Positions 1-58,521 of a DNA stretch of 58,521 nucleotides are shown one piece after another. Positions within the stretch are counted from its first letter, which is position 1. Each line of letters opens with the position of its first letter. Position numbers and translations under genes: made by a program. Where the stretch lies: the IMG/VR virus record IMGVR_UViG_3300025789_000043, positions 1-58,521 of that record, one strand, 5' to 3'. This DNA comes from a virus. The notes under the pieces were generated by a model, which saw nothing but the letters and a program-made list of their open reading frames with translations, was not told where the DNA came from and searched no databases.

Positions 1-75
1 GCACACGCACGCACGCGAGAGTGAACCATGTGGGCACAAGGCTTGGTATCATGACCGAAGCATGTGGTCACAAAA

Positions 76-102
76 AAACCCCTAGTGATTAGCTAGGGGT
101 TT
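76..102 (-). terminator. Rho-independent terminator of the leftmost minus-strand genes
   Basis: A 10-bp perfect stem (AAACCCCTAG / CTAGGGGTTT) encloses a 7-nt loop. Read on the minus strand, a run of T follows it directly. It lies just past the stop of the Api92-like gene, so it closes the 1174-119 leftward unit. Confidence 0.85.
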
Positions 103-118
103 GTGATGTGTGGGTGAA

Positions 119-598
119 TCAGTAAATGCTCACATAGTCTTGTTCCTCTTCGTCATATTCATACCCCATTTTTCTTAGCATTTCATTGTACAGCTTTGCA
201 TCTTCATCTTGTGAATAGCATGTGTCATTGCATATGCCATTAGCATATAATGCCTCACCTGCAAATGCTAGACCCATTTCCCAATAGTTTAACTTAATGT
301 TTAATGATGGAAATAGTTTGTGCAGTTCATACAATGCCTCAATGGGCGGTGACCATGCGGTATCAAAGCTCATACCGATTTCTGTATCCTTAATTGATTC
401 ACCATATGTTTCAGGAAAAATATCCCATTTAGTGCCCCAATTATTGACTCGCCAATCATACCAACCCTCACCCTCCAACAAATCTTGTGGAGTTGGTTTA
501 ATGCGTTCAAATGAGAATTTACCCTGCGACAACCATTCCTTAAACTTAGGAAGGTCGTCACCAGTAAAAACTATATCGTTATTGCAATAATTAGGCAT
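119..598 (-). CDS. Api92/YubB-like protein with ferredoxin-like fold
   Basis: The protein is about 159 residues and starts MPNYCNND. It carries the conserved signatures of the Api92-like family found on phages and plasmids: an MPNxCxN start, a central NNWGTKWD, and a later FDTAWSPP segment followed by a helix. The family is small and of unknown molecular function. I chose the start at 598 because a strong GGGAGG site lies 8 nt upstream and family members begin MPN. A longer frame reaching 700 would run through the neighbouring gene. It is the last gene of a three-gene leftward unit ending in the terminator at 76-102. Family assignment is from remembered motifs. Confidence 0.8.
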   Translation of the reverse strand: MPNYCNNDIVFTGDDLPKFKEWLSQGKFSFERIKPTPQDLLEGEGWYDWRVNNWGTKWDIFPETYGESIKDTEIGMSFDTAWSPPIEALYELHKLFPSLNIKLNYWEMGLAFAGEALYANGICNDTCYSQDEDAKLYNEMLRKMGYEYDEEEQDYVSIY

Positions 599-788
599 GT
601 GATGCCTCCCTTCTTGGTAATGTGCATAAGCCTGCACTAATGAGGTCACGAGCGGTTCGACCATAGAAACCCTGCAACTGCCACACAAGTCCCGTATCAA
701 TGAGACGTTGGAATAGCTGAATCACTTGGTCTTGGTCGAGTGTGCCTAACTCAAAGCAAAGCATTTGGTCTAGATAATCAGGGTTCAT
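591..788 (-). CDS. Small conserved phage protein, unknown function
   Basis: A 65-residue protein starting MNPDYLDQMLCFELGTLD, with an LFQxLIDTGLVWQLQGFYGR core. Proteins of this pattern occur beside Api92-like genes in many phages; no activity is known to me. It overlaps the upstream gene by four bases (ATGA) and the downstream Api92-like start by eight, so the three genes are probably translated as a coupled unit. Confidence 0.75.
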   Translation of the reverse strand: MNPDYLDQMLCFELGTLDQDQVIQLFQRLIDTGLVWQLQGFYGRTARDLISAGLCTLPRREASHA

Positions 789-1174
789 AGGTCGTCAGGG
801 TCGATTCCATAGTTGTATACTGCTTCAGAGGATGCAGAGTAAGAACCTGCACCAATTGAAAATACTTGTTTAGCTTGTTTAGCTTTCTCACGTCTAGCGT
901 CATCAATATAAGCTAAAGCAAGTTCCTGCCAATCAATCATGGCAACTGATGCGTATATAAGGTCTGTCACAAACCCGTCTTGAAATGAATGACCTTTATC
1001 AACCCTCGTTTCAACATAAGCTTGCAAGCTTTTTGCAAGAGTGTATTTAGGATAATCAGATAACAAGGCAGACTCAACAAGAGTCTGTATTGCACGATAC
1101 ATTTCTTCATCACTCAGCCACAAGTTAACTATACTTGTCTGCCTATTGTTCCAACCATAGTATTTTTGATCCAT
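785..1174 (-). CDS. Conserved phage protein of the YxNRQT-xVNLWL type, unknown function
   Basis: A 129-residue protein starting MDQKYYGWNNRQTSIVNLWLS. The N-terminal 'NNRQT..VNLWL' motif is typical of a small phage/plasmid protein family without known function that often precedes the next two genes. The rest looks helical, with a variable Ser/Ala-rich C-terminus. It is the first gene of the leftward unit. Its upstream region (1175-1314) holds a strong inverted repeat in the probable leader. Confidence 0.75.
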   Translation of the reverse strand: MDQKYYGWNNRQTSIVNLWLSDEEMYRAIQTLVESALLSDYPKYTLAKSLQAYVETRVDKGHSFQDGFVTDLIYASVAMIDWQELALAYIDDARREKAKQAKQVFSIGAGSYSASSEAVYNYGIDPDDL

Positions 1175-1185
1175 AACATAAGAAT

Positions 1186-1215
1186 GTTACTTGGTGCATC
1201 ATTGCACCCTGTAAC
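1186..1215. repeat. Composite inverted repeat in divergent intergenic region
   Basis: GTTAC and GTAAC flank GGTGCA-TCAT-TGCACC, giving a 6-bp inner and a 5-bp outer arm separated by short bulges. It lies 12 bp upstream of the 785-1174 gene start, so it could be an operator or a leader hairpin controlling that unit. No T-run follows it, so a terminator is unlikely. Confidence 0.55.
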
Positions 1216-1314
1216 ATGGCTAGTAGATATTATGTGACCACACTATGCAACATTATTTATTTATAATAAAATAAGCTTGCATGGTAACAAGTAAGGTACT
1301 AGCTTGGAGGTCTT

Positions 1315-1701
1315 ATGAAAAAAACAATAGATATTGAAGACAAGTTACCAGAACGGGCAAAACTAGCTAAACAAGAAGTTGCAAAGCTATTTGAACGATA
1401 CATGCAAGAAAACAAGCCTACATGTTTTCCTGATTTATGCGACCTAGATAAAGCAGGCGAGGTTCATGAAATTGTTGATTCGTGCGTTCCTATTTACACA
1501 TGGGATATTAAGGTGGCGTGGTTTTTACATGAATCAGAAATTATAACGGCTTTAGACAATGAAGGTCTATTAGAGGAGGACGGAAACCCTCGCACAAATG
1601 ATGGAATGACGGGGTTATATGCTTACATCTATGACGAGATTCGCTCATGGTATAACAACGAGTTTAAAGAAGCATTTGAAAATCAGGAGGTAATAGCATG
1701 A
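1315..1701 (+). CDS. Hypothetical acidic phage protein
   Basis: A 128-residue, strongly acidic and mostly helical protein starting MKKTIDIEDKLPERAKLAKQ. I do not recognise a family. The start is supported by a GGAGG site 5 nt upstream. It overlaps by four bases (ATGA) with the following small membrane peptide, and the pair ends at the terminator 1806-1835, forming a two-gene rightward unit. There are no catalytic motifs or membrane segments. Confidence 0.7.
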   Translation: MKKTIDIEDKLPERAKLAKQEVAKLFERYMQENKPTCFPDLCDLDKAGEVHEIVDSCVPIYTWDIKVAWFLHESEIITALDNEGLLEEDGNPRTNDGMTGLYAYIYDEIRSWYNNEFKEAFENQEVIA

Positions 1702-1787
1702 AAACATTCTTTAAAACACTATTTAATATATTCCTATTCCTCGCTATCTGTTTTGCTTTTGCTTACATTCTTTACTATGGTTGCTAA
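1698..1787 (+). CDS. 29-residue single-span membrane peptide
   Basis: A short gene starting MKTFFKTLFNIFLFLAIC and ending Gly-Cys. It has two Lys and then an uninterrupted hydrophobic stretch of about 20 residues, so it should insert in the inner membrane. A GGAGG site lies 7 nt upstream inside the previous gene and the ATGA overlap supports coupling. The function is unknown. Confidence 0.6.
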   Translation: MKTFFKTLFNIFLFLAICFAFAYILYYGC

Positions 1788-1805
1788 ATAACATTGCACA
1801 CGCTG

Positions 1806-1835
1806 AACCCACTCCTAAACGAGTGGGTTTTTTTT
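1806..1835 (+). terminator. Rho-independent terminator
   Basis: A perfect 9-bp stem AACCCACTC / GAGTGGGTT with a 6-nt loop is followed by a run of eight T on the plus strand. It ends the 1315-1787 unit. Confidence 0.92.
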
Positions 1836-1842
1836 GTGCCAT

Positions 1843-1870
1843 GAACCAAGCGAACCAAGCGAACCAAAGC
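1843..1870 (+). repeat. Three tandem GAACCAAGC units
   Basis: GAACCAAGC occurs at 1843 and 1852, then a one-base variant GAACCAAAGC at 1861. The CCAA core recalls the CCAAT field at the other end of the window. Confidence 0.6.
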
Positions 1871-1908
1871 AAATGAATCATTGAACCATTGAATCAACTG
1901 CCGTTGAG

Positions 1909-1942
1909 GCATGCTTTACATGCGTTGCACAGTTTACTGTGC
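1909..1942. repeat. Twin hairpins with TTTA loops
   Basis: GCATG-CTTTA-CATGC (1909-1923) and GCACAG-TTTA-CTGTGC (1927-1942) stand four bases apart, each with a perfect stem and a TTTA-containing loop. No T-run follows either. They look like protein-binding or replication structures. Confidence 0.55.
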
Positions 1943-1952
1943 CTACGCTGAG

Positions 1953-2027
1953 ACCCACCCCCTGCCCCCATGCCACCACCCGACCCCCACAGGCCACCAC
2001 CCCACCCCTATACTCCCACCAGGGACC
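1953..2027 (-). other. C-rich tract with G-quadruplex potential on the minus strand
   Basis: The plus strand is almost free of G and rich in C runs. The minus strand therefore has several runs of three to five G with mostly short loops (1-2 nt) and one or two longer loops, a pattern compatible with a G-quadruplex. Confidence 0.4.
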
Positions 2028-2111
2028 CATGTTTCATGTCACATATTAGGCATGACGTAGTCATGTTATAGCGCATAGCGTTACGGCATGACACATGCCA
2101 CATGATACACA

Positions 2112-2134
2112 TGACTCATTGACTCAATGACTCA
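2112..2134 (+). repeat. Three TGACTCA iterons at 8-bp spacing
   Basis: TGACTCA starts at 2112, 2120 and 2128, an exact 8-bp period. Iterons of this type commonly bind a dimeric DNA-binding protein. They lie beside several perfect palindromes. Confidence 0.55.
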
Positions 2135-2154
2135 TCCCCCCCACCACAATATGA

Positions 2155-2185
2155 TGCTTGACACATGTACAGCATCCTGTACAGG
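2155..2185 (+). promoter_or_regulatory. TGCTTGACACATG element followed by a 10-bp palindrome
   Basis: TTGACA (2158-2163) is a perfect -35 hexamer. No convincing -10 lies at 16-18 bp, but the perfect palindrome CCTGTACAGG (2176-2185) sits where a spacer or -10 would be, as an operator might. The 13-base element recurs exactly at 57851-57863, and 12 of its bases recur on the minus strand at 47410-47421. Confidence 0.4.
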
Positions 2186-2517
2186 TATCTGTGTTCATTA
2201 ATCATATTGTACATGGTACCAAGGAATAGTGTGCAGGGAGAACCTGCAACAGAACTAAACCCAACAACTAACATAGCTTGATAAACACCTTGGTAACATG
2301 CCTCATTTGGGGCACAGGAATGGCCCTAGAATCAATTATCTGGCACATGGGTATACCATGGTAGCCCCCACCCCCTGCCACACCGCCCCATGCCTGTACC
2401 ACGTGTATCCCATGTGATACATATTGTGTACCATTATCGTGTGTATCGTAAAATGGTACATGTGTTTATTTTATTTGTTGTTAATCACGTGTCATGGTAA
2501 CAATGGCAAATATAATA

Positions 2518-2545
2518 AGCAATGTATGCATTGCTAACCATGGTT
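2518..2545. repeat. Hairpin AGCAATG-TATG-CATTGCT plus palindrome AACCATGGTT
   Basis: A perfect 7-bp stem with a TATG loop (2518-2535) is followed at once by a perfect 10-bp palindrome (2536-2545). No T-run follows on either strand. Confidence 0.5.
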
Positions 2546-2600
2546 ATGGCGCAGTGTATTGCATGCTATTGTGGCAAATGTATCACGTGATGATAGAAAA

Positions 2601-3047
2601 TCACACAGGGGTTGTTACTTTGCGCCAAGCACGTGCTTTTTGTATACCATAGACACATGCATCAACCTCGGTAAGTTTGGCACGTGTACCCATGGTGTGC
2701 TTCCTGATACGCTTAATGATACGTGGTAATTTCCAGTCGTTGTTATGCTGCCACATGTGGCGCATTTCATGGGCGACAACGTAAATCAGTTCCTCAAGCC
2801 ATGTGTAGTGGGTTGATTCAAGGTAGCCCCTGCGTTGTAGACGCACATGAGGCTTGGTGTACGTGAAGGGCTTGGGCACATGGATCACAATGCGTTTATT
2901 GTGGTAATAAGCACCATGATGATAGCGTTTGGTGCTCTTGAATTTAAACTGCTTGATGTCTTTCAGGTAGACACCTGATGGTTGGCAGTAACGTATGATC
3001 TGATGCAGCAAAGCATCGTTGATAGATGTTGTATTGACTAGTTTCAT
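2601..3047 (-). CDS. Phage zinc metallopeptidase-like protein (HExxH)
   Basis: A 148-residue basic protein. A helix at residues 86-100 carries HEMRH (His93, Glu94, His97), the zinc-binding and catalytic HExxH motif. A downstream Glu127/Asp129 in TEVDAC could supply the third ligand, as in SprT-like and related small phage metallopeptidases. There is no signal peptide, so it should act in the cytoplasm. The substrate is unknown. It is a single gene with its own promoter at 3059-3086. The motif is certain; the precise family is not. Confidence 0.7.
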   Translation of the reverse strand: MKLVNTTSINDALLHQIIRYCQPSGVYLKDIKQFKFKSTKRYHHGAYYHNKRIVIHVPKPFTYTKPHVRLQRRGYLESTHYTWLEELIYVVAHEMRHMWQHNNDWKLPRIIKRIRKHTMGTRAKLTEVDACVYGIQKARAWRKVTTPV

Positions 3048-3058
3048 AAGAGATAGCC

Positions 3059-3086
3059 ATACTAGACTAAATTATAAGTATGTCAA
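3059..3086 (-). promoter_or_regulatory. Sigma70-type promoter for the metallopeptidase-like gene
   Basis: On the minus strand, TTGACA and TAGTAT are separated by 16 bp, and the gene start follows 12 bases after the -10. A TATAAT also lies inside the spacer. Confidence 0.65.
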
Positions 3087-3094
3087 TAACTATT

Positions 3095-3106
3095 ATTAGG
3101 CATGAC
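3095..3106 (+). promoter_or_regulatory. ATTAGGCATGAC element
   Basis: It shares 12 bases with sites at 2045-2058 (ATTAGGCATGACGT) and 35326-35340 (ATTAGGCATGACGTT); a one-base variant lies at 12219-12233. Three of the four lie ahead of rightward genes, so it is a candidate regulatory box. Confidence 0.4.
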
Positions 3107-3168
3107 TAATAAAAAACCATGTTGCCATGTGGTAAATGTCTTGGGTATTATTGGCACACGTATCATAT

Positions 3169-3408
3169 ATGAAACACGCACACATGCATCACAGTCACCC
3201 AGGGTTCCACGCAGCAGCTGAAGGCATCGCCCATCGTCAGGGCATTCCCATGGCACGTGCATCCGCAATCCTTGCTAGTGCAACCCGTCACGCATCCCCT
3301 GCAGCTAAGAAGGCTAACCCAGCACTGAAACATGTGCGCATGGGCAAAATGGACCACACGCACACAGCATCACACAAGCATGCTGATGGTTACGGTTATC
3401 ATTATTGA
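3169..3408 (+). CDS. Small basic virion-type protein (AILASATRHASPAAKKANP motif)
   Basis: A protein of about 79 residues with a His-rich start, an HPGFHAAAEGIAHRQGI helix and the segment AILASATRHASPAAKKANP. This matches small basic phage proteins of the 'AILA..tRkAspaAKKaNP' type, frequent near structural genes; their function is unknown to me, possibly DNA- or virion-associated. The C-terminus is again His-rich. I prefer the ATG at 3169 over 3136 because homologues start close to HxGF. No clear ribosome site is visible. It converges on the next gene with a 7-bp overlap. Confidence 0.6.
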   Translation: MKHAHMHHSHPGFHAAAEGIAHRQGIPMARASAILASATRHASPAAKKANPALKHVRMGKMDHTHTASHKHADGYGYHY

Positions 3409-3758
3409 TAACTAAGAGTACGCAGATACTTTTTATATCTGCTAACACGAGACGCCACGGTGCTTTTAGTAAAGCCCGTGATGCGTGCTATTTCGTCACG
3501 TGAGAGATTCTTCTCCCACAAATCGTGACATAGTTTGAACTCGGCACGTGGCACCCTGACCTTTTGACCAGGCCTCACTTGTGTTACCTTTATTAAGCCT
3601 TGTTCCTTGGCTTTGTTAACTGCGTCCCTAAATTCAGCGTAGTTAATCTTTTTCTTTGTAGCCTCTTCTTCCTTGATGATCTTAGTAGCATGTCTTTCAA
3701 GCAAGCTGAGTGCGTTATTAATTGATTCGATATAATGAGCATTGTACATAAAGCTCAT
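3402..3758 (-). CDS. Helix-turn-helix DNA-binding protein
   Basis: A 118-residue, Lys/Arg-rich protein. The first 60 residues look coiled. Residues about 84-112 (LSRDEIARITGFTKSTVASR) form a clear HTH of the resolvase/sigma-like type. It is probably a transcription regulator or terminase-associated DNA-binding protein. It is divergent from the packaging operon that begins at 3856, so that operon could be its target. The start at 3749 (MYNAHY) is equally possible. Confidence 0.65.
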   Translation of the reverse strand: MSFMYNAHYIESINNALSLLERHATKIIKEEEATKKKINYAEFRDAVNKAKEQGLIKVTQVRPGQKVRVPRAEFKLCHDLWEKNLSRDEIARITGFTKSTVASRVSRYKKYLRTLSYQ

Positions 3759-3821
3759 ACGCTATTTAATGTATTGTATCGTTTACAAAACATTTATTGC
3801 ATCGACCAATAAATAATATGC

Positions 3822-3849
3822 TTGACAAGGAATTTTTATTTTTTACAAT
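3822..3849 (+). promoter_or_regulatory. Strong sigma70-type promoter for the packaging operon, probably leaderless
   Basis: TTGACA (3822-3827), a 16-bp spacer and TACAAT (3844-3849). The ATG at 3856 is seven bases past the -10, where transcription should begin, so the first gene would be read from a leaderless or nearly leaderless mRNA. No Shine-Dalgarno site could fit. Confidence 0.7.
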
Positions 3850-3855
3850 CGGCAT

Positions 3856-4650
3856 ATGGGACACAAGAAATATGATGATATAACAATAAGTGAAATTGTA
3901 TCACGATTGGGACAAAAGTTATCATTGGTACAGATAGCAAATGAAGTAAATGTTCCATACAACACTGTAAGACATGTAGCCAAGAAACATGGTTTCAAGC
4001 AACGTGATGTTAGTGTTATTAATAGACCATTTGGTAACTGCTCCATGGATGCATATGATGTGTATGATGATTATGTGAATCATTCAATGAGCATCAATGA
4101 AATTGTAACAAAATCACAATCATCCAAAAAAACCATAAGCAGGATACTTAAAGAATTTGGTATTGATCCAAAAACAAATCGTGTCGGCAGAAAATACAAA
4201 GCAGTTCGCAGTTATGTTGAAAGACGTGTGCAACTAAAAAAGCCGTCAGTAATCAAAAACAAGAAACTTAAAAAATGGCGTGAGACACATGGTAGGTTAC
4301 TGATACCAGTGTATGAGGACATACAAAAAGGCTTAACAATCATCGATGCATGTAAAAAGCATAATGTTACCAAAGTATATGCACGTTACCACTTTCAACG
4401 TTTGCAAGATAAGTATGCTGAGTACTTGGATTTTGGTCAACCAATGACGCTCAAGTTAACAGTATCACGTGAAAGATTAAAACAATTTGAATGGGTAGCA
4501 AAGCAATCACATAATAATGTGCTTGACTGGGCTTTACAAACTTTAAAAGCTGTCTGTGACAGCAAAGATTACTACAATGGACGAAATAAAGACAACAGAA
4601 CCGACACAGACTCCAACGGAGATGGTCAAGAATCAGAAGCGACCAGCTGA
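3856..4650 (+). CDS. Multi-HTH DNA-binding protein at the head of the packaging operon
   Basis: A 264-residue basic protein with three HTH-like segments: residues about 22-47 (LSLVQIANEVNVPYNTVRH), 78-103 (SINEIVTKSQSSKKTISRI) and 160-184 (LTIIDACKKHNVTKVYARY). A hydrophilic Asn/Asp-rich tail follows. Its position just before the terminase genes suggests a DNA-recognition role in packaging or a late regulator. No enzyme motif is visible. The start is set by the promoter at 3822-3849. The C-terminal 74 bases overlap the next gene. Confidence 0.6.
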   Translation: MGHKKYDDITISEIVSRLGQKLSLVQIANEVNVPYNTVRHVAKKHGFKQRDVSVINRPFGNCSMDAYDVYDDYVNHSMSINEIVTKSQSSKKTISRILKEFGIDPKTNRVGRKYKAVRSYVERRVQLKKPSVIKNKKLKKWRETHGRLLIPVYEDIQKGLTIIDACKKHNVTKVYARYHFQRLQDKYAEYLDFGQPMTLKLTVSRERLKQFEWVAKQSHNNVLDWALQTLKAVCDSKDYYNGRNKDNRTDTDSNGDGQESEATS

Positions 4651-5284
4651 GTCACGTCAGGATCTGTACAGCCGTGCATTTGGTATCTTTATGAATGACC
4701 CAAGGAAACCAAGCCTTGTAGATGTTGCACGTGAATTACACATACAACCAACACATTTGGTAAAACATGCACAAGAAAATAGTTGGGAACAGTTACGTCT
4801 TAATAGTAGCAACTTGTTAACTACTGCACAAAATGAACGTAGACTTAACAAAGTTAAAATACTTGATGAACGTATCATTAATACTGTTGATACAGTTACA
4901 CAGCATCTAAGTAATCAATACATAAGCCTCGCACAAAAGATTAGTTTGCTACCAGAAGACCCTGATGATGTGCCAGATGATGAATTAGACAAAGATGATC
5001 ATGGAAATGTCAAAAATAAACCAAAGCGTGACAAACTTTTGGAGAAAAAACTGTTTTTAATGAATGAAGTCAGCAAAGGTTTCATGCAAATGGCCAAAGA
5101 TGTTAACAGTATTGGCTTATTAACACCTGCAAAAATGTTAAATGCTGAATCAACAGCAGAAAATTTGAGTCAATTGACCAAATTAAACATAATGATCAGC
5201 ACAATACAAAACAAGAAGACAGAAAAAGACGTCACTAACGTAATAGAAATTAATACTGATAAGAAAGGTACAGATGGAGAATGA
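4577..5284 (+). CDS. Candidate terminase small subunit
   Basis: About 235 residues. An N-terminal HTH (LVDVARELHIQPTHLVKHAQ) is followed by a helical, charged region with an acidic PEDPDDVPDDELDKDD stretch. This is the layout of small terminase subunits, which bind the packaging site and regulate the large subunit. It lies two genes upstream of the large terminase. A GTG at 4556 would add seven residues; I prefer the ATG. The role is inferred from domain type and position. Confidence 0.6.
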   Translation: MDEIKTTEPTQTPTEMVKNQKRPAESRQDLYSRAFGIFMNDPRKPSLVDVARELHIQPTHLVKHAQENSWEQLRLNSSNLLTTAQNERRLNKVKILDERIINTVDTVTQHLSNQYISLAQKISLLPEDPDDVPDDELDKDDHGNVKNKPKRDKLLEKKLFLMNEVSKGFMQMAKDVNSIGLLTPAKMLNAESTAENLSQLTKLNIMISTIQNKKTEKDVTNVIEINTDKKGTDGE

Positions 5285-5513
5285 AAAACATGTGGAAAAG
5301 CCTAAAAAATTATCTAGGCAGCGTATTTGGCAAAACAAACGCCTTGCTGAGGGCAAATGCGTTAGGTGTGGAGCTGCTAGAAACCTATATGCGCAAAGGT
5401 GTGATGCTTGTCAGGCGATTGAAACGCAAAGGGCGAGGGAAAAAATTGGCTTTAAGGAATGGAAAGCAGGCAGCAGAGGACGCAAGCCCAACATTCATAA
5501 GGTTACAGAATGA
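5274..5513 (+). CDS. Small zinc-finger protein
   Basis: A 79-residue, very basic protein. A CxxC pair at about residues 29-32 (KCVRCG) and a second at 43-46 (RCDACQ) form a zinc-ribbon-like finger; homologous small proteins with the 'WQxKxLAEGkCvrCG' pattern are common in phages. It overlaps the preceding gene by 11 bases and the terminase by four (ATGA), so it is co-translated with packaging genes. It may bind DNA. The function is unknown. Confidence 0.7.
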   Translation: MENEKHVEKPKKLSRQRIWQNKRLAEGKCVRCGAARNLYAQRCDACQAIETQRAREKIGFKEWKAGSRGRKPNIHKVTE

Positions 5514-7498
5514 CAAAGGAAGAAAAACTACATCTAAGTTCAATAAACGAGATCTTGGAGCGTGCGAAAGACCCACACAACTCAAACCGTTTCAAGGATT
5601 TGACAGACGCAGTGGCTCTAATACTAGAGGACCAAAGCTTCGTTGAGTTATTGCAGAAAAGTGAAAAACAAATACAGATCACTACAGAAAAAGATCTGTA
5701 CAGTGTAGCATTTGCGTACCTACAAATGTTTTTAATGAGACGTGATTATGAATCAGCTGCTACATTGCTATGGGGACCTGAAACATTTACGTCAGAACCA
5801 CGATCAGTACAAATGGTGTGGCATGGTATCAAGAATCACCATCTTGTTAACATACTTGGAGCAGCATCCATGGGTAAAACTTACTCTGCTTCTGCTTGGA
5901 TGTTACTAGATTGGATACTGGATCCTGATTGGACACTAGTACGTGTGATGTCGACCAAAGAAGAGCACGTTAAGAAAAACTTGTTTGGTGATATGCAGCG
6001 TATGTATCAGAATGCCGTCATACCACTGCCAGGGAAAGCGGACAGTGAGTCGATTGCCACTGAGAATGGCAAACGTGGTGGTATGGGTATCTTCATTCTT
6101 ACCATTGCACGTGGTGATCAAGCACGTGGTGCCATAAAAGGTGCCAAAATTAAACCACGTCCCAAGCATCCACTCTTTGGTTCATCATCACGTTCACGTT
6201 TACTTATCGATGAAGCTCAAGAAGTACCCACCAATGCATTTGAGGAAATACCTAATTTGTATTCCTCAATGGAAGAAGGTGATATTGAGCATACCAAGAT
6301 TGTAATGGCAGCAAATCCCAAAGATGTGTTTAGTGAATACGGAAAGAACTGTGTTCCTGAACAAGGTTGGGATAACATACAAACCATGATGTCCGATCAA
6401 GACACATGGGAAGGTAGTACTGGTTGGCATTGTGTTCGTTTGAATGCAATGAAGTCAGAAAACGTGATCCACAAGGCTGATATTCACAAACGTTTCTTTA
6501 CCCACAATGGGTATAAGATGAAACTTAAGCAATACAGTGGTGATCCTGATCATCCAATGATGTGGTCAGAAGTATATGGCATGTTTCCACCAAGAGGTAA
6601 CAAAACCGCCATTATACAAAAGCATTGGGTTGATCGTGCATATGGTGAATGGATCTTTGATGGTGGTAGTGTTACCATTGCTTCTGTAGATCCTGCATTC
6701 ACTGGTGACTTACCAACCATGGCAACAGGTCGTGTAGGTCATGCTGTAGCATATCGCACATATAATGATGAAGTAATCAAATTAGACACACCAGCAATGC
6801 GTGTGCAAATTGATGCAGTGGGTGTATTGCCTCGTGGTGATACACAGGAACTAGCTGATTCAATTATGGATCGATTAAAAGACCTTGGTGTTATGCCAAG
6901 CAACTTTGCAATTGATCGCACTGGTATTGGTCAAGGTGTGCATGATGCTATACGTAGACAATGGTTAACAAAGATACAAAATGTAGTTAATCCACGTGGT
7001 ACAGCTGATCCAGTTTCAATTATGGGTATCAACTATGCTGAAAAAGCTACTGATGTACTCATATGCGAAGAAGACACAAAAGCTCCTTTTCAACTATATG
7101 ATGGCATCAGGTCAGAAATATGGTATGCTACAGGCAGATTCTTTGAGTATGAATACCTTAAAGTCGGCAAAGGAGTTGATCAGGATACTTTACAAGAACT
7201 GGTTGATAGACGTGGTGGTTCTCCTGCTGGCAAAGGTAAGTTACTTCAAGTGGAAAGCAAGGATGTGTATAAGGCACGAGGAAACAAGTCGCCAGATAGA
7301 GCTGACGCATTTACCATGCTCGTACAATGCGCACGCATCTCAATGGCCATCAGACCACAATCACCCGACACACAACCATTAGAAGACGAGGGTACAATTA
7401 CTGACTATGCAGATAGCTTTAGCGTAAAGTTCGGTACACCAATTGATCTTGGTTTTAACAATACATTGCCCCAAGGACTGAATATTAATAAAGATTAA
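5510..7498 (+). CDS. terL: Terminase large subunit (ATPase and nuclease)
   Basis: The 662-residue packaging motor and DNA cutter. Walker A is GAASMGKT (residues 117-124) and Walker B is LLIDEA (231-236), with a coupling motif region MAANP near 266. The RNase H-like nuclease domain shows Asp394 in SVDPAF, Asp469 in AIDRTG and Asp599 in RADAF, the three acidic metal ligands. The length and order are normal for the family. It would dock on the portal encoded at 9489 and use the small subunit for DNA recognition. The ATGA overlap with the Zn-finger gene indicates coupling. Confidence 0.93.
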   Translation: MTKEEKLHLSSINEILERAKDPHNSNRFKDLTDAVALILEDQSFVELLQKSEKQIQITTEKDLYSVAFAYLQMFLMRRDYESAATLLWGPETFTSEPRSVQMVWHGIKNHHLVNILGAASMGKTYSASAWMLLDWILDPDWTLVRVMSTKEEHVKKNLFGDMQRMYQNAVIPLPGKADSESIATENGKRGGMGIFILTIARGDQARGAIKGAKIKPRPKHPLFGSSSRSRLLIDEAQEVPTNAFEEIPNLYSSMEEGDIEHTKIVMAANPKDVFSEYGKNCVPEQGWDNIQTMMSDQDTWEGSTGWHCVRLNAMKSENVIHKADIHKRFFTHNGYKMKLKQYSGDPDHPMMWSEVYGMFPPRGNKTAIIQKHWVDRAYGEWIFDGGSVTIASVDPAFTGDLPTMATGRVGHAVAYRTYNDEVIKLDTPAMRVQIDAVGVLPRGDTQELADSIMDRLKDLGVMPSNFAIDRTGIGQGVHDAIRRQWLTKIQNVVNPRGTADPVSIMGINYAEKATDVLICEEDTKAPFQLYDGIRSEIWYATGRFFEYEYLKVGKGVDQDTLQELVDRRGGSPAGKGKLLQVESKDVYKARGNKSPDRADAFTMLVQCARISMAIRPQSPDTQPLEDEGTITDYADSFSVKFGTPIDLGFNNTLPQGLNINKD

Positions 7499-7500
7499 TT

Positions 7501-8094
7501 ATGAAAGCTAACGCAGGAATAATTCCACCAAATGGGTATCATTATGTTGTTAATGATCTAGTTACATTACGTGCTGGTACTTTTGATTTGTTAGTAAAAG
7601 CACTTGGTGACTGGCGTACACAAAATGGCATACCAGTTGGTGATCCTGAACGTGATATTGATAACTTTATTTGTTCAAATTGGCCAACATTCTGCCAAAC
7701 AGAGCCACGTGAACAAGCAGCTATGACAAAGAATCAAAACATGTATAAGCATGTTAATGCATGGGGAGCAATCATGTTAAGAAACATGCCAGCTGGTGGT
7801 TATAGCCTAGTAGATCAAAAAACAGCTGAAGATAGAGTTAAGACATGCATTACATGTCCATTTAACAAAGGATGGCGTAAGGATTGTGTACCTTGTATGA
7901 AATCAACCGATGCCGTATTGGTCAGATTAAGGCAGTTACGTAAAATTGCGCTTGACGATGATGTTATGGGTTGTGTTATAAATGGGTTTGACATTAAGAC
8001 AGCGGTTCATTTGCCAGATTCAGCTTTTCAAATGACTGCTGAAACAAAAGCAATGCTACCCCAGAACTGCTGGCTTAATAATTTAACCACATAA
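7501..8094 (+). CDS. Conserved cysteine-containing phage protein, unknown function
   Basis: A 197-residue protein starting MKANAGIIPPNGYHYV. It has a pattern I associate with podovirus packaging regions: IPPNGYHYVVNDLVTLRAGTF, then a VGDPERDIDNFIC segment, then a CxxCPFNK...CVPC cluster near residues 120-132 that should bind zinc. It begins two bases after terL. It could be a head or connector assembly factor, but no activity is known to me. Confidence 0.65.
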   Translation: MKANAGIIPPNGYHYVVNDLVTLRAGTFDLLVKALGDWRTQNGIPVGDPERDIDNFICSNWPTFCQTEPREQAAMTKNQNMYKHVNAWGAIMLRNMPAGGYSLVDQKTAEDRVKTCITCPFNKGWRKDCVPCMKSTDAVLVRLRQLRKIALDDDVMGCVINGFDIKTAVHLPDSAFQMTAETKAMLPQNCWLNNLTT

Positions 8095-8098
8095 TACC

Positions 8099-8341
8099 AT
8101 GTCACCATTCCGCTCCAAAGCTCAAGCTCGTTATTTATTTTCACAGGAACCAAATGTTGCAAAAGAATTTGCAAGCAAGACACCAAGTGTCAAAAAACTT
8201 CCTGAACGTGTTGGTCCAAAAGATCCATCCAAAAACAAACCAGTAACTGCAGCTTTCAAAAAAGGAAAAAAGAGCAACACTGTTTCTACTGCTCCAACTT
8301 CACAAGCATTATCAAGCTACGATGCAAATCCCCAATCCTAA
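8099..8341 (+). CDS. Small basic phage protein (RSKAQARYLFSQ type)
   Basis: An 80-residue, Lys-rich protein starting MSPFRSKAQARYLFSQEPNV, with an EFASKTPSVKKLPERV core and a disordered Ser/Thr-rich tail. Short proteins with 'F.SkaQaRyLfs..P.iAkefa..tp' occur near portal genes in many phages; their function is unknown. It lies in the terL-portal interval, three codons or fewer from its neighbours. Confidence 0.65.
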   Translation: MSPFRSKAQARYLFSQEPNVAKEFASKTPSVKKLPERVGPKDPSKNKPVTAAFKKGKKSNTVSTAPTSQALSSYDANPQS

Positions 8342-8597
8342 ACCATTAGGGATGACCAAGGATTCTTGGTCACGTGAAGGGCAAAAATGCAAAAACAGTG
8401 AACGGTTTCTTGAAAACTATGATGCCGTATTTGCTAATCGCAAACGTGAGCATGGTCACGTAAAGTATGTCTATAAAGATGGTAAACGTTATGTGCTACC
8501 AAATCCATCAACACATGGAGAAGAGGCACAAAAAGCATGGGATAAGTTTAACAAAGAAACTGGTGGTTTGAATTATAAAATTGAATCAATTGTATGA
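8322..8597 (+). CDS. Hypothetical small phage protein
   Basis: A 91-residue basic protein starting MQIPNPKPLGMTKDSW, with a KNSERFLENYDAVF helix. I do not recognise a family. The first ATG overlaps the upstream gene by 20 bases; a second ATG at 8352 would avoid the overlap, but PKPLGMTK looks like part of the protein. It overlaps the next gene by four bases. Confidence 0.55.
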   Translation: MQIPNPKPLGMTKDSWSREGQKCKNSERFLENYDAVFANRKREHGHVKYVYKDGKRYVLPNPSTHGEEAQKAWDKFNKETGGLNYKIESIV

Positions 8598-8905
8598 GTA
8601 TAAAAGAAAAAGCAAAGCCAGCACAGATACTATGTGCACCAGTATTAACATTTACACAGTCTGATGCTAACATAGTTGCTAACAAATGCCCATGCACACT
8701 AGTAGACGGCAAAGACAATGTATTGTTTGTAATGCCAATATTGGAAAAAGAAGGTATTGAGAAACGTGAAGGTAAACTAATTGTTGTTCATCACACCAAA
8801 GACAAAACAACTGGTGAAGAAAAAGTTGAAAGTGAATGGTCAGTACCAGTTCCAATAACACAAACTGTTAACAAGAATATCTTTCAAGTAGATATTAAAT
8901 TATGA
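8594..8905 (+). CDS. Hypothetical beta-rich phage protein
   Basis: A 103-residue protein starting MSIKEKAKPAQILCAPVLTF. It alternates short predicted strands and turns, with no recognisable motif. ATGA overlaps on both sides place it in a translationally coupled chain between terL and portal. The function is unknown. Confidence 0.55.
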   Translation: MSIKEKAKPAQILCAPVLTFTQSDANIVANKCPCTLVDGKDNVLFVMPILEKEGIEKREGKLIVVHHTKDKTTGEEKVESEWSVPVPITQTVNKNIFQVDIKL

Positions 8906-9231
8906 TTCCAAAACGAGCAGGTTCACCGCCATCACCATTAAATGATGTGCCCACGTTGCCACCAATACCTGAACCACCAACAGATACAAATAATGTAAGC
9001 TATACAATGCAGCCTGCTACTGAACCAGTTGCACCTGCATTATTAACAAACGGTCCAGCAATTATACTAAACTCATTAAGCAAATTCCTTAAGGTTACTA
9101 AGAATCATCAAGTACCTAAAGATACCTTTGATTCACTTGTTAACAAAGGTCTTATTGTTACTTATGGTGATTATGCAGTAGTTAGTGGCAAAGGTTTAAT
9201 ATATCTTGTTGATTTTAACATGGTTGCATGA
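8902..9231 (+). CDS. Hypothetical protein with proline-rich N-terminus
   Basis: A 109-residue protein. Residues 1-50 are Pro/Thr-rich and likely disordered. Residues 55-109 (ILNSLSKFLKVTKNHQVPKD onward) look like a compact folded domain. No family is recognised. It overlaps both neighbours by four bases. Confidence 0.55.
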   Translation: MIPKRAGSPPSPLNDVPTLPPIPEPPTDTNNVSYTMQPATEPVAPALLTNGPAIILNSLSKFLKVTKNHQVPKDTFDSLVNKGLIVTYGDYAVVSGKGLIYLVDFNMVA

Positions 9232-9467
9232 TTATTAAATGGAATACACCTGTGCTATTTGCTAAAGCATTATGGCGATCAATTAAAGCATTCTTCAATA
9301 AAGAAGATGTATTTGTTACTTCACAAGAAGCGGACAGAAGACTGAGCCGTTGTTATACATGTGATTATCATAATGATGGACAATGCAATCAATGCACCTG
9401 TTACATCCACATAAAAGCACTTTTAAGGACAGAAAACTGTCCAATAGGACGTTGGCCTAAAGTCTAA
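9228..9467 (+). CDS. Cysteine-rich zinc-binding phage protein
   Basis: A 79-residue protein. A hydrophobic/basic N-terminal helix is followed by RCYTCDYHNDGQCNQCTCYI and a final ENCPIGRW. The CxxC...CxxC(x)C plus CP pattern indicates a zinc-binding knuckle and is common in small phage proteins just upstream of portal genes. The function is unknown. Confidence 0.65.
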   Translation: MIIKWNTPVLFAKALWRSIKAFFNKEDVFVTSQEADRRLSRCYTCDYHNDGQCNQCTCYIHIKALLRTENCPIGRWPKV

Positions 9468-9488
9468 CTCTTTGATATATTACATCAT

Positions 9489-11930
9489 ATGGCTTCTACA
9501 GCACCTCAAGATACCACCCTACCTCCAAACAAGTATCCCAATGTTTCGGGTGTTGTTACTATTGAGGCACCACCAGTAAGCGGTCAAAGACCCAATTTAA
9601 AGCTCGATACTGACGCAAGGAGTATCAGAACCACGGATCAGGCTTGGAACCTCTGTAAATCAACAGAATCGGCCAACAAAACGAGATCACAACGTGCCAC
9701 AATGATGGAGTTAGAGTATTCAGGTCAGGCACCATTCTCACAAGCTGAACAGATAGAAAAAGCTAATAGCTGGCAGTCCAATACAAATACAGGTATTCTT
9801 GCTGGTATTGTTGATCGCAAGACACTGCGTTTTGTTAATGCCATTACATCTCAGATTTATCTAACCCGTTCATCACTTCCTACCACATGGCCTGATTGGA
9901 AGAAGAAAAGTGATCTTTTCGACATACATACAACTCGTATGATACAGGGTTGGAAGAAGTACTCAACATTTGTGCCAGCATTAGCACGTGAAACAGTACT
10001 GCATGGTTATGCCTTTGCTGACTTTTTAGACCCTTATACATGGACCCCTCGTATGTTTAAACAGGACGTGGCATACGTACCTGATGAGGCTACACAATAT
10101 GCTGATGAGCTACAGTTCCATGTAATTAAACAGGATTTCTTGCTTCATGAGTTCATTGATATGATCAAGGATGAAAAAGAAGCTGAAGAAATGGGCTTCA
10201 ACATGCAAAATTGTATTGAAGCATGTAATATGTCTGAGGTTAAGAATCCTCGTGAAGACATGATGGTTACGGAGTTCCGTAAATTTGCTGAATTTATTAG
10301 TGATGGTGTGCTTGGTTTAACGTATTCAGTATCTGGTCCACGTGTTATTAAGACATACTTATTGTGGAACAGGGAATACGATGGAAAAGTGTCATTTTGG
10401 ATACTGCTGAGAGATAATGGCAAGTTGCTACGATTCTCTGAGAAGATATATCCAAGCATGAATGATGTGGTGACGCTGTTCAGTTTCCAACCAGGGAACG
10501 GACACCTGCACTCCAGTAAGGGCATTGGTCGTATGATCATTGGCTCTGTCCGTATTGCAGAACGTATCCGTAACAAGATGGTGGATAACATCCACATGTC
10601 ATCTTTGGTAATCCTCAAGGCAGACTCAGCAGCTCGCAATAAACTGCAACCAGTCGTTCATGCTCCATTTGTTGTTATTGATAAGAGCATTGAGGTCGAC
10701 CAACAAAGATTCTCAGCAGATGGTGAAATGTATGCAGCACTTGATCAACGCTTGACCAATTACATGGAACAAGCAGCTGGTGCTTACATCACACCTAATA
10801 CAGGTGAAGGTGGTCAGCCAATCACAGCAACAGAAGCCTCACAAGATGCACAACGTGAGCAAGAGAACATGGACATTACTGAAACACGCTGGAGAGATCA
10901 ATTCTCCCAATTGGTTCAGACCATGCAAATGCGTGCATTCTCAGACGATAATATCGATGCTGCAAAGAGATACTTTAAAGAGCTAACAACACAGTTTGTA
11001 AATCAAGATAATCTTGAACCATCTGATGTAGAAAAGACGATTAACAAACTTATTGGTAATAATGATGAATCCAATATGCCAATTCGCACATTGGTTAATA
11101 TGTTCATTGATGGTTTATCAGAAACAGAAATCAAATCACTACGTGCTGCACCAACATCAGGCTATGCTCATACAGATGACGCAATTGTAGCTCAAGGTGT
11201 GTTAGCAGTTGGCAAAATGTATCAAGGTAATCCTAACATTAACCAAACAGAGCTTATTAAGCGCAATGTTGAGGCTCTTGCTGGTCCAGACGTGGCTAAA
11301 GCCTTGGTTATTGATATGCCAGATCAAACAATTACTGCAGAAGCTACACGTATGCAGTTAAGTGAAATTACCACAATGAAAGCTTTACAGCTTCCTGTGC
11401 CAATTTCACCAAGAGATAACCACTTAGCACACGCTACAGTCTGTATGCAGGCTCTAATGCAAGCAGGACAGGCATTAAGTAACATGGCTACAATGGAACA
11501 AGCATTCAAACCTACTGAATTACTGGTAAATCACTTTGGTGATCACTTACAAGCATACTTAGCTCAAGGTAATCCAAGTCAGAACCCACAATTCAAGGAA
11601 ATGAATGAGTTCTACAAGAGATTTAAGGCTCAGTTTGCTCAAGCTGTACAGATTCATGCACAACAAGCAATGGCTGCACAGGCAGTACAAGCTGGTGCAT
11701 CACCTGAAGATGTACATTCAATACAATCTGCTCCATTGCCACCAGTACCACCTAATGTGACACAGGGTGTTAGTGCGCCACCAAAGGGAATGCATGGTGG
11801 AGAAAAGGTGGGTGGCCCTGATGTTAAATCAATACAGGCTGGTTTAGCACAAGCTGCTGGACAAAATGCTCCAAATGAGATTGAACAGAGACAGAAGAGG
11901 GCTTACTACAGGCCACCTGGGGTTGAATAA
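9489..11930 (+). CDS. Portal protein
   Basis: An 813-residue head-tail connector that forms the dodecameric gate at the packaging vertex. Features: a long N-terminal alpha/beta region, WPDWKKKSDLFDIHTTRMIQ and ETVLHGYAFADFLDPY typical of podovirus portals, a central beta-rich crown/wing region, a stem-like helix, and a long Gln/Ala-rich C-terminal 'barrel' region ending in disordered Pro/Gly-rich sequence. Size and position after terminase fit. There is no Shine-Dalgarno site; the start follows an AT-rich stretch. Confidence 0.82.
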   Translation: MASTAPQDTTLPPNKYPNVSGVVTIEAPPVSGQRPNLKLDTDARSIRTTDQAWNLCKSTESANKTRSQRATMMELEYSGQAPFSQAEQIEKANSWQSNTNTGILAGIVDRKTLRFVNAITSQIYLTRSSLPTTWPDWKKKSDLFDIHTTRMIQGWKKYSTFVPALARETVLHGYAFADFLDPYTWTPRMFKQDVAYVPDEATQYADELQFHVIKQDFLLHEFIDMIKDEKEAEEMGFNMQNCIEACNMSEVKNPREDMMVTEFRKFAEFISDGVLGLTYSVSGPRVIKTYLLWNREYDGKVSFWILLRDNGKLLRFSEKIYPSMNDVVTLFSFQPGNGHLHSSKGIGRMIIGSVRIAERIRNKMVDNIHMSSLVILKADSAARNKLQPVVHAPFVVIDKSIEVDQQRFSADGEMYAALDQRLTNYMEQAAGAYITPNTGEGGQPITATEASQDAQREQENMDITETRWRDQFSQLVQTMQMRAFSDDNIDAAKRYFKELTTQFVNQDNLEPSDVEKTINKLIGNNDESNMPIRTLVNMFIDGLSETEIKSLRAAPTSGYAHTDDAIVAQGVLAVGKMYQGNPNINQTELIKRNVEALAGPDVAKALVIDMPDQTITAEATRMQLSEITTMKALQLPVPISPRDNHLAHATVCMQALMQAGQALSNMATMEQAFKPTELLVNHFGDHLQAYLAQGNPSQNPQFKEMNEFYKRFKAQFAQAVQIHAQQAMAAQAVQAGASPEDVHSIQSAPLPPVPPNVTQGVSAPPKGMHGGEKVGGPDVKSIQAGLAQAAGQNAPNEIEQRQKRAYYRPPGVE

Positions 11931-11938
11931 TAACGACA

Positions 11939-12208
11939 ATGAGCAATAAATACGTTCTTAATGATGGCTTCAAACTAGAGGTCATCAAAATGCTAGATAC
12001 TGTACCATTTAAGGAACTATTAGCAGTGGTAAAAGCACGTACACCTGAGTATGCAGGCAGTACATCTGATATTCATGTAATAGCAGCACAAGCAAAGCTA
12101 CGTGAGGGCTATGAATTGGCTATTGATAACCTGCTAAACATTGTACATGAAGAAGCTTTTGAGCCAAAGCTTGACCAAGAGCAGATACTATTGAGTCCAG
12201 AGGACTGA
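11939..12208 (+). CDS. Hypothetical small helical protein
   Basis: An 89-residue acidic, probably all-helical protein starting MSNKYVLNDGFKLEVIKML. It lies between portal and scaffold-like genes, so a minor head role is possible. I do not recognise a family. Confidence 0.6.
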   Translation: MSNKYVLNDGFKLEVIKMLDTVPFKELLAVVKARTPEYAGSTSDIHVIAAQAKLREGYELAIDNLLNIVHEEAFEPKLDQEQILLSPED

Positions 12209-12218
12209 TATAATTAAA

Positions 12219-12267
12219 ATTAGGCTTGACGTTATATTAAACAAATTAGATTGTTTGTCCATATAAT
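12219..12267 (+). promoter_or_regulatory. ATTAGGCTTGACGTT element and AT-rich promoter region
   Basis: The element contains TTGACG (12226-12231) and a TATAAT lies at 12262-12267, two bases before the start codon. The spacing does not make one classical promoter, but the box matches sites at 2045, 3095 and 35326. Confidence 0.45.
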
Positions 12268-12269
12268 TT

Positions 12270-13679
12270 ATGGATACACAAGACGTTGAAAACGAGCCAT
12301 TAGTTGAAAACGAAGTAGTACAGCAAGAGCCACAAGTTGAACTTAGTGAACAAGCGACACCAGAAGAGCTAGGTGTTGGCAAAGTGCAGGCTAATGAACC
12401 ATTTAGCCCAATTGATTGGGATAGCAACATTGACAAGATACAAAATGACATTGTTGCTAAGAAACAAAAAGACGAAATAGCAGCAGAAAATGCTAAAGAA
12501 GAAGCTGGCATCAAAGATGATGAGCCAGAAACTAAACCTGCAGAAGAATCAAAAGAGAAAATCAAAGATGAGCAACCAAAAGAAGCCAAAGTTGAGCCAG
12601 TCAAAGAAGAGGTTAAAGAGCCAACCAAAGCAGAAGAAATTGCTGAGATTGCAGAGCTTGAAAAAAAGATCGATCCACATTCCTCACCAAAAACCAAAAA
12701 GCTTTTTAATGAGGTTAAAGGAATCGCTGCAAAAGAACGTGCAGAACGTGAAAAGATTGCTAATGAACTTAAAGCAGCACGTGAAGAGCTAGAGAAAACA
12801 AAAACAAATGCAGTACCAAAAGAACTGCAAGATGAGCTACAACAGTTACGTGATAAGATTCGTCAGTTTGATGCAAATGCTGATCCAGCAATCATCAACA
12901 AGTATGATAATGTTATTACAAGTAACAATGATAGCATTATTAAAACACTTACTGATGCAGGATTGCCACAAGAGCATGCAGATCGCTTAAAGAAGAGTGG
13001 TGTTACATTAGCTAATCTAAAACCATATCTTGATACATTAGAAACAGGTAAAGGTGCTGATGGTAAGCAATATGATGCTGATCCTGATACAGCTGAAGCT
13101 ATTCGTGAGCGTTTACGTGAAAACATGCGTCTTGGTAAAGACAAGGAACGTGAAATCACTGATTGGCGCAATAATTACGAACAACGTAATAAAGCACAAG
13201 AAGAGCAACAAAAGGCATCAGTAGCTGAAGCAGAAAAACGTCTAGCAAATGAATTTCAAACGCATGTTAGCAAATGGGACTTCTTAAAGAAACCAGCTGA
13301 TGTGCTTGATACAGATGCACCAGCAATACGTAAGCAAAAAGAAACAGCTATCAAAGAGTTTAATGAAGTTGCACTTAAGTATGGTGAAACAATCAAGAAG
13401 GAAACAGCAACAGCACTTGATGCACAAATAGCAGCACGTACTGGTATCTTGTATCGTGATCACATTGCACCAAAATTAGCTAATCAGTTGCAGAATGCTA
13501 ATAAGGAAATTGAGACACTAAGAGCACAGATCAATAACATGAAGAAAGCTGGCTCAGTATCAAAGACAATTGGAACATCAAAACCAGCAGCAGCACCTAA
13601 GAAAGAAATAAATATGGGTGATGGTTTTGAAGACCTAATTGATGCAGCAGCAGCAGAAGCATTTAACAATAAAGGTTAA
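12270..13679 (+). CDS. Probable scaffolding protein
   Basis: A 469-residue, Glu/Lys/Ala-rich protein. Residues 1-130 are acidic and disordered. About 150-210 and 280-430 are heptad-like coiled coil. The last 45 residues are Ala/Lys-rich with a terminal helix (DLIDAAAAEAFNNKG), as in scaffolds that bind capsid protein through a C-terminal helix. Its position right after portal is the usual scaffold site, although the capsid gene itself lies 24 kb away on the other strand. The role is inferred from composition and order. Confidence 0.65.
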   Translation: MDTQDVENEPLVENEVVQQEPQVELSEQATPEELGVGKVQANEPFSPIDWDSNIDKIQNDIVAKKQKDEIAAENAKEEAGIKDDEPETKPAEESKEKIKDEQPKEAKVEPVKEEVKEPTKAEEIAEIAELEKKIDPHSSPKTKKLFNEVKGIAAKERAEREKIANELKAAREELEKTKTNAVPKELQDELQQLRDKIRQFDANADPAIINKYDNVITSNNDSIIKTLTDAGLPQEHADRLKKSGVTLANLKPYLDTLETGKGADGKQYDADPDTAEAIRERLRENMRLGKDKEREITDWRNNYEQRNKAQEEQQKASVAEAEKRLANEFQTHVSKWDFLKKPADVLDTDAPAIRKQKETAIKEFNEVALKYGETIKKETATALDAQIAARTGILYRDHIAPKLANQLQNANKEIETLRAQINNMKKAGSVSKTIGTSKPAAAPKKEINMGDGFEDLIDAAAAEAFNNKG

Positions 13680-14638
13680 TGAGCTTAGACATCAAAAAAG
13701 CAGTAAATGATTTCGTAAACAAATACGGACTTCAAGAATCTGCTGCAATAACAGGCAAATCAGCTAGCACTGTTGCTACATGGAGCCAAAGCAAAAATGT
13801 TCCATTTGATGCATTACAAGCTATGCTTGAAAAGGAACCAGATATGTTTTTTGGTCATGCAGCACAAGAACCAGAAACATTGGCTCCTTATGAATTTCCT
13901 GCTGGCAAACGTGTGGCAATACTTATGCCATCAATTAGACCAATTCACATTGGTGTATTGAAAGCAATTACCACATTGTATGAGAAAGATAAGATGCAGT
14001 TTTATACTGTAGCTGACAACTCATATGTGCGTTCAAGGAACAACTGTGCTCAATGGTTCCTTGATAGCAATTGTGATTACTCATTTTGGATAGATGATGA
14101 CACAGTTTTGCCACATGGTGATGTTAACTATTACCGCACATTGGCTGACAATCCTACATTTCCAGTTGGTTTCATTAACATTAATCCAATAGCACGTTTA
14201 ATGCAGACCAATCGTACACTTGTTGGTGGTTGCTACTTTGGTCGCAGTTCAACAGGTGTAGCACAATTTAAAGAAGCATATGCATCTAATATCGCAAATG
14301 ATGCTGCACATTCAGGTCCACGTAACGCTGTTAATTCAACAGACTGGATCGGCTTTGGTTGCACTTTGGTGCACAGAAAGGTTTTCACAGATATCATCGA
14401 AAAAGTACCTAATATTGCTGTAACGAATACTGCGTATGCACAACGTTTTGGCTATAAGTACAATTTCTTTAATCACATTGATGATGAACATTCTGAGGAC
14501 ACATCATTTTGTTACAGAGCAAAACAAGCTGGTCATCAAGCATATGTAGACATGGCAGTGATGCCATTACATTTGGGACCAGTCGGATACACTTACCATA
14601 ACACTAACAAGAAAAAGGCATTCGTGCCATCATACTAA
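13679..14638 (+). CDS. GT-A glycosyltransferase with N-terminal HTH-like domain
   Basis: A 319-residue protein. Residues 10-50 resemble a small HTH (YGLQESAAITGKSASTVATW). From residue 76 a GT-A-like fold begins (RVAILMPSIRPIHIGVLKAI), with NNCAQWFL and an acidic DDD (139-141) in FWIDDDTVLP as the metal/nucleotide-sugar site. A C-terminal DDEHSEDTSFCYRAKQ segment is typical of such enzymes. It would move a sugar from a nucleotide donor to an unknown acceptor. It overlaps the previous and next genes by one base, in an operon with scaffold and a second glycosyltransferase. Confidence 0.75.
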   Translation: MSLDIKKAVNDFVNKYGLQESAAITGKSASTVATWSQSKNVPFDALQAMLEKEPDMFFGHAAQEPETLAPYEFPAGKRVAILMPSIRPIHIGVLKAITTLYEKDKMQFYTVADNSYVRSRNNCAQWFLDSNCDYSFWIDDDTVLPHGDVNYYRTLADNPTFPVGFININPIARLMQTNRTLVGGCYFGRSSTGVAQFKEAYASNIANDAAHSGPRNAVNSTDWIGFGCTLVHRKVFTDIIEKVPNIAVTNTAYAQRFGYKYNFFNHIDDEHSEDTSFCYRAKQAGHQAYVDMAVMPLHLGPVGYTYHNTNKKKAFVPSY

Positions 14639-16038
14639 TGACTACTAAAAAGCCAGCACGCAAATTACTAATAGTTATCAACTATTATGACGGTGATAGA
14701 TTAATGGCAAAGACGTTATCAGAATTAATTGCTGACTTGGAACCAAAACGTAATGAGAAAGCAGACATATTGTTTTTCAGACGTTATGATGCAGAGCAAA
14801 TGCCAAATCTATTAATTGATAAGATGACAGATAAGTTTGAAAAATGTAAGCAGCTAAAATGCAGACGCATGAATGCTGTGGGTTATCCATATGGTCCAAA
14901 TGAGATGTTTTATGATTTGTTGGAACGTATGAATAATTCTGAATGGCAAACAGATTACTATGCATTCCTGAATATGGAAGCTGACTGTGTGCCACTGTCC
15001 CCTGGGTGGATTGACAGACTGCTTGAAGAGTTTGGTGAAGCATACAATGATGGCAAATTTGCAGTTGGTCATGTTGTGCCAGTCAACCCTGGTCAACACC
15101 TGAATGGTGCTGCTCTTTACTCCAGTGATTTCTGGCAACGTGCAGGTGGCATGAACATGATTGGTGGACCAGCAGCTTCTGCCTATGACATTTATCATGC
15201 TAACAGAATCTTACCAATAGCCAAAGATACCAATGCTATGTTAATGGATTTTAATCGTAAAACCATTAGCGAAAGTGATCTTGAAAGTATCCGCAAGAAT
15301 GGTGAAAAACCAGTATTCTTACATGGTGTCAAAGATATGTCAGCATTGATTGGCATACGCAATAAGTACATCAAAGGTGGTACAGTTGATTTACCAGTTA
15401 AGTTAAAAACCATCATGACATATTTTGATGTTGATCCAGATAACAATCCTAATGCACAGCAACAAGTATTGGAACTATGGAAAAAGACATGGACACGTTT
15501 TGGTTATAATCCAGTAGTGTTAACAGAATGGGACGCAACAAAGCATCCTGAGTATCAAGCACTCAAAGCTACATTAAAGAATCTTAAAACAGATGGTAAC
15601 CGTAAGACACAGTTAGCTAAGTTTTACAGATGGTTAGCATTTGATTATTCTGGTGCAGGTTTCTACACAGAATATGATGTGTTTCCTAACTCACAGTTTA
15701 CAACCGATGATCTGCCAAAAGCTGAAGCAGTTAACTTCTTAGAAAATGGTGAAATCAGTGCGGTTACAGCTGATCGTGAAGGATTAAAGTTCCTAATAGA
15801 AGCTATTAGAGAACATGATTACAGTACCAATCTAAAGATGCCAACAGATAAGGAAATCATCCTTAAAGAATCTGATGCATTCTGGATCCGTAGAACCAAT
15901 CTTGTTGGTGCATGGAGCATTGGTCGTTGGGCAGAAAGCCATTTGGTACATTTCTCTTACAAAGCATGTAAGAATGTATCAGGAACTGTTAACAAGATAC
16001 CAATAATTGAGCAGTACTTAAAGACTGTTAATCCTTAA
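14638..16038 (+). CDS. Bifunctional-looking glycosyltransferase (two GT-A-type domains)
   Basis: A 466-residue protein. The first domain (about 8-245) has LLIVINYYDGD and an EAD site in FLNMEADCVPL (residues 114-116). The second (about 250-466) starts KLKTIMTYFDVDPDN and has FYTEYDVFPN near residue 345, resembling small capsular-type glycosyltransferases that carry a DxD. Two sites suggest sequential addition of two sugars. No membrane segment. It overlaps the upstream gene by one base and the convergent 16028-16903 gene by 11. Confidence 0.72.
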   Translation: MTTKKPARKLLIVINYYDGDRLMAKTLSELIADLEPKRNEKADILFFRRYDAEQMPNLLIDKMTDKFEKCKQLKCRRMNAVGYPYGPNEMFYDLLERMNNSEWQTDYYAFLNMEADCVPLSPGWIDRLLEEFGEAYNDGKFAVGHVVPVNPGQHLNGAALYSSDFWQRAGGMNMIGGPAASAYDIYHANRILPIAKDTNAMLMDFNRKTISESDLESIRKNGEKPVFLHGVKDMSALIGIRNKYIKGGTVDLPVKLKTIMTYFDVDPDNNPNAQQQVLELWKKTWTRFGYNPVVLTEWDATKHPEYQALKATLKNLKTDGNRKTQLAKFYRWLAFDYSGAGFYTEYDVFPNSQFTTDDLPKAEAVNFLENGEISAVTADREGLKFLIEAIREHDYSTNLKMPTDKEIILKESDAFWIRRTNLVGAWSIGRWAESHLVHFSYKACKNVSGTVNKIPIIEQYLKTVNP

Positions 16039-16903
16039 GCATTGCTTCAATTTGTTGTCTGTATTCAGGGGTAACACCACGTCTCGACCAAAAGTAACGT
16101 ATAGGGTTGATTAAATCACCCTTAACAGGGTTTGTGTCCATGTCATAGATAACTGTGTATGGACGCTCACCAATGGGTTCAAAACGGTCGTTGCGAGGCA
16201 TTGGCTCAAGACCAAATTGTTTCCACTTGGGATCAGCCCAAAAGGAACCAGGGGTGGGTGCCACAGTTACAATCCTATACTTGTGTGCATCAAACTTCAA
16301 TATGAACGCACCCATATCAGGAAACTCTGAGAATGTCTGTGGATACTCATTTCTTTGTAATAATGTGTATGCCGTAAATGGGTAACCATGCAGATCCTCA
16401 ATGTGATTCCTGAATCTGCGATACATATCAATTAAGTACACTGCTGGGTGTCTCACCATGCATTCCCATTCACAATCAAAACCAAGGTTTTTTTGTATGT
16501 TAGTGCGCCATTTGATACGATTGGTATGATGCTTAAAATCATCAAAATGCTCCCTGACTAGCAATGGTTTACCATCATGGATAAATGTCTCCATATTGAA
16601 CGGTTCGCCAAATATACAGTCTGAATCAATGTGCATTACTGCCTCAGTGCCCTTGGGACACCATAAATCAGCCTCACATTTGGCTATCATGTGGTGTAGG
16701 AACTCTTTACCAGCCATGGGCAAATAATGACGCAAAGTGCAGCCATATTTGTCAGCTAACACTTGGAACATTTCCCTATCACCATATTCCACAACTAAAG
16801 TGATTCCACTATAACCACTTCCAAACTTCTTAACTGTACGTAAAGTATACTCAGCAAACTCGTAATCCTTACGGTATGTAACCATCATTATTTCGACACG
16901 CAT
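16028..16903 (-). CDS. Glycosyltransferase of the DUF6492 type
   Basis: A 291-residue protein beginning MRVEIMMVTYRKDYEFAEYT, a GT-A nucleotide-binding start. VMHIDSDCIFG holds the DxD at residues 93-95, and SEFPDMGAFI near 190 is the acceptor-side motif I associate with DUF6492 glycosyltransferases. It transfers a sugar to an unknown acceptor in the cytoplasm. It converges on the previous glycosyltransferase and diverges from the first collagen-fibre gene, so three glycosyltransferases sit directly beside the fibre genes. Confidence 0.78.
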   Translation of the reverse strand: MRVEIMMVTYRKDYEFAEYTLRTVKKFGSGYSGITLVVEYGDREMFQVLADKYGCTLRHYLPMAGKEFLHHMIAKCEADLWCPKGTEAVMHIDSDCIFGEPFNMETFIHDGKPLLVREHFDDFKHHTNRIKWRTNIQKNLGFDCEWECMVRHPAVYLIDMYRRFRNHIEDLHGYPFTAYTLLQRNEYPQTFSEFPDMGAFILKFDAHKYRIVTVAPTPGSFWADPKWKQFGLEPMPRNDRFEPIGERPYTVIYDMDTNPVKGDLINPIRYFWSRRGVTPEYRQQIEAMLKD

Positions 16904-16932
16904 GTATCCTAAGTCTATCTATCTTAATAGGA

Positions 16933-16961
16933 TTGCGCCACCGTTAACTTAACCGTATTAT
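16933..16961 (+). promoter_or_regulatory. Promoter of the fibre operon, predicted leaderless
   Basis: TTGCGC (16933-16938), a 17-bp spacer and TATTAT (16956-16961). The predicted +1 falls on the A of the ATG at 16968, seven bases past the -10. Confidence 0.55.
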
Positions 16962-16967
16962 AAAAAC

Positions 16968-17828
16968 ATGGACAATAATTGTATAATCCCACCGACAGTT
17001 GCATACCTATTTAAGGGTGTTGTGGGTGCTACAGGTGTATCAGGTCCCCAAGGGCCAATAGGTCCAAATGGTGGCCCATCAGGTCCAAGTGGACCCACTG
17101 GCCCTATTGGACCAACAGGAGCCACTGGTGCAGGTTCTACAGGCCCTACAGGGTCAACTGGAGCCACAGGCTTACAGGGATCAATCGGTTTAACAGGACC
17201 TACGGGTCCAATTGGTGCTACTGGTGCATATGGTCCAACAGGACCACAGGGTCCAACAGGTGCTTCTGGAGCATTAGGGCCACAGGGACCAGCAGGTGCT
17301 ACAGGTGCATCAGGCATAATAGGACATACTGGTGCTACAGGTCCAGCAGGTGGTCCATCTGGTCCAACTGGTCCAATGGGACCAACTGGTCAAACTGGTC
17401 CAGTACCAACAATATTAGGCCAAGCAAATCAAGTAAATGTAACATCTACTGGTGCGGTTTATACAATTGGTTTATCAAGCAACATTACTGGGCCATTATC
17501 ATATTCTGCCAATATTTTCTCAAATACCGTTAAAACAATGACTTATGGTGCTACCACCAACATTGATTTTAGCCAAGGTGATATGCAGCAAGTACAGTTA
17601 ACTGGTGATGTGACATTTACTACATCAAATATTCGCCAAGGACAGTCGCTGTTAATTAGAGTAACATCTGATACAAGTACACGTAATCTTACATTCCCAT
17701 CAAGTTGGACATGGTATCCCTCAAGTGTTGGTGCGCCAACAACGATCGCTCCATCAACATCATGCTTATTAGCATTAACTGCATGGACTACAACTGATCT
17801 AGGTATATCAGCAGCATGGGCATATTAA
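16968..17828 (+). CDS. Collagen-like fibre protein 1
   Basis: A 286-residue protein. A short N-terminal anchor ([17 protein letters not shown]) is followed by about 120 residues of Gly-X-Y repeats, rich in GPTG and GATG, interrupted by GG breaks. A beta-rich C-terminal domain (about 145-286) contains [20 protein letters not shown] and [15 protein letters not shown], a pattern of small carbohydrate- or trimer-forming phage domains. It probably forms a trimeric receptor-binding or decorating fibre. It starts the fibre cluster. Confidence 0.82.
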
Positions 17829-17829
17829 G

Positions 17830-18192
17830 ATGAAGCCATTTAATACAGCATTTGTTGGTACATTAAACGCAGCATTAACTGCTGATGTTAATTCAACAAC
17901 GGCATTTGGTGATGTAATTATTTATCATGGTTCAACTGCATGTGTAAGTTCACAAGTATTTGTTACAGCTAATGGTGGTACATCACCATATACATATACA
18001 TGGGCACGTGTATCAGGTTCTTCAACACCAGCAATTAGTCACACGTCAGATAACTATTCTGTATGGTCAGCATCATCATCGGTTTCGACCACAATGAATG
18101 CAGTATGGAATTGCACAGTAACAGATTCTCATGGTAAGACAGCAGTAACACCAAACATATCAATTCAACTAATCTTTGAATCTAATTCGTAA
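17830..18192 (+). CDS. Ig-like/PKD-like domain protein
   Basis: A 120-residue beta-rich protein. [17 protein letters not shown] and a terminal [12 protein letters not shown] are the hallmark strands of a PKD/Ig-like fold (Trp core, Cys, Tyr corner-like). Such domains on phages bind cell-surface sugars weakly. It begins two bases after fibre 1 and should be an accessory virion surface protein. Confidence 0.65.
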
Positions 18193-18214
18193 ACTTTGGA
18201 AATTCCTTGTTCGC

Positions 18215-21124
18215 ATGGCTACACCCGTAATTAACACAGTAACCCAACCAATCACCACAACTGCCGAAAGCACATTGGGTGCAACGGGTGCAACTGGTCC
18301 AATGGGTCCACAAGGACCAGCAGGTCCAGCTGGTGCTAATGGTAGTGGTGGTAGTGGTAATGGTGGTACAGGTGCTACAGGCGCTATTGGTCCACAGGGA
18401 GCAACGGGTGCAGGTGTTACTGGAGCCACTGGTCCAACAGGTCCAATTGGATACACAGGAGCAACAGGACCTGCAGGTGCCACAGGTGCCCCTGGTCCAG
18501 CTAGCACGCAAGGTGCTACTGGTTCTACTGGTGTTCAAGGTCCAGCAGGTGCCACTGGTGTTGGTGCATCGGGTCCAACAGGACCATCTGGATCAATTGG
18601 TCAAACAGGCCCAATCGGACAAACTGGCCCAACAGGAGTTACTGGAATTCAAGGACCAAGTGGATCGGTATGGTATGTGGGTTCAGGATATCCAAATCCA
18701 ACAGGTGTTAATGGTGATTTTTATTTAGATAAAGTTAATGGTAACGTATATCAACATGCATTAGGTGTATGGGGTGCAACAGCTGTTGCTAATATTTTTG
18801 GTCCATCAGGTGCACAAGGACCACAAGGAGCAACTGGTCCAACTGGTGCTGGTGGTAGCGGTGGCGGTACAGGTGCTACAGGAGCCACAGGATCTGCTGG
18901 TATACAAGGAGCAACTGGAGCTACTGGCGTTCAAGGAGCACAGGGAATAACTGGTGTTCAAGGAATTACTGGTCCACAAGGTCCACAAGGAATTTCTGGT
19001 CCACAAGGTCCTCAAGGAATTTCTGGTCCACAAGGACCAAGTGGTAATCAAGGTGCAATTGGTCAAACAGGTGCAGTTGGCATAACTGGTGCTCAAGGTC
19101 CACAAGGTATTACTGGTCCACAGGGTCCACAAGGAATTACTGGTGCAAATGGGCCAACAGGAGATAAAGGACCTACTGGCGATAAAGGTCCAACAGGAGA
19201 CAAAGGTCAAACTGGAGTTACTGGTGCAGTTGGTCCAACAGGTGCAGCTGGTACTTCTCCTGGAACAATTGGACAAAGATTAATAACCAATAATGCAAGC
19301 ACTGTTGTTTGGGGTAATGACCCATATATCTATGCAGAAGACTATGGCGTATCATCAAGCAACACAGATAACAATTCTCAGTTACAAGCTGCAGTAAATG
19401 CAGCAATGGATGTTAATGGAACATTGTTAATACCATCAGGTACTTTTAATATAACAACAATGATCAATGTTGGAACATCAGCAAGTAGATATACTGGTCG
19501 TGTAAGAATAATGGGTTGCGGAAAATCAAATACTATTATTATTCAAAGCTCTGGAACTGATGGTTTTGATTGTTATTTAGGAACACCTGATTCATATAAT
19601 GTAGGAATAGAATTTTGCGATTTTTCGTTGTATGGAAATAATGCAGCGTGTGGAACAGCAATTTCAATAAACAACGGACATTCTGAATCAATTGAAAGCA
19701 GAGATATAACATTAATAGATAATGTTATGATTACAGGTAATATTGGTGTAAGTCCTATATATGGTTGGACAAACGGTATTGTCATTAACAACGGATGGCA
19801 TGTCACTATTTTAAATACTTATGTTTGTGGTTCTACTAATTCATTACCTCCAACATCGAGTGGATTAGGATCAGGATCAGGATTTGCTATTACAGATTGC
19901 GTTAATTGTAAATTAAGCAATGTCACTATTGAATTTTTTAACTATGGTGTAAATATAACTCAACCTACATTTACATCACAAGGAATTCAAATTGATAACA
20001 TTCTTACGGTACAAACCAATAGCTCTATTAATAATATTGGTTCAACAATGTATTTAACAAATTTTCTATTTGATAATGGAAATAGTGGTAAAGTAACAAC
20101 ACGTGAAACTATTCATATCGAAAATCATTTAGGTGCAGGATATATGACTGGAGGACAAATCTTACAAGATGGTGGATCCAATCAAATTTATATTAGCAAC
20201 AGTAATGGTATAATGATAAGCAATGTTGATTTTACTAATCAGCAACATATAGCTCGTTCAATATATGTAACAAATAGTAGTAGAAATATTGTAGCTACAG
20301 GATGTTTGTTTGGTGGTGCAGTCCCAATGAAAATAGATTCTGGTTGTTCACAATGTTACATAAAATCTAATGGTTTATTTTCTACAGGTTTAATTGATAA
20401 CGGGTCATCTAATTATACTGATTTGTGGACAGGAAAAGGTTGTTATTTAAATATGATTAACGGTACTCAAACTGTTAATGATAGTTCTTTAACTCAAGTA
20501 TCATGGAACAATGTGGTATATGATGATGGAAAACTTAATACAGCAGTTGGATTAGTAAATGTTTCAGGTGGTTCAATTACATCTGTTAATGTCTTAGAAG
20601 GTGGAAGCAATTTTATATTATCACCTACAATTAGTGTTAATGGCGATTCTGGTTCAACAGGAGGTAATGTAACTGCAAACTTGTTATATGGTTCTATTTC
20701 ATCATTTAATGTGGTAGGATCAGGTAGTGGTTATGCTGGTGATACAAGTATAACAATAACACCTACTAATGGTTTTTGGCACACAAATAACAGTACTTTA
20801 GGAAGTGAATCACCTTACATTTACGTACCATCACTTTTTTCTCTTAAAAGAATACGTTTAACAGCTTCAATTAATATATCTGGAAATTCAGGTGGAGGAG
20901 TTCTTACACTTGGAATATGGGATAATACTGGTAATTTATATGCAGCATATACAGGTCCAAATAATAGTACTGGTAATTACATAACAATGAGTACTGGTTT
21001 AATTGATCTTAACGCATCAGGAAATCCTTCTCGTTTCTATGTAACAGTATATCAAAACAGTGGTTCTTCACTTACAATACAAAATAGTTCTGCATCTAAT
21101 TTTGTAATGCAAATAGAACAATAA
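18215..21124 (+). CDS. Collagen-like tailspike with right-handed beta-helix domain
   Basis: A 969-residue protein. N-terminal anchor [14 protein letters not shown]; collagen repeats about 25-150; a small module [20 protein letters not shown] (about 150-195); more collagen to about 350; then from about 362 a pectate-lyase-3-like beta-helix ([20 protein letters not shown], then [12 protein letters not shown]) up to roughly 745 and a beta-rich C-terminus. Beta-helices of this type bind or cleave host polysaccharide. The beta-helix part looks more AT-rich than its flanks. I chose the ATG at 18215 over a TTG at 18176 that overlaps the previous gene. Confidence 0.82.
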
Positions 21125-21133
21125 TTTAATCAT

Positions 21134-23443
21134 ATGTCATCTACAGGTTGCAATTCATGTTCAGATTCGTGGCAAGACTTCACTTGTACACCACCAGTAC
21201 CTGTGACCACATTTATTGCTGGTCCTGCTGGTCCATCTGGTGCAACTGGTCCCGTAGGACCAATCGGCCAAACAGGTCCACAAGGTCCTGCAGGAGCTGC
21301 TGCAAATGTTGGTGGCACTGGTGCTACTGGTGCTAGTGGTTTGCAAGGATTGCAAGGCATTACTGGAGCTACTGGTGCAAGTGGTGTTGGTTATACAGGA
21401 GCCACAGGACCAGTTGGAGCTACTGGTGCTCAAGGTGCCCCTGGTCCTGCTGCCACAATTGGTGCAACAGGTGCCACTGGTGCAACTGGTGCAGGTTCCA
21501 CTGGAGCCACTGGACCAATTGGTGCCACAGGTATTACTGGTGTTTATGGTGCTAGCGGTGCAACAGGTGCAACTGGCCCACAAGGATATACTGGCGTAAC
21601 TGGACCTACTGGAGCTACTGGTCCTGCTGGTGCTACTGGTGCTGGCTCAACTGGAGCCACTGGTGCAATGGGACCAACAGGAATACAAGGAGCAGGTGGT
21701 AATCAAGGATCTACAGGTCCAACTGGAGTAACAGGACCAATTGGATCTACTGGACCAACTGGTCCGCAAGGATTACAAGGAGTTAGTGGTATTGGATCAA
21801 CTGGAGCAACTGGGTCACAAGGTTTAATTGGTGGTACTGGTCCTACTGGTGCACAAGGATTACAAGGTGTAACAGGTGCTACTGGTGTAATAGGTGTAAC
21901 TGGAATTACTGGACCAACAGGAGCAACTGGTATTGCAGGTATTACTGGTTCAACTGGATCAACTGGTCCTAGTTATTATGGTACTTCCACAACTAGTATT
22001 GGTTTATCAACTGGATCAGTTACATTAACTACACAAGCTAACTTAGCTTATGCTGTTGGTTCGCAAATAAGAATCATATATGCATCAAATACATCAATAT
22101 GGTTAGAAGGCCAAGTCACTTCATATTCATCGACCACATTAATTGTTAATGTAAGTTTAATATCAGGTAGTGGCACATATAGTAATTGGTTATTGTCGAT
22201 CGCTGGTATTCAAGGACCTCAAGGATTAACAGGTGTAACAGGGCCAACAGGAATTCAAGGTGTAACAGGACCATCAGGATTAAGTGGTCCTACTGGTCCT
22301 TCAGGTGCAACTGGTCCAACGGGACCTACTGGTCCAACTGGTCCTACAGGTCCAACTGGTGCTGGTTATTATGCAACTTCGACAACAAGTAATACAATTG
22401 GTACTGGTTCAAAGACATTTACCACACAAGCAAATTTAGCATATCAAACAGGAGCATATGTTAGAGCAGTTTATTCAAGTGGTACAACAAATTGGATGGA
22501 GGGTACTGTTACTTCATATTCATCCACATCATTAGTAATTAATGTTACTCTTACATCAGGTTCAGGCACTTATACATCATGGAATATTAGTATTGGTGGA
22601 ACACAAGGTTCTACAGGTGTTACAGGTGTAACAGGTGTTACTGGTGTAACTGGAGCTACTGGTGCAGCTGGTTCTGTTGGACAAACTGGAGCAACTGGTG
22701 TTGGTGCTTACAATCAAACATTAAATACATCAAGTTCTCCATCATTTTCAAATCTTTATGTAAATGGTGGTTCTGGTAATTCTGTAGTATTAAATGGAAA
22801 TTCTGGTGGATCCAATACAGTAGCAACATTTGCTGGTTTGATATATGCACAGGCAGGTTTTGGCCCTGGTCCTGTTGTCATCTACACCAATGGTGCTTCT
22901 GGTAGTGGTACTAACAACTACGGTTTAGGTCTCACCAATGGTGCCTATGGCACAGCAGCCAACACATGGCTATATGGTGATGGTAGTGCTAGTTTCTCAG
23001 GTGCTTTATCCAAAGGATCTGGTTCATTCCGCATACCGCATCCATTACCATCAAAATCGACCACAAATCAATTAGTACACTCCTTTATTGAAGGACCATA
23101 TTGTGATCTAATATATCGTGGAACTGCTACTTTATCAGGTGGTGTAGCAACAGTTGATCTAGATGCTCACTTTGGTATGACAGAAGGAACATTTGTAGCA
23201 TTAACCAAAAATGTTCAAGTATTTGTTACCAATCAAACAGATTGGTCAGGTGTTAGAGGATCAGTATTAAACAACGTTCTAACAATAACATGCCAAGATA
23301 GCACATCTACAAGTACTGTTAATTGGATGGTAATAGCTGAACGCAATGATCCACATATCATCAACACTGGTTGGACTGATGCTAATGGTCGACCAATACT
23401 GGAACCATTGACTCCAGCAAATCCACCAACAAGTATACCCTAA
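21134..23443 (+). CDS. Collagen-like tail fibre with two repeated beta modules
   Basis: A 769-residue protein. Cys-rich anchor [12 protein letters not shown]...CTPP; long collagen repeat to about 278; a beta module of about 77 residues (YYGTSTTS...GSGTYSNW) at 279-356; collagen; a second copy (YYATSTTS...GSGTYTSW) at 410-487; collagen; then a C-terminal domain. The repeated module is a known, widespread phage fibre domain type whose exact ligand is unknown to me. It probably forms a trimeric, segmented fibre. It follows the tailspike by nine bases. Confidence 0.82.
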
Positions 23444-23481
23444 TAATTGCCCCAAAAGCCCTTAACTGATACCATAAAAAT

Positions 23482-24189
23482 ATGTCAAACGGTTGTAATT
23501 CATGCTCTGATGGTACTAGTTGGCCAAGTCCCAACTGTACCCCACCTACCCCAGTAACCACGATTGTAGCTGGTCCACAGGGTCCTAGTGGCCCATCTGG
23601 TGCTACAGGTCCACAAGGTAACCGTGGGCAACAGGGATCAACTGGCGTCACTGGACCAACTGGTCCACAAGGACAAATTGGTTTACATGGTATTACAGGT
23701 GCAACAGGTGCCACTGGCCCTGCAGGTACTAGTTCAATATTAGCTTACTTTACTGGTCATCAATGGAATCCAACATTACCATATAATGGCACAATAACAT
23801 CAATGACTGGAAATCAGATCCTTAACATGGGTCAGATACCATTTTCAAGTGGTGGCTATATATGCGATTTCAAGATACAATTTGCTTGGGTTGGTGGTGC
23901 TGCAACAGCTGGCAGCGGTATTGATGGTGATTTAAATATACAAGTTGGTCTTGGTAACACTGTGGCAACAATCCATTGGGGATTAGCTAACTCAGCTTCA
24001 ACAAGTATTGGTGTGGTACAAGGTTACTCACACTCAATACTATTACCATTAACACAAGGTTCTAATATTTACTTATCAACAAGTGCTAATTTCTTGTTAG
24101 TGGGTGCACAGTTGTCTGTGTACAATTATCAAGGAACGGGTACTTACATTATTAACTCCCCAGGGTGGCAGACTGGTGGCAACGATTAA
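23482..24189 (+). CDS. Short collagen-like fibre protein
   Basis: A 235-residue protein. Its anchor ([11 protein letters not shown]...[13 protein letters not shown]) is nearly the same as that of the preceding fibre. About 45 residues of collagen repeat are followed by a beta-sandwich-like domain of about 145 residues. The shared anchor suggests it attaches to the same virion site, or exchanges with the longer fibre. Confidence 0.78.
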
Positions 24190-24208
24190 CCTATCCCCAT
24201 AAAATATT

Positions 24209-24667
24209 ATGACAGAACAAGAACGCTACGATGAATTCCCAGTGCACATTGAAGTTGGCAAAAAGATGAGCAAAGTTTTGCCCAAAATGACCAGCTTAGA
24301 TGAAGTCAAAAAGGGCAAAGAAAAAACATTTTATCCAACACTATACATTAGTGATATCAAGGGACTAGAAAAACTACCTAAAGAAGGTTGTGTACTTGTG
24401 GACTATGTTCGCAAATCAATGCACATCCATGAAGTAGATGGTGAAGAGCCAACATGTTCAGTTGAACTTGAGATTCGCACAATCTGTTTACCAGAAGAAC
24501 ACGAAGAAACCAACAGTGCTGAAGATCTCGTTGATGATCTCGCCCACAAAGCTGGTGTCACAAAAGGTGGCAAGAACACCAAAGCAATGGAAGAAGAAGA
24601 GGAAGACGAAGAACACGAAACATATGAAGCAAAATCACAAGCTGAAGAAGACGAAGATAACGAATAA
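24209..24667 (+). CDS. Conserved phage protein with acidic tail
   Basis: A 152-residue protein. Residues 35-95 (FYPTLYISDIKGLEKLPKEG then SVELEIRTICLP) form a compact beta domain that I associate with a conserved phage protein found near head and tail genes; its role is unknown. The last 40 residues are almost all Glu/Asp with some Lys. It begins the tail operon. Confidence 0.6.
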   Translation: MTEQERYDEFPVHIEVGKKMSKVLPKMTSLDEVKKGKEKTFYPTLYISDIKGLEKLPKEGCVLVDYVRKSMHIHEVDGEEPTCSVELEIRTICLPEEHEETNSAEDLVDDLAHKAGVTKGGKNTKAMEEEEEDEEHETYEAKSQAEEDEDNE

Positions 24668-24673
24668 TTTATC

Positions 24674-25678
24674 ATGCTAACACATGGCCAACCAAACCTA
24701 GCACCACCAGTTCTTGGCGACATCATTGCTGCTGCCAAGACTCGTGACATATTGGGTATTGATGATAGAGACGTTATCATTGATTACATCCAACGTGCCA
24801 TTGATATGGTGTCATGGAAAACCAATTGGGACCCATATTTGGGACAAATGGATATATGCTGTGATTGCAATGGTGTGGTTACTGTACCAAGTGAAGTTGG
24901 TACAATATTGGCATGTAATGTTGGTGGATTTCCTGCACAGTTTAGAAACTCATGGTTTCAGTACCACATAAATGGCCCTGGGACCGAGTGGGGTGCAGGC
25001 ACCGCTGGTGGCTATGGTGGTGTAGGACCTGACACTGGTTACGTTTGGGATGATCGTGGCAAATATGCTACCTTTCAAGATCCAAAGGGTTGGTCCTATC
25101 TTGCAGCTATTGTTGAGAATCCAGCTGATGGCCAAGGCAATCTCAGCATTGAAGTTCATGGCGACACCATGGACTCTAATTACAATACCAAGTTTGATAT
25201 TGTTCAAATACCATTACTCAATGGTTATGCATCAACTGATTCAGCTGCTACACAATTTAAAACAATCACAAGAGTCATTAAGCCAGTAACACAAGGTTAT
25301 GTGAAGCTTATTGCATTTGCTGGTGTACAAGGTGGAGCTGGTGAAACACTTGGTTATTATGCACCAGAGGAAACACAACCACAATACAGACGCATACGTG
25401 TTAATGCAGCATGTAAGTGGGTACGCATCATGTACAGACGTGCCGAGATAAAACTTGTTAATGATAATGATTTGGTACCATTCCCATCAAAACAAGCAAT
25501 GTTGCTATTGCTGAAGAGCATACGTTTATGGGAAACAAACAATACTGATCTTGGACAGACATATGAGAACAAAGCGTTTCAGTTGTTGCTAGAACAACAA
25601 TTGATACAAGATGGTCCAGCTAACTTTAAGCTGCAAATTGAACCAGGTTGGGGCATGGACTGCACCGACTACCGTTAA
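24674..25678 (+). CDS. Tail tube / head-tail adaptor-type protein
   Basis: A 334-residue protein. Motifs GFPAQFRNSWFQYHINGPG and, near the C-terminus, YRRIRVNAACKWVRIMYRRA followed by FPSKQAMLLLLKSIRL and a long helix. Order (just before the nozzle-like gene) and size suggest the tail tubular protein A role: a ring under the portal. I infer this from position and general pattern rather than from a diagnostic motif. Confidence 0.6.
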   Translation: MLTHGQPNLAPPVLGDIIAAAKTRDILGIDDRDVIIDYIQRAIDMVSWKTNWDPYLGQMDICCDCNGVVTVPSEVGTILACNVGGFPAQFRNSWFQYHINGPGTEWGAGTAGGYGGVGPDTGYVWDDRGKYATFQDPKGWSYLAAIVENPADGQGNLSIEVHGDTMDSNYNTKFDIVQIPLLNGYASTDSAATQFKTITRVIKPVTQGYVKLIAFAGVQGGAGETLGYYAPEETQPQYRRIRVNAACKWVRIMYRRAEIKLVNDNDLVPFPSKQAMLLLLKSIRLWETNNTDLGQTYENKAFQLLLEQQLIQDGPANFKLQIEPGWGMDCTDYR

Positions 25679-25690
25679 TAATCAATTCAC

Positions 25691-27970
25691 ATGGCACAAA
25701 ATGTACCTAATACAAGAACTTTCAAAGACATCACTGGCCTTACTGGTGGTGTCAATAGCTTCTTGGACCCACAGTTCATTGAGGATACACAAGTGCGTTG
25801 GGCTGAAAATGCGGTAAACAAGGGTGGCATATGGCAAACACGCCCTGGGTACGACACAGTGATCGATCTATCAACAACTGATCAAACTGGTGCACTTTAC
25901 AATTGGTTAGTCAATTTATCACAATCAAGTGATACAGTAACACTAGCCACTGGTACAGTTACATTATATGTAGAAAACCTGCGTAATTTTAATTATGGTG
26001 AAAACATAACCATAACATCACTTACTGATTCAACAAAGTACATGGTTGGTACAGTTGTTTCACAAGATGATAGCAATTTATTAACAGTTACTGTTACATC
26101 ACAATCAAACACTGGTTCCTATACTGGTTGGGTTGTGACGTTAAACAGTGATAGTCAGTTACAGTTAGTACCACAATTTTTTACAATATTTCAACCAACA
26201 ACTGGTGGTCCACAATTTGTTTATGGTATCAGTGGTGGTGTATTTATTGCCAACATTAATGCTGATGGCACATATGATACGCCAAGACAATTGCAGCAGT
26301 TATTGTTTGATACCAATGTGGATCAAATGTGTGTTTGCAACACTGTACGCAGTGCGACCATACAAGATGGCACAGTATTCATTACACAACCAGTTAACAC
26401 ACTAATGATACAAGATGGTGTGAGTCGTGCTGGTTATTGGGACGGAACATCAGGCAATCATCTGAACCCGACCAAACAATGGACCTTAGATAGCAAAGGT
26501 AACATCATATATACCGATGGATATAACCAAACACGCATCGGCAAATATATGGCATGGAGTGGTAACAGATTATGGGTATCAAACGGTACACAGTTGTTTG
26601 CATCTGATCCAAGTGACCCATTACATTTTACTGAAGAAACAGTGTTAACCAATATACCAGTGTTCACATTCCCAAAGAACATCACTGGCATGATTGATCG
26701 TGGTACATCAGGAACATTAGAAAATCTGATGTTTATTGGTACTGAGGATGGAATTTACACAATATACACTGGTGTTCAGCAACGTAGTTCATGGACATCA
26801 ACACCTGATTTTGTACGCAAGATATTCTCAGGTACAGGATGTGTATCACATAAATCCATGATTACACACATGGGTCTACTTTATTGGTATTCAAATACTG
26901 GTATTGTAGCATTTGATAACTTAGGTACTGTTACATCAACACAATCAATTACACCAATTGATAGTGAAATGAGCTATTCAAAGCAACAAATGGGTAATGA
27001 CAGATCCAAGATATGTGCTGGTCATTTTGACTCATATGTGTGGTGGTCAGTACCAGTAGCAGTTGCTAGCAATACAACAGGCTATTCAGCAACATACAAT
27101 AGCAAGGTATACAATGGTCATACACAGGTATTGGATCGTTTAGTTACCCCTAGTGCTTTTTATTTGAACACGATTACAAACTTTGGTGGCACTGGCTGGC
27201 AAGGTGTTTGGACGGGTTTAAGGCCAATAGAATGGGCAACAGAGTCAATCTATGGTAAGATAAGGAACTACTGCTTATCTCTTGATTATGACGGTCAATT
27301 ACGCATCTGGGAGGGTTTTAATGGCAACAGATGTGATAATAATAACCCAATATCATGGGCCATTGAGACAAAAGCACATAATGTAAACATGACTAATCCA
27401 ATGTTTACATATTCGGTTTTCAGGTATTTTAGGCTATTATTGAGTGAAATATATGGAAATTTGACTATTAATGGGTACTGGAAAGGCTTAAGAGGACAAT
27501 ATCATCAATTATTGGATACGGCTGTCACCGCCACCCCTGGGTCCATTTTGTTGAATAACCCTGATTACCTTCCTATCATTAACAACACACCTGCTATCAA
27601 TTTTGTTAAGCAGACACGTGACATCTTGTCCAAAGATAACCGCATAACTGAGGAAAACACCTCTGTTAACGTGGAAAGCCAATTCCAAGATGATATAGAT
27701 AGGGCATTTAGCCTATTACTTCAATTTAACGGTGTTGGTGCCCTCAAAGCTTACCGTATAGCCGTTGATGCTAACCCTGATAACACTGAAGGTGCCGTAG
27801 TGCCACCAGAAGATGGCCAACACATATTACCAGTTGTTACTGCACCTGAATATGTTGAAGGTGATATACCAAGCTATACCACAGTATCACGTGATTCTAA
27901 ACTGGCCATAACCCCTGTTGAAAGTCATTATCTAGAACTGGGTTATCAATTACCGTTACCATCATCTTAA
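25691..27970 (+). CDS. Tail nozzle (tail tubular protein B)-like protein
   Basis: A 759-residue beta-rich protein. The start FKDITGLTGGVNSFLDPQFI and the WAENAVNKGGIWQTRPGYDT segment are characteristic of podovirus nozzle/stabilisation proteins, followed by propeller-like repeats (AGYWDGTSG, GKYMAWSGNRLWVSN, LENLMFIGTEDGIYTI). A module at about residues 78-154 matches the beta module in the collagen fibres. It would close the short tail and hold fibres. Confidence 0.78.
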   Translation: MAQNVPNTRTFKDITGLTGGVNSFLDPQFIEDTQVRWAENAVNKGGIWQTRPGYDTVIDLSTTDQTGALYNWLVNLSQSSDTVTLATGTVTLYVENLRNFNYGENITITSLTDSTKYMVGTVVSQDDSNLLTVTVTSQSNTGSYTGWVVTLNSDSQLQLVPQFFTIFQPTTGGPQFVYGISGGVFIANINADGTYDTPRQLQQLLFDTNVDQMCVCNTVRSATIQDGTVFITQPVNTLMIQDGVSRAGYWDGTSGNHLNPTKQWTLDSKGNIIYTDGYNQTRIGKYMAWSGNRLWVSNGTQLFASDPSDPLHFTEETVLTNIPVFTFPKNITGMIDRGTSGTLENLMFIGTEDGIYTIYTGVQQRSSWTSTPDFVRKIFSGTGCVSHKSMITHMGLLYWYSNTGIVAFDNLGTVTSTQSITPIDSEMSYSKQQMGNDRSKICAGHFDSYVWWSVPVAVASNTTGYSATYNSKVYNGHTQVLDRLVTPSAFYLNTITNFGGTGWQGVWTGLRPIEWATESIYGKIRNYCLSLDYDGQLRIWEGFNGNRCDNNNPISWAIETKAHNVNMTNPMFTYSVFRYFRLLLSEIYGNLTINGYWKGLRGQYHQLLDTAVTATPGSILLNNPDYLPIINNTPAINFVKQTRDILSKDNRITEENTSVNVESQFQDDIDRAFSLLLQFNGVGALKAYRIAVDANPDNTEGAVVPPEDGQHILPVVTAPEYVEGDIPSYTTVSRDSKLAITPVESHYLELGYQLPLPSS

Positions 27971-28010
27971 ACCATTGCCTATTTTAACCTTATATTGATA
28001 AAGTAATTCC

Positions 28011-28715
28011 ATGAGTACGACCATCCCAATCACATTAACGCCTATACCAGTTCCTGTGAATATTCAGGCCGTTAATATCAATGATTTCTTGGGAATCGTT
28101 TGTGAGTACATTAGTGGATCAATCTCACAAAATGTTAGCTTCTTTCAACAAGGTGCAACTGCTCCAAACAGTAACCAAGGAATATTTTACAATACTAGTA
28201 CACAACGCTTTGAGACATGGAACTCAAACAATGGTGTATATCAACCAATCACTGAGTTACAAGTTGGTGATCTTAAAGCAGCTTTCCGCACAAGTGATGA
28301 TACAGTTAATGGTTGGATACTATTAGACGGACGTGTTATCAGCACAATTACTGGTTTGACACAGGCACAAAATTCTAATTTGCAAAACCTTTTTGGTTCT
28401 GGTGGTAGTTTACCTAATTTCTCATTCCTTGGTGCATTAAGTGGATTACCACCTGTTGGTACATTTAGTGGCATATCAAACACATCAATATCACCAGCAG
28501 TTGGTGCTATTGCTGCATTGCCAGTTAGCTCAAGCTACACACAAAGTGAAGTACAGAACCTGCGTAATAGCACTGAAACATTGGATGAATCAACCAATGC
28601 ATTACAGGTAACAGTATCACAAATTATTTCAAATAGTGAAACAGTGTTAACATCATTACAAAACACCAGCACTGTAACAGGTGCAAAATGGTTTGTATTC
28701 TGTGGATATCAATAA
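28011..28715 (+). CDS. Tail collar-domain protein
   Basis: A 234-residue protein. FFQQGATAPNSNQGIFYNTS is followed by VGDLKAAFRTSDDTVNGWIL and LFGSGGSLPNFS, the pattern of the phage tail collar (microcin-like) domain, in which a Gly-Trp turn and a LPNF motif recur. The C-terminus is helical. It is probably a baseplate or fibre-hinge component of the short tail. Confidence 0.72.
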   Translation: MSTTIPITLTPIPVPVNIQAVNINDFLGIVCEYISGSISQNVSFFQQGATAPNSNQGIFYNTSTQRFETWNSNNGVYQPITELQVGDLKAAFRTSDDTVNGWILLDGRVISTITGLTQAQNSNLQNLFGSGGSLPNFSFLGALSGLPPVGTFSGISNTSISPAVGAIAALPVSSSYTQSEVQNLRNSTETLDESTNALQVTVSQIISNSETVLTSLQNTSTVTGAKWFVFCGYQ

Positions 28716-28716
28716 A

Positions 28717-29226
28717 ATGTCATTACAAGTAGCAGATCAATCAATAGTACGCAGCCAATCTGACGGTGATCGTTTGGCTAATGCTGATTGCTCACTTGAT
28801 AATATCAACAAGCTAGAAGCTGAGTTACTAAAGCTGCCACAGATTGATTGCCCATTACATCACAGTTTCGCCCCACATGTATATCTACGTGAGATAACAA
28901 TGCCAGAGGGTGCATTCATCATCGGCAGAGAGCATACAACAGAACATTTTAATATCATCTTAACAGGACGTGCATCAGTATTAATGGACGGTGTTGTACA
29001 TGAGATACAAGCACCATGCATCATTAAATCAAATGCTGGTGTCCGCAAGATACTATACATTCATGAAACAATGCGTTGGGCAACAGTGCATCCAACAGAT
29101 GAAACAAACATTGAAATACTAGAAGAAACATTAACAGTGAAAACACCAGCTTTTCGTGATCATGAGATGCGTAAACAACTTGAGGACTTCCAAAAGAAGC
29201 TAATCGAACTAAAGGAGAAACAATAA
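28717..29226 (+). CDS. Cupin-fold protein
   Basis: A 169-residue protein. Residues about 55-130 (VYLREITMPEGAFIIGREHT, HFNIILTGRASVLMDG) form a cupin double-stranded beta-helix, followed by a charged helical C-terminus. Small cupins near phage tail genes are frequent; whether this one is enzymatic or structural is unclear, since only a partial His/Glu metal set (His in EHTTEHF) is visible. I chose the ATG at 28717, directly after the upstream stop. Confidence 0.68.
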   Translation: MSLQVADQSIVRSQSDGDRLANADCSLDNINKLEAELLKLPQIDCPLHHSFAPHVYLREITMPEGAFIIGREHTTEHFNIILTGRASVLMDGVVHEIQAPCIIKSNAGVRKILYIHETMRWATVHPTDETNIEILEETLTVKTPAFRDHEMRKQLEDFQKKLIELKEKQ

Positions 29227-30090
29227 ATGGCTTTCGTAGGAACTGCAGTCTTAGGTATCGGTGGTGCACTAGCAGGTGGTGCTGGTCTTCTTGGCGCTAG
29301 CGTTGGTGCCATTGGAGGTGGTCTCCTTGGTGCTGGCATTGGATCAGCTCTTGGTGGATCAATGGATGCACAATCAGCTGCAAAGCAAGCTGGTCAGATG
29401 GCACAAAACCTCACGTATCAGCCAATTGATCTCAATGCATTGCAGACACAAGCACAGCAAGCAGCTCAACAGAACCTTGCTAACTCAATTAAGTTAGAAC
29501 AACAATATTTCCCACAAGCAGCAGCAGCACGTGCTGGTACACAGAATCTTGTAGCACAACAAGTGGCACAAGGTGGTAAATTGACACCAGATGTATCAAA
29601 TGCGGTAACACGTTCAGCAATGGCATCAGGTGGTGCAGGTGGGTTTGGTGCTGGTCCATTAGCAGCAGCTAATTTGGGACTCACAGCACAAGGACAAATT
29701 AACAATGCAATTGGTCTTGGTCAGAATTTATCACAAACAGAAATGGCAGGATTACCAACTTCTGGATTGGATCCAGGAGCATTGGCCTCAGCAGCTATTG
29801 GTCAAAATCAGCAAATGAATCAATTCAACATTGATAAGACTGGTCTGCTAACAAATGCATTACAAAGCCAAGCAAATGCACAAAGTGCATTAGGTGGATC
29901 ACTAATGGGTGCAGCTAATATCTATGGAAACATGGTTGGTACTAAAACACCAAATACGCCTAATCCATTTAATACGGGTAATAACATTACATTAAATTCA
30001 CCAAATTTATTGTATAATTTGGGTTCTAGTAATACATCGACTGTACCAACCAATATACCAACGTTTGTTAACCCATTTGGAGGTAAATAA
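29227..30090 (+). CDS. Internal/ejection protein with glycine-zipper membrane segment
   Basis: A 287-residue protein. Residues 1-45 are almost all Gly, Ala, Leu and Val in glycine-zipper spacing and should insert in membranes. The rest is Gln/Ala/Asn-rich. Small ejection proteins of the T7 gp14 type, which make a pore in the host membrane during genome entry, look like this. It is followed by two larger proteins, giving the usual set of three. Confidence 0.66.
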   Translation: MAFVGTAVLGIGGALAGGAGLLGASVGAIGGGLLGAGIGSALGGSMDAQSAAKQAGQMAQNLTYQPIDLNALQTQAQQAAQQNLANSIKLEQQYFPQAAAARAGTQNLVAQQVAQGGKLTPDVSNAVTRSAMASGGAGGFGAGPLAAANLGLTAQGQINNAIGLGQNLSQTEMAGLPTSGLDPGALASAAIGQNQQMNQFNIDKTGLLTNALQSQANAQSALGGSLMGAANIYGNMVGTKTPNTPNPFNTGNNITLNSPNLLYNLGSSNTSTVPTNIPTFVNPFGGK

Positions 30091-30096
30091 TTAGTT

Positions 30097-32262
30097 ATGC
30101 CAATACCGAATGATCCAACAACAGGCTTTCAATTAAGCGCATTACCACAAGCCTTCAGTGTTCCATCAAACATTGGAAAGTTTGATGTTGGTCAAACGCA
30201 GCAAGCATATGCTAATTCATTAAAGAATGCACAAGCTACTGCTTTAGTTGGACCAGAGACAGCAGCTGCTGTTTCGCAAGCTAGATACAATCAAATGCTA
30301 GCAAATGAAGGCATGAAACGTCTTCCATCTGAAACACAAGCATTGTTATCCAAATATGGATATGAGCAAATTGCTAATGAGAATAAGAAAAACTTTGAAA
30401 CAGGAATGTCTGGTTATCAAGGTGACATAGGTAAATACACAGGTGCTTTTAATCTGCAAGATCTTAGCAATAAATTTACAACTGGAAATATTAGTAGTGC
30501 AGCAATAGGTGCTCCTGTTGTAACTACACCAAAATCAAGTTTGTTAGCACAACCTCCTGCTAATACTGGTACTAGCATAGCAGATGAAATATTAAATTCA
30601 AAAGGTATACAATCTGCAGCTCAAAAAGCAGAACAAGAAGCAAAAGATCAAGCTAACCCAGAAAATAATATACCTGCCACAGAGGAACCAGAAGAAACTC
30701 CTGAAACAAATACTGCACCAAATCAAACAGCTCCTGCAAATGTTGCTAATGCTGTTACATCTGCTATTACATCAGCAGCTCCATCTGCTGGAACAACTAC
30801 TGGATCTAATGCCTTACCATCTTTAGCTTCTGTACCACCAACTACTCCAAGTGTTGGAACTAATGCATTTGCTGCTTTATCAAATACTCCTTCCATAACT
30901 CCATCGTCACAAGCGACTGGTAATGCACCTGTAACACAACAGGCACAAGCAGTATCTAATCAACAAGCACAAGCTGCCACACCAAAGGAAGAAGCAGGAC
31001 CTTATTCTGATATTAAAGTATTACCTAATGGAAACTTTCAAATTAATGGTGTTTCATTAACTCCACAACAATTGGAACAAAATGCTAACCTCATTAGACA
31101 AGGATTTAGACCACAAGGTAATTTGATGTCATGGCATAAGATAGATTGGGATAACGGCTATGAACAAACATCTGGTCCAGGTGGAATTGGAATTAGTAAA
31201 CCAACTTCAATACCTAAAGATAGAATGGATTTATATAACGATGCAAAAAGTGCTGTAATGCAAGCAAAGTTAATTGATCCTACATATCAAACACCAGAAG
31301 GAGTAGGTATTGGTGCAATAAAAGAAGATGCTATGAATATAGCAAGTGCACCAACATTGCAAAATCCTAATCATGCAATGCCAGCACCTAATCCAGCTAT
31401 GGGAATTTATGATCCCAAAGAAGCTGCAAAAGTTAGAACTGCAGCTTATAAACAAGGTAATAGTCAAATGACTATTGCTGATGGAATGCAATCTAACATT
31501 GCACAGGTTACAAACGATCTACAAGAGTTTCAGAATTTAAATCATAGTACATCAACTGGACCAGTTTCATCTTTAATAACTCCATTGTTAGCATCAGGAC
31601 AAAATGTACAAGCATTTATCAATAGTCTTGCACAATCACCAGATGCAAATGTAAAAAAACAAGCAGCATTGGCACAAAGTCATGCAGTTGATCTTGAAGC
31701 AATGAAAAACATTCATGATCGTCTTGTTACTGAAATGTTAAGACTTGGTTCAAGTAGCAATACTTTAGGTGCACCAAATGCATCTGGTGGACCATCTGGT
31801 TTAGGAAGAATAATGAATAATGAATTAGGATGGATTGCAGCTGCATCACCTAATCCTACTCAATTAACACAAACTAATGATATTGTTATTAACGATGCAT
31901 TAAGCAGATTGGATCGCACTAATGATTTAATTGATTATGCACGTGAATACAACAAAGATTACCACACAATTGAAGGAGCTGGTGATAATTTTCAAAAATA
32001 TGCTAATGAAAATCCATATTTTGTTAATGGTAAGTCTAACCCAAATAGAACACCATGGCAGCAAGTGCTAATGTCAGATGAATGGAATAAGGCACATCCT
32101 GCTCAACAAAATAGTCCATCATCTGGAGTACAATTGAATAACAGAACATTATCTGCTGCATCAGCACCACAAGCAGCTGCGTTAATGAAAGTAATTAATA
32201 ATCAAAACGCAACAGCAGCTCAAAAAGCTCAAGCACAAGATCTCTATAATCAACTTCCATAA
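30097..32262 (+). CDS. Probable ejection (internal virion) protein
   Basis: A 721-residue protein with no catalytic motif. The N-terminal 100 residues are helical (YANSLKNAQATALVGPETAA). About 150-300 is low-complexity Pro/Ala/Thr/Gln sequence, then a mixed region (LPNGNFQINGVSLTPQQLEQ) and long helices. The order between a gp14-like and a 950-residue protein suggests an ejected virion protein. No peptidoglycan hydrolase domain is apparent. Confidence 0.55.
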   Translation: MPIPNDPTTGFQLSALPQAFSVPSNIGKFDVGQTQQAYANSLKNAQATALVGPETAAAVSQARYNQMLANEGMKRLPSETQALLSKYGYEQIANENKKNFETGMSGYQGDIGKYTGAFNLQDLSNKFTTGNISSAAIGAPVVTTPKSSLLAQPPANTGTSIADEILNSKGIQSAAQKAEQEAKDQANPENNIPATEEPEETPETNTAPNQTAPANVANAVTSAITSAAPSAGTTTGSNALPSLASVPPTTPSVGTNAFAALSNTPSITPSSQATGNAPVTQQAQAVSNQQAQAATPKEEAGPYSDIKVLPNGNFQINGVSLTPQQLEQNANLIRQGFRPQGNLMSWHKIDWDNGYEQTSGPGGIGISKPTSIPKDRMDLYNDAKSAVMQAKLIDPTYQTPEGVGIGAIKEDAMNIASAPTLQNPNHAMPAPNPAMGIYDPKEAAKVRTAAYKQGNSQMTIADGMQSNIAQVTNDLQEFQNLNHSTSTGPVSSLITPLLASGQNVQAFINSLAQSPDANVKKQAALAQSHAVDLEAMKNIHDRLVTEMLRLGSSSNTLGAPNASGGPSGLGRIMNNELGWIAAASPNPTQLTQTNDIVINDALSRLDRTNDLIDYAREYNKDYHTIEGAGDNFQKYANENPYFVNGKSNPNRTPWQQVLMSDEWNKAHPAQQNSPSSGVQLNNRTLSAASAPQAAALMKVINNQNATAAQKAQAQDLYNQLP

Positions 32263-32270
32263 ATACATCA

Positions 32271-35123
32271 ATGCAGCCAGATCCTACAGCTAATACTGCA
32301 AGCCAAGATCCGTCTATTGATGATATTCTGTCACAAGCTAAGACGTTTATAGGTTCACAGAAACAAAAGGCACCATCACAACCAGCTGCTAATGTTCCTT
32401 TTCCTATTACTGTACCATCTAGTGGTCAGCCACAAGCAGCAGATGATATTGATGCAATATTAAAAAATGCTCAAAGTTATGTGGCTAGTCAAAAATCAGT
32501 ACCAACAGATATTGATTCATTGGCTAAATCAGTACAACAAGCTGAAGCAAATGTTAATCAAAATCCTTCTGATGAAAATACAAAAGCATTACAAAGTGCT
32601 TACGAGAATTATTATAAAAATACTAATGTTGGACAAAGAGCAGCATACAATTTAATGCCTGATCAAAATACTTTGGGCAATATTGCACAAGGTGGTAAAA
32701 ATCTGGTAGGTTCAGCATTGTCAACAGTTGGACAAGCTGCTGAAGGATTAGTAACAAATCCATTAGATACATTACAAGGTATACAAAGAGGTGCAGTAAC
32801 AGGTATGGGTAAGTTAGCAGCATTTCCTGCACAAGCTTATTCTGCTGCTAAACAACAAGTTTATGCACAAGCAGGTGAACCATCAGATATACCAGCTGCA
32901 GCAAAAATGGCAGCTGAACGCACCGCTGATACAGCTAAATTAAATCAAGCACTGGAATCATATAAGAAATATGGTGCTGGTATGGATACACGTGAGATAG
33001 GTGAAGGTGGTATGGCAGCAGCAAACATCGCTGAAAATGTTGTACCATTTGTAGCTGCACCAGAAAGCATTTTAAGTAAAGGTGGTGCAGAATTATCTGA
33101 AGCAGATAGAGCAATTGCTGCACAAAAAGCTTTAACAGCTGCAAATCAGCCATCTAATCTTGGTGCAAAAATTGGTAAATTCGTTGGTGGTATAAAAGGT
33201 GGATATCAAGGTAAGCTAATAGGTGAAACAGGTGGTTCTATTGTTGATAAAATGTTTGAATCTGAAACGCCTACTATAAAATTTAAAACACCAGAAGATG
33301 TACAAAATGCAATAGAAGCAGAAAAGATTGGTGTTGAAGCATATTCTGGAGATGTTGAAAGATTAACTAAGGAACTTGCTGCAGATCCTGAAAATAATGA
33401 TTTAAAGAAACAGTTGTATCAAGCTACACTGCAAAGAAACAATGCTGCATCACGTTTAAATACAGCTAATGAAGCAATGGGTGCTATTCAAAAAGGTGTT
33501 GAAAAAGCACAACCATCAGTACTTGGACAGACTGCTAAAGATGCATTAAGAACAGGTGGTATTTTTGCTGCTAACGCAGAGGCACAACAAGCCCCTGGGA
33601 CCTCAGTGGGTGGTGCATTTGGTCAAGGTGCTACACTTGGTGGATTAACCACATTAGGTGTATCAGGTGGTAAAAATATTGCCAATACAGTACAAGGATT
33701 TAAGCAAGGTATATCAGAAGAACCAACACCAGCACCAACACCAGCAACACCACAGGAAGCAACTGTTGGTACACCTGAAGAAAAAGCTGGTACAGAAGCT
33801 CCTGAAACAGCTACACCTGCTCCTGTTGCAACACCTACACCAACAAAGCCACTAGCTGCACAAGCTCCCACAACCTCTGAAGGTTATGGTCCAAATCGTG
33901 TACGTTTACGTGCTCAATACACTGTTGCTGGTGACGTTAAAAGTATGTCACATGATGAAGTAACTGATTTCGACAAGACATTGAAATCAGATGATTCACC
34001 AATAGCTAATGCTATACCTGTTAACAAGGGTGACATTGAATCAGTTGGTCATGGATCTGATTACATGTACATTAAGTTTAATAAACCTACTGTATATAAA
34101 GGTGAAAACATTGATCAGTATGCTTACGCTAATGTACCAAAGAGCGTATACACTGAAATGTTAAATTCTGATGATCCATACGCATATTTCCAAAAGAATA
34201 TACGCAGGCAGTACAATACAACTGCGATCAATCCAATACATACAAAAGAAGATTTAGCTTCATTATCAAATGGTAAACAATTACCAAATAAGAATGAGCC
34301 AATATCTGTAGAAGAAACAAAAGGTACTGAAGAAACACCTGCTGCACCAACTAAACCATTGGCTGCACAACCAGCACCAGAAGCACCTGCACCATTTATG
34401 GGTAGCGTGTTAGGTATGCCACCTACAGAATCAAGATTAGCTCCAAGACCATCAGTTGGTGAAGGATATGCTACTGCTGAACAATTAAATCAGCAGTCAT
34501 TAGCTTTACAAGAAGCAGAAAAGGCAGCACAATCTGAACGTGCAAAAGAAGAAGCACAAATAGAGGCAAAAAGACAGACACCTGAATACAAACAGATGAC
34601 AGAATGGCTCAAAGCTGCCGATAAGTTAGCTAAGAGACAAGTTGGTTCACAATCAGCATTAACAGGTGTTGAACGCAATCCAACAGCGGAACAGATAAGC
34701 AATGTAACACAAGCTGGTGGTGCTACTGCACTTAATAAGATACCTGCTGATCAATTAGAAAAAGCATTAGCAGAAATACAATCACCTAAAACAGAACAAC
34801 CAACATATCCTGCATTTTCTGGTAAACAACCAGTACAAGGTGTGCCTGCAAAAGAAGTTCCAGTTGTAAGTGAGAAATTAACACCAAAACAAGAAAACAT
34901 TAAACAAGCATTCTTGGATCACTTTGCTGACATTGAACAAAACAGAGCTAACAATGCATTAGCTGCTAAATTAAAAGAAGATTTGGCAAATAAAGCAGCA
35001 CAGGCTAATAAGCCATTAGCAAATGCACCAGCACCAAAAGGTGGACGCAAAAAGGTCTCATTAGCTGCTTCACAGCCACATGAGGGGCCAGAGGAAAAGC
35101 CACTTGGTACTAGCTCACCGTAA
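32271..35123 (+). CDS. Large ejection-type protein with KTSC domain
   Basis: A 950-residue Ala/Gln/Glu-rich protein. Long helical repeats occupy about 40-480, low-complexity Pro/Thr/Ala linkers with repeated 'KPLAAQ' follow, and a KTSC domain lies at about residues 580-650 (IESVGHGSDYMYIKF... AYANVPKSVYTEML... YFQKNIRRQY). Basic C-terminal tail. As the last and largest of the three consecutive proteins it is the probable channel-forming ejection protein. The converging next gene encodes a stand-alone KTSC protein. Confidence 0.6.
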   Translation: MQPDPTANTASQDPSIDDILSQAKTFIGSQKQKAPSQPAANVPFPITVPSSGQPQAADDIDAILKNAQSYVASQKSVPTDIDSLAKSVQQAEANVNQNPSDENTKALQSAYENYYKNTNVGQRAAYNLMPDQNTLGNIAQGGKNLVGSALSTVGQAAEGLVTNPLDTLQGIQRGAVTGMGKLAAFPAQAYSAAKQQVYAQAGEPSDIPAAAKMAAERTADTAKLNQALESYKKYGAGMDTREIGEGGMAAANIAENVVPFVAAPESILSKGGAELSEADRAIAAQKALTAANQPSNLGAKIGKFVGGIKGGYQGKLIGETGGSIVDKMFESETPTIKFKTPEDVQNAIEAEKIGVEAYSGDVERLTKELAADPENNDLKKQLYQATLQRNNAASRLNTANEAMGAIQKGVEKAQPSVLGQTAKDALRTGGIFAANAEAQQAPGTSVGGAFGQGATLGGLTTLGVSGGKNIANTVQGFKQGISEEPTPAPTPATPQEATVGTPEEKAGTEAPETATPAPVATPTPTKPLAAQAPTTSEGYGPNRVRLRAQYTVAGDVKSMSHDEVTDFDKTLKSDDSPIANAIPVNKGDIESVGHGSDYMYIKFNKPTVYKGENIDQYAYANVPKSVYTEMLNSDDPYAYFQKNIRRQYNTTAINPIHTKEDLASLSNGKQLPNKNEPISVEETKGTEETPAAPTKPLAAQPAPEAPAPFMGSVLGMPPTESRLAPRPSVGEGYATAEQLNQQSLALQEAEKAAQSERAKEEAQIEAKRQTPEYKQMTEWLKAADKLAKRQVGSQSALTGVERNPTAEQISNVTQAGGATALNKIPADQLEKALAEIQSPKTEQPTYPAFSGKQPVQGVPAKEVPVVSEKLTPKQENIKQAFLDHFADIEQNRANNALAAKLKEDLANKAAQANKPLANAPAPKGGRKKVSLAASQPHEGPEEKPLGTSSP

Positions 35124-35318
35124 CTTGGTGGTTTGATACTTACCCTTAATGTGATGGTGTAAGTAGCTACCTTTACTTGGTGCATTCATGAGTGCTTGAT
35201 ACTTGGCTGGTGGAACATTTGTGTAGTTGTATACTGAACCATCATGGAATGTTACTGATAGCAACATGTGGTGGTTGTCATAGTGAACTGTATCAATGTT
35301 AGAACTGCTTACTTTCAT
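35115..35318 (-). CDS. KTSC domain protein
   Basis: A 67-residue protein starting MKVSSSNIDTVHYDN. It shows the KTSC pattern: VTFHDGSVYNYTNVPPAKYQ, then MNAPSKGSYLHHHIKGKYQ. KTSC domains are small, with possible nucleic-acid roles, but the function is unproven. The start at 35318 is chosen because the domain begins there. It converges with the 950-residue gene, overlapping by nine bases, and diverges from the methyltransferase. Confidence 0.72.
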   Translation of the reverse strand: MKVSSSNIDTVHYDNHHMLLSVTFHDGSVYNYTNVPPAKYQALMNAPSKGSYLHHHIKGKYQTTKLR

Positions 35319-35325
35319 GCTTGTA

Positions 35326-35350
35326 ATTAGGCATGACGTTGCATTATATG
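35326..35350 (+). promoter_or_regulatory. ATTAGGCATGACGTT element before the methyltransferase gene
   Basis: This is the longest copy of the shared element (35326-35340), followed by GCATTATATG. The methyltransferase start lies 21 bases after the element. The spacing is not that of a normal sigma70 promoter. Confidence 0.4.
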
Positions 35351-35361
35351 GCAACAAGTAA

Positions 35362-35919
35362 ATGGACATAACGTCACTAACCCAACCATGCAACTATGAC
35401 AGGATACTTGATGAGGAAACTCCACAGGCGCAGCGAATTGCCCGTTATCTTACTGGTTACAACGTTACTCGTGTACTTGATATTGGGTGTGGTCCTGCTA
35501 ATTACGTTGAAGCATTACGTGATGCTGGGATTTCGGCATTTGGCATAGACATCGATGAAAGATGTTTGCGATCAGTATATTGCTTTTGCATGGATCTCAC
35601 TAAAGAACCATGCCCCATTAAATCACCAGTGGTATTGTCACTCGAAGTTGGTGAACACATACCAGCACAATATTCCAAAAGATACATTGAGTTCATTGCT
35701 GAAGCTGAACCAAGCATGGTTATATTCAGTGCAGCTAATCATGGTCAAGGTGGTGATGGACACATTAATTGCCATGATAAGAGCTACTGGGCAACACGCT
35801 TTGAATGGTTTGGTTACACCTATGACCCAATCGCCACACAAGACTTTGTTGATTACATGAAAGATGGTTATCACCTTGGATGGTTAGTTAAAAATGTAAT
35901 GATATTTTATAAAACATGA
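35362..35919 (+). CDS. Class I SAM-dependent methyltransferase
   Basis: A 185-residue protein. VLDIGCGPANY (residues 38-48) is the SAM-binding motif I, followed by FGIDID (motif II) and VVLSLEVGEHIP, typical of the small UbiE/SAM family. The substrate is unknown; the coupled glycosyltransferase (ATGA overlap) suggests both act on the same acceptor, for example a sugar or a virion or surface component. No DNA-methylase (DPPY) motif is present. Confidence 0.8.
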   Translation: MDITSLTQPCNYDRILDEETPQAQRIARYLTGYNVTRVLDIGCGPANYVEALRDAGISAFGIDIDERCLRSVYCFCMDLTKEPCPIKSPVVLSLEVGEHIPAQYSKRYIEFIAEAEPSMVIFSAANHGQGGDGHINCHDKSYWATRFEWFGYTYDPIATQDFVDYMKDGYHLGWLVKNVMIFYKT

Positions 35920-37097
35920 AAAAGCCTACTCTCCACGTTATTGCACCATTTCACACTATGATGAATACTGATTTTCATCATTGTGCATTTACACAAAAAG
36001 CATTCCGCATCCCAAAAATGATGCAGCCATTGGGCTATGAAGTGATTGAGTATGCTAATGGTGTATCAGAATCAGAAGCTGCCATTAAGGTCATGATACT
36101 CTCACAAGAGGAGCTTGAGAAATCAACTGGCAAGCATGAGAAGTCAGCATTCCATGGCAACACAGCTGTTATCGGTACGCCACATTGGACTGAGTTCGAC
36201 AAACGTCTTAAGGAACAATTAGCAAAGCATGTTAAACCTAATGATATCATTTGTCACCCATTTGGTAGAGCACATGCTGACATAGTGAAAATGTTTCCAC
36301 AACAGTACCACGTTGAAACAGGGATAGGCTACCCAGACTCAGACTTTGGTGCATTTCGTATCTTTGAATCATATGCATGGATGCATTACCATTTGGGCAA
36401 AAAGCTACATTTCGACCAAAATGGACGTGTATGCTACAACCAAGATCAATTACCAATAGTGGGTGAAGGTGGTAAGGATTACATGTGGATCGTTCCAAAC
36501 TACTTTGACCTTGAGGATTGGCCATATAACCCCAATAAAGGCCAGTATTTGCTCTATTACGGCCGTATCTGCACAGAGAAGGGTCTAGATACCATTAAAG
36601 CTATTGCTGACTACCTTGACGAGGAAATCTGGCTTGTTGGCCAAGGTGATCCATCACCATGGAAACATGAGAAACTTGTCTACAAGGGACCACGCACTGG
36701 TAAAGCACGTGCTGAAGTAGTTGGTAATGCCAAAGCGTTACTCATGCCAACACGCTACATTGAACCATTTGGTGGTGCTGGTGTTGAGGGACAACTCACT
36801 GGTGCCCCATTAATAGCTAGTAGCTATGGTTGCTTCAGTGAGACTATTGAGCATGGTAAAACAGGCTACAGGTGCCACACATTGGGTGATTGGTTAGATG
36901 CAATCAAGAATGTGAATGAGGGCAAAATTGACAGAGAATACACATCACAAAGAGCACAAAGACTGTACTCACTTGATACATGTGCTGAACGCTTTGATGC
37001 AATATTCCAACAAATATGTGACCTTGGCCGACCAGCTAATGACCCATTAGGATCAGGATGGTATCACCGCAAGGGACACATGGTACATTTACCTTAA
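35916..37097 (+). CDS. GT-B glycosyltransferase (GT4 type)
   Basis: A 393-residue protein. The C-terminal domain has LLYYGRICTEKGLDT and EPFGGAGVEGQLTGAPLIAS, the phosphate/nucleotide-sugar binding EPFG...E signature of GT4 enzymes. The N-terminal domain has HVIAPFHTM and a Rossmann-like pattern. It transfers a sugar with retention of configuration to an unknown acceptor. It is coupled to the methyltransferase and converges with the HNH gene (overlap 4 bases). Confidence 0.82.
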   Translation: MKKPTLHVIAPFHTMMNTDFHHCAFTQKAFRIPKMMQPLGYEVIEYANGVSESEAAIKVMILSQEELEKSTGKHEKSAFHGNTAVIGTPHWTEFDKRLKEQLAKHVKPNDIICHPFGRAHADIVKMFPQQYHVETGIGYPDSDFGAFRIFESYAWMHYHLGKKLHFDQNGRVCYNQDQLPIVGEGGKDYMWIVPNYFDLEDWPYNPNKGQYLLYYGRICTEKGLDTIKAIADYLDEEIWLVGQGDPSPWKHEKLVYKGPRTGKARAEVVGNAKALLMPTRYIEPFGGAGVEGQLTGAPLIASSYGCFSETIEHGKTGYRCHTLGDWLDAIKNVNEGKIDREYTSQRAQRLYSLDTCAERFDAIFQQICDLGRPANDPLGSGWYHRKGHMVHLP

Positions 37098-37720
37098 ACT
37101 GCATCACCCTTCTTTAGGTTATCAATTGCCCACAACGGCTGCAAATTGGTGTAGTGGAAGCATGCTGCCTGCTGCACTGGGTCACTCATGTCATATGAGC
37201 TACATGGCTTAATGTGATCAATGTGCCATTCACCATAATTGGACCATGACATGCCACTGGTGAAACGTGCCTCAAGATGTGCACGCAATTGCTCCACTGT
37301 GCAACCAAGGAGTTGCAATGTTTTGTCTGCTTTCAAATAACCAGTCATCACATGCTTTAAACGATTACGAAGATTTGCTAACACTTTATAATTGATATCA
37401 GTGTGGCGTTTATTGCGTACATATTCTCTGCGGAATCTTCTATACTTTGGTGTTCTTGCTCGTTCACGCCAATATGTTCTTAAACGTTCTCTATTTTCTT
37501 CTCTGTATTTTCTTAAGTATTCTGTTTTCTCTTCTCTTTTACCTTTGTCATTGATACATTGCTTTTCTATTTTACTTTTACGATAAGCAGCATCTGTATC
37601 GTATTTTTCTTTCATTTTTTTTCTGCAATACTCATTAATTTTTGCTCTGTATGCAGGATCTTGCATACGTTTTTCTTTCCATGCTTTTAAATATGCTGCT
37701 TTTTCTTCTTTGGTTTTCAT
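37094..37720 (-). CDS. HNH endonuclease with long basic arm
   Basis: A 208-residue, very basic protein. Residues 1-110 are a Lys/Arg/Glu-rich helical arm that should bind DNA. The C-terminal HNH domain has HIDH (166-169), Asn192 and Asn201 in order, the ββα-metal fold. It probably nicks or cuts DNA and may be a free-standing homing endonuclease inserted next to the capsid gene. It overlaps the upstream convergent glycosyltransferase gene by four bases and lies past the capsid terminator. Confidence 0.82.
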   Translation of the reverse strand: MKTKEEKAAYLKAWKEKRMQDPAYRAKINEYCRKKMKEKYDTDAAYRKSKIEKQCINDKGKREEKTEYLRKYREENRERLRTYWRERARTPKYRRFRREYVRNKRHTDINYKVLANLRNRLKHVMTGYLKADKTLQLLGCTVEQLRAHLEARFTSGMSWSNYGEWHIDHIKPCSSYDMSDPVQQAACFHYTNLQPLWAIDNLKKGDAV

Positions 37721-37759
37721 TTAGTGATACAAAACTTCTTTTTATATATATGCAAGCAT

Positions 37760-37790
37760 AAAAAAGGAGCACTCCGAAGAGTGCCCCTTT
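37760..37790 (-). terminator. Rho-independent terminator of the capsid gene
   Basis: On the minus strand, a 9-bp stem with a stable TTCG tetraloop (CTC-TTCG-GAG core, one G-T pair) is followed by a run of T. It lies 32 bases past the capsid stop. Confidence 0.88.
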
Positions 37791-37822
37791 GTGTTATAGC
37801 TTATTACAAGCTAATGGTTGTA

Positions 37823-39076
37823 TTAAGCACCTGAAACGCCTGTGCAAGCGATAACATTATCGTTCTCGAAGCAGCGTTTATAAAGGATTGGTAATACGAA
37901 CCAAGGATAGATTGGGCGATAAGCACGACCGATCTGGAATGCAAGAACTCCATAATTTCTGAAAAAATTCTGCACCATATCTGGGTATGCACCAAATATG
38001 ACTTCACCACCGAACATTTGCTGTGCCCATTTAACACGGCCTTCACCAACCCACTTTGCTGGTACTTGACGCTCGAATGAGTTACGAGCAAACAAGAAAC
38101 CAACTTCATGAGAAGCTACTAACCAGCCTGGGTTTACAACTTCGATAGTACCAGTTGTACCAGATACAGCTGCATATGGTTCAACAGCGACATAAGCACT
38201 GCCTGACCAGTTGTAGCGTAGTGGACGTTGGTCTTCACCGAAATCAATACCACGGTATAGAGCTTTGAATAAGTAACCATTGTTACCTTTCTTAGCTTCA
38301 GCTTCACCACTGATAGCGGATACAGCTAATGGTCCGATTGGGAATGAAGCGTAGGAACCAGGTTGACCTGAACCTAAGTCATTACGTAGGTACTCTAAGA
38401 TATCAGCTGAACCAATGAAGCGAACGTGAGCATTTTCACCTTCACCGAATTTCCATGCTAATAGATCCTGTGTGAGGTAACGAGCATAGCGGTGGAGGAG
38501 TTCAAATGTTAAACGGCTATCCGAATAAGTATTTGGTAATGCTGTGTCGATCTGTTGCTGACCACCAGAGATGGTGCTATAGAACGATGCACTTGATTGA
38601 ACAACTGCTTTAACACCAGAGCGTGAGAAGATTTCACCACGTGTGTCAGCATTGATCAATTCTGTGGAGTATTGCTGTACAGCTTGTAACTGTGAAGCTA
38701 AGGACTCTTTGAATGCATTGTATGCAACGTTAAGAGCGATAACATCAGAGAAATCTTGGTAAATCTTAGCTTGATATTGGTAGCTAGATGTACCTGATTT
38801 GCTGTTACCAGCATTGGAACCGATACTTGTAACATTGCCCATAACATTGAAGCTTGGGAACGTCATGGAAGTACCAGGGACGGTACGACCTTGCACTACT
38901 GAGACGTGCACAGGTGATACTTGAGCCTCAAAGGTCTTCTGTGGAAGCACTGAGAGGTAAGGAACATTGGCAGCTAAAGCAGCGCCAATAGGAGCGATAA
39001 TGCGAGTTGGATCTGCAGCAAAAATCTGTGTTGCTGTTGGTAGATCCACAAACGCAGGAGTAGGAGTAATAGCCAT
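37823..39076 (-). CDS. Major capsid protein (HK97-like fold)
   Basis: A 417-residue protein. It has no enzyme motifs; it has an Ala-rich start, a VSPVHVSVVQGRTVPGTSM segment, a long spine-type helix (SDVIALNVAYNAFKESLASQ) and beta-rich P-domain-like stretches, ending in a hydrophobic C-terminus. Length, composition and a strong private promoter, structured leader and terminator all fit an abundantly expressed head protein. It is the only structural gene on the minus strand and lies 24 kb from the scaffold-like gene. Confidence 0.8.
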   Translation of the reverse strand: MAITPTPAFVDLPTATQIFAADPTRIIAPIGAALAANVPYLSVLPQKTFEAQVSPVHVSVVQGRTVPGTSMTFPSFNVMGNVTSIGSNAGNSKSGTSSYQYQAKIYQDFSDVIALNVAYNAFKESLASQLQAVQQYSTELINADTRGEIFSRSGVKAVVQSSASFYSTISGGQQQIDTALPNTYSDSRLTFELLHRYARYLTQDLLAWKFGEGENAHVRFIGSADILEYLRNDLGSGQPGSYASFPIGPLAVSAISGEAEAKKGNNGYLFKALYRGIDFGEDQRPLRYNWSGSAYVAVEPYAAVSGTTGTIEVVNPGWLVASHEVGFLFARNSFERQVPAKWVGEGRVKWAQQMFGGEVIFGAYPDMVQNFFRNYGVLAFQIGRAYRPIYPWFVLPILYKRCFENDNVIACTGVSGA

Positions 39077-39226
39077 GATTGTGAATATTTACTAACTTTG
39101 TTCTGTTTTGCTATGGATACAGCCATAACTACTGTTTGCTGGTGGGTATTTCCAAGCATGCTAGACCCGTTTCGCTCCAGCAGGTATGCTCTTTCGAGCG
39201 AGCCGACCTTACGGTTAGACCTCTGT
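39077..39226 (-). promoter_or_regulatory. Structured 5' leader of the capsid gene
   Basis: From the inferred +1 near 39226 to the start at 39076 there are about 150 untranslated bases. Plus-strand coordinates: a 6-7 bp stem pairs 39171-39177 with 39196-39202 and encloses AGCA-GGTA-TGCT (39179-39190). It may stabilise the mRNA or control translation. A long, structured leader contrasts with the leaderless promoters elsewhere. Confidence 0.5.
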
Positions 39227-39233
39227 GTTAACA

Positions 39234-39262
39234 CATTAACATATTACGTTTTTACTTGTCAA
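39234..39262 (-). promoter_or_regulatory. Promoter of the capsid gene
   Basis: On the minus strand a perfect TTGACA (39257-39262) and TTAATG (39234-39239) are separated by 17 bp. Confidence 0.6.
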
Positions 39263-39298
39263 TTAGTAGTTAATCTAATGATAATGATTACATGACAC

Positions 39299-39640
39299 GT
39301 GAATAAAACTGGTTATTACACAGATCCGACAAGAAAATGCAGATTTTCAGTGGATTACGTGACCCCTGGGGCACAAGGACTGGCATGGGCCATCTTGCTA
39401 AAAGCTATTGAAGATGGGTGCAGTGAGGACTGGCTACGTGACATCATCAGGTACTATGGTATCAACTTTGATGAGGATCTTTTGAGTCGTTTACCTGCAA
39501 ATAAGGTAAAACTAAACAATCAAACTAATCAAATGATGGGATTTCGTTTCACACATGTGCAAACCCCTCGTAAACCACTATTAAGCATGGAAGATGGCCT
39601 GCACATTAAAGGACTCACAAAGGTTGCCACAGAGGAGTGA
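39299..39640 (+). CDS. Hypothetical phage protein (GTG start)
   Basis: A 113-residue protein starting MNKTGYYTDPTRKCRFSVDY. No family is recognised. A helical central part (LLKAIEDGCSEDWLRDIIRYYGINF) is followed by a basic tail. The GTG is the only start that includes this region; an ATG shortly before it is in another frame. It diverges from the capsid gene and precedes the largest fibre by 18 bases. Confidence 0.5.
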   Translation: MNKTGYYTDPTRKCRFSVDYVTPGAQGLAWAILLKAIEDGCSEDWLRDIIRYYGINFDEDLLSRLPANKVKLNNQTNQMMGFRFTHVQTPRKPLLSMEDGLHIKGLTKVATEE

Positions 39641-39658
39641 TTTTGTTACTGTTGAAAT

Positions 39659-42600
39659 ATGTCTTGCGACCCATGTTCACAACCTGCTTGGTGCACCCCA
39701 CCAAATTTTGACATACTGTTTCCTGACCTAATCGGTCCAACAGGTGCCACAGGTATACAAGGACCAAGTGGTCCCACAGGTGCTACTGGACCGCAGGGCA
39801 CAACGGGTCCCACTGGTATACAGGGACCAAGTGGCCCAACGGGAGCTACAGGTCCAATAGGCATTACTGGTCCAACTGGGCCAACAGGTTCCACAGGACC
39901 AACTGGTTTAACGGGTGGTACAGGACCAACAGGTTTACAAGGTAGTACAGGTTCTACTGGGCCAATTGGCAGCACTGGACCAACTGGAATACAGGGTCCA
40001 AGCGGACCGACTGGACCAATTGGATCAACAGGACCAACTGGTACACAGGGCACAACTGGACCACAGGGAACCACAGGTCCTACAGGCATACAAGGTCCAA
40101 GTGGTCCAACGGGACCAACTGGCCCTATTGGTATTAGTGGTGCAACAGGTCCTCAAGGTTTAACAGGACCAAGTGGACCAACTGGTCCAACTGGTCCATT
40201 AGGTTTAACTGGAGCGACTGGACCAACAGGCATACAGGGACCACAAGGCAGTACGGGTCCAACAGGTCTTCAAGGTAGTACAGGACCAACAGGATTGCAG
40301 GGTAGCACTGGAGCTACTGGTATTCAAGGTATTACAGGACCTACAGGTTTACAAGGACCAACGGGTCCGCAGGGTGCAACAGGCACAACGGGTGCAACAG
40401 GTATCCAAGGACCACAAGGTGGTACTGGATCAACTGGACCGCAAGGTATACAGGGTTCGACAGGACCCACAGGTATTCAAGGGCCACAAGGTGGCACAGG
40501 TGCAACAGGACTCACTGGTACAACAGGACCAACGGGATCAACTGGTCCACAGGGTTCAACTGGTCCAACAGGTTTACAAGGTATAACGGGACCAACTGGT
40601 CCGCAAGGAACAACAGGAGCTACGGGTCCACAAGGTACGACTGGTCCAACGGGATTACAGGGTACAACTGGTCCGACTGGTGCGACAGGCCCAATTGGTT
40701 CAACGGGACCAACAGGTATTCAAGGTATTCAAGGTCCGACAGGACCAAGTGGTGTTACTGGTGCAACGGGACCACAAGGTTTAGTTGGTAGCACAGGTCC
40801 AACAGGTATACAGGGTCCACAGGGTAGTACTGGTGCAACGGGTGTACAGGGAACGACAGGACCAACGGGACCACAGGGAACAACGGGACCAACAGGTCCA
40901 CAGGGTGATCGCTATTCGACAACGAGTACAACATCCTTGGCGATACCAGCACTGAATGCAACAGCCACAATAACAGTGGACACAGGATTGGCATACACAG
41001 CTGGACAGGAAGTCGTTGTATACAATTCAGCAGGTAACAATTTTAGCATGGTACTCACGAGCTACAATAGTGGCACGGGTAGCATGACTGGTACGGTTAA
41101 TTACGTAGTTGGTAGTGGAACTTACAATACATGGACAGTGAACTTGTCGGGCGCAGTGGGCACCCCAGGGGCCACTGGCGTCACAGGTCCCACTGGTCCT
41201 AGTGGTGTCAATGGTGCCACTGGTCCATCAGGTCCCACTGGTCCCACTGGACCCACTGGTCCACAGGGTATCACTGGACCCGTTGGTGGCACTGGTGCCA
41301 CAGGTTCCACTGGACCAGCTGGAACAAATGGTGCAACAGGTGCTACTGGTATACAGGGACCAAGTGGTCCAATTGGACCAACAGGACCAATTGGTATAAC
41401 GGGTGCCACTGGTATACAGGGTCCATCAGGTCCAACAGGTGCCACAGGACCACAGGGTGCTACAGGTGCTGGTGTAACAGGTGCCACTGGACCAGCTGGT
41501 GCTGGTGGTGCACTTGGTTATTATGGTTCATTTTACGATACAACTAATCAAACAGCATCAAGTACAACAACGGCATATGTTGTTAACATTGGTGGTTTAT
41601 TTGAGAACAATGGTGTATCGATAACATCAAGCAACAGGATTACTTTTGCGAATGCTGGCACATATAATCTACAGTATTCAATACAGTTTACTAATAGTGA
41701 TTCAAACTCAGATAATGTTGATGTTTGGTTGCGCAAAAATGGTACTGACATAACAGATAGCAATAGCATTTACAATGTATCGGGAACATCACATGGTGGT
41801 TCAGGTGCATTAATTGCTGCTGTTAATTATGTATTAACAGTGGCTGCTGGTGATTACTTTCAGTTGATGTGGGCCGTATCGAATACCGCAATTGGTATTA
41901 CGACATTTGCAGCACAGACAGGACCAACAGTGCCAGTTACACCAGGTGTCATTGTCACTGCACAGCAAGTTATGTACACACAGATTGGGCCATCTGGTGC
42001 CACTGGTAGCACTGGACCACAAGGCAGCACTGGTGCAACTGGTCCACAAGGTATCACTGGAGCAACTGGTGCTACTGGTATTCAGGGACCAGCTGGTGCA
42101 ACTGGTGCAACAGGTGTTGCTGGTGTTAATGGAGCAACGGGACCAACGGGCATACAGGGACCACAAGGTGCCACTGGTGTACAAGGTTTAACAGGTGTGA
42201 CGGGACCAACTGGTGTACAAGGTCCTCAAGGATCAACTGGACCAACTGGTATAGCTGGTATTCAAGGTGCAACTGGTCCAACAGGTGTCACTGGTCCAAC
42301 AGGTGCCACAGGTATCGGCATTACTGGTGCTACTGGTGTACAAGGTATACAGGGAAGCACTGGTGCTACAGGCATTCAGGGACCAGCTGGCGCAACTGGA
42401 GCAACTGGTGCACAAGGTACACAAGGATCAACGGGACCAACTGGTATTCAGGGACCACAAGGTGCTACTGGCGCAACTGGCGTACAAGGTATCACTGGAC
42501 CAACGGGTGTTGCTGGTACCAATGGATCAACAGGTGCAACAGGTAGCACTGGACCACAAGGTACACAAGGTGTCACTGGTGTAACTGGTGCCACAGGTAT

Positions 42601-43051
42601 ACAAGGTAATTTAGGTGCCACAGGACCAACTGGTGTACAAGGACCAAGTGGACCAACAGGACCAATTGGTATCACAGGTGCAACTGGTGCAGTTAATGTA
42701 TCATATCATACACAAACTGATGCTGGTGGTACTGGTACAATATCAGTTACCCCATCAAGTTATTTCCATGTTGAACGTGTTACACTTAGTGCAAGTTCTG
42801 GTAGCACACGCAATGTTGTATTAATTGCATCAGGATTAATTGCTGGTGCGCAAACATGGTTACGTTTTAGTAATCCATCTGCTGCTTATTCGACAACATA
42901 CAACGTTTATGACACAAGTACATCAGGTACATTGTTATTTACATTTAGTGTGGATGCATACACTTATGCTGCACAATTACAGATAGTTTATAGTGGAAGT
43001 GCATTCCAAATTATGACAACTGATATACCAGCTAGCGGTAATAATGCTTAA
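39659..43051 (+). CDS. Giant collagen-like fibre with C1q-like domain
   Basis: An 1130-residue protein. Cys-rich anchor ([15 protein letters not shown]), Gly-X-Y repeats about 25-415, a beta module YSTTSTTS...GSGTYNTW (417-500), collagen 500-615, a C1q/TNF-like jelly-roll domain (about 619-775; [37 protein letters not shown]), collagen about 775-1015 and a beta-rich end domain. C1q-like heads trimerise and bind sugars or protein. It should be the longest fibre and a receptor binder. Collagen triplets are dominated by GPT, GAT and GPQ. Confidence 0.85.
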
Positions 43052-43052
43052 T

Positions 43053-45197
43053 ATGAAATACGTTAAACTAATATTCTTACTATTGTTGCCAACGATGCTT
43101 TTTGCGCAAACCAATGTGCAAAAAACACAAGGTACCAATGTAATATCAAATGGGCCAATTGTTATTGGATCAGGTACAACATTGTCAACAAGTGGTACTG
43201 GTGGCATTGTGACAAATAATGCTGTGATAACAGGTGGTAGTATTGCTACAAGTGCTTTAACAGCAAATAGCATTACAATAACTGCTGGTACTGGATTATC
43301 TGGTGGTGGTACAGTTACACTTGGTGGATCAACAACATTAACCAATGCTGGCGTAATAAATTTAGCAGGAACAACAGGTATTACTGCAAACGCTTCAACT
43401 GGTTCAGTTAGTTTAAGTCTTGGAGCTATTACTCCAACTAGCGTTTCTACTGGCGCATTAACTGCAACTGGAACTACTACATTGGCTACAAGTTTATCTG
43501 GCGTTCTTAAAGGAACATCTGGCGTTGTCAGTACTGCAACTGCAAATTCAGATTACTTGCCAGCAACCACTGGAAATAGTTCACAATTACTTGGTTCAAC
43601 AGGTAGTGGTGGATTATCTAATGTTAGTGTTGGTTCTGGATTAACTTATTCTGGTGGTGTGCTAAGTGCATCTGGCGGTGGTACTGTAACAACAGTAACA
43701 ACAAACAATCAAAGTGGTATCATCACAAGCGTAAGCAATCCAACCACTACACCTAATATTAGCTTATCGCTTGGCAATATTACTCCAAATAGCATAGTAA
43801 CAAATAATATAAGTGGTAATGCCGTAACTGGTAATTCATATAATGGGATTGTTACTGCATTACCTGCTATTTATTTTGGTCTTTCAAGTGCAATAACAAG
43901 TGGATTTACTGGCGGTTCACAATATATTGCTTCTGATTCTTTAGGTAATTTTTATGTATGCGGAAGATCTTATAGTCCATATGTTGTAAAAATTACTCCT
44001 CAAGGCGTGGCAACGACATTTGCAAGTACGGTTACAAGCGGTAGTGCTTACGGTATTGCTTGTGATAGTAGCAATAATGTATATGTCGGTATTGGTAGTA
44101 CAATTACTAAAATTTCTTCTAGTGGTACAGTAACAAATTCTTGGGCAACTGGATTATATAGTGGTGGTGCATATTTAATTGCAGATGCATCTAACAATTT
44201 ATATTCAATAAATATAACTTTTGGTTCAGTTTGTAAAATTACTTCATCAGCAGTAGTTAGTAATTTTTGGGCAACTGGATCAAGTATTAATCCTTCTGTT
44301 CAAGCAGTTTTTGATAGCAGCGGTAATATGTATGTAACCAGTTCTGGCAATATATTAAAAATACCATCTACTGGTGGATCTGCCAGCACTTGGGCTACTT
44401 TATCTTCTGGTAGTGGTTCCAATATAACTATAGATTCATCAAATAATATTTATGCAGTAGTTCAAGGCTCTCCTAATAGTTATCAAGTTAAAATATCTCC
44501 ATCTGGTTCAGTAAATAGTACTTGGGCGCAGTTAAAAAATCCTAGCTTTAATGCAAATAGAATAGCTACTTCTTCTAATGGAACTTCGTATATAGCTAAC
44601 ATAACAGGCGATACTAGTTTATTTTCAATATCTCAAGTTAGTCCTACTGGTTCTGTTGTAAATAACTATTTTAATATAGCAGGAGATGCTTATTCAGGAA
44701 CATACATATATGATATTTGGGTTAATAATTTAGGACAAGTATTGATGATTAATAATAGTAATAATAATATTCAAGTAGTATTATTATCAAATACTATTAA
44801 TGATGGTCAACCTAATGCAATTCCTGTTTCTGCTGGTGGCACAAGTGCAGCAACTGTTGCAGCTGCTAATCAAAATCTTACACCTCCTACAAATAAAGTT
44901 ACTATATCATCTGGTGCAGCAACGATAGATTGGACTTTAAGTAATTCTTTTTTAATAAATCCCTTAAATGCAAACACCACTATGAGTTTTACTGGTTCAA
45001 TAGATGCACAAGTTATTACAGTTATTATACAACAATCTGCGAGTTATACAGTAACTTGGCCTTCAAATGTTAAATGGGCAGGTGGTACTGCTCCAACACA
45101 AACTACAGGTTCTGGTAAAGCCGATGTTTATAGATTTGTTTATAGTAATTCTTATAATGAGTATTTTGGTTCAGTAGTGCAAAATTATACGCCGTAA
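43053..45197 (+). CDS. Secreted-type beta-propeller protein with Sec signal peptide
   Basis: A 714-residue protein. MKYVKLIFLLLLPTMLFAQ is a textbook signal peptide with an Ala-Gln cleavage site. Residues about 20-270 are Gly/Ser/Thr-rich repeats like phage fibre shafts. About 275-580 holds YIASDSLGNFYV, YGIACDSSNNVYVG, LIADASNNLYSI and similar units (some five to seven), an NHL/SMP-type beta-propeller. A beta-rich C-terminus follows. It could be exported to the host envelope or be a fibre protein. The propeller part is visibly more AT-rich. I chose the second ATG, right after the upstream stop. Confidence 0.68.
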   Translation: MKYVKLIFLLLLPTMLFAQTNVQKTQGTNVISNGPIVIGSGTTLSTSGTGGIVTNNAVITGGSIATSALTANSITITAGTGLSGGGTVTLGGSTTLTNAGVINLAGTTGITANASTGSVSLSLGAITPTSVSTGALTATGTTTLATSLSGVLKGTSGVVSTATANSDYLPATTGNSSQLLGSTGSGGLSNVSVGSGLTYSGGVLSASGGGTVTTVTTNNQSGIITSVSNPTTTPNISLSLGNITPNSIVTNNISGNAVTGNSYNGIVTALPAIYFGLSSAITSGFTGGSQYIASDSLGNFYVCGRSYSPYVVKITPQGVATTFASTVTSGSAYGIACDSSNNVYVGIGSTITKISSSGTVTNSWATGLYSGGAYLIADASNNLYSINITFGSVCKITSSAVVSNFWATGSSINPSVQAVFDSSGNMYVTSSGNILKIPSTGGSASTWATLSSGSGSNITIDSSNNIYAVVQGSPNSYQVKISPSGSVNSTWAQLKNPSFNANRIATSSNGTSYIANITGDTSLFSISQVSPTGSVVNNYFNIAGDAYSGTYIYDIWVNNLGQVLMINNSNNNIQVVLLSNTINDGQPNAIPVSAGGTSAATVAAANQNLTPPTNKVTISSGAATIDWTLSNSFLINPLNANTTMSFTGSIDAQVITVIIQQSASYTVTWPSNVKWAGGTAPTQTTGSGKADVYRFVYSNSYNEYFGSVVQNYTP

Positions 45198-45267
45198 TGC
45201 AAAATTATGCATTTTAGAGGAATATTTTAATTTATGATCAAAAACTGGAAACAATACGCAAAACATT

Positions 45268-45504
45268 ATGAACCCATCATTTCTAACTGACAGCACAGGT
45301 AAACCAAGTCACACAAGGTTACTTGTATCAATATGTGTCCCAATATTGGTATTAGTACCATTGATCGTATGGGCTATTATTTGTCTCAATAAACTAACCT
45401 TCATTGGCATTGATGCCACAGTACCACTGTATATTGGTACAGCTAATGGTATCATACTTGGTTATGCTGGTTTCAAGGCCACACAGGAATCATCTAAGGA
45501 GTAA
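45268..45504 (+). CDS. Holin-like membrane protein
   Basis: A 78-residue protein starting MNPSFLTDSTGKPSHTRLLV. Two hydrophobic spans (about 20-42 and 52-70), an N-terminal charged region and a charged end fit a small two-span holin. The 'LTDSTGKPSHTRL' start is a recurring phage pattern. It heads a cluster of four small membrane proteins, typical of a lysis cassette, although the endolysin is elsewhere. Its role as holin is inferred. Confidence 0.65.
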   Translation: MNPSFLTDSTGKPSHTRLLVSICVPILVLVPLIVWAIICLNKLTFIGIDATVPLYIGTANGIILGYAGFKATQESSKE

Positions 45505-45566
45505 CAACTTATCTAATAATAGGCACTACTCTTGCGCTGATTAACGAATCTTATTATTCTATCATT

Positions 45567-45707
45567 ATGATTATCGCAATTATACTCACAGTTGTCACAG
45601 TTTTCATTATTGGTGTGCTTGTTGCACTCAAGAATGGCAAGAAAATCACTGACACAGCAACAGCTGTTAAAACAGCTGCTAATGACATCACTAATACAGT
45701 AAAGTAA
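45567..45707 (+). CDS. 46-residue single-span membrane protein
   Basis: It starts MIIAIILTVVTVFIIGVLVA, one membrane span, then a Lys-rich and amphipathic tail (KNGKKITDTATAVKTAANDI). It ends five bases before the next gene, so it belongs to the lysis-type cluster. It might be a small holin partner; no family is assigned. Confidence 0.6.
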   Translation: MIIAIILTVVTVFIIGVLVALKNGKKITDTATAVKTAANDITNTVK

Positions 45708-45711
45708 GCCT

Positions 45712-46215
45712 ATGGATATCACTGGTATACTTGCATCAGCTTTGACAGGTGGTACTGGTGGTATCATTGGTGTGGTTGGCAATGTTGCCAGCACCTTTAT
45801 GGCATTAAAGCAGCAGCAACAGGAGCATGATTTTCAGTTGAAGATGATGCCCCTGCAAACAGCAGCCAAGCAAGCTGAAGCAGCTGCTGCTATTGAACAA
45901 ACAAAGGCTGAAGTAGCAAAAGTGGTTGAGCAAGGTGCTGCGGATGCCTTTACTGCCTCACAGAAGGCTGATGAAGCTACTGGTAAAGAGGATTCATGGG
46001 TACTTGATGTTAAGGCATTAGTGCGACCAACCTGCTTGTTCCTGCTTGGTTGTGGCACTATTGCTTTCTATTTATCTGACAGTGCAACAACTGACATGCG
46101 TCAGTACATTGTGCAGAATATCGTTTGTGATTTTTCCATGGCGATCTCGTGGTACTTCGGTGCACGTGCGTCAGCTAACATTATGAATGGCTTCAAATCA
46201 AAAGCAGGAACATGA
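45712..46215 (+). CDS. Holin-like protein with coiled coil and membrane spans
   Basis: A 167-residue protein. N-terminal Gly-rich hydrophobic segment (GILASALTGGTGGIIGVVGN), a Gln/Ala/Glu coiled coil (about 32-90), then a C-terminal part with VRPTCLFLLGCGTIAFYL and WYFGARASANIM. The last motif is typical of the three-transmembrane holin family seen in gene transfer agents and phages. It overlaps the next gene by four bases. Confidence 0.7.
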   Translation: MDITGILASALTGGTGGIIGVVGNVASTFMALKQQQQEHDFQLKMMPLQTAAKQAEAAAAIEQTKAEVAKVVEQGAADAFTASQKADEATGKEDSWVLDVKALVRPTCLFLLGCGTIAFYLSDSATTDMRQYIVQNIVCDFSMAISWYFGARASANIMNGFKSKAGT

Positions 46216-46427
46216 GCTACGATCCTAATTCCGACAACGCAATGTTTTCACGTATCCTAACTGAGTTAAAGGATATCAGATGTGACATTGGTGAAATTAA
46301 GACACAAGTTTACAAGACAAATGGTCGTGTCACAAAATTGGAACATGATAAATGGATGCAACGTGGCATTGTATTAACCATATCAGTAGTGGCATCGATT
46401 TTATGGCATGTATTATTTTATAAATAA
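46212..46427 (+). CDS. XhlA-like small membrane protein
   Basis: A 71-residue protein: a soluble coiled-coil part (MFSRILTELKDIRCDIGEIK, then TNGRVTKLEHDKW) and one C-terminal membrane span. The TNGRVTKLE pattern and the layout match hemolysin XhlA-type lysis accessory proteins. Its ATGA overlap with the upstream holin-like gene supports a shared lysis role. Confidence 0.65.
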   Translation: MSYDPNSDNAMFSRILTELKDIRCDIGEIKTQVYKTNGRVTKLEHDKWMQRGIVLTISVVASILWHVLFYK

Positions 46428-46465
46428 GACTAGACAAACGTAATGTTTCTGTTAATACGATCTTC

Positions 46466-47275
46466 ATGGTAACAAAATCCCTGAAGCCAATTAAGAAGAT
46501 TAGAAGGCTATTCTGGGATATTGAAACGTCTCCAAACGTAGTACTTTCATGGCGTATTGGTTATAAAATCAATATTGATCATGATAATATATTAAAGGAA
46601 CGTGCGATCATTTGTATCGGTTACAAATGGGAAGGTGAGAAAGATGCCCACTGCTTACGCTGGGACAAGAATCAAGATGATACACATATGTTGGCTAGCT
46701 TCATGGAAATCGCCAACACAGCTGATGAGCTAGTGGCACATAATGGTGATAAGTTCGACCTACCATGGATCAGAACTCGTTGTATCAAGCACAAGATACC
46801 CACGTATCCCACATATAAGACAATTGATACACTGCAGCTAGCCAGACGGCACTTTAACTTCAATAGCAACAGATTGGATTACTTGGCTAAGTTCCTAGAC
46901 ATTGGTGCCAAAATCCATACCACATATGGTTTGTGGAAGAGCATCATACTTGAGAAGGACAAAGATGCACTTGATGAGATGGTCAAGTACTGTAAGTATG
47001 ATGTTGTGCTACTTGAAAAGGTATACAACCGCATTGCTGAACATGTGACTCATAAGACCCATGCTGGTGCTGTTGCTGGACGTGACAAATGGTCATGTGC
47101 CAAGTGTGCTAGCGAAGAGGTGCATTGCAACTTAACACGCTTAACAGCAGCTGGTAACAAGGTGCATCAAATGAAGTGCACGAAGTGTGGTGGGCTTTAC
47201 AGCATAACAGCCACAGTATTTAAAGATTATCAGGAAGCAATGTTTGACAAGAAGTCAAAACCTCTGATAAAGTAA
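46466..47275 (+). CDS. DEDDy 3'-5' exonuclease with C-terminal zinc ribbon
   Basis: A 269-residue protein. Exo I is FWDIET (Asp18, Glu20), Exo II HNGDKFD (Asn93, Asp98) and Exo III YCKYD (Tyr175, Asp179), the complete DEDD active site of proofreading-type exonucleases. A C-terminal zinc ribbon (CAKC ... CTKC) follows. There is no polymerase domain. It may degrade host or phage DNA 3' ends or proofread for a host polymerase. It is the last rightward gene before a convergent terminator region. Confidence 0.82.
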   Translation: MVTKSLKPIKKIRRLFWDIETSPNVVLSWRIGYKINIDHDNILKERAIICIGYKWEGEKDAHCLRWDKNQDDTHMLASFMEIANTADELVAHNGDKFDLPWIRTRCIKHKIPTYPTYKTIDTLQLARRHFNFNSNRLDYLAKFLDIGAKIHTTYGLWKSIILEKDKDALDEMVKYCKYDVVLLEKVYNRIAEHVTHKTHAGAVAGRDKWSCAKCASEEVHCNLTRLTAAGNKVHQMKCTKCGGLYSITATVFKDYQEAMFDKKSKPLIK

Positions 47276-47306
47276 TAACCCCCTACCGTTCAAGTAAGAG
47301 GTTATT
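47274..47306. terminator. Hairpin between convergent operons
   Basis: AATAACC pairs with GGTTATT, extending to 9 bp with one G-T pair, around a loop of about 15 nt. It overlaps the exonuclease stop. There is only a weak T-run on either side, so bidirectional termination is possible but not strong. Confidence 0.45.
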
Positions 47307-47388
47307 CTGTTAGAGTGTCTCCCATAATTTGGCCAAACTATGAGTTAATACCTAACCAATAGTCAGGTTTTGCTCTACGCTGGACCAC

Positions 47389-47421
47389 ATTATGGCAGAC
47401 TTTATTATAATGTGTCAAGCA
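47389..47421 (-). promoter_or_regulatory. Minus-strand promoter pointing at the exonuclease gene
   Basis: TTGACA (plus coordinates 47413-47418), an 18-bp spacer, then CATAAT (47389-47394). The transcript would start near 47382 and run through the non-coding gap toward the hairpin at 47274-47306, antisense to the exonuclease gene end. The -35 lies inside the element TGCTTGACACAT, shared with 2155 and 57851. Confidence 0.45.
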
Positions 47422-47897
47422 CATTTAATTTGTGCAAAATGGTGTGCAATAAGTAACCCATCAGCATCACCATGTGCCTTAATGCTAGCAGTGAACTTGG
47501 GGTACATCTGACACCCACGTAGCATGCTGGCTTTCTTTAGCTCACTAGACCCCTTTATTTGGCCAAGGACGGGCAATTGCCACGTTTTGCTATCAACTAC
47601 CTCATAACCAATCCTAAGCAGTTCTAGGGCTATTAAAACGGCTTCAAATGACCTTTGTGCTGGCAATACGGCATTAAGGAACTGACCAGTGAATGGTCGC
47701 TCCACATAAGCAAAGATGTCCTTCTCCTTGTTATGTGCCAATATGTCCATGAACTTGGGTACATCGATACGTTTGATGTGCTTACCAGCTTTGCCGAGTA
47801 AGCTATCCTTGATTGGCATCTCATCAAATACGACCCCATTAGGGCCAATGATGGCAAAGCTACCTGATGTTCCATTGTCTATTCCAATTATTGTCAT
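47415..47897 (-). CDS. RuvC-like Holliday junction resolvase
   Basis: A 160-residue RNase H-fold nuclease. IIGIDNGTSGSF gives Asp7, YVERP gives Glu66, and HGDADGLLIA gives Asp144/Asp146, the four acidic ligands of RuvC-type resolvases. It would cut branched DNA left by replication and recombination, clearing it for packaging. It is the last gene of the leftward DNA-metabolism operon. Confidence 0.82.
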   Translation of the reverse strand: MTIIGIDNGTSGSFAIIGPNGVVFDEMPIKDSLLGKAGKHIKRIDVPKFMDILAHNKEKDIFAYVERPFTGQFLNAVLPAQRSFEAVLIALELLRIGYEVVDSKTWQLPVLGQIKGSSELKKASMLRGCQMYPKFTASIKAHGDADGLLIAHHFAQIKCA

Positions 47898-48100
47898 TTG
47901 TCGCCTTTTTTAAGGAATGTCTCACATTCAGGACATTCCCATGCTTTAATACGTTTAGTTTTTGGATCATACAACCCATTTAATCGTGTGAAGTGGGTCG
48001 CATTACCATATTCATGTTTCATGTCATCTGGTATCAGGTTGCCAATTAAATTGGCACCGCATTGTGGGCAATTAGTTTTATCTAATACTGCTATTTTCAT
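47894..48100 (-). CDS. Small zinc-ribbon protein
   Basis: A 68-residue protein with NCPQCGANL near the N-terminus and WECPECETFLKKG near the C-terminus: two CxxC knuckles about 40 residues apart, a rubredoxin-like zinc ribbon. The function is unknown. The start at 48100 is chosen; an upstream ATG would overlap the next gene further. It overlaps RuvC by four bases. Confidence 0.65.
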   Translation of the reverse strand: MKIAVLDKTNCPQCGANLIGNLIPDDMKHEYGNATHFTRLNGLYDPKTKRIKAWECPECETFLKKGDK

Positions 48101-48296
48101 TTTTAGTAATATCAAAAGTTAGGTTACTATGCATTCTAATTTGATCTGAGCAATAATGTCTGATAATGCCACCATTACATAAAGCGACACACCAAATATC
48201 ATTTTCAAATGTAGAACCATCACGCACATAAATTGCATAACCAACACCATGCTCTTTAGTCACAACTGGAATTGGATTCTTGAATTCATGTATCAT
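48078..48296 (-). CDS. Small conserved phage protein, unknown function
   Basis: A 72-residue protein. It contains VVTKEHGVGYAIYVRDGSTF and ENDIWCVALCNGGIIRHYCS, a pattern I recall from small proteins in phage replication regions. No function is known to me. ATGA overlap with the endolysin gene. Confidence 0.65.
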   Translation of the reverse strand: MIHEFKNPIPVVTKEHGVGYAIYVRDGSTFENDIWCVALCNGGIIRHYCSDQIRMHSNLTFDITKNENSSIR

Positions 48297-48679
48297 GGTA
48301 TTGTGTAGTAATGCATTACTCTGTATGCGTATAGTTCATTTAATGTGGTATATCTGGTCGCATAAGGTCCAGCATTCCACGCTAGTGCAAGATTGTGTGG
48401 TGTGACTTCAATGCGCCTATGCACCAGTATGCGCTCATAATCACGTAGTATGGTTAATGCAACAGTGCGTTGTTGCGTGTAACTGCTAATCGGTATGTTT
48501 ATATTGCTATACTGATACCAAGTGCTTGGCTTGATTTGCCAGTCACTGAACTCACCATGCTTACCAATTTTACCATGTGAGCGTTCAGCATAAGCAATGG
48601 CATCTAGCATGCGTTGTTCATTGATGTGGGCTTTGGCTATGGTCAGTAGTAGCATTGATATTATTATTAATCTCTTCAT
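48293..48679 (-). CDS. SLT-type endolysin with N-terminal signal/anchor
   Basis: A 128-residue protein. MKRLIIISMLLLTIAKAH is a signal or signal-anchor segment. The rest is a lytic transglycosylase-like fold: catalytic Glu32 in AYAERSHGK, GEFSDWQIKPSTW and NLALAWNAGPYATR (the YNAGP-type motif). It cleaves peptidoglycan glycan strands and would reach the periplasm through the Sec system, perhaps as a SAR endolysin. The start at 48679 is chosen because the hydrophobic segment begins there. It lies in the replication operon, not beside the holin cluster. Confidence 0.78.
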   Translation of the reverse strand: MKRLIIISMLLLTIAKAHINEQRMLDAIAYAERSHGKIGKHGEFSDWQIKPSTWYQYSNINIPISSYTQQRTVALTILRDYERILVHRRIEVTPHNLALAWNAGPYATRYTTLNELYAYRVMHYYTIP

Positions 48680-48953
48680 GATATTTATTAACAACTAGGT
48701 TACCTAAGTGAACTAGTACTGTGTTGATATGTTTGCATCGTGTTGTGTTAGCGAAACCATAGTTAACAATGCGTTTACCATTGTTGCGGAAACAAATTAG
48801 CTTCTTGTACTTGAAGTCACCACAAGAGCATTCTCCGTTTCCATTGTTCTCGTTCATGTCAACCAAGTGAGGATAATCCCCACTTGATTGTACCCAAAAA
48901 CGCATTGCTTCACCAATAATTGGTTCAACTTGCTTGATGTTTATAGTACACAT
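48618..48953 (-). CDS. SWIM zinc-finger protein
   Basis: A 111-residue protein from the ATG at 48953. CSCGDFKYKK followed by a Cys and a TRCKHINTVLVHLG is the CxC...CxH pattern of a SWIM zinc finger, which binds DNA or protein. The 40-residue Asn/His-rich C-terminus overlaps the endolysin frame (48618-48679). It overlaps the primase-helicase 3' end by 29 bases. It may assist recombination or replication. Confidence 0.65.
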   Translation of the reverse strand: MCTINIKQVEPIIGEAMRFWVQSSGDYPHLVDMNENNGNGECSCGDFKYKKLICFRNNGKRIVNYGFANTTRCKHINTVLVHLGNLVVNKYHEEINNNINATTDHSQSPHQ

Positions 48954-50754
48954 AACGGTAGTATTGTGTTGGCCAGAATTGCCAGCTATGTTTGTCAAAA
49001 AATAATGGTAAGTCCTTATCCTCACCCTCACCAAAGCGTTGCTTGTCTAATCGCATGCGACCATCAAACCAACCCTCAAGCTCAGATACTCGTAATGGAT
49101 TCTTTGCTTCAGTTGCTTCATCAATCTTACGTTGCTTTAGCTTATTGCGCCAAACAACCACAACATTGAATGCAGCATTGTTGATGTCTTGTGATCCACT
49201 GATGTCAGTCTTGGTTGGTACTTTGTCTTCATTCTCACTCTTACGTGAGTGTGCAACAAGGATCACATGAGCACCAGTGTCATTACAGAAAGCAGTTAGC
49301 TCATCCATGAAGCCACGTTGACCATTATAATCCTCACCAGATACACCGCACTTAAACAGTGAATCAATAACAAAGACATCAATACCAAAGCGTTTACGTG
49401 CATATGTCATAGCACTAAGCAGATTAGCTTTCTGTGCCACACCAACATGATCATAGAACCACAAACTGTTATTGAGCCAGTTAAGGCAACCATCAAGCTC
49501 TTCCTTATTGTCAGGACGCTTCTTAGCTAATGCACTACGTGTCATCATTTGCAGTGTCTTGGCTGGTTTGATTTCAAGTGAAGCATCAAATACCTTAGCA
49601 CCAAGACTCACTAAATGAATGAGTAGGTGATTCAATAATTGTGTCTTACCATGACCAGAATAGCCTGATACAACTGTGAACTCACTTGGACGTATGCGTA
49701 GTGGAAACTCATTCCATGGCATTGGATAACCAGCTTCACCATGCTTTGCATCATATAGATCCCATACAGCATCATTAAAGCTCATAGCAGTCTTAATTTC
49801 CTCAAGATCAATCTGTGCAGACTCATCAAGTGCTTTTAAGAATGCCTCACGATTAACGCCTTGTTGTAAACATTCATTGGCATCCTTATATGGTAAGGTA
49901 ACAATGTAGCTACGATGTAAACCAAGTCTACGTGCAATCTTTTCGGCTGATTCACGACCAACGCCGTCCATATCAGTTGATATGTAAATGCGTTCAAAGC
50001 GTTCAAGCCACTCCCAATCAAGCTCGATCCATTCTTGGTCGGCTACACCATTAGGCACACTGACGGCAGCTATGCCAACAGTCTGATATGACATGGCATC
50101 AATCTCGCCCTCAGTAATAACAAGTGTATTGTCATTATCGGTAACAGTTCGTTTACCAAATAAGCAACGCTTTGTTTCCTTTGATGCCCACATCTTTTTC
50201 TTACCATCAGCACCACGTGCGATCTCAAGATACTTCATGTGAACTGCTTTATCATTACCAATATCAAAATATGGAAACACAATTGCTGTATCACCATTAA
50301 CACCTGATATGAAGTTCTTATTAACAATGTCTTCAGTTAACTTACGTTCGTTAACTAAATAATTCATTACGTTGGTTTGCTGCTTTGCTAACTTAATAAC
50401 TAAGCCAGATTTATCAGGCATAGCATAAGTTTTTTGTTTATACTTTTTAACCGATGCATGGTCATCTTTGATACCTAGCCATTCCTTTGCCTGTTTAATG
50501 GCCTCTACATAGGTTATATTGCGAGCTTTCGCCCAAAGCCATAGTGCGGTACCACCTTTATCTGATTCATTTGCACGATCAATAAAACAACCAACTCTGG
50601 GACCAGTAACATAGATATGAAAGCTATCACCAGCTTCGCCATTAATGTTACCAAGATGTGCAATGTTACCCTTTACTTTTGCATTAGGGTATAACATGGC
50701 AACAACTTCCCCCATGCGCTGCTTGAGCGCATTATTTAATTCTGCCGTATCCAT
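48925..50754 (-). CDS. Primase-helicase (TOPRIM + DnaB-type helicase)
   Basis: A 609-residue T7 gp4/Twinkle-like protein. The TOPRIM domain has EGEIDA (215-220) and TDMDGVG (260-266). The helicase domain has Walker A GYSGHGKT (364-371), Walker B VFVIDSLF (about 460-467), and TDISGSQDINNAA. The N-terminal 90 residues resemble the primase-type domain but lack zinc-finger Cys pairs. It unwinds the fork and may prime. It is in the same operon as SSB-like, nuclease and RuvC genes. Confidence 0.88.
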   Translation of the reverse strand: MDTAELNNALKQRMGEVVAMLYPNAKVKGNIAHLGNINGEAGDSFHIYVTGPRVGCFIDRANESDKGGTALWLWAKARNITYVEAIKQAKEWLGIKDDHASVKKYKQKTYAMPDKSGLVIKLAKQQTNVMNYLVNERKLTEDIVNKNFISGVNGDTAIVFPYFDIGNDKAVHMKYLEIARGADGKKKMWASKETKRCLFGKRTVTDNDNTLVITEGEIDAMSYQTVGIAAVSVPNGVADQEWIELDWEWLERFERIYISTDMDGVGRESAEKIARRLGLHRSYIVTLPYKDANECLQQGVNREAFLKALDESAQIDLEEIKTAMSFNDAVWDLYDAKHGEAGYPMPWNEFPLRIRPSEFTVVSGYSGHGKTQLLNHLLIHLVSLGAKVFDASLEIKPAKTLQMMTRSALAKKRPDNKEELDGCLNWLNNSLWFYDHVGVAQKANLLSAMTYARKRFGIDVFVIDSLFKCGVSGEDYNGQRGFMDELTAFCNDTGAHVILVAHSRKSENEDKVPTKTDISGSQDINNAAFNVVVVWRNKLKQRKIDEATEAKNPLRVSELEGWFDGRMRLDKQRFGEGEDKDLPLFFDKHSWQFWPTQYYRYVYYKHQAS

Positions 50755-50758
50755 AAGA

Positions 50759-51610
50759 CTATCCTTTCTTTTTAGATTTTATCTTAACAGGTTTGTCTGC
50801 AGTTTTACTATCTCGTACTGCATGATATTTATTTCTCTCAATCTTCCAAACCTTATCATTCATTGGCCAATACTTTTTTGTACTGAACCATAAGTAAGCA
50901 ATACACAAGAATTCCTTGTATGCTTGTTCCTGTTCATCCACAGTGTAAACTTTCCACTGTGGCATCATTGGTTGTTCACTATTGATACCACAATTAATGA
51001 TGCGTGGTGGTTTTTTTAAACCAAACTGCTTTTGATAACACTTAGCATAGAAAGCTAATTGTATCTTATATGAGTCCCAGAATGATGCTTTACCATTGCG
51101 GAACTTACTTGTTTTGTAATCAATGATAGCAAGACCATGTTCTTTGGTCACTGCTACAAGATCAGTGCGACCAGCAACGCCAACATCTTCATCGGCAAGC
51201 ATAATCTCACTGCTGACACGTTCTGAGACCATATCATGATACGCTGGAGCAAATGCTTCAATGTATGGTGCTAGGTCTTGGTCAATTGTCATCTGTGGGA
51301 ATATGTCTAATGCATCATGTAGGCGTGTGCCAAAGTCAGCTGCATCAGTACCCTTCTTGCTAGCAAGATCACTGATAAACTTCTTGTAGTTTTCAAGATC
51401 ATCACCCTTGTATGGATGAGCAACCATGGCTTGAAACAATTGATCTTGTTTCCAAGTATCAAGTGCGCCATTAGCACGTTCCTTCAACACTGTTGTTATT
51501 GAAGGATATGCGTTAACTTCACGTGCTGACCTGAGATCCAGATCATGCGCTGAAGCAATAGTGCCATCGGTCACAGTGTACCAATGGCCTGATTGTGAGA
51601 AGAATGACAT
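50759..51610 (-). CDS. PD-(D/E)XK exonuclease (Cas4/RecB-like)
   Basis: A 283-residue protein. YPSITTVLKERANGAL starts the fold; GTRLHDALD (about 94-102) carries the histidine helix, VAGRTDLVAV gives Asp150, and AIIDYKTSK gives Asp164/Lys166, with KIQLAFYAKCYQ following. These are the Cas4/RecB-type nuclease motifs seen in many phage recombination exonucleases. It overlaps neither neighbour but lies one to four bases from each. Confidence 0.82.
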   Translation of the reverse strand: MSFFSQSGHWYTVTDGTIASAHDLDLRSAREVNAYPSITTVLKERANGALDTWKQDQLFQAMVAHPYKGDDLENYKKFISDLASKKGTDAADFGTRLHDALDIFPQMTIDQDLAPYIEAFAPAYHDMVSERVSSEIMLADEDVGVAGRTDLVAVTKEHGLAIIDYKTSKFRNGKASFWDSYKIQLAFYAKCYQKQFGLKKPPRIINCGINSEQPMMPQWKVYTVDEQEQAYKEFLCIAYLWFSTKKYWPMNDKVWKIERNKYHAVRDSKTADKPVKIKSKKKG

Positions 51611-51611
51611 C

Positions 51612-52265
51612 TTAGAATGGATTCTCGTCTTCAGGTTGTGCTTGAGCTACAACTGGTTTGAGATCTGATGCCTTAACTTGTATACTTGGCAAGTGATGTT
51701 GCAAACCTTTGCGTTCAGCACTTATAAATATACTAGCTGCACATGATCTTAATTGTTCTGCATCCCATGGATCATTGCTTGTATCATTCATGTTCTTAAT
51801 TAATACAGCTTGTTTGTAAGCCTGTTGATACAATGCTGCAATCTTACCTATTTCTTCATTGAAGTTAATTGATGCTGATGCATTAGACGCAGTTGGTGTG
51901 CTAGGTGTACCAACTGGCATGTGAATACCAGCAACACCAGCAGGAGCAGGAGCACCACCAGCTGATGATACAATAGTGAGCTTTGCTTTTTCACCAAGAC
52001 TTACTTGTGGTCTGTCTTTGTATTGCGTGCGTTTAATTGCACCATAAAAGCTAACGATCATACCTTCATAGCGGATTGGATCTACGTTCCAGAATGATGC
52101 TTCGATCTTAGATGCATGATCTTGTGGATCAACTAAGATACATTTAGCGGAACCTTTACCTTGATATGGTGCTTTTGCACTTGTTACTAGTGCATTAAAA
52201 GAACCATCGACCCAAGTGTCTGGTTGTTGTGCGATAATACCTGCGATATTTGTTGTTTTAGCCAT
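51612..52265 (-). CDS. SSB-like protein with acidic C-terminal tip
   Basis: A 217-residue protein. Residues 15-100 look like an OB fold (SFNALVTSAKAPYQGKGSAK, SKIEASFWNVDPIRYEGMIV). A Pro/Ala/Thr-rich linker and helices follow. The end PEDENPF resembles the acidic tip of SSB proteins (DDDIPF type) that docks replication partners. It probably coats single-stranded DNA beside the exonuclease and the primase-helicase. Confidence 0.6.
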   Translation of the reverse strand: MAKTTNIAGIIAQQPDTWVDGSFNALVTSAKAPYQGKGSAKCILVDPQDHASKIEASFWNVDPIRYEGMIVSFYGAIKRTQYKDRPQVSLGEKAKLTIVSSAGGAPAPAGVAGIHMPVGTPSTPTASNASASINFNEEIGKIAALYQQAYKQAVLIKNMNDTSNDPWDAEQLRSCAASIFISAERKGLQHHLPSIQVKASDLKPVVAQAQPEDENPF

Positions 52266-52270
52266 AACTG

Positions 52271-52453
52271 TTATAATTTAATTTTATGTTCTTTAAGTTT
52301 GTTTACCATTTCATCGATTACATAACCAGTTCGTTTGTAACTTTCTGGTACATGTTTCTCAATATATTCAAGTGTTACTGGATCTACAGAACACGAGAGA
52401 ATCTTTCTTAATCCTTTGCCCAAACGTGGGCGACCTAGTTTTGTTTTTAGCAT
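52271..52453 (-). CDS. Small ribbon-helix-helix-like protein
   Basis: A 60-residue basic protein: KLGRPRLGKGLRKILSCSVD is a possible beta strand, then LEYIEKHVPESYKRTGYVID and a helix EMVNKLKEHK, the order of a ribbon-helix-helix DNA-binding domain. It might autoregulate the leftward operon. No partner toxin is beside it. Confidence 0.5.
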   Translation of the reverse strand: MLKTKLGRPRLGKGLRKILSCSVDPVTLEYIEKHVPESYKRTGYVIDEMVNKLKEHKIKL

Positions 52454-52455
52454 CT

Positions 52456-52659
52456 TTATTGTGAAGTTGAAATTACTGTGCAGCGTGTTGTTGGTTTGTT
52501 AGCTACTTTCATGAATCTTTCAATAGCAAGCTCTTCACTATCTGATTCGATCCATAAACAACCACCACATTTAACATACGCTGGTGGTTTTGATGGTTGG
52601 CCTTTATCTGTCCAAGGTACAACCATTTCATTAACATGCCATTCAATTTGATATCTCAT
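52456..52659 (-). CDS. Hypothetical small phage protein
   Basis: A 67-residue protein starting MRYQIEWHVNEMVVPW, with a VKCGGCLWIESDSEELAIER segment. There is one CxxC only. No family is recognised. It overlaps the upstream gene by one base. Confidence 0.5.
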   Translation of the reverse strand: MRYQIEWHVNEMVVPWTDKGQPSKPPAYVKCGGCLWIESDSEELAIERFMKVANKPTTRCTVISTSQ

Positions 52660-52925
52660 TATTGTGATGAATTCACATCATGATCTATCACTGCTGAATT
52701 TGGGTTATCAAGGAATTCTCGTAATGCCTTGGTTGCTACACCAGCAAGGATGACATGCGGTTGCATGTTAGCTGGATTAAGGTTCTCATAGTTCAGTTCA
52801 GGAACAAACTTCACATCACTGATTATGGAACCCGTTGGTGACTCAGGTGTTGGTTTTAGCAATGCAATACGTATTGTAGCTTTGCCAACCAACATTGGGT
52901 TCTTTGGGTGGAATTGATCTTTCAT
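52659..52925 (-). CDS. Hypothetical phage protein at the head of the DNA-metabolism operon
   Basis: An 88-residue protein from ATG 52925 (MKDQFHPKNPMLVGKATIRI), beta-rich, no family recognised. An alternative start at 52988 adds 21 hydrophobic residues; I prefer the shorter form because the longer one would leave little room for a promoter. It opens the operon that runs to RuvC. Confidence 0.5.
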   Translation of the reverse strand: MKDQFHPKNPMLVGKATIRIALLKPTPESPTGSIISDVKFVPELNYENLNPANMQPHVILAGVATKALREFLDNPNSAVIDHDVNSSQ

Positions 52926-53020
52926 CACGAGGAGGAATGCACTTTCTTGTAATAAGGTCAATATATATTTTATAAAAAATGTTTGCATTCTTATAATTTA
53001 ATCACTTTTATTTAGGAACT
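52926..53020. promoter_or_regulatory. AT-rich divergent promoter region
   Basis: Between the leftward DNA-metabolism operon and the rightward small-gene operon. For the plus direction TTGTAA, a 17-bp spacer and TTATAA precede the gene at 53021, and a TATAAT lies nearby. The minus-strand promoter is not clear. Confidence 0.4.
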
Positions 53021-53182
53021 ATGAATGAAATAAACAAAATATCGGAACAAGAACTAAATAGATTATTAGCTGAATTATATGAGGAAATACCTGAAGAACC
53101 ATATACTGAAGCTGAACTAGATGAACTAGCACGATTACAACATTTACAAAACAACAGATTTCGTGTACCACATGAAATATGA
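53021..53182 (+). CDS. 53-residue acidic protein
   Basis: It starts MNEINKISEQELNRLLAELY and is Glu/Leu-rich, likely two helices. An AGGA site lies seven bases upstream. It overlaps the next gene by four bases (ATGA). The function is unknown. A minus-strand frame here is only its antisense. Confidence 0.55.
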   Translation: MNEINKISEQELNRLLAELYEEIPEEPYTEAELDELARLQHLQNNRFRVPHEI

Positions 53183-53355
53183 GCTTACCCCTTGGAAAAC
53201 AAATTAAACTCTTATTAGATGAAATGACATACGATAAAAAAAGATTAACGATAGCAGAAGACCTACTCAATGAGGCATGGTGCCACATTTCGGATCAGGA
53301 ATTAAAACAAAAGATTAGTGATTACTTAAAAGAAAACATATTGTCACGAGAATGA
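53179..53355 (+). CDS. 58-residue helical protein
   Basis: It starts MSLPLGKQIKLLLDEMTYDK, probably all-helical. ATGA overlaps with both neighbours place it firmly in a translationally coupled chain. No family is recognised. Confidence 0.55.
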   Translation: MSLPLGKQIKLLLDEMTYDKKRLTIAEDLLNEAWCHISDQELKQKISDYLKENILSRE

Positions 53356-53633
53356 ACCACGCAGACAAAGCAATTGAATTAGTACTTGGTGATCGTAATG
53401 CACATTATGGTACACCTATTGATGACTATACCAAGACTGCAAAGATATGGTCTGGTCTATTAGCACATAAACTTAAAGCTGAGATAACACCACAAGAAGC
53501 AGTCATTATGATGGTGGGACTCAAGCTCTCACGTGAGATGCATTTGCACAAAGAAGATAACATCATTGATGCACATGGTTACCTATTATGCCTTGAGTGG
53601 ATACAATCAGGTAAGCGTCCAACAAAGGTTTAA
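53352..53633 (+). CDS. DUF6378-like phage protein
   Basis: A 93-residue helical protein. It shows LVLGDRNAHYGTPIDDYTKT, an IWSGLLAHKL segment, then EAVIMMVGLKLSRE and DNIIDAHGYLLCLEW. This is the pattern of DUF6378 phage proteins, related in layout to MazG-like helical folds. No reaction is proven. Confidence 0.68.
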   Translation: MNHADKAIELVLGDRNAHYGTPIDDYTKTAKIWSGLLAHKLKAEITPQEAVIMMVGLKLSREMHLHKEDNIIDAHGYLLCLEWIQSGKRPTKV

Positions 53634-53634
53634 C

Positions 53635-53877
53635 ATGGAAGACAAACTAATTGATATACCTGACAAGTATCAGATTGAGTGGGAAGGCATGCCTGAATTT
53701 GTTCAAGAGCCACAGAAACCATTTGCCAAAATCATTGTGAGATTTGAGACAGAACAAGATTTGCAAGACTTTTCTAAACTGATCGGCCAAAAGCTAACGC
53801 CAAAAACAAAGAGCATATGGCACCCACAACTGATTCGTGGTAAGAACGCTGGACTCAGATATACTGATGCAACCTAA
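53635..53877 (+). CDS. Conserved small protein next to a glycosyltransferase
   Basis: An 80-residue protein starting MEDKLIDIPDKYQIEW. Its FAKIIVRFETEQDLQDFSKL...LTPKTKSIWHP core is a pattern I recall directly before TAGT-type glycosyltransferases in phages. It overlaps that gene by 11 bases. It may assist the enzyme; the function is unknown. Confidence 0.6.
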   Translation: MEDKLIDIPDKYQIEWEGMPEFVQEPQKPFAKIIVRFETEQDLQDFSKLIGQKLTPKTKSIWHPQLIRGKNAGLRYTDAT

Positions 53878-54730
53878 GTATCCAGTCTACGTGATTAGTA
53901 AGGGTCGCTGGAACGTGCGCTTAACAGTGCGTGCATTGGAGCGCATGAGTTGTAAGTATTCTATCGTGGTTGAGCCACAGGAATACAATAACTATGCTGA
54001 ACACATTGATAAGCGTAACATATTGGTATTACCATTCAGCAATTTGGGTCAGGGTAGCATACCAGCACGCAATTGGGTGTGGGAGCATAGCATGTCACTC
54101 GGCCATGATAAGCACTGGATTATTGATGATAACATTGAGGACTTTAATAGGCTCAATAGGAACATGAAGCCAGTGGTGCGTACACCAGCGATCTTTAGGG
54201 CTGCTGAGGACTTTGTGGATCGCTACACAAATGTAGCAATTGCTGGATTCAATTACTATTCATTCTGTAAAACAACTGAAAGGATACCGCCATACTACCT
54301 GAACACACGTATCTATTCATGTATTTTAATTGATAATAAGATACCTTACAGATGGAGAGGTAGATACAATGAGGACACTGACTTGAGCCTGCGTGTACTC
54401 AAGGATGGTTACTGCACTGTGCTATTTAATGCATTCCTTGCTGGCAAGGTGACCACCATGCGCATGAAAGGTGGCAACACTGATGAACTGTACCAAGGTG
54501 AGGGCAGAAAGCTTATGGCACAGGCATTAGTGGACATGCACCCTGATGTGGTCAAGATGACATGGAAGTTCAACAGATGGCATCATCAGGTTGATTACAG
54601 GCCATTTAAAGCAAATAAACTGTTAAGAAAGCCAGATGTAGTTGTGCCAAAAGGCATTAACAATTATGGTATGATATTAACAAATCATGAGCCTAAACCA
54701 CAAACTCAACCAACCATTCAGCATAGGTGA
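53867..54730 (+). CDS. TET/JBP-associated-type glycosyltransferase (TAGT)
   Basis: A 287-residue protein from ATG 53867. YPVYVISKGRWNVRLTVRAL, VVEPQEYNNYAEHI, LPFSNLGQGSIPARNWVWEH, an acidic IIDDNI (86-90), then RWRGRYNEDTDLSLRVLKDG are signatures I associate with the family of phage glycosyltransferases linked to modified pyrimidines. Relatives are predicted to glycosylate hydroxymethyl bases, but no TET/JBP or base-hydroxymethylase gene is visible here. The acceptor is therefore open. Confidence 0.72.
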   Translation: MQPKYPVYVISKGRWNVRLTVRALERMSCKYSIVVEPQEYNNYAEHIDKRNILVLPFSNLGQGSIPARNWVWEHSMSLGHDKHWIIDDNIEDFNRLNRNMKPVVRTPAIFRAAEDFVDRYTNVAIAGFNYYSFCKTTERIPPYYLNTRIYSCILIDNKIPYRWRGRYNEDTDLSLRVLKDGYCTVLFNAFLAGKVTTMRMKGGNTDELYQGEGRKLMAQALVDMHPDVVKMTWKFNRWHHQVDYRPFKANKLLRKPDVVVPKGINNYGMILTNHEPKPQTQPTIQHR

Positions 54731-54911
54731 CAAAGTATGGTTACATGACAGATGTAGTCCAAGCGGTATGATTGTGAAAACAGTTGATACCAGATATGAA
54801 AGAATGTATATGGTTGAATGGAACGATGGTGACTGTGACGAGTATTATGATTTTCAATTAACAAAAGAGCGACCAGAAAAAGATTTAACATTAATAAACA
54901 TAGACGATTAA
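54687..54911 (+). CDS. Small SH3/KOW-like protein
   Basis: A 74-residue beta-rich protein. FSIGDKVWLHDRCSPSGMIV, followed by MYMVEWNDGDCDEYYDF, suggests a small SH3-like barrel. It overlaps the glycosyltransferase end by 44 bases. The function is unknown. Confidence 0.55.
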   Translation: MSLNHKLNQPFSIGDKVWLHDRCSPSGMIVKTVDTRYERMYMVEWNDGDCDEYYDFQLTKERPEKDLTLINIDD

Positions 54912-54912
54912 C

Positions 54913-55002
54913 ATGAACACAACACCAACAATATTGGCTACACTGATTGCGTTAGCCGTAGTACTTGTTTTAATTAAACTACCAAGAGATCCACAACTAT
55001 GA
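54913..55002 (+). CDS. 29-residue single-span membrane peptide
   Basis: It starts MNTTPTILATLIALAVVLVL and ends with a short basic/polar tail. ATGA overlap with the next gene. One predicted span; the function is unknown. Confidence 0.5.
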   Translation: MNTTPTILATLIALAVVLVLIKLPRDPQL

Positions 55003-55202
55003 GTGCTGGCAAAGGCGACCGCCCAAGAAACTGTTACAGTAACCAATTTAGAAACAATTATGATGAGATCTTCAGGAAGCCTCAAAAGAACAGGAACGTT
55101 GAAGCGCACACCGTTGAGACGAGTCAGCAAGAAACGAGCAAAAGAGAACAAAATTTACAGCGTATTAAGAACAGAGTATCTACAGCTACACACCAAGTGT
55201 AA
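54999..55202 (+). CDS. GKGDRPRN-type small phage protein
   Basis: A 67-residue protein starting MSAGKGDRPRNCYSNQFRNN. The first 25 residues match a short phage protein pattern ('GKGDrpRNc.s..fr.NYDEI'). The C-terminal half overlaps the HNH frame (from 55060) for about 140 bases, so its end may be an evolutionary frame extension. The function is unknown. Confidence 0.55.
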   Translation: MSAGKGDRPRNCYSNQFRNNYDEIFRKPQKNRNVEAHTVETSQQETSKREQNLQRIKNRVSTATHQV

Positions 55203-55386
55203 GGTGTGCGAGGATCAGGGTCATGTACCAGTGCGTAAAGCAACTGAGATACATCATATGAACAAGCGCTATGGTTCACGTTTGAACGACATGACCATGT
55301 GGTTACCAGTGTGTCATGCATGCCACATGATGATTGAAGATGATAAAAAGAACGCACGTGAAGTGGGTTACTTGATGGATATTTGA
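55060..55386 (+). CDS. HNH-family nuclease-like protein
   Basis: A 108-residue basic protein from ATG 55060. A Lys/Arg-rich LKRTGTLKRTPLRRVSKKRA start, then CKVCEDQGH, ATEIHHMNKRYG and VCHACHMMIE: the order Cys-Cys-H-N-H/CH of an HNH nuclease with structural zinc. It might cut DNA during recombination or packaging. The overlapping start inside the GKGDRPRN gene is unusual. A longer frame starts at 55003. Confidence 0.7.
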   Translation: MMRSSGSLKRTGTLKRTPLRRVSKKRAKENKIYSVLRTEYLQLHTKCKVCEDQGHVPVRKATEIHHMNKRYGSRLNDMTMWLPVCHACHMMIEDDKKNAREVGYLMDI

Positions 55387-55421
55387 TCCATTTTTCATAG
55401 GGATAAAATTAATTATAAAAA

Positions 55422-55440
55422 AGTGCTTGCAACATGCACT
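55422..55440. repeat. Inverted repeat in the 55386-55470 gap
   Basis: AGTGC and GCACT are 9 bases apart around CTTGCAACAT-type sequence resembling the TGCTTGACACAT element. It may be an operator before the gene at 55470. No clear -10 is seen. Confidence 0.35.
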
Positions 55441-55469
55441 GGATCTGTCATGCCTATTTATATTCTCTT

Positions 55470-55763
55470 ATGAACTCATATCAAACACTACAGTTCGACA
55501 ATGATCAAAAAATACTAAAACAGTTGTACTTGCCTGATGCTATCAAGAACAACTTCGTACTAGCTTTCGCTAGATACATGAACGCACTAAATGATATTAG
55601 TGGTAATGAAGATCAACATGTTCACACCATGCTCGACAATGCAGGTATTGATGACATCAGACGTGACATATTATTCATCATGCAAAAATTGAAACGTTTT
55701 GAGAACACACAGTGTGCAGTGCGCATTGATGCTAAAGGATCATTTTACGTGGGGGACAAATAA
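55470..55763 (+). CDS. Hypothetical helical phage protein
   Basis: A 97-residue protein from ATG 55470 (MNSYQTLQFDNDQKILKQLY), helical with an MLDNAGIDDIRRDILFIMQK segment. The longer frame from 55434 starts inside a probable regulatory region, so I prefer the internal ATG. No family is recognised. Confidence 0.5.
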   Translation: MNSYQTLQFDNDQKILKQLYLPDAIKNNFVLAFARYMNALNDISGNEDQHVHTMLDNAGIDDIRRDILFIMQKLKRFENTQCAVRIDAKGSFYVGDK

Positions 55764-55764
55764 A

Positions 55765-55938
55765 ATGGACGACATACAATTGGACATCATATCGGAACAC
55801 GAGCTTGATCAATTGTTTGCAAGCTATGGCCTGAACCGCCCAAAAAGAATCAGCACAGAGATACGTAACGTGATGGAACTATTACAAAGTAATGCTAGCA
55901 ACTTGCCCGACAACCAAGAAAGGCACATCACCACATGA
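55765..55938 (+). CDS. 57-residue acidic protein
   Basis: It starts MDDIQLDIISEHELDQLFAS, helical and hydrophilic. ATGA overlap with the next gene. The function is unknown. Confidence 0.5.
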   Translation: MDDIQLDIISEHELDQLFASYGLNRPKRISTEIRNVMELLQSNASNLPDNQERHITT

Positions 55939-56075
55939 ACCCTTATGCCGTATGGGTGCCCACTAACACTGGGCACTACTTGCTAACATTTCCTGACATG
56001 GACGCAGCATTCATCTTTGTGGTCAAGTTTGGTGGTGGCCTCAAGGTCATCGAGAACACTTATGAGACATTCTAA
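55935..56075 (+). CDS. 46-residue small protein
   Basis: It starts MNPYAVWVPTNTGHYLLTFP and ends VIENTYETF. It looks beta-rich with a central helix. It is coupled to its upstream neighbour by ATGA. The function is unknown. Confidence 0.5.
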   Translation: MNPYAVWVPTNTGHYLLTFPDMDAAFIFVVKFGGGLKVIENTYETF

Positions 56076-56076
56076 C

Positions 56077-56298
56077 ATGAACACGACAAAAACAATAACA
56101 TGGGAAGATGGTACAAGTGTGACGATTGATACATTAAACAAGCCAGTTGGTTACAAGTGGTTTGGTGATGTACGTGACAAGCGTGAGTTACCACTAGCAA
56201 GTGACTGGCGTAGATACTGGGGCAATAGTAACGGCACAAAAGATAGGTACTTTTCGCCCACGACAAACAGTGCCTATGAATGGGACAGTGGTGACTGA
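56077..56298 (+). CDS. Small WEDG-type protein
   Basis: A 73-residue protein from ATG 56077. It has ITWEDGTSVTIDTLNKPVGY, then RRYWGNSNGTKDRYFSP. It is rich in aromatic residues and Gly, likely a small beta fold. No family is recognised. The longer frame from 56017 overlaps the previous gene. Confidence 0.5.
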   Translation: MNTTKTITWEDGTSVTIDTLNKPVGYKWFGDVRDKRELPLASDWRRYWGNSNGTKDRYFSPTTNSAYEWDSGD

Positions 56299-56310
56299 AA
56301 ATCGCCCACA

Positions 56311-56817
56311 ATGAACCAAGTACGTAAGATCATACTATCAGCACAACACTTAGCATACGCACTAAGTGTCGGTGATGCACGTCAGGACTCAGCTGAGGCA
56401 AAGCGTAGTGTCAGTGCCTTCCCTGAAGATTATATTGGTCAGTATCGTGACAATCATCGCAATGCTTCATGTGCTGAACTAGCTGCATCACAAGCACTAA
56501 ACATACAAACAAGCCTTGGTTGTGATGTTTACAATGTGCCTGATCTTGATGGGACATGCATTGATGTACGCTGGTCGCGTCACAAAGATAAATGCAAGGT
56601 AAAGCAACGCGACATTGATAACGACAGGATCATTGTGAGTGTAACAGGTAACTACCACGAGAACATGTGGCATGTGCAGGGTTGGCTCTATGCATCAGAA
56701 GCACCAATCATTGGTAACAGTTCTGATCCACATGACGGCAAACCACCATGCTGGTTTATTAACAGTAACAGTTACAGAGACTTAACAACATTAACAAGCA
56801 ACATATACAAATTATGA
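56311..56817 (+). CDS. Hypothetical protein with PD-(D/E)XK-like layout
   Basis: A 168-residue protein. A possible helix with Glu (CAELAASQALN), then GTCIDVRWSRHKDKCKVKQR and DNDRIIVSVTGNYHENMWHV. The order E...D...(E/K)xK-like could be a PD-(D/E)XK nuclease, but the motifs are not clean. It is the largest gene of this stretch. The nuclease idea is weak inference. Confidence 0.5.
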   Translation: MNQVRKIILSAQHLAYALSVGDARQDSAEAKRSVSAFPEDYIGQYRDNHRNASCAELAASQALNIQTSLGCDVYNVPDLDGTCIDVRWSRHKDKCKVKQRDIDNDRIIVSVTGNYHENMWHVQGWLYASEAPIIGNSSDPHDGKPPCWFINSNSYRDLTTLTSNIYKL

Positions 56818-56897
56818 CAATAACATCAATGGCTACCATGATACCCCTAACCGCCACAAAAGGCCGTAAAATCAAAGGAAAGGGCACTAGCGCATGA
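56814..56897 (+). CDS. 27-residue basic peptide
   Basis: It starts MTITSMATMIPLTATKGRKI and ends with a Lys/Gly-rich tail. ATGA overlaps with both neighbours are the main support. It could be a translational linker rather than a functional protein. Confidence 0.35.
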   Translation: MTITSMATMIPLTATKGRKIKGKGTSA

Positions 56898-57049
56898 ATC
56901 AGGTACCACTCATAGAACACTTACATAACCGCATTGCCAACCTTGAGGATCACATTGATACACTTGAGATACATAATGAGGCACTGCTACAGGAAATACT
57001 GCGACTGGAACAACTTTTGTCAGGTAAACAACCAACTAACAACAACTAA
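56894..57049 (+). CDS. 51-residue coiled-coil protein
   Basis: It starts MNQVPLIEHLHNRIANLEDH; Leu, Ile and His fall in heptads through residue 45, so it should form a dimeric coiled coil. ATGA overlap with the upstream peptide. The function is unknown. Confidence 0.5.
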   Translation: MNQVPLIEHLHNRIANLEDHIDTLEIHNEALLQEILRLEQLLSGKQPTNNN

Positions 57050-57053
57050 TAAA

Positions 57054-57329
57054 ATGAAAGAAAAATATAACATAGAACTAGAAGCATCAGAAATAATGGG
57101 CAGATTAAGTGACAACCTCTACCATACCTACACGATATATGCCACAGTTACAGACAAACCGTCAAAAACTGTTATTATTGGTGTCATAGAGCTTAATAAA
57201 GGTGAGTACCAAATACAATTCATGGGTAGCTCAAAAGATTATGGTATCACTAGCAACGGCATCAATGTTATTGGCAACATGCTTGATACATTAAACATTG
57301 CACTAAAAGCACTTAACAGAAAACCATGA
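57054..57329 (+). CDS. Hypothetical phage protein
   Basis: A 91-residue protein from ATG 57054 (MKEKYNIELEASEIMGRLSD), with alternating strands (HTYTIYATVTDKPSKTVIIG) and a C-terminal helix. No family is recognised. It overlaps the next gene by four bases. Confidence 0.55.
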   Translation: MKEKYNIELEASEIMGRLSDNLYHTYTIYATVTDKPSKTVIIGVIELNKGEYQIQFMGSSKDYGITSNGINVIGNMLDTLNIALKALNRKP

Positions 57330-57637
57330 AGCCAAAATCGCCCAAGAAGAACACCGATGTACAGGAAAGCTACGACTCATTCGATGAAACAATGGCATCA
57401 CTAAGAAACAACATAGCCACACAGATACTAGAACGTAACCTGAGACTAGTTACCAACCTAGTAAACAAATCAGAAAAGAACAAAAACAAAACCATCAAGG
57501 AGTTCAGCCAAGAAATGAGCCTAAACCTACTACTCACATCATATTGTGAAGTAATAGAACACATGGAACTACTTGACTCAGTACCAGCATATAACGAAGC
57601 ACTACGTAAAAATGCTACCTTGCAACGCTGGACATAA
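57326..57637 (+). CDS. Hypothetical helical, basic protein
   Basis: A 103-residue Lys/Asn-rich helical protein (MASLRNNIATQILERNLRLV, then IKEFSQEMSLNLLLTSYCEV). ATGA overlap with the upstream gene. No family is recognised; its charge suggests nucleic-acid binding. Confidence 0.5.
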   Translation: MKPKSPKKNTDVQESYDSFDETMASLRNNIATQILERNLRLVTNLVNKSEKNKNKTIKEFSQEMSLNLLLTSYCEVIEHMELLDSVPAYNEALRKNATLQRWT

Positions 57638-57657
57638 ACCATGCTACACTACCCAAT

Positions 57658-57804
57658 ATGTACATACTAAGAACCATATGCCTCATGCTACTAGCCATAC
57701 TAGCTGTGACACTTGACGTAACCATCTGGCTACTCATGGTGCCAAGGGAAGGTGTCATGGTTCTTGCTAACTGGATCAATAAGGATATACAGGACGACAT
57801 GTGA
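57658..57804 (+). CDS. 48-residue single-span membrane protein
   Basis: It starts MYILRTICLMLLAILAVTLD and has one long hydrophobic segment, then a helical tail (EGVMVLANWINKDIQDDM). It is the last gene before the non-coding right end. Its stop codon overlaps the hairpin 57801-57815. Confidence 0.5.
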   Translation: MYILRTICLMLLAILAVTLDVTIWLLMVPREGVMVLANWINKDIQDDM

Positions 57805-57815
57805 CAGGGTGTCAC
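57801..57815 (+). repeat. Hairpin GTGACA-GGG-TGTCAC
   Basis: A perfect 6-bp stem with a 3-nt loop overlapping the last gene's stop. No T-run follows. It lies at the start of the ACATG-rich region. Confidence 0.45.
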
Positions 57816-57888
57816 ATTGGAACATGCCTCATGCAACAACTGACAACATGTGCTTGACACATGCGGACACGTGCGGACATTGTGGGAC

Positions 57889-57918
57889 TTGACATGGAAC
57901 ATGGACATGTGATACATT
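57889..57918 (+). promoter_or_regulatory. Promoter upstream of a candidate small RNA
   Basis: TTGACA (57889-57894), an 18-bp spacer and TACATT (57913-57918). Another TTGACA lies at 57854-57859 within TGCTTGACACATG. The predicted start (57924-57926) falls at the base of a hairpin. The surrounding 57797-57918 holds at least seven ACATG boxes, which could be operator sites. Confidence 0.55.
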
Positions 57919-57924
57919 GCTGGT

Positions 57925-58004
57925 ACATTAAGTGCCGTTAATGTAGAGTACACTTTTGTTAGTGTTTGAAGTACCCCACAGGACGGCACCTCTTGTGGGG
58001 TTTT
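57925..58004 (+). ncRNA. Candidate ~80-nt RNA with two hairpins and complementary loops
   Basis: Hairpin 1 is ACATTAA-GTGCCG-TTAATGT (57925-57944), a perfect 7-bp stem and a 6-nt loop. Hairpin 2 is ACCCCACA ... TGTGGGGT (57973-58001), a perfect 8-bp stem whose 13-nt loop contains CGGCAC (57984-57989). The two loops are exact complements, so an intramolecular kissing-loop or pseudoknot can form. A TTTT run follows hairpin 2, so it also serves as a terminator. A promoter stands just upstream and no protein gene lies inside. Function unknown. Confidence 0.6.
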
Positions 58005-58240
58005 CTGTATCTACCCAAAACAGATGCACAAACTGATCCAACCACCTGTGCAAGGTGTAACGGTCTTGATGATAGTAGCGGTGCCACCTTGACCAATCTG
58101 TTAGACCAAGTGGCTTAATTCATGGCGAAACCCGTTAGGGGTTTGTGAGTCGCTACATGCAGGGTCAATTGAGCCAATACCGCCCCATATGCATGTAGGT
58201 GTTCATCAGGCTTCCTAGTCCGATTTGCAATAGTGATGCA
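58005..58240 (+). other. Structured non-coding stretch
   Basis: No gene is visible. CAAGGTG (58051-58057) can pair with CACCTTG (58085-58091), or the same CACCTTG region can pair with CAAGTGGC (58107-58114): two exclusive foldings. AAACCC-GTTAG-GGGTTT (58128-58144) and CTACATGC/GCATGTAG (58153-58160 with 58191-58198) are further perfect stems. It may be an RNA or a DNA-level regulatory region. Confidence 0.35.
58223..58234 (+). repeat. 12-bp direct repeat, copy 1
   Basis: ATTTGCAATAGT. The second copy (58510-58521) is the last 12 bases of the window. Confidence 0.5.
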
Positions 58241-58319
58241 CACTCACCTGTCATGGGTGAGTTGTGCCCATGCAACTAACCCTGAACCGAAATGCACTAG
58301 TGAATCATGGTACATGGTA

Positions 58320-58521
58320 CAATGTGCCAATACCAATATGAACCAATCCAATTGGTTCAATGTGCCAATGCACCAATGTGAACCAATGTGCCAATCCAAT
58401 GCCAATCCCAATCCAATGTGCCAATGTGAACCAATCGAATTGGCCAATCCAATTCGTATCCAATCCATGTGGCAATCCCAATCCATGCAATGTGGCATTA
58501 CCAATGCCAATTTGCAATAGT
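58320..58521 (+). repeat. CCAAT repeat field
   Basis: About 20 CCAAT pentamers in 200 bp, with sub-units such as CCAATGTG(AA), CCAATCCAAT and TGCCAATG, and AATTGG palindromic junctions. Open frames on both strands here are a result of the repeat. It could act as replication iterons, a recombination site or a packaging region; the window ends inside it. Confidence 0.75.

Follow-up and report, generated by a model that had tools for sequence, protein, structure and literature searches.

What does the noncoding stretch around position 57,925 of an uncultured freshwater phage genome encode, where the loop of one hairpin is complementary to the loop of the next? The genome is an uncultured virus record of 58,521 bases, analysed over its whole length (the window), in which a terminase, a primase/helicase, an exonuclease and a DNA polymerase exonuclease subunit are encoded (PHROG match). 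An initial annotation of positions 57925-58004 had proposed a compact kissing-loop RNA of about 80 nt, possibly an antisense regulator, decoy or copy-control type RNA, which starts behind a promoter-like site, passes through two perfect hairpins and ends at a TTTT terminator. We regard the site as probably a phage noncoding RNA gene with kissing loops and with possible control of termination and read-through by loop self-recognition. The structure is strongly supported, and the function is what we infer. The features of the site are as follows:

57889-57918, + strand: promoter, TTGACA, 18 bp, extended −10 box TG-A-TACATT (TGATACATT), 10 of 12 matches
57924-57945, + strand: hairpin 1, TACATTAA-GTGCCG-TTAATGTA, 8 bp, loop at 57932-57937
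57946-57972, + strand: linker, contains TTTGTTAGTGTTTGA
57973-58001, + strand: hairpin 2, ACCCCACAGGA-CGGCACC-TCTTGTGGGGT, 11 bp including one G.U, loop at 57984-57990
58001-58006, + strand: T-run (TTTTCT) following hairpin 2, a terminator-like feature that is weak in the window
58006-58028, + strand: hairpin 3, TGTATCT-ACCCAAAAC-AGATGCA, just beyond the T-run
~58030-58295, + strand: conserved structured noncoding domain (3' domain) with helices at 58083-58114, 58128-58144 (then GTGAG), 58153-58198 and 58238-58267 (with GGGTGAG)

The promoter-like TTGACA-18-TACATT is present as annotated, and transcription is predicted to start at about 57925. As the number of promoter matches in the window is not above chance (18 sites found, 20.5 expected), the match alone does not decide and relatives are needed. 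The closest informative relative, L015, a locus on contig IMGVR_UViG_3300022602_000101 that is about 10% divergent from the window in many genes, has TTGACA-18-TACCTT, with −35 box, −10 box and 18-bp spacing retained and the letters of the spacer diverged. TTGACG-17-TAGGTT stands at the promoter position in L018 and L020, which form with G007 a group of distant relatives (primase 69-72% identical). Both hairpins exist, although the second contains a G.U pair and is in this sense not perfect, and no plausible coding sequence was found in the element, as had been claimed. The T-run after hairpin 2 is there as well, but is short and for this reason weak as a terminator in the window; it is strong in L018, L020 and G007 (TTTTTTCTTTT). 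The 84-nt segment folds better than 200 out of 200 shuffles (z −3.8).

The complementarity of GTGCCG and CGGCAC does extend to seven bases, pairing 57932-57938 (the loop of hairpin 1 and the next base) with 57983-57989 in the loop region of hairpin 2. A 7-nt loop complement arises in about 0.8% of shuffled upstream sequences. To judge this match we rely on the relatives, where loops complementary to each other occur in four other alleles. The pairs are GTGCCGT/ACGGCAC in the window, GGCGTGAT/ATCACGCC in L015, GGTGCAAC/GTTGCACC in L018 (hairpin 1 AGTCG-GTGCAA-CGACT, hairpin 2 loop TTGCAC), GTTAACGGC/GCCGTTAAC in L020 (hairpin 1 AGTCG-TTAACGG-CGACT, hairpin 2 loop CCGTTAA) and GAGGACAC/GTGTCCTC in G007 (hairpin 1 GGC-GAGGACAC-GCC, with GTGTCCTC held in the loop of hairpin 2). 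The complement is exact inside every allele (n=5), and the letters all differ between alleles. In a matrix of the longest complementary runs among the five alleles the diagonal reads 7, 8, 8, 9 and 8, while all other entries are 4 or less. Shuffle tests, one for each allele, gave p values of 0.008, 0.002, 0.0002, 0.001 and 0.005. A blind scanner looking for a terminator hairpin with a loop complementary to the loop of an upstream hairpin ranked the sites of the element top in about 400 kb of kin loci, with few weaker chance matches.

This co-variation, on which the initial annotation had made its reading depend, supports kissing loops and an RNA gene, and places the element in the structural class of kissing-loop RNAs, as the exact complementarity of the two loops is kept in five alleles. 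The complementarity in L018 and L020 comprises exactly the loops and the closing pair, which favors a loop-loop contact and speaks against an antiterminator acting by strand exchange; a mutually exclusive antiterminator is unlikely, as the complementarity in these two alleles never enters the stem of hairpin 2. In two alleles hairpin 1 is weak: it has 3 bp in G007, and in L015 either 5 bp and a tetraloop or 9 bp including a mismatch, the latter only if the RNA begins earlier. The 5' partner in these two may therefore be a strand and not a firm loop. In G001, at a distance similar to that of G007, the 3' domain is recognized by motif and a kissing pair was not detectable. Two further candidates were rejected: hairpin 1 recurs in L004 by chance, surrounded by different sequence, and the match in L031 falls, likewise by chance, into a methyltransferase-like gene.

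Upstream of its element, G007 has a second copy of the promoter-hairpin-terminator unit, now decayed (L044 14800-14960, minus strand). This copy includes a twin of hairpin 2 with the loop GTGTCATC followed by TTTTTC, while hairpin 1 is lost and one loop base is changed. The copy is a natural control for relaxed constraint. The apparent duplication of the unit suggests that a stand-alone small RNA gene is possible.

The window and L015 are the only two alleles close enough for counting changes in register. They are almost identical at 57806-57890 and at 58033-58521, and between these flanks (about 99% identity) lies a divergent island at 57891-58030, for which reason the identity of the loops itself seems to have been exchanged or selected. 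We counted 11 double compensatory changes, four of them in the kissing helix (where the loops change in register), two in hairpin 2 and five in hairpin 3; random substitution at the same sites reached this number in 11 out of 100,000 trials. The two in hairpin 2 replace A-U by G-C at 57973-58001 and G.U by U-A at 57981-57993. Five of the seven pairs of hairpin 3 are altered on both sides in L015 with pairing retained, and its loop ACC..AAAC is kept, as is TTTGTTAGTGTTTGA in the linker, which is different and longer in L018 and L020. Hairpins 2 and 3 exceed 500 out of 500 shuffles and every slid register. Co-variation over the five alleles shows that the loop-loop pairing and hairpin 2 are under selection on the given strand, and the comparison of the window with L015 shows this for hairpin 3 as well. 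Co-variation likewise shows the two loops to be partners, be it within one RNA or with a second copy of it; it cannot tell pairing in cis from pairing in trans.

L015 resembles another locus, L008, upstream of the site and the window downstream of it, and recombination around the site is therefore evident. Three contigs of the window's own phage group are almost unchanged at 57885-58028 and thus uninformative about the loops. A small gene upstream of the element (window 57326-57637) is swapped for unrelated genes in L015, and the next gene, encoding a membrane-like protein of 48 aa, is retained there, which points to mosaic exchange around the RNA.

The unit does not end at the T-run. Directly downstream lies a structured noncoding domain whose conservation the alignments show: it is near-identical in the window, L015 and close relatives and homologous in L018 and L020, where the letters of the stems differ. 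The motifs CTTAATTCATG, GTGAG and GGGTGAG are invariant. The stem letters differ and yet pair, with GCCAC/GTGGC against GGCAGGG/CCCTGCC, AAACCC/GGGTTT against ACGC/GCGT, and CTACATGCA/TGCATGTAG against CGTAGAAC/GTTCTATG. A covariance model of the 3' domain (R1) matches the close group only and did not find G007 and G001, and RNAalifold on a five-sequence alignment of the domain reported no double changes, the sequence alignment being out of structural register. Because of both results the domain in G007 and G001 is claimed from place and motifs only, which is weaker.

For the proposed compact RNA this has two sides. A unit of about 80-110 nt from promoter to terminator is plausible, and G007 appears to have duplicated it; the promoter is conserved, and the terminator is strong in L018, L020 and G007 and weak in the window and L015. 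But hairpin 3 beyond the T-run co-varies and a structured domain of about 270 nt follows, so that a longer read-through RNA is likely as well. Of the larger conserved unit, the interval 57925-58004 covers no more than the 5' part.

The element occupies the same genomic place in the window, L018 and L020: it lies where convergent gene groups meet, upstream of the primase/helicase gene by 5-7 kb. Genes for tRNA-Gln, tRNA-Gly and tRNA-Thr lie directly upstream of the RNA in L018 (2396-3052) and L020 (4104-4830), and the window itself has no tRNA. The terminase has no match among cultured phages, by which the window phage is without a cultured relative, and when the window region and the L020 region were used as queries against phage databases, no cultured relative with the element was found. 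A search of the genome_contigs collection gave no useful match. Among 4227 Rfam models none reached its gathering score for either the 5' element or the 3' domain; the residual matches are weak chance ones (E 0.2 or worse), except for a tRNA beside L020. In six records, searched up to an E value of 10, the covariance model of GOLLD (RF02032) matched nothing, and by these searches the RNA belongs neither to ROOL nor to another Rfam family.

Apart from a coding overlap at 6013, which is accidental, a genome-wide comparison of the window with L015 for a target that changes together with the loops returned only the RNA itself. This makes an antisense target in the phage unlikely. Within the two phage genomes compared, no target supports the annotated antisense regulator or decoy, or a trans-acting RNA in the manner of FinP or P4 CI. 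Separately, the linker sequence TGTTAGTGTTT (window 57954-57969) has an 11-nt complement to AAACACTAACA in the lineage of the window, L015 and L008. AAACACTAACA overlaps the ATG of neighbouring minus-strand genes, two in L015 (near 1440 and 1680) and one in L008 (near 10633). As a general trans seed the linker was rejected, being kept neither in L018 and L020 nor in G007.

Our view of the mechanism is as follows. An RNA predicted to start at about 57925 from the sigma-70-like promoter would fold into hairpins 1 and 2, whose loops would kiss over 6-9 bp. Hairpin 2 and the U-run may partly end transcription and give a short RNA of about 80-110 nt; read-through would give a longer RNA, of up to about 370 nt, in which the 3' domain and hairpin 3 are included. 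The compensatory change in hairpin 3, past the U-run, implies that the read-through RNA also matters. We consider it most likely that this is a new RNA of phages, which recognizes itself by way of its loops, inside a single molecule and possibly also between copies; it may control transcription into the RNA downstream. We tentatively suggest that the loops represent a self-recognition code, by which the short RNA, pairing with RNAs of its own kind both in cis and across copies, could set the balance of termination and read-through, or else the state in which the downstream RNA is assembled, in a manner similar to RNA copy-control or superinfection control. This suggestion is based on the fact that the loops are replaced wholesale, yet are self-complementary and mutually orthogonal.

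It is conceivable, if rather doubtful, that the alleles belong to a phage noncoding RNA of a new class, with complementary loops that relatives exchange, and that each RNA pairs with no other than its own kind. The short RNA, once terminated, might then act on its own nascent transcript or on assembly, and specificity during co-infection might be set by RNA-based superinfection or copy control, or by an RNA-only assembly with private contacts. To our knowledge phage noncoding RNAs, large and small, are few and mostly without known function. A kissing contact backed by wholesale loop replacement in five alleles offers ready-made orthogonal pairs. If loop identity does decide to which RNA a phage responds, this would be a self/non-self code of phages at the RNA level; if the loops build assemblies, a separate lineage would be added to the few natural RNA-only complexes.

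Self-recognition has a serious rival in a plain cis fold with exchanged cassettes, which we consider possible without favoring it. Here kissing would compact or protect the RNA or tune the terminator, and loop turnover would be neutral drift or cassette exchange. Any helix of importance can be expected to evolve by compensatory change, and the evident recombination around the site is also in agreement with this explanation. The complete turnover of the loops beside an almost unchanged 3' domain in the window and L015, however, exceeds what one would expect from drift alone.

The loops could also join molecules, loop 1 of one RNA with loop 2 of the next, into dimers, rings or cages, different loop letters keeping the assemblies of different phages separate. 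We judge such a homo-oligomeric RNA to be unlikely. GOLLD and ROOL, which are found in phages, often near tRNA islands, have co-varying kissing loops between chains, and in GOLLD the 3' part is conserved and the 5' part less so (PMC12286853). Likewise a phage noncoding RNA with co-varying kissing loops, a conserved 3' and a variable 5' part and, in L018 and L020, adjoining tRNAs, the window RNA differs from them in being much shorter, in its separate 5' promoter-terminator unit and in the missing model match. The pRNA of phi29 has two mutually complementary loops of 4 bp and serves the packaging motor (PMC7357161); the window RNA shares the complementarity of two loops that could join molecules, but pairs over 6-9 bp, lies far from the packaging genes, in a phage with an ordinary large terminase gene, and has no Rfam match. 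For an oligomer speak these precedents, loops that are mutually complementary and orthogonal between alleles, and the conserved structured domain that follows. Against it stand the lack of sequence or model similarity to GOLLD or any Rfam family, the loop spacing of 37-70 nt, which makes pairing in cis easy, and the strong terminator that in three alleles separates the kissing part from the 3' domain.

Plasmid antisense hairpin RNAs such as FinP, RNAI and CopA are small, with allele-specific loops and kissing contacts, and in this resemble the window RNA; they target a separate RNA, whereas the window RNA carries its own complement and has no second co-varying target. A trans-acting antisense RNA of the FinP, P4 CI or c4 style, directed against phage or host mRNA and self-complementary only secondarily, is improbable to us. 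It has a precedent in P4, whose immunity rests on the pairing of complementary leader segments (seqA, CI and seqC) and on termination ahead of the replication genes (PMC4825925). The P4 CI RNA, a noncoding leader of a phage with segments that complement each other and with transcription termination, is a possible model for allele-specific control, but the partners in the window are two hairpin loops, the downstream product is a noncoding RNA and no Rfam match was obtained. The complement of the linker at start codons in L015 and L008 would fit an antisense function; it is weakened by the absence of linker conservation in L018, L020 and G007 and by the similar A/C-rich leaders that are common in these phages, and no other genomic place changes with the loops between the window and L015.

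That the site acts as DNA, as a replication origin or a recombination site with cruciforms, is very improbable. It is noncoding, rich in inverted repeats and followed by CCAAT-type repeats, as such an element might be. Cruciform DNA gives no role to loop-loop complementarity, however, an RNA of the + strand agrees with the G.U pairs of hairpins 2 and 3, the spacing between the promoter boxes is retained, and the CCAAT repeats are spread across several intergenic stretches in kin. A chance pattern, which a single 7-nt loop match (p about 0.01) could suggest, has practically no probability left and is refuted by the alleles, five of which agree, each with different letters.

Two further observations lie outside the element. 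Repeats rich in CCAAT/ATTGG occur at 58320-58521 of the window, at 1500, 3000 and 4500 in G001 and at 51500-55000 in G007, concentrated in the noncoding stretches of this phage group. The stretches 16968-24189 and 39659-43051 of the window encode several long proteins, which carry collagen-like G-x-y repeats and may be tail or fibre-like.
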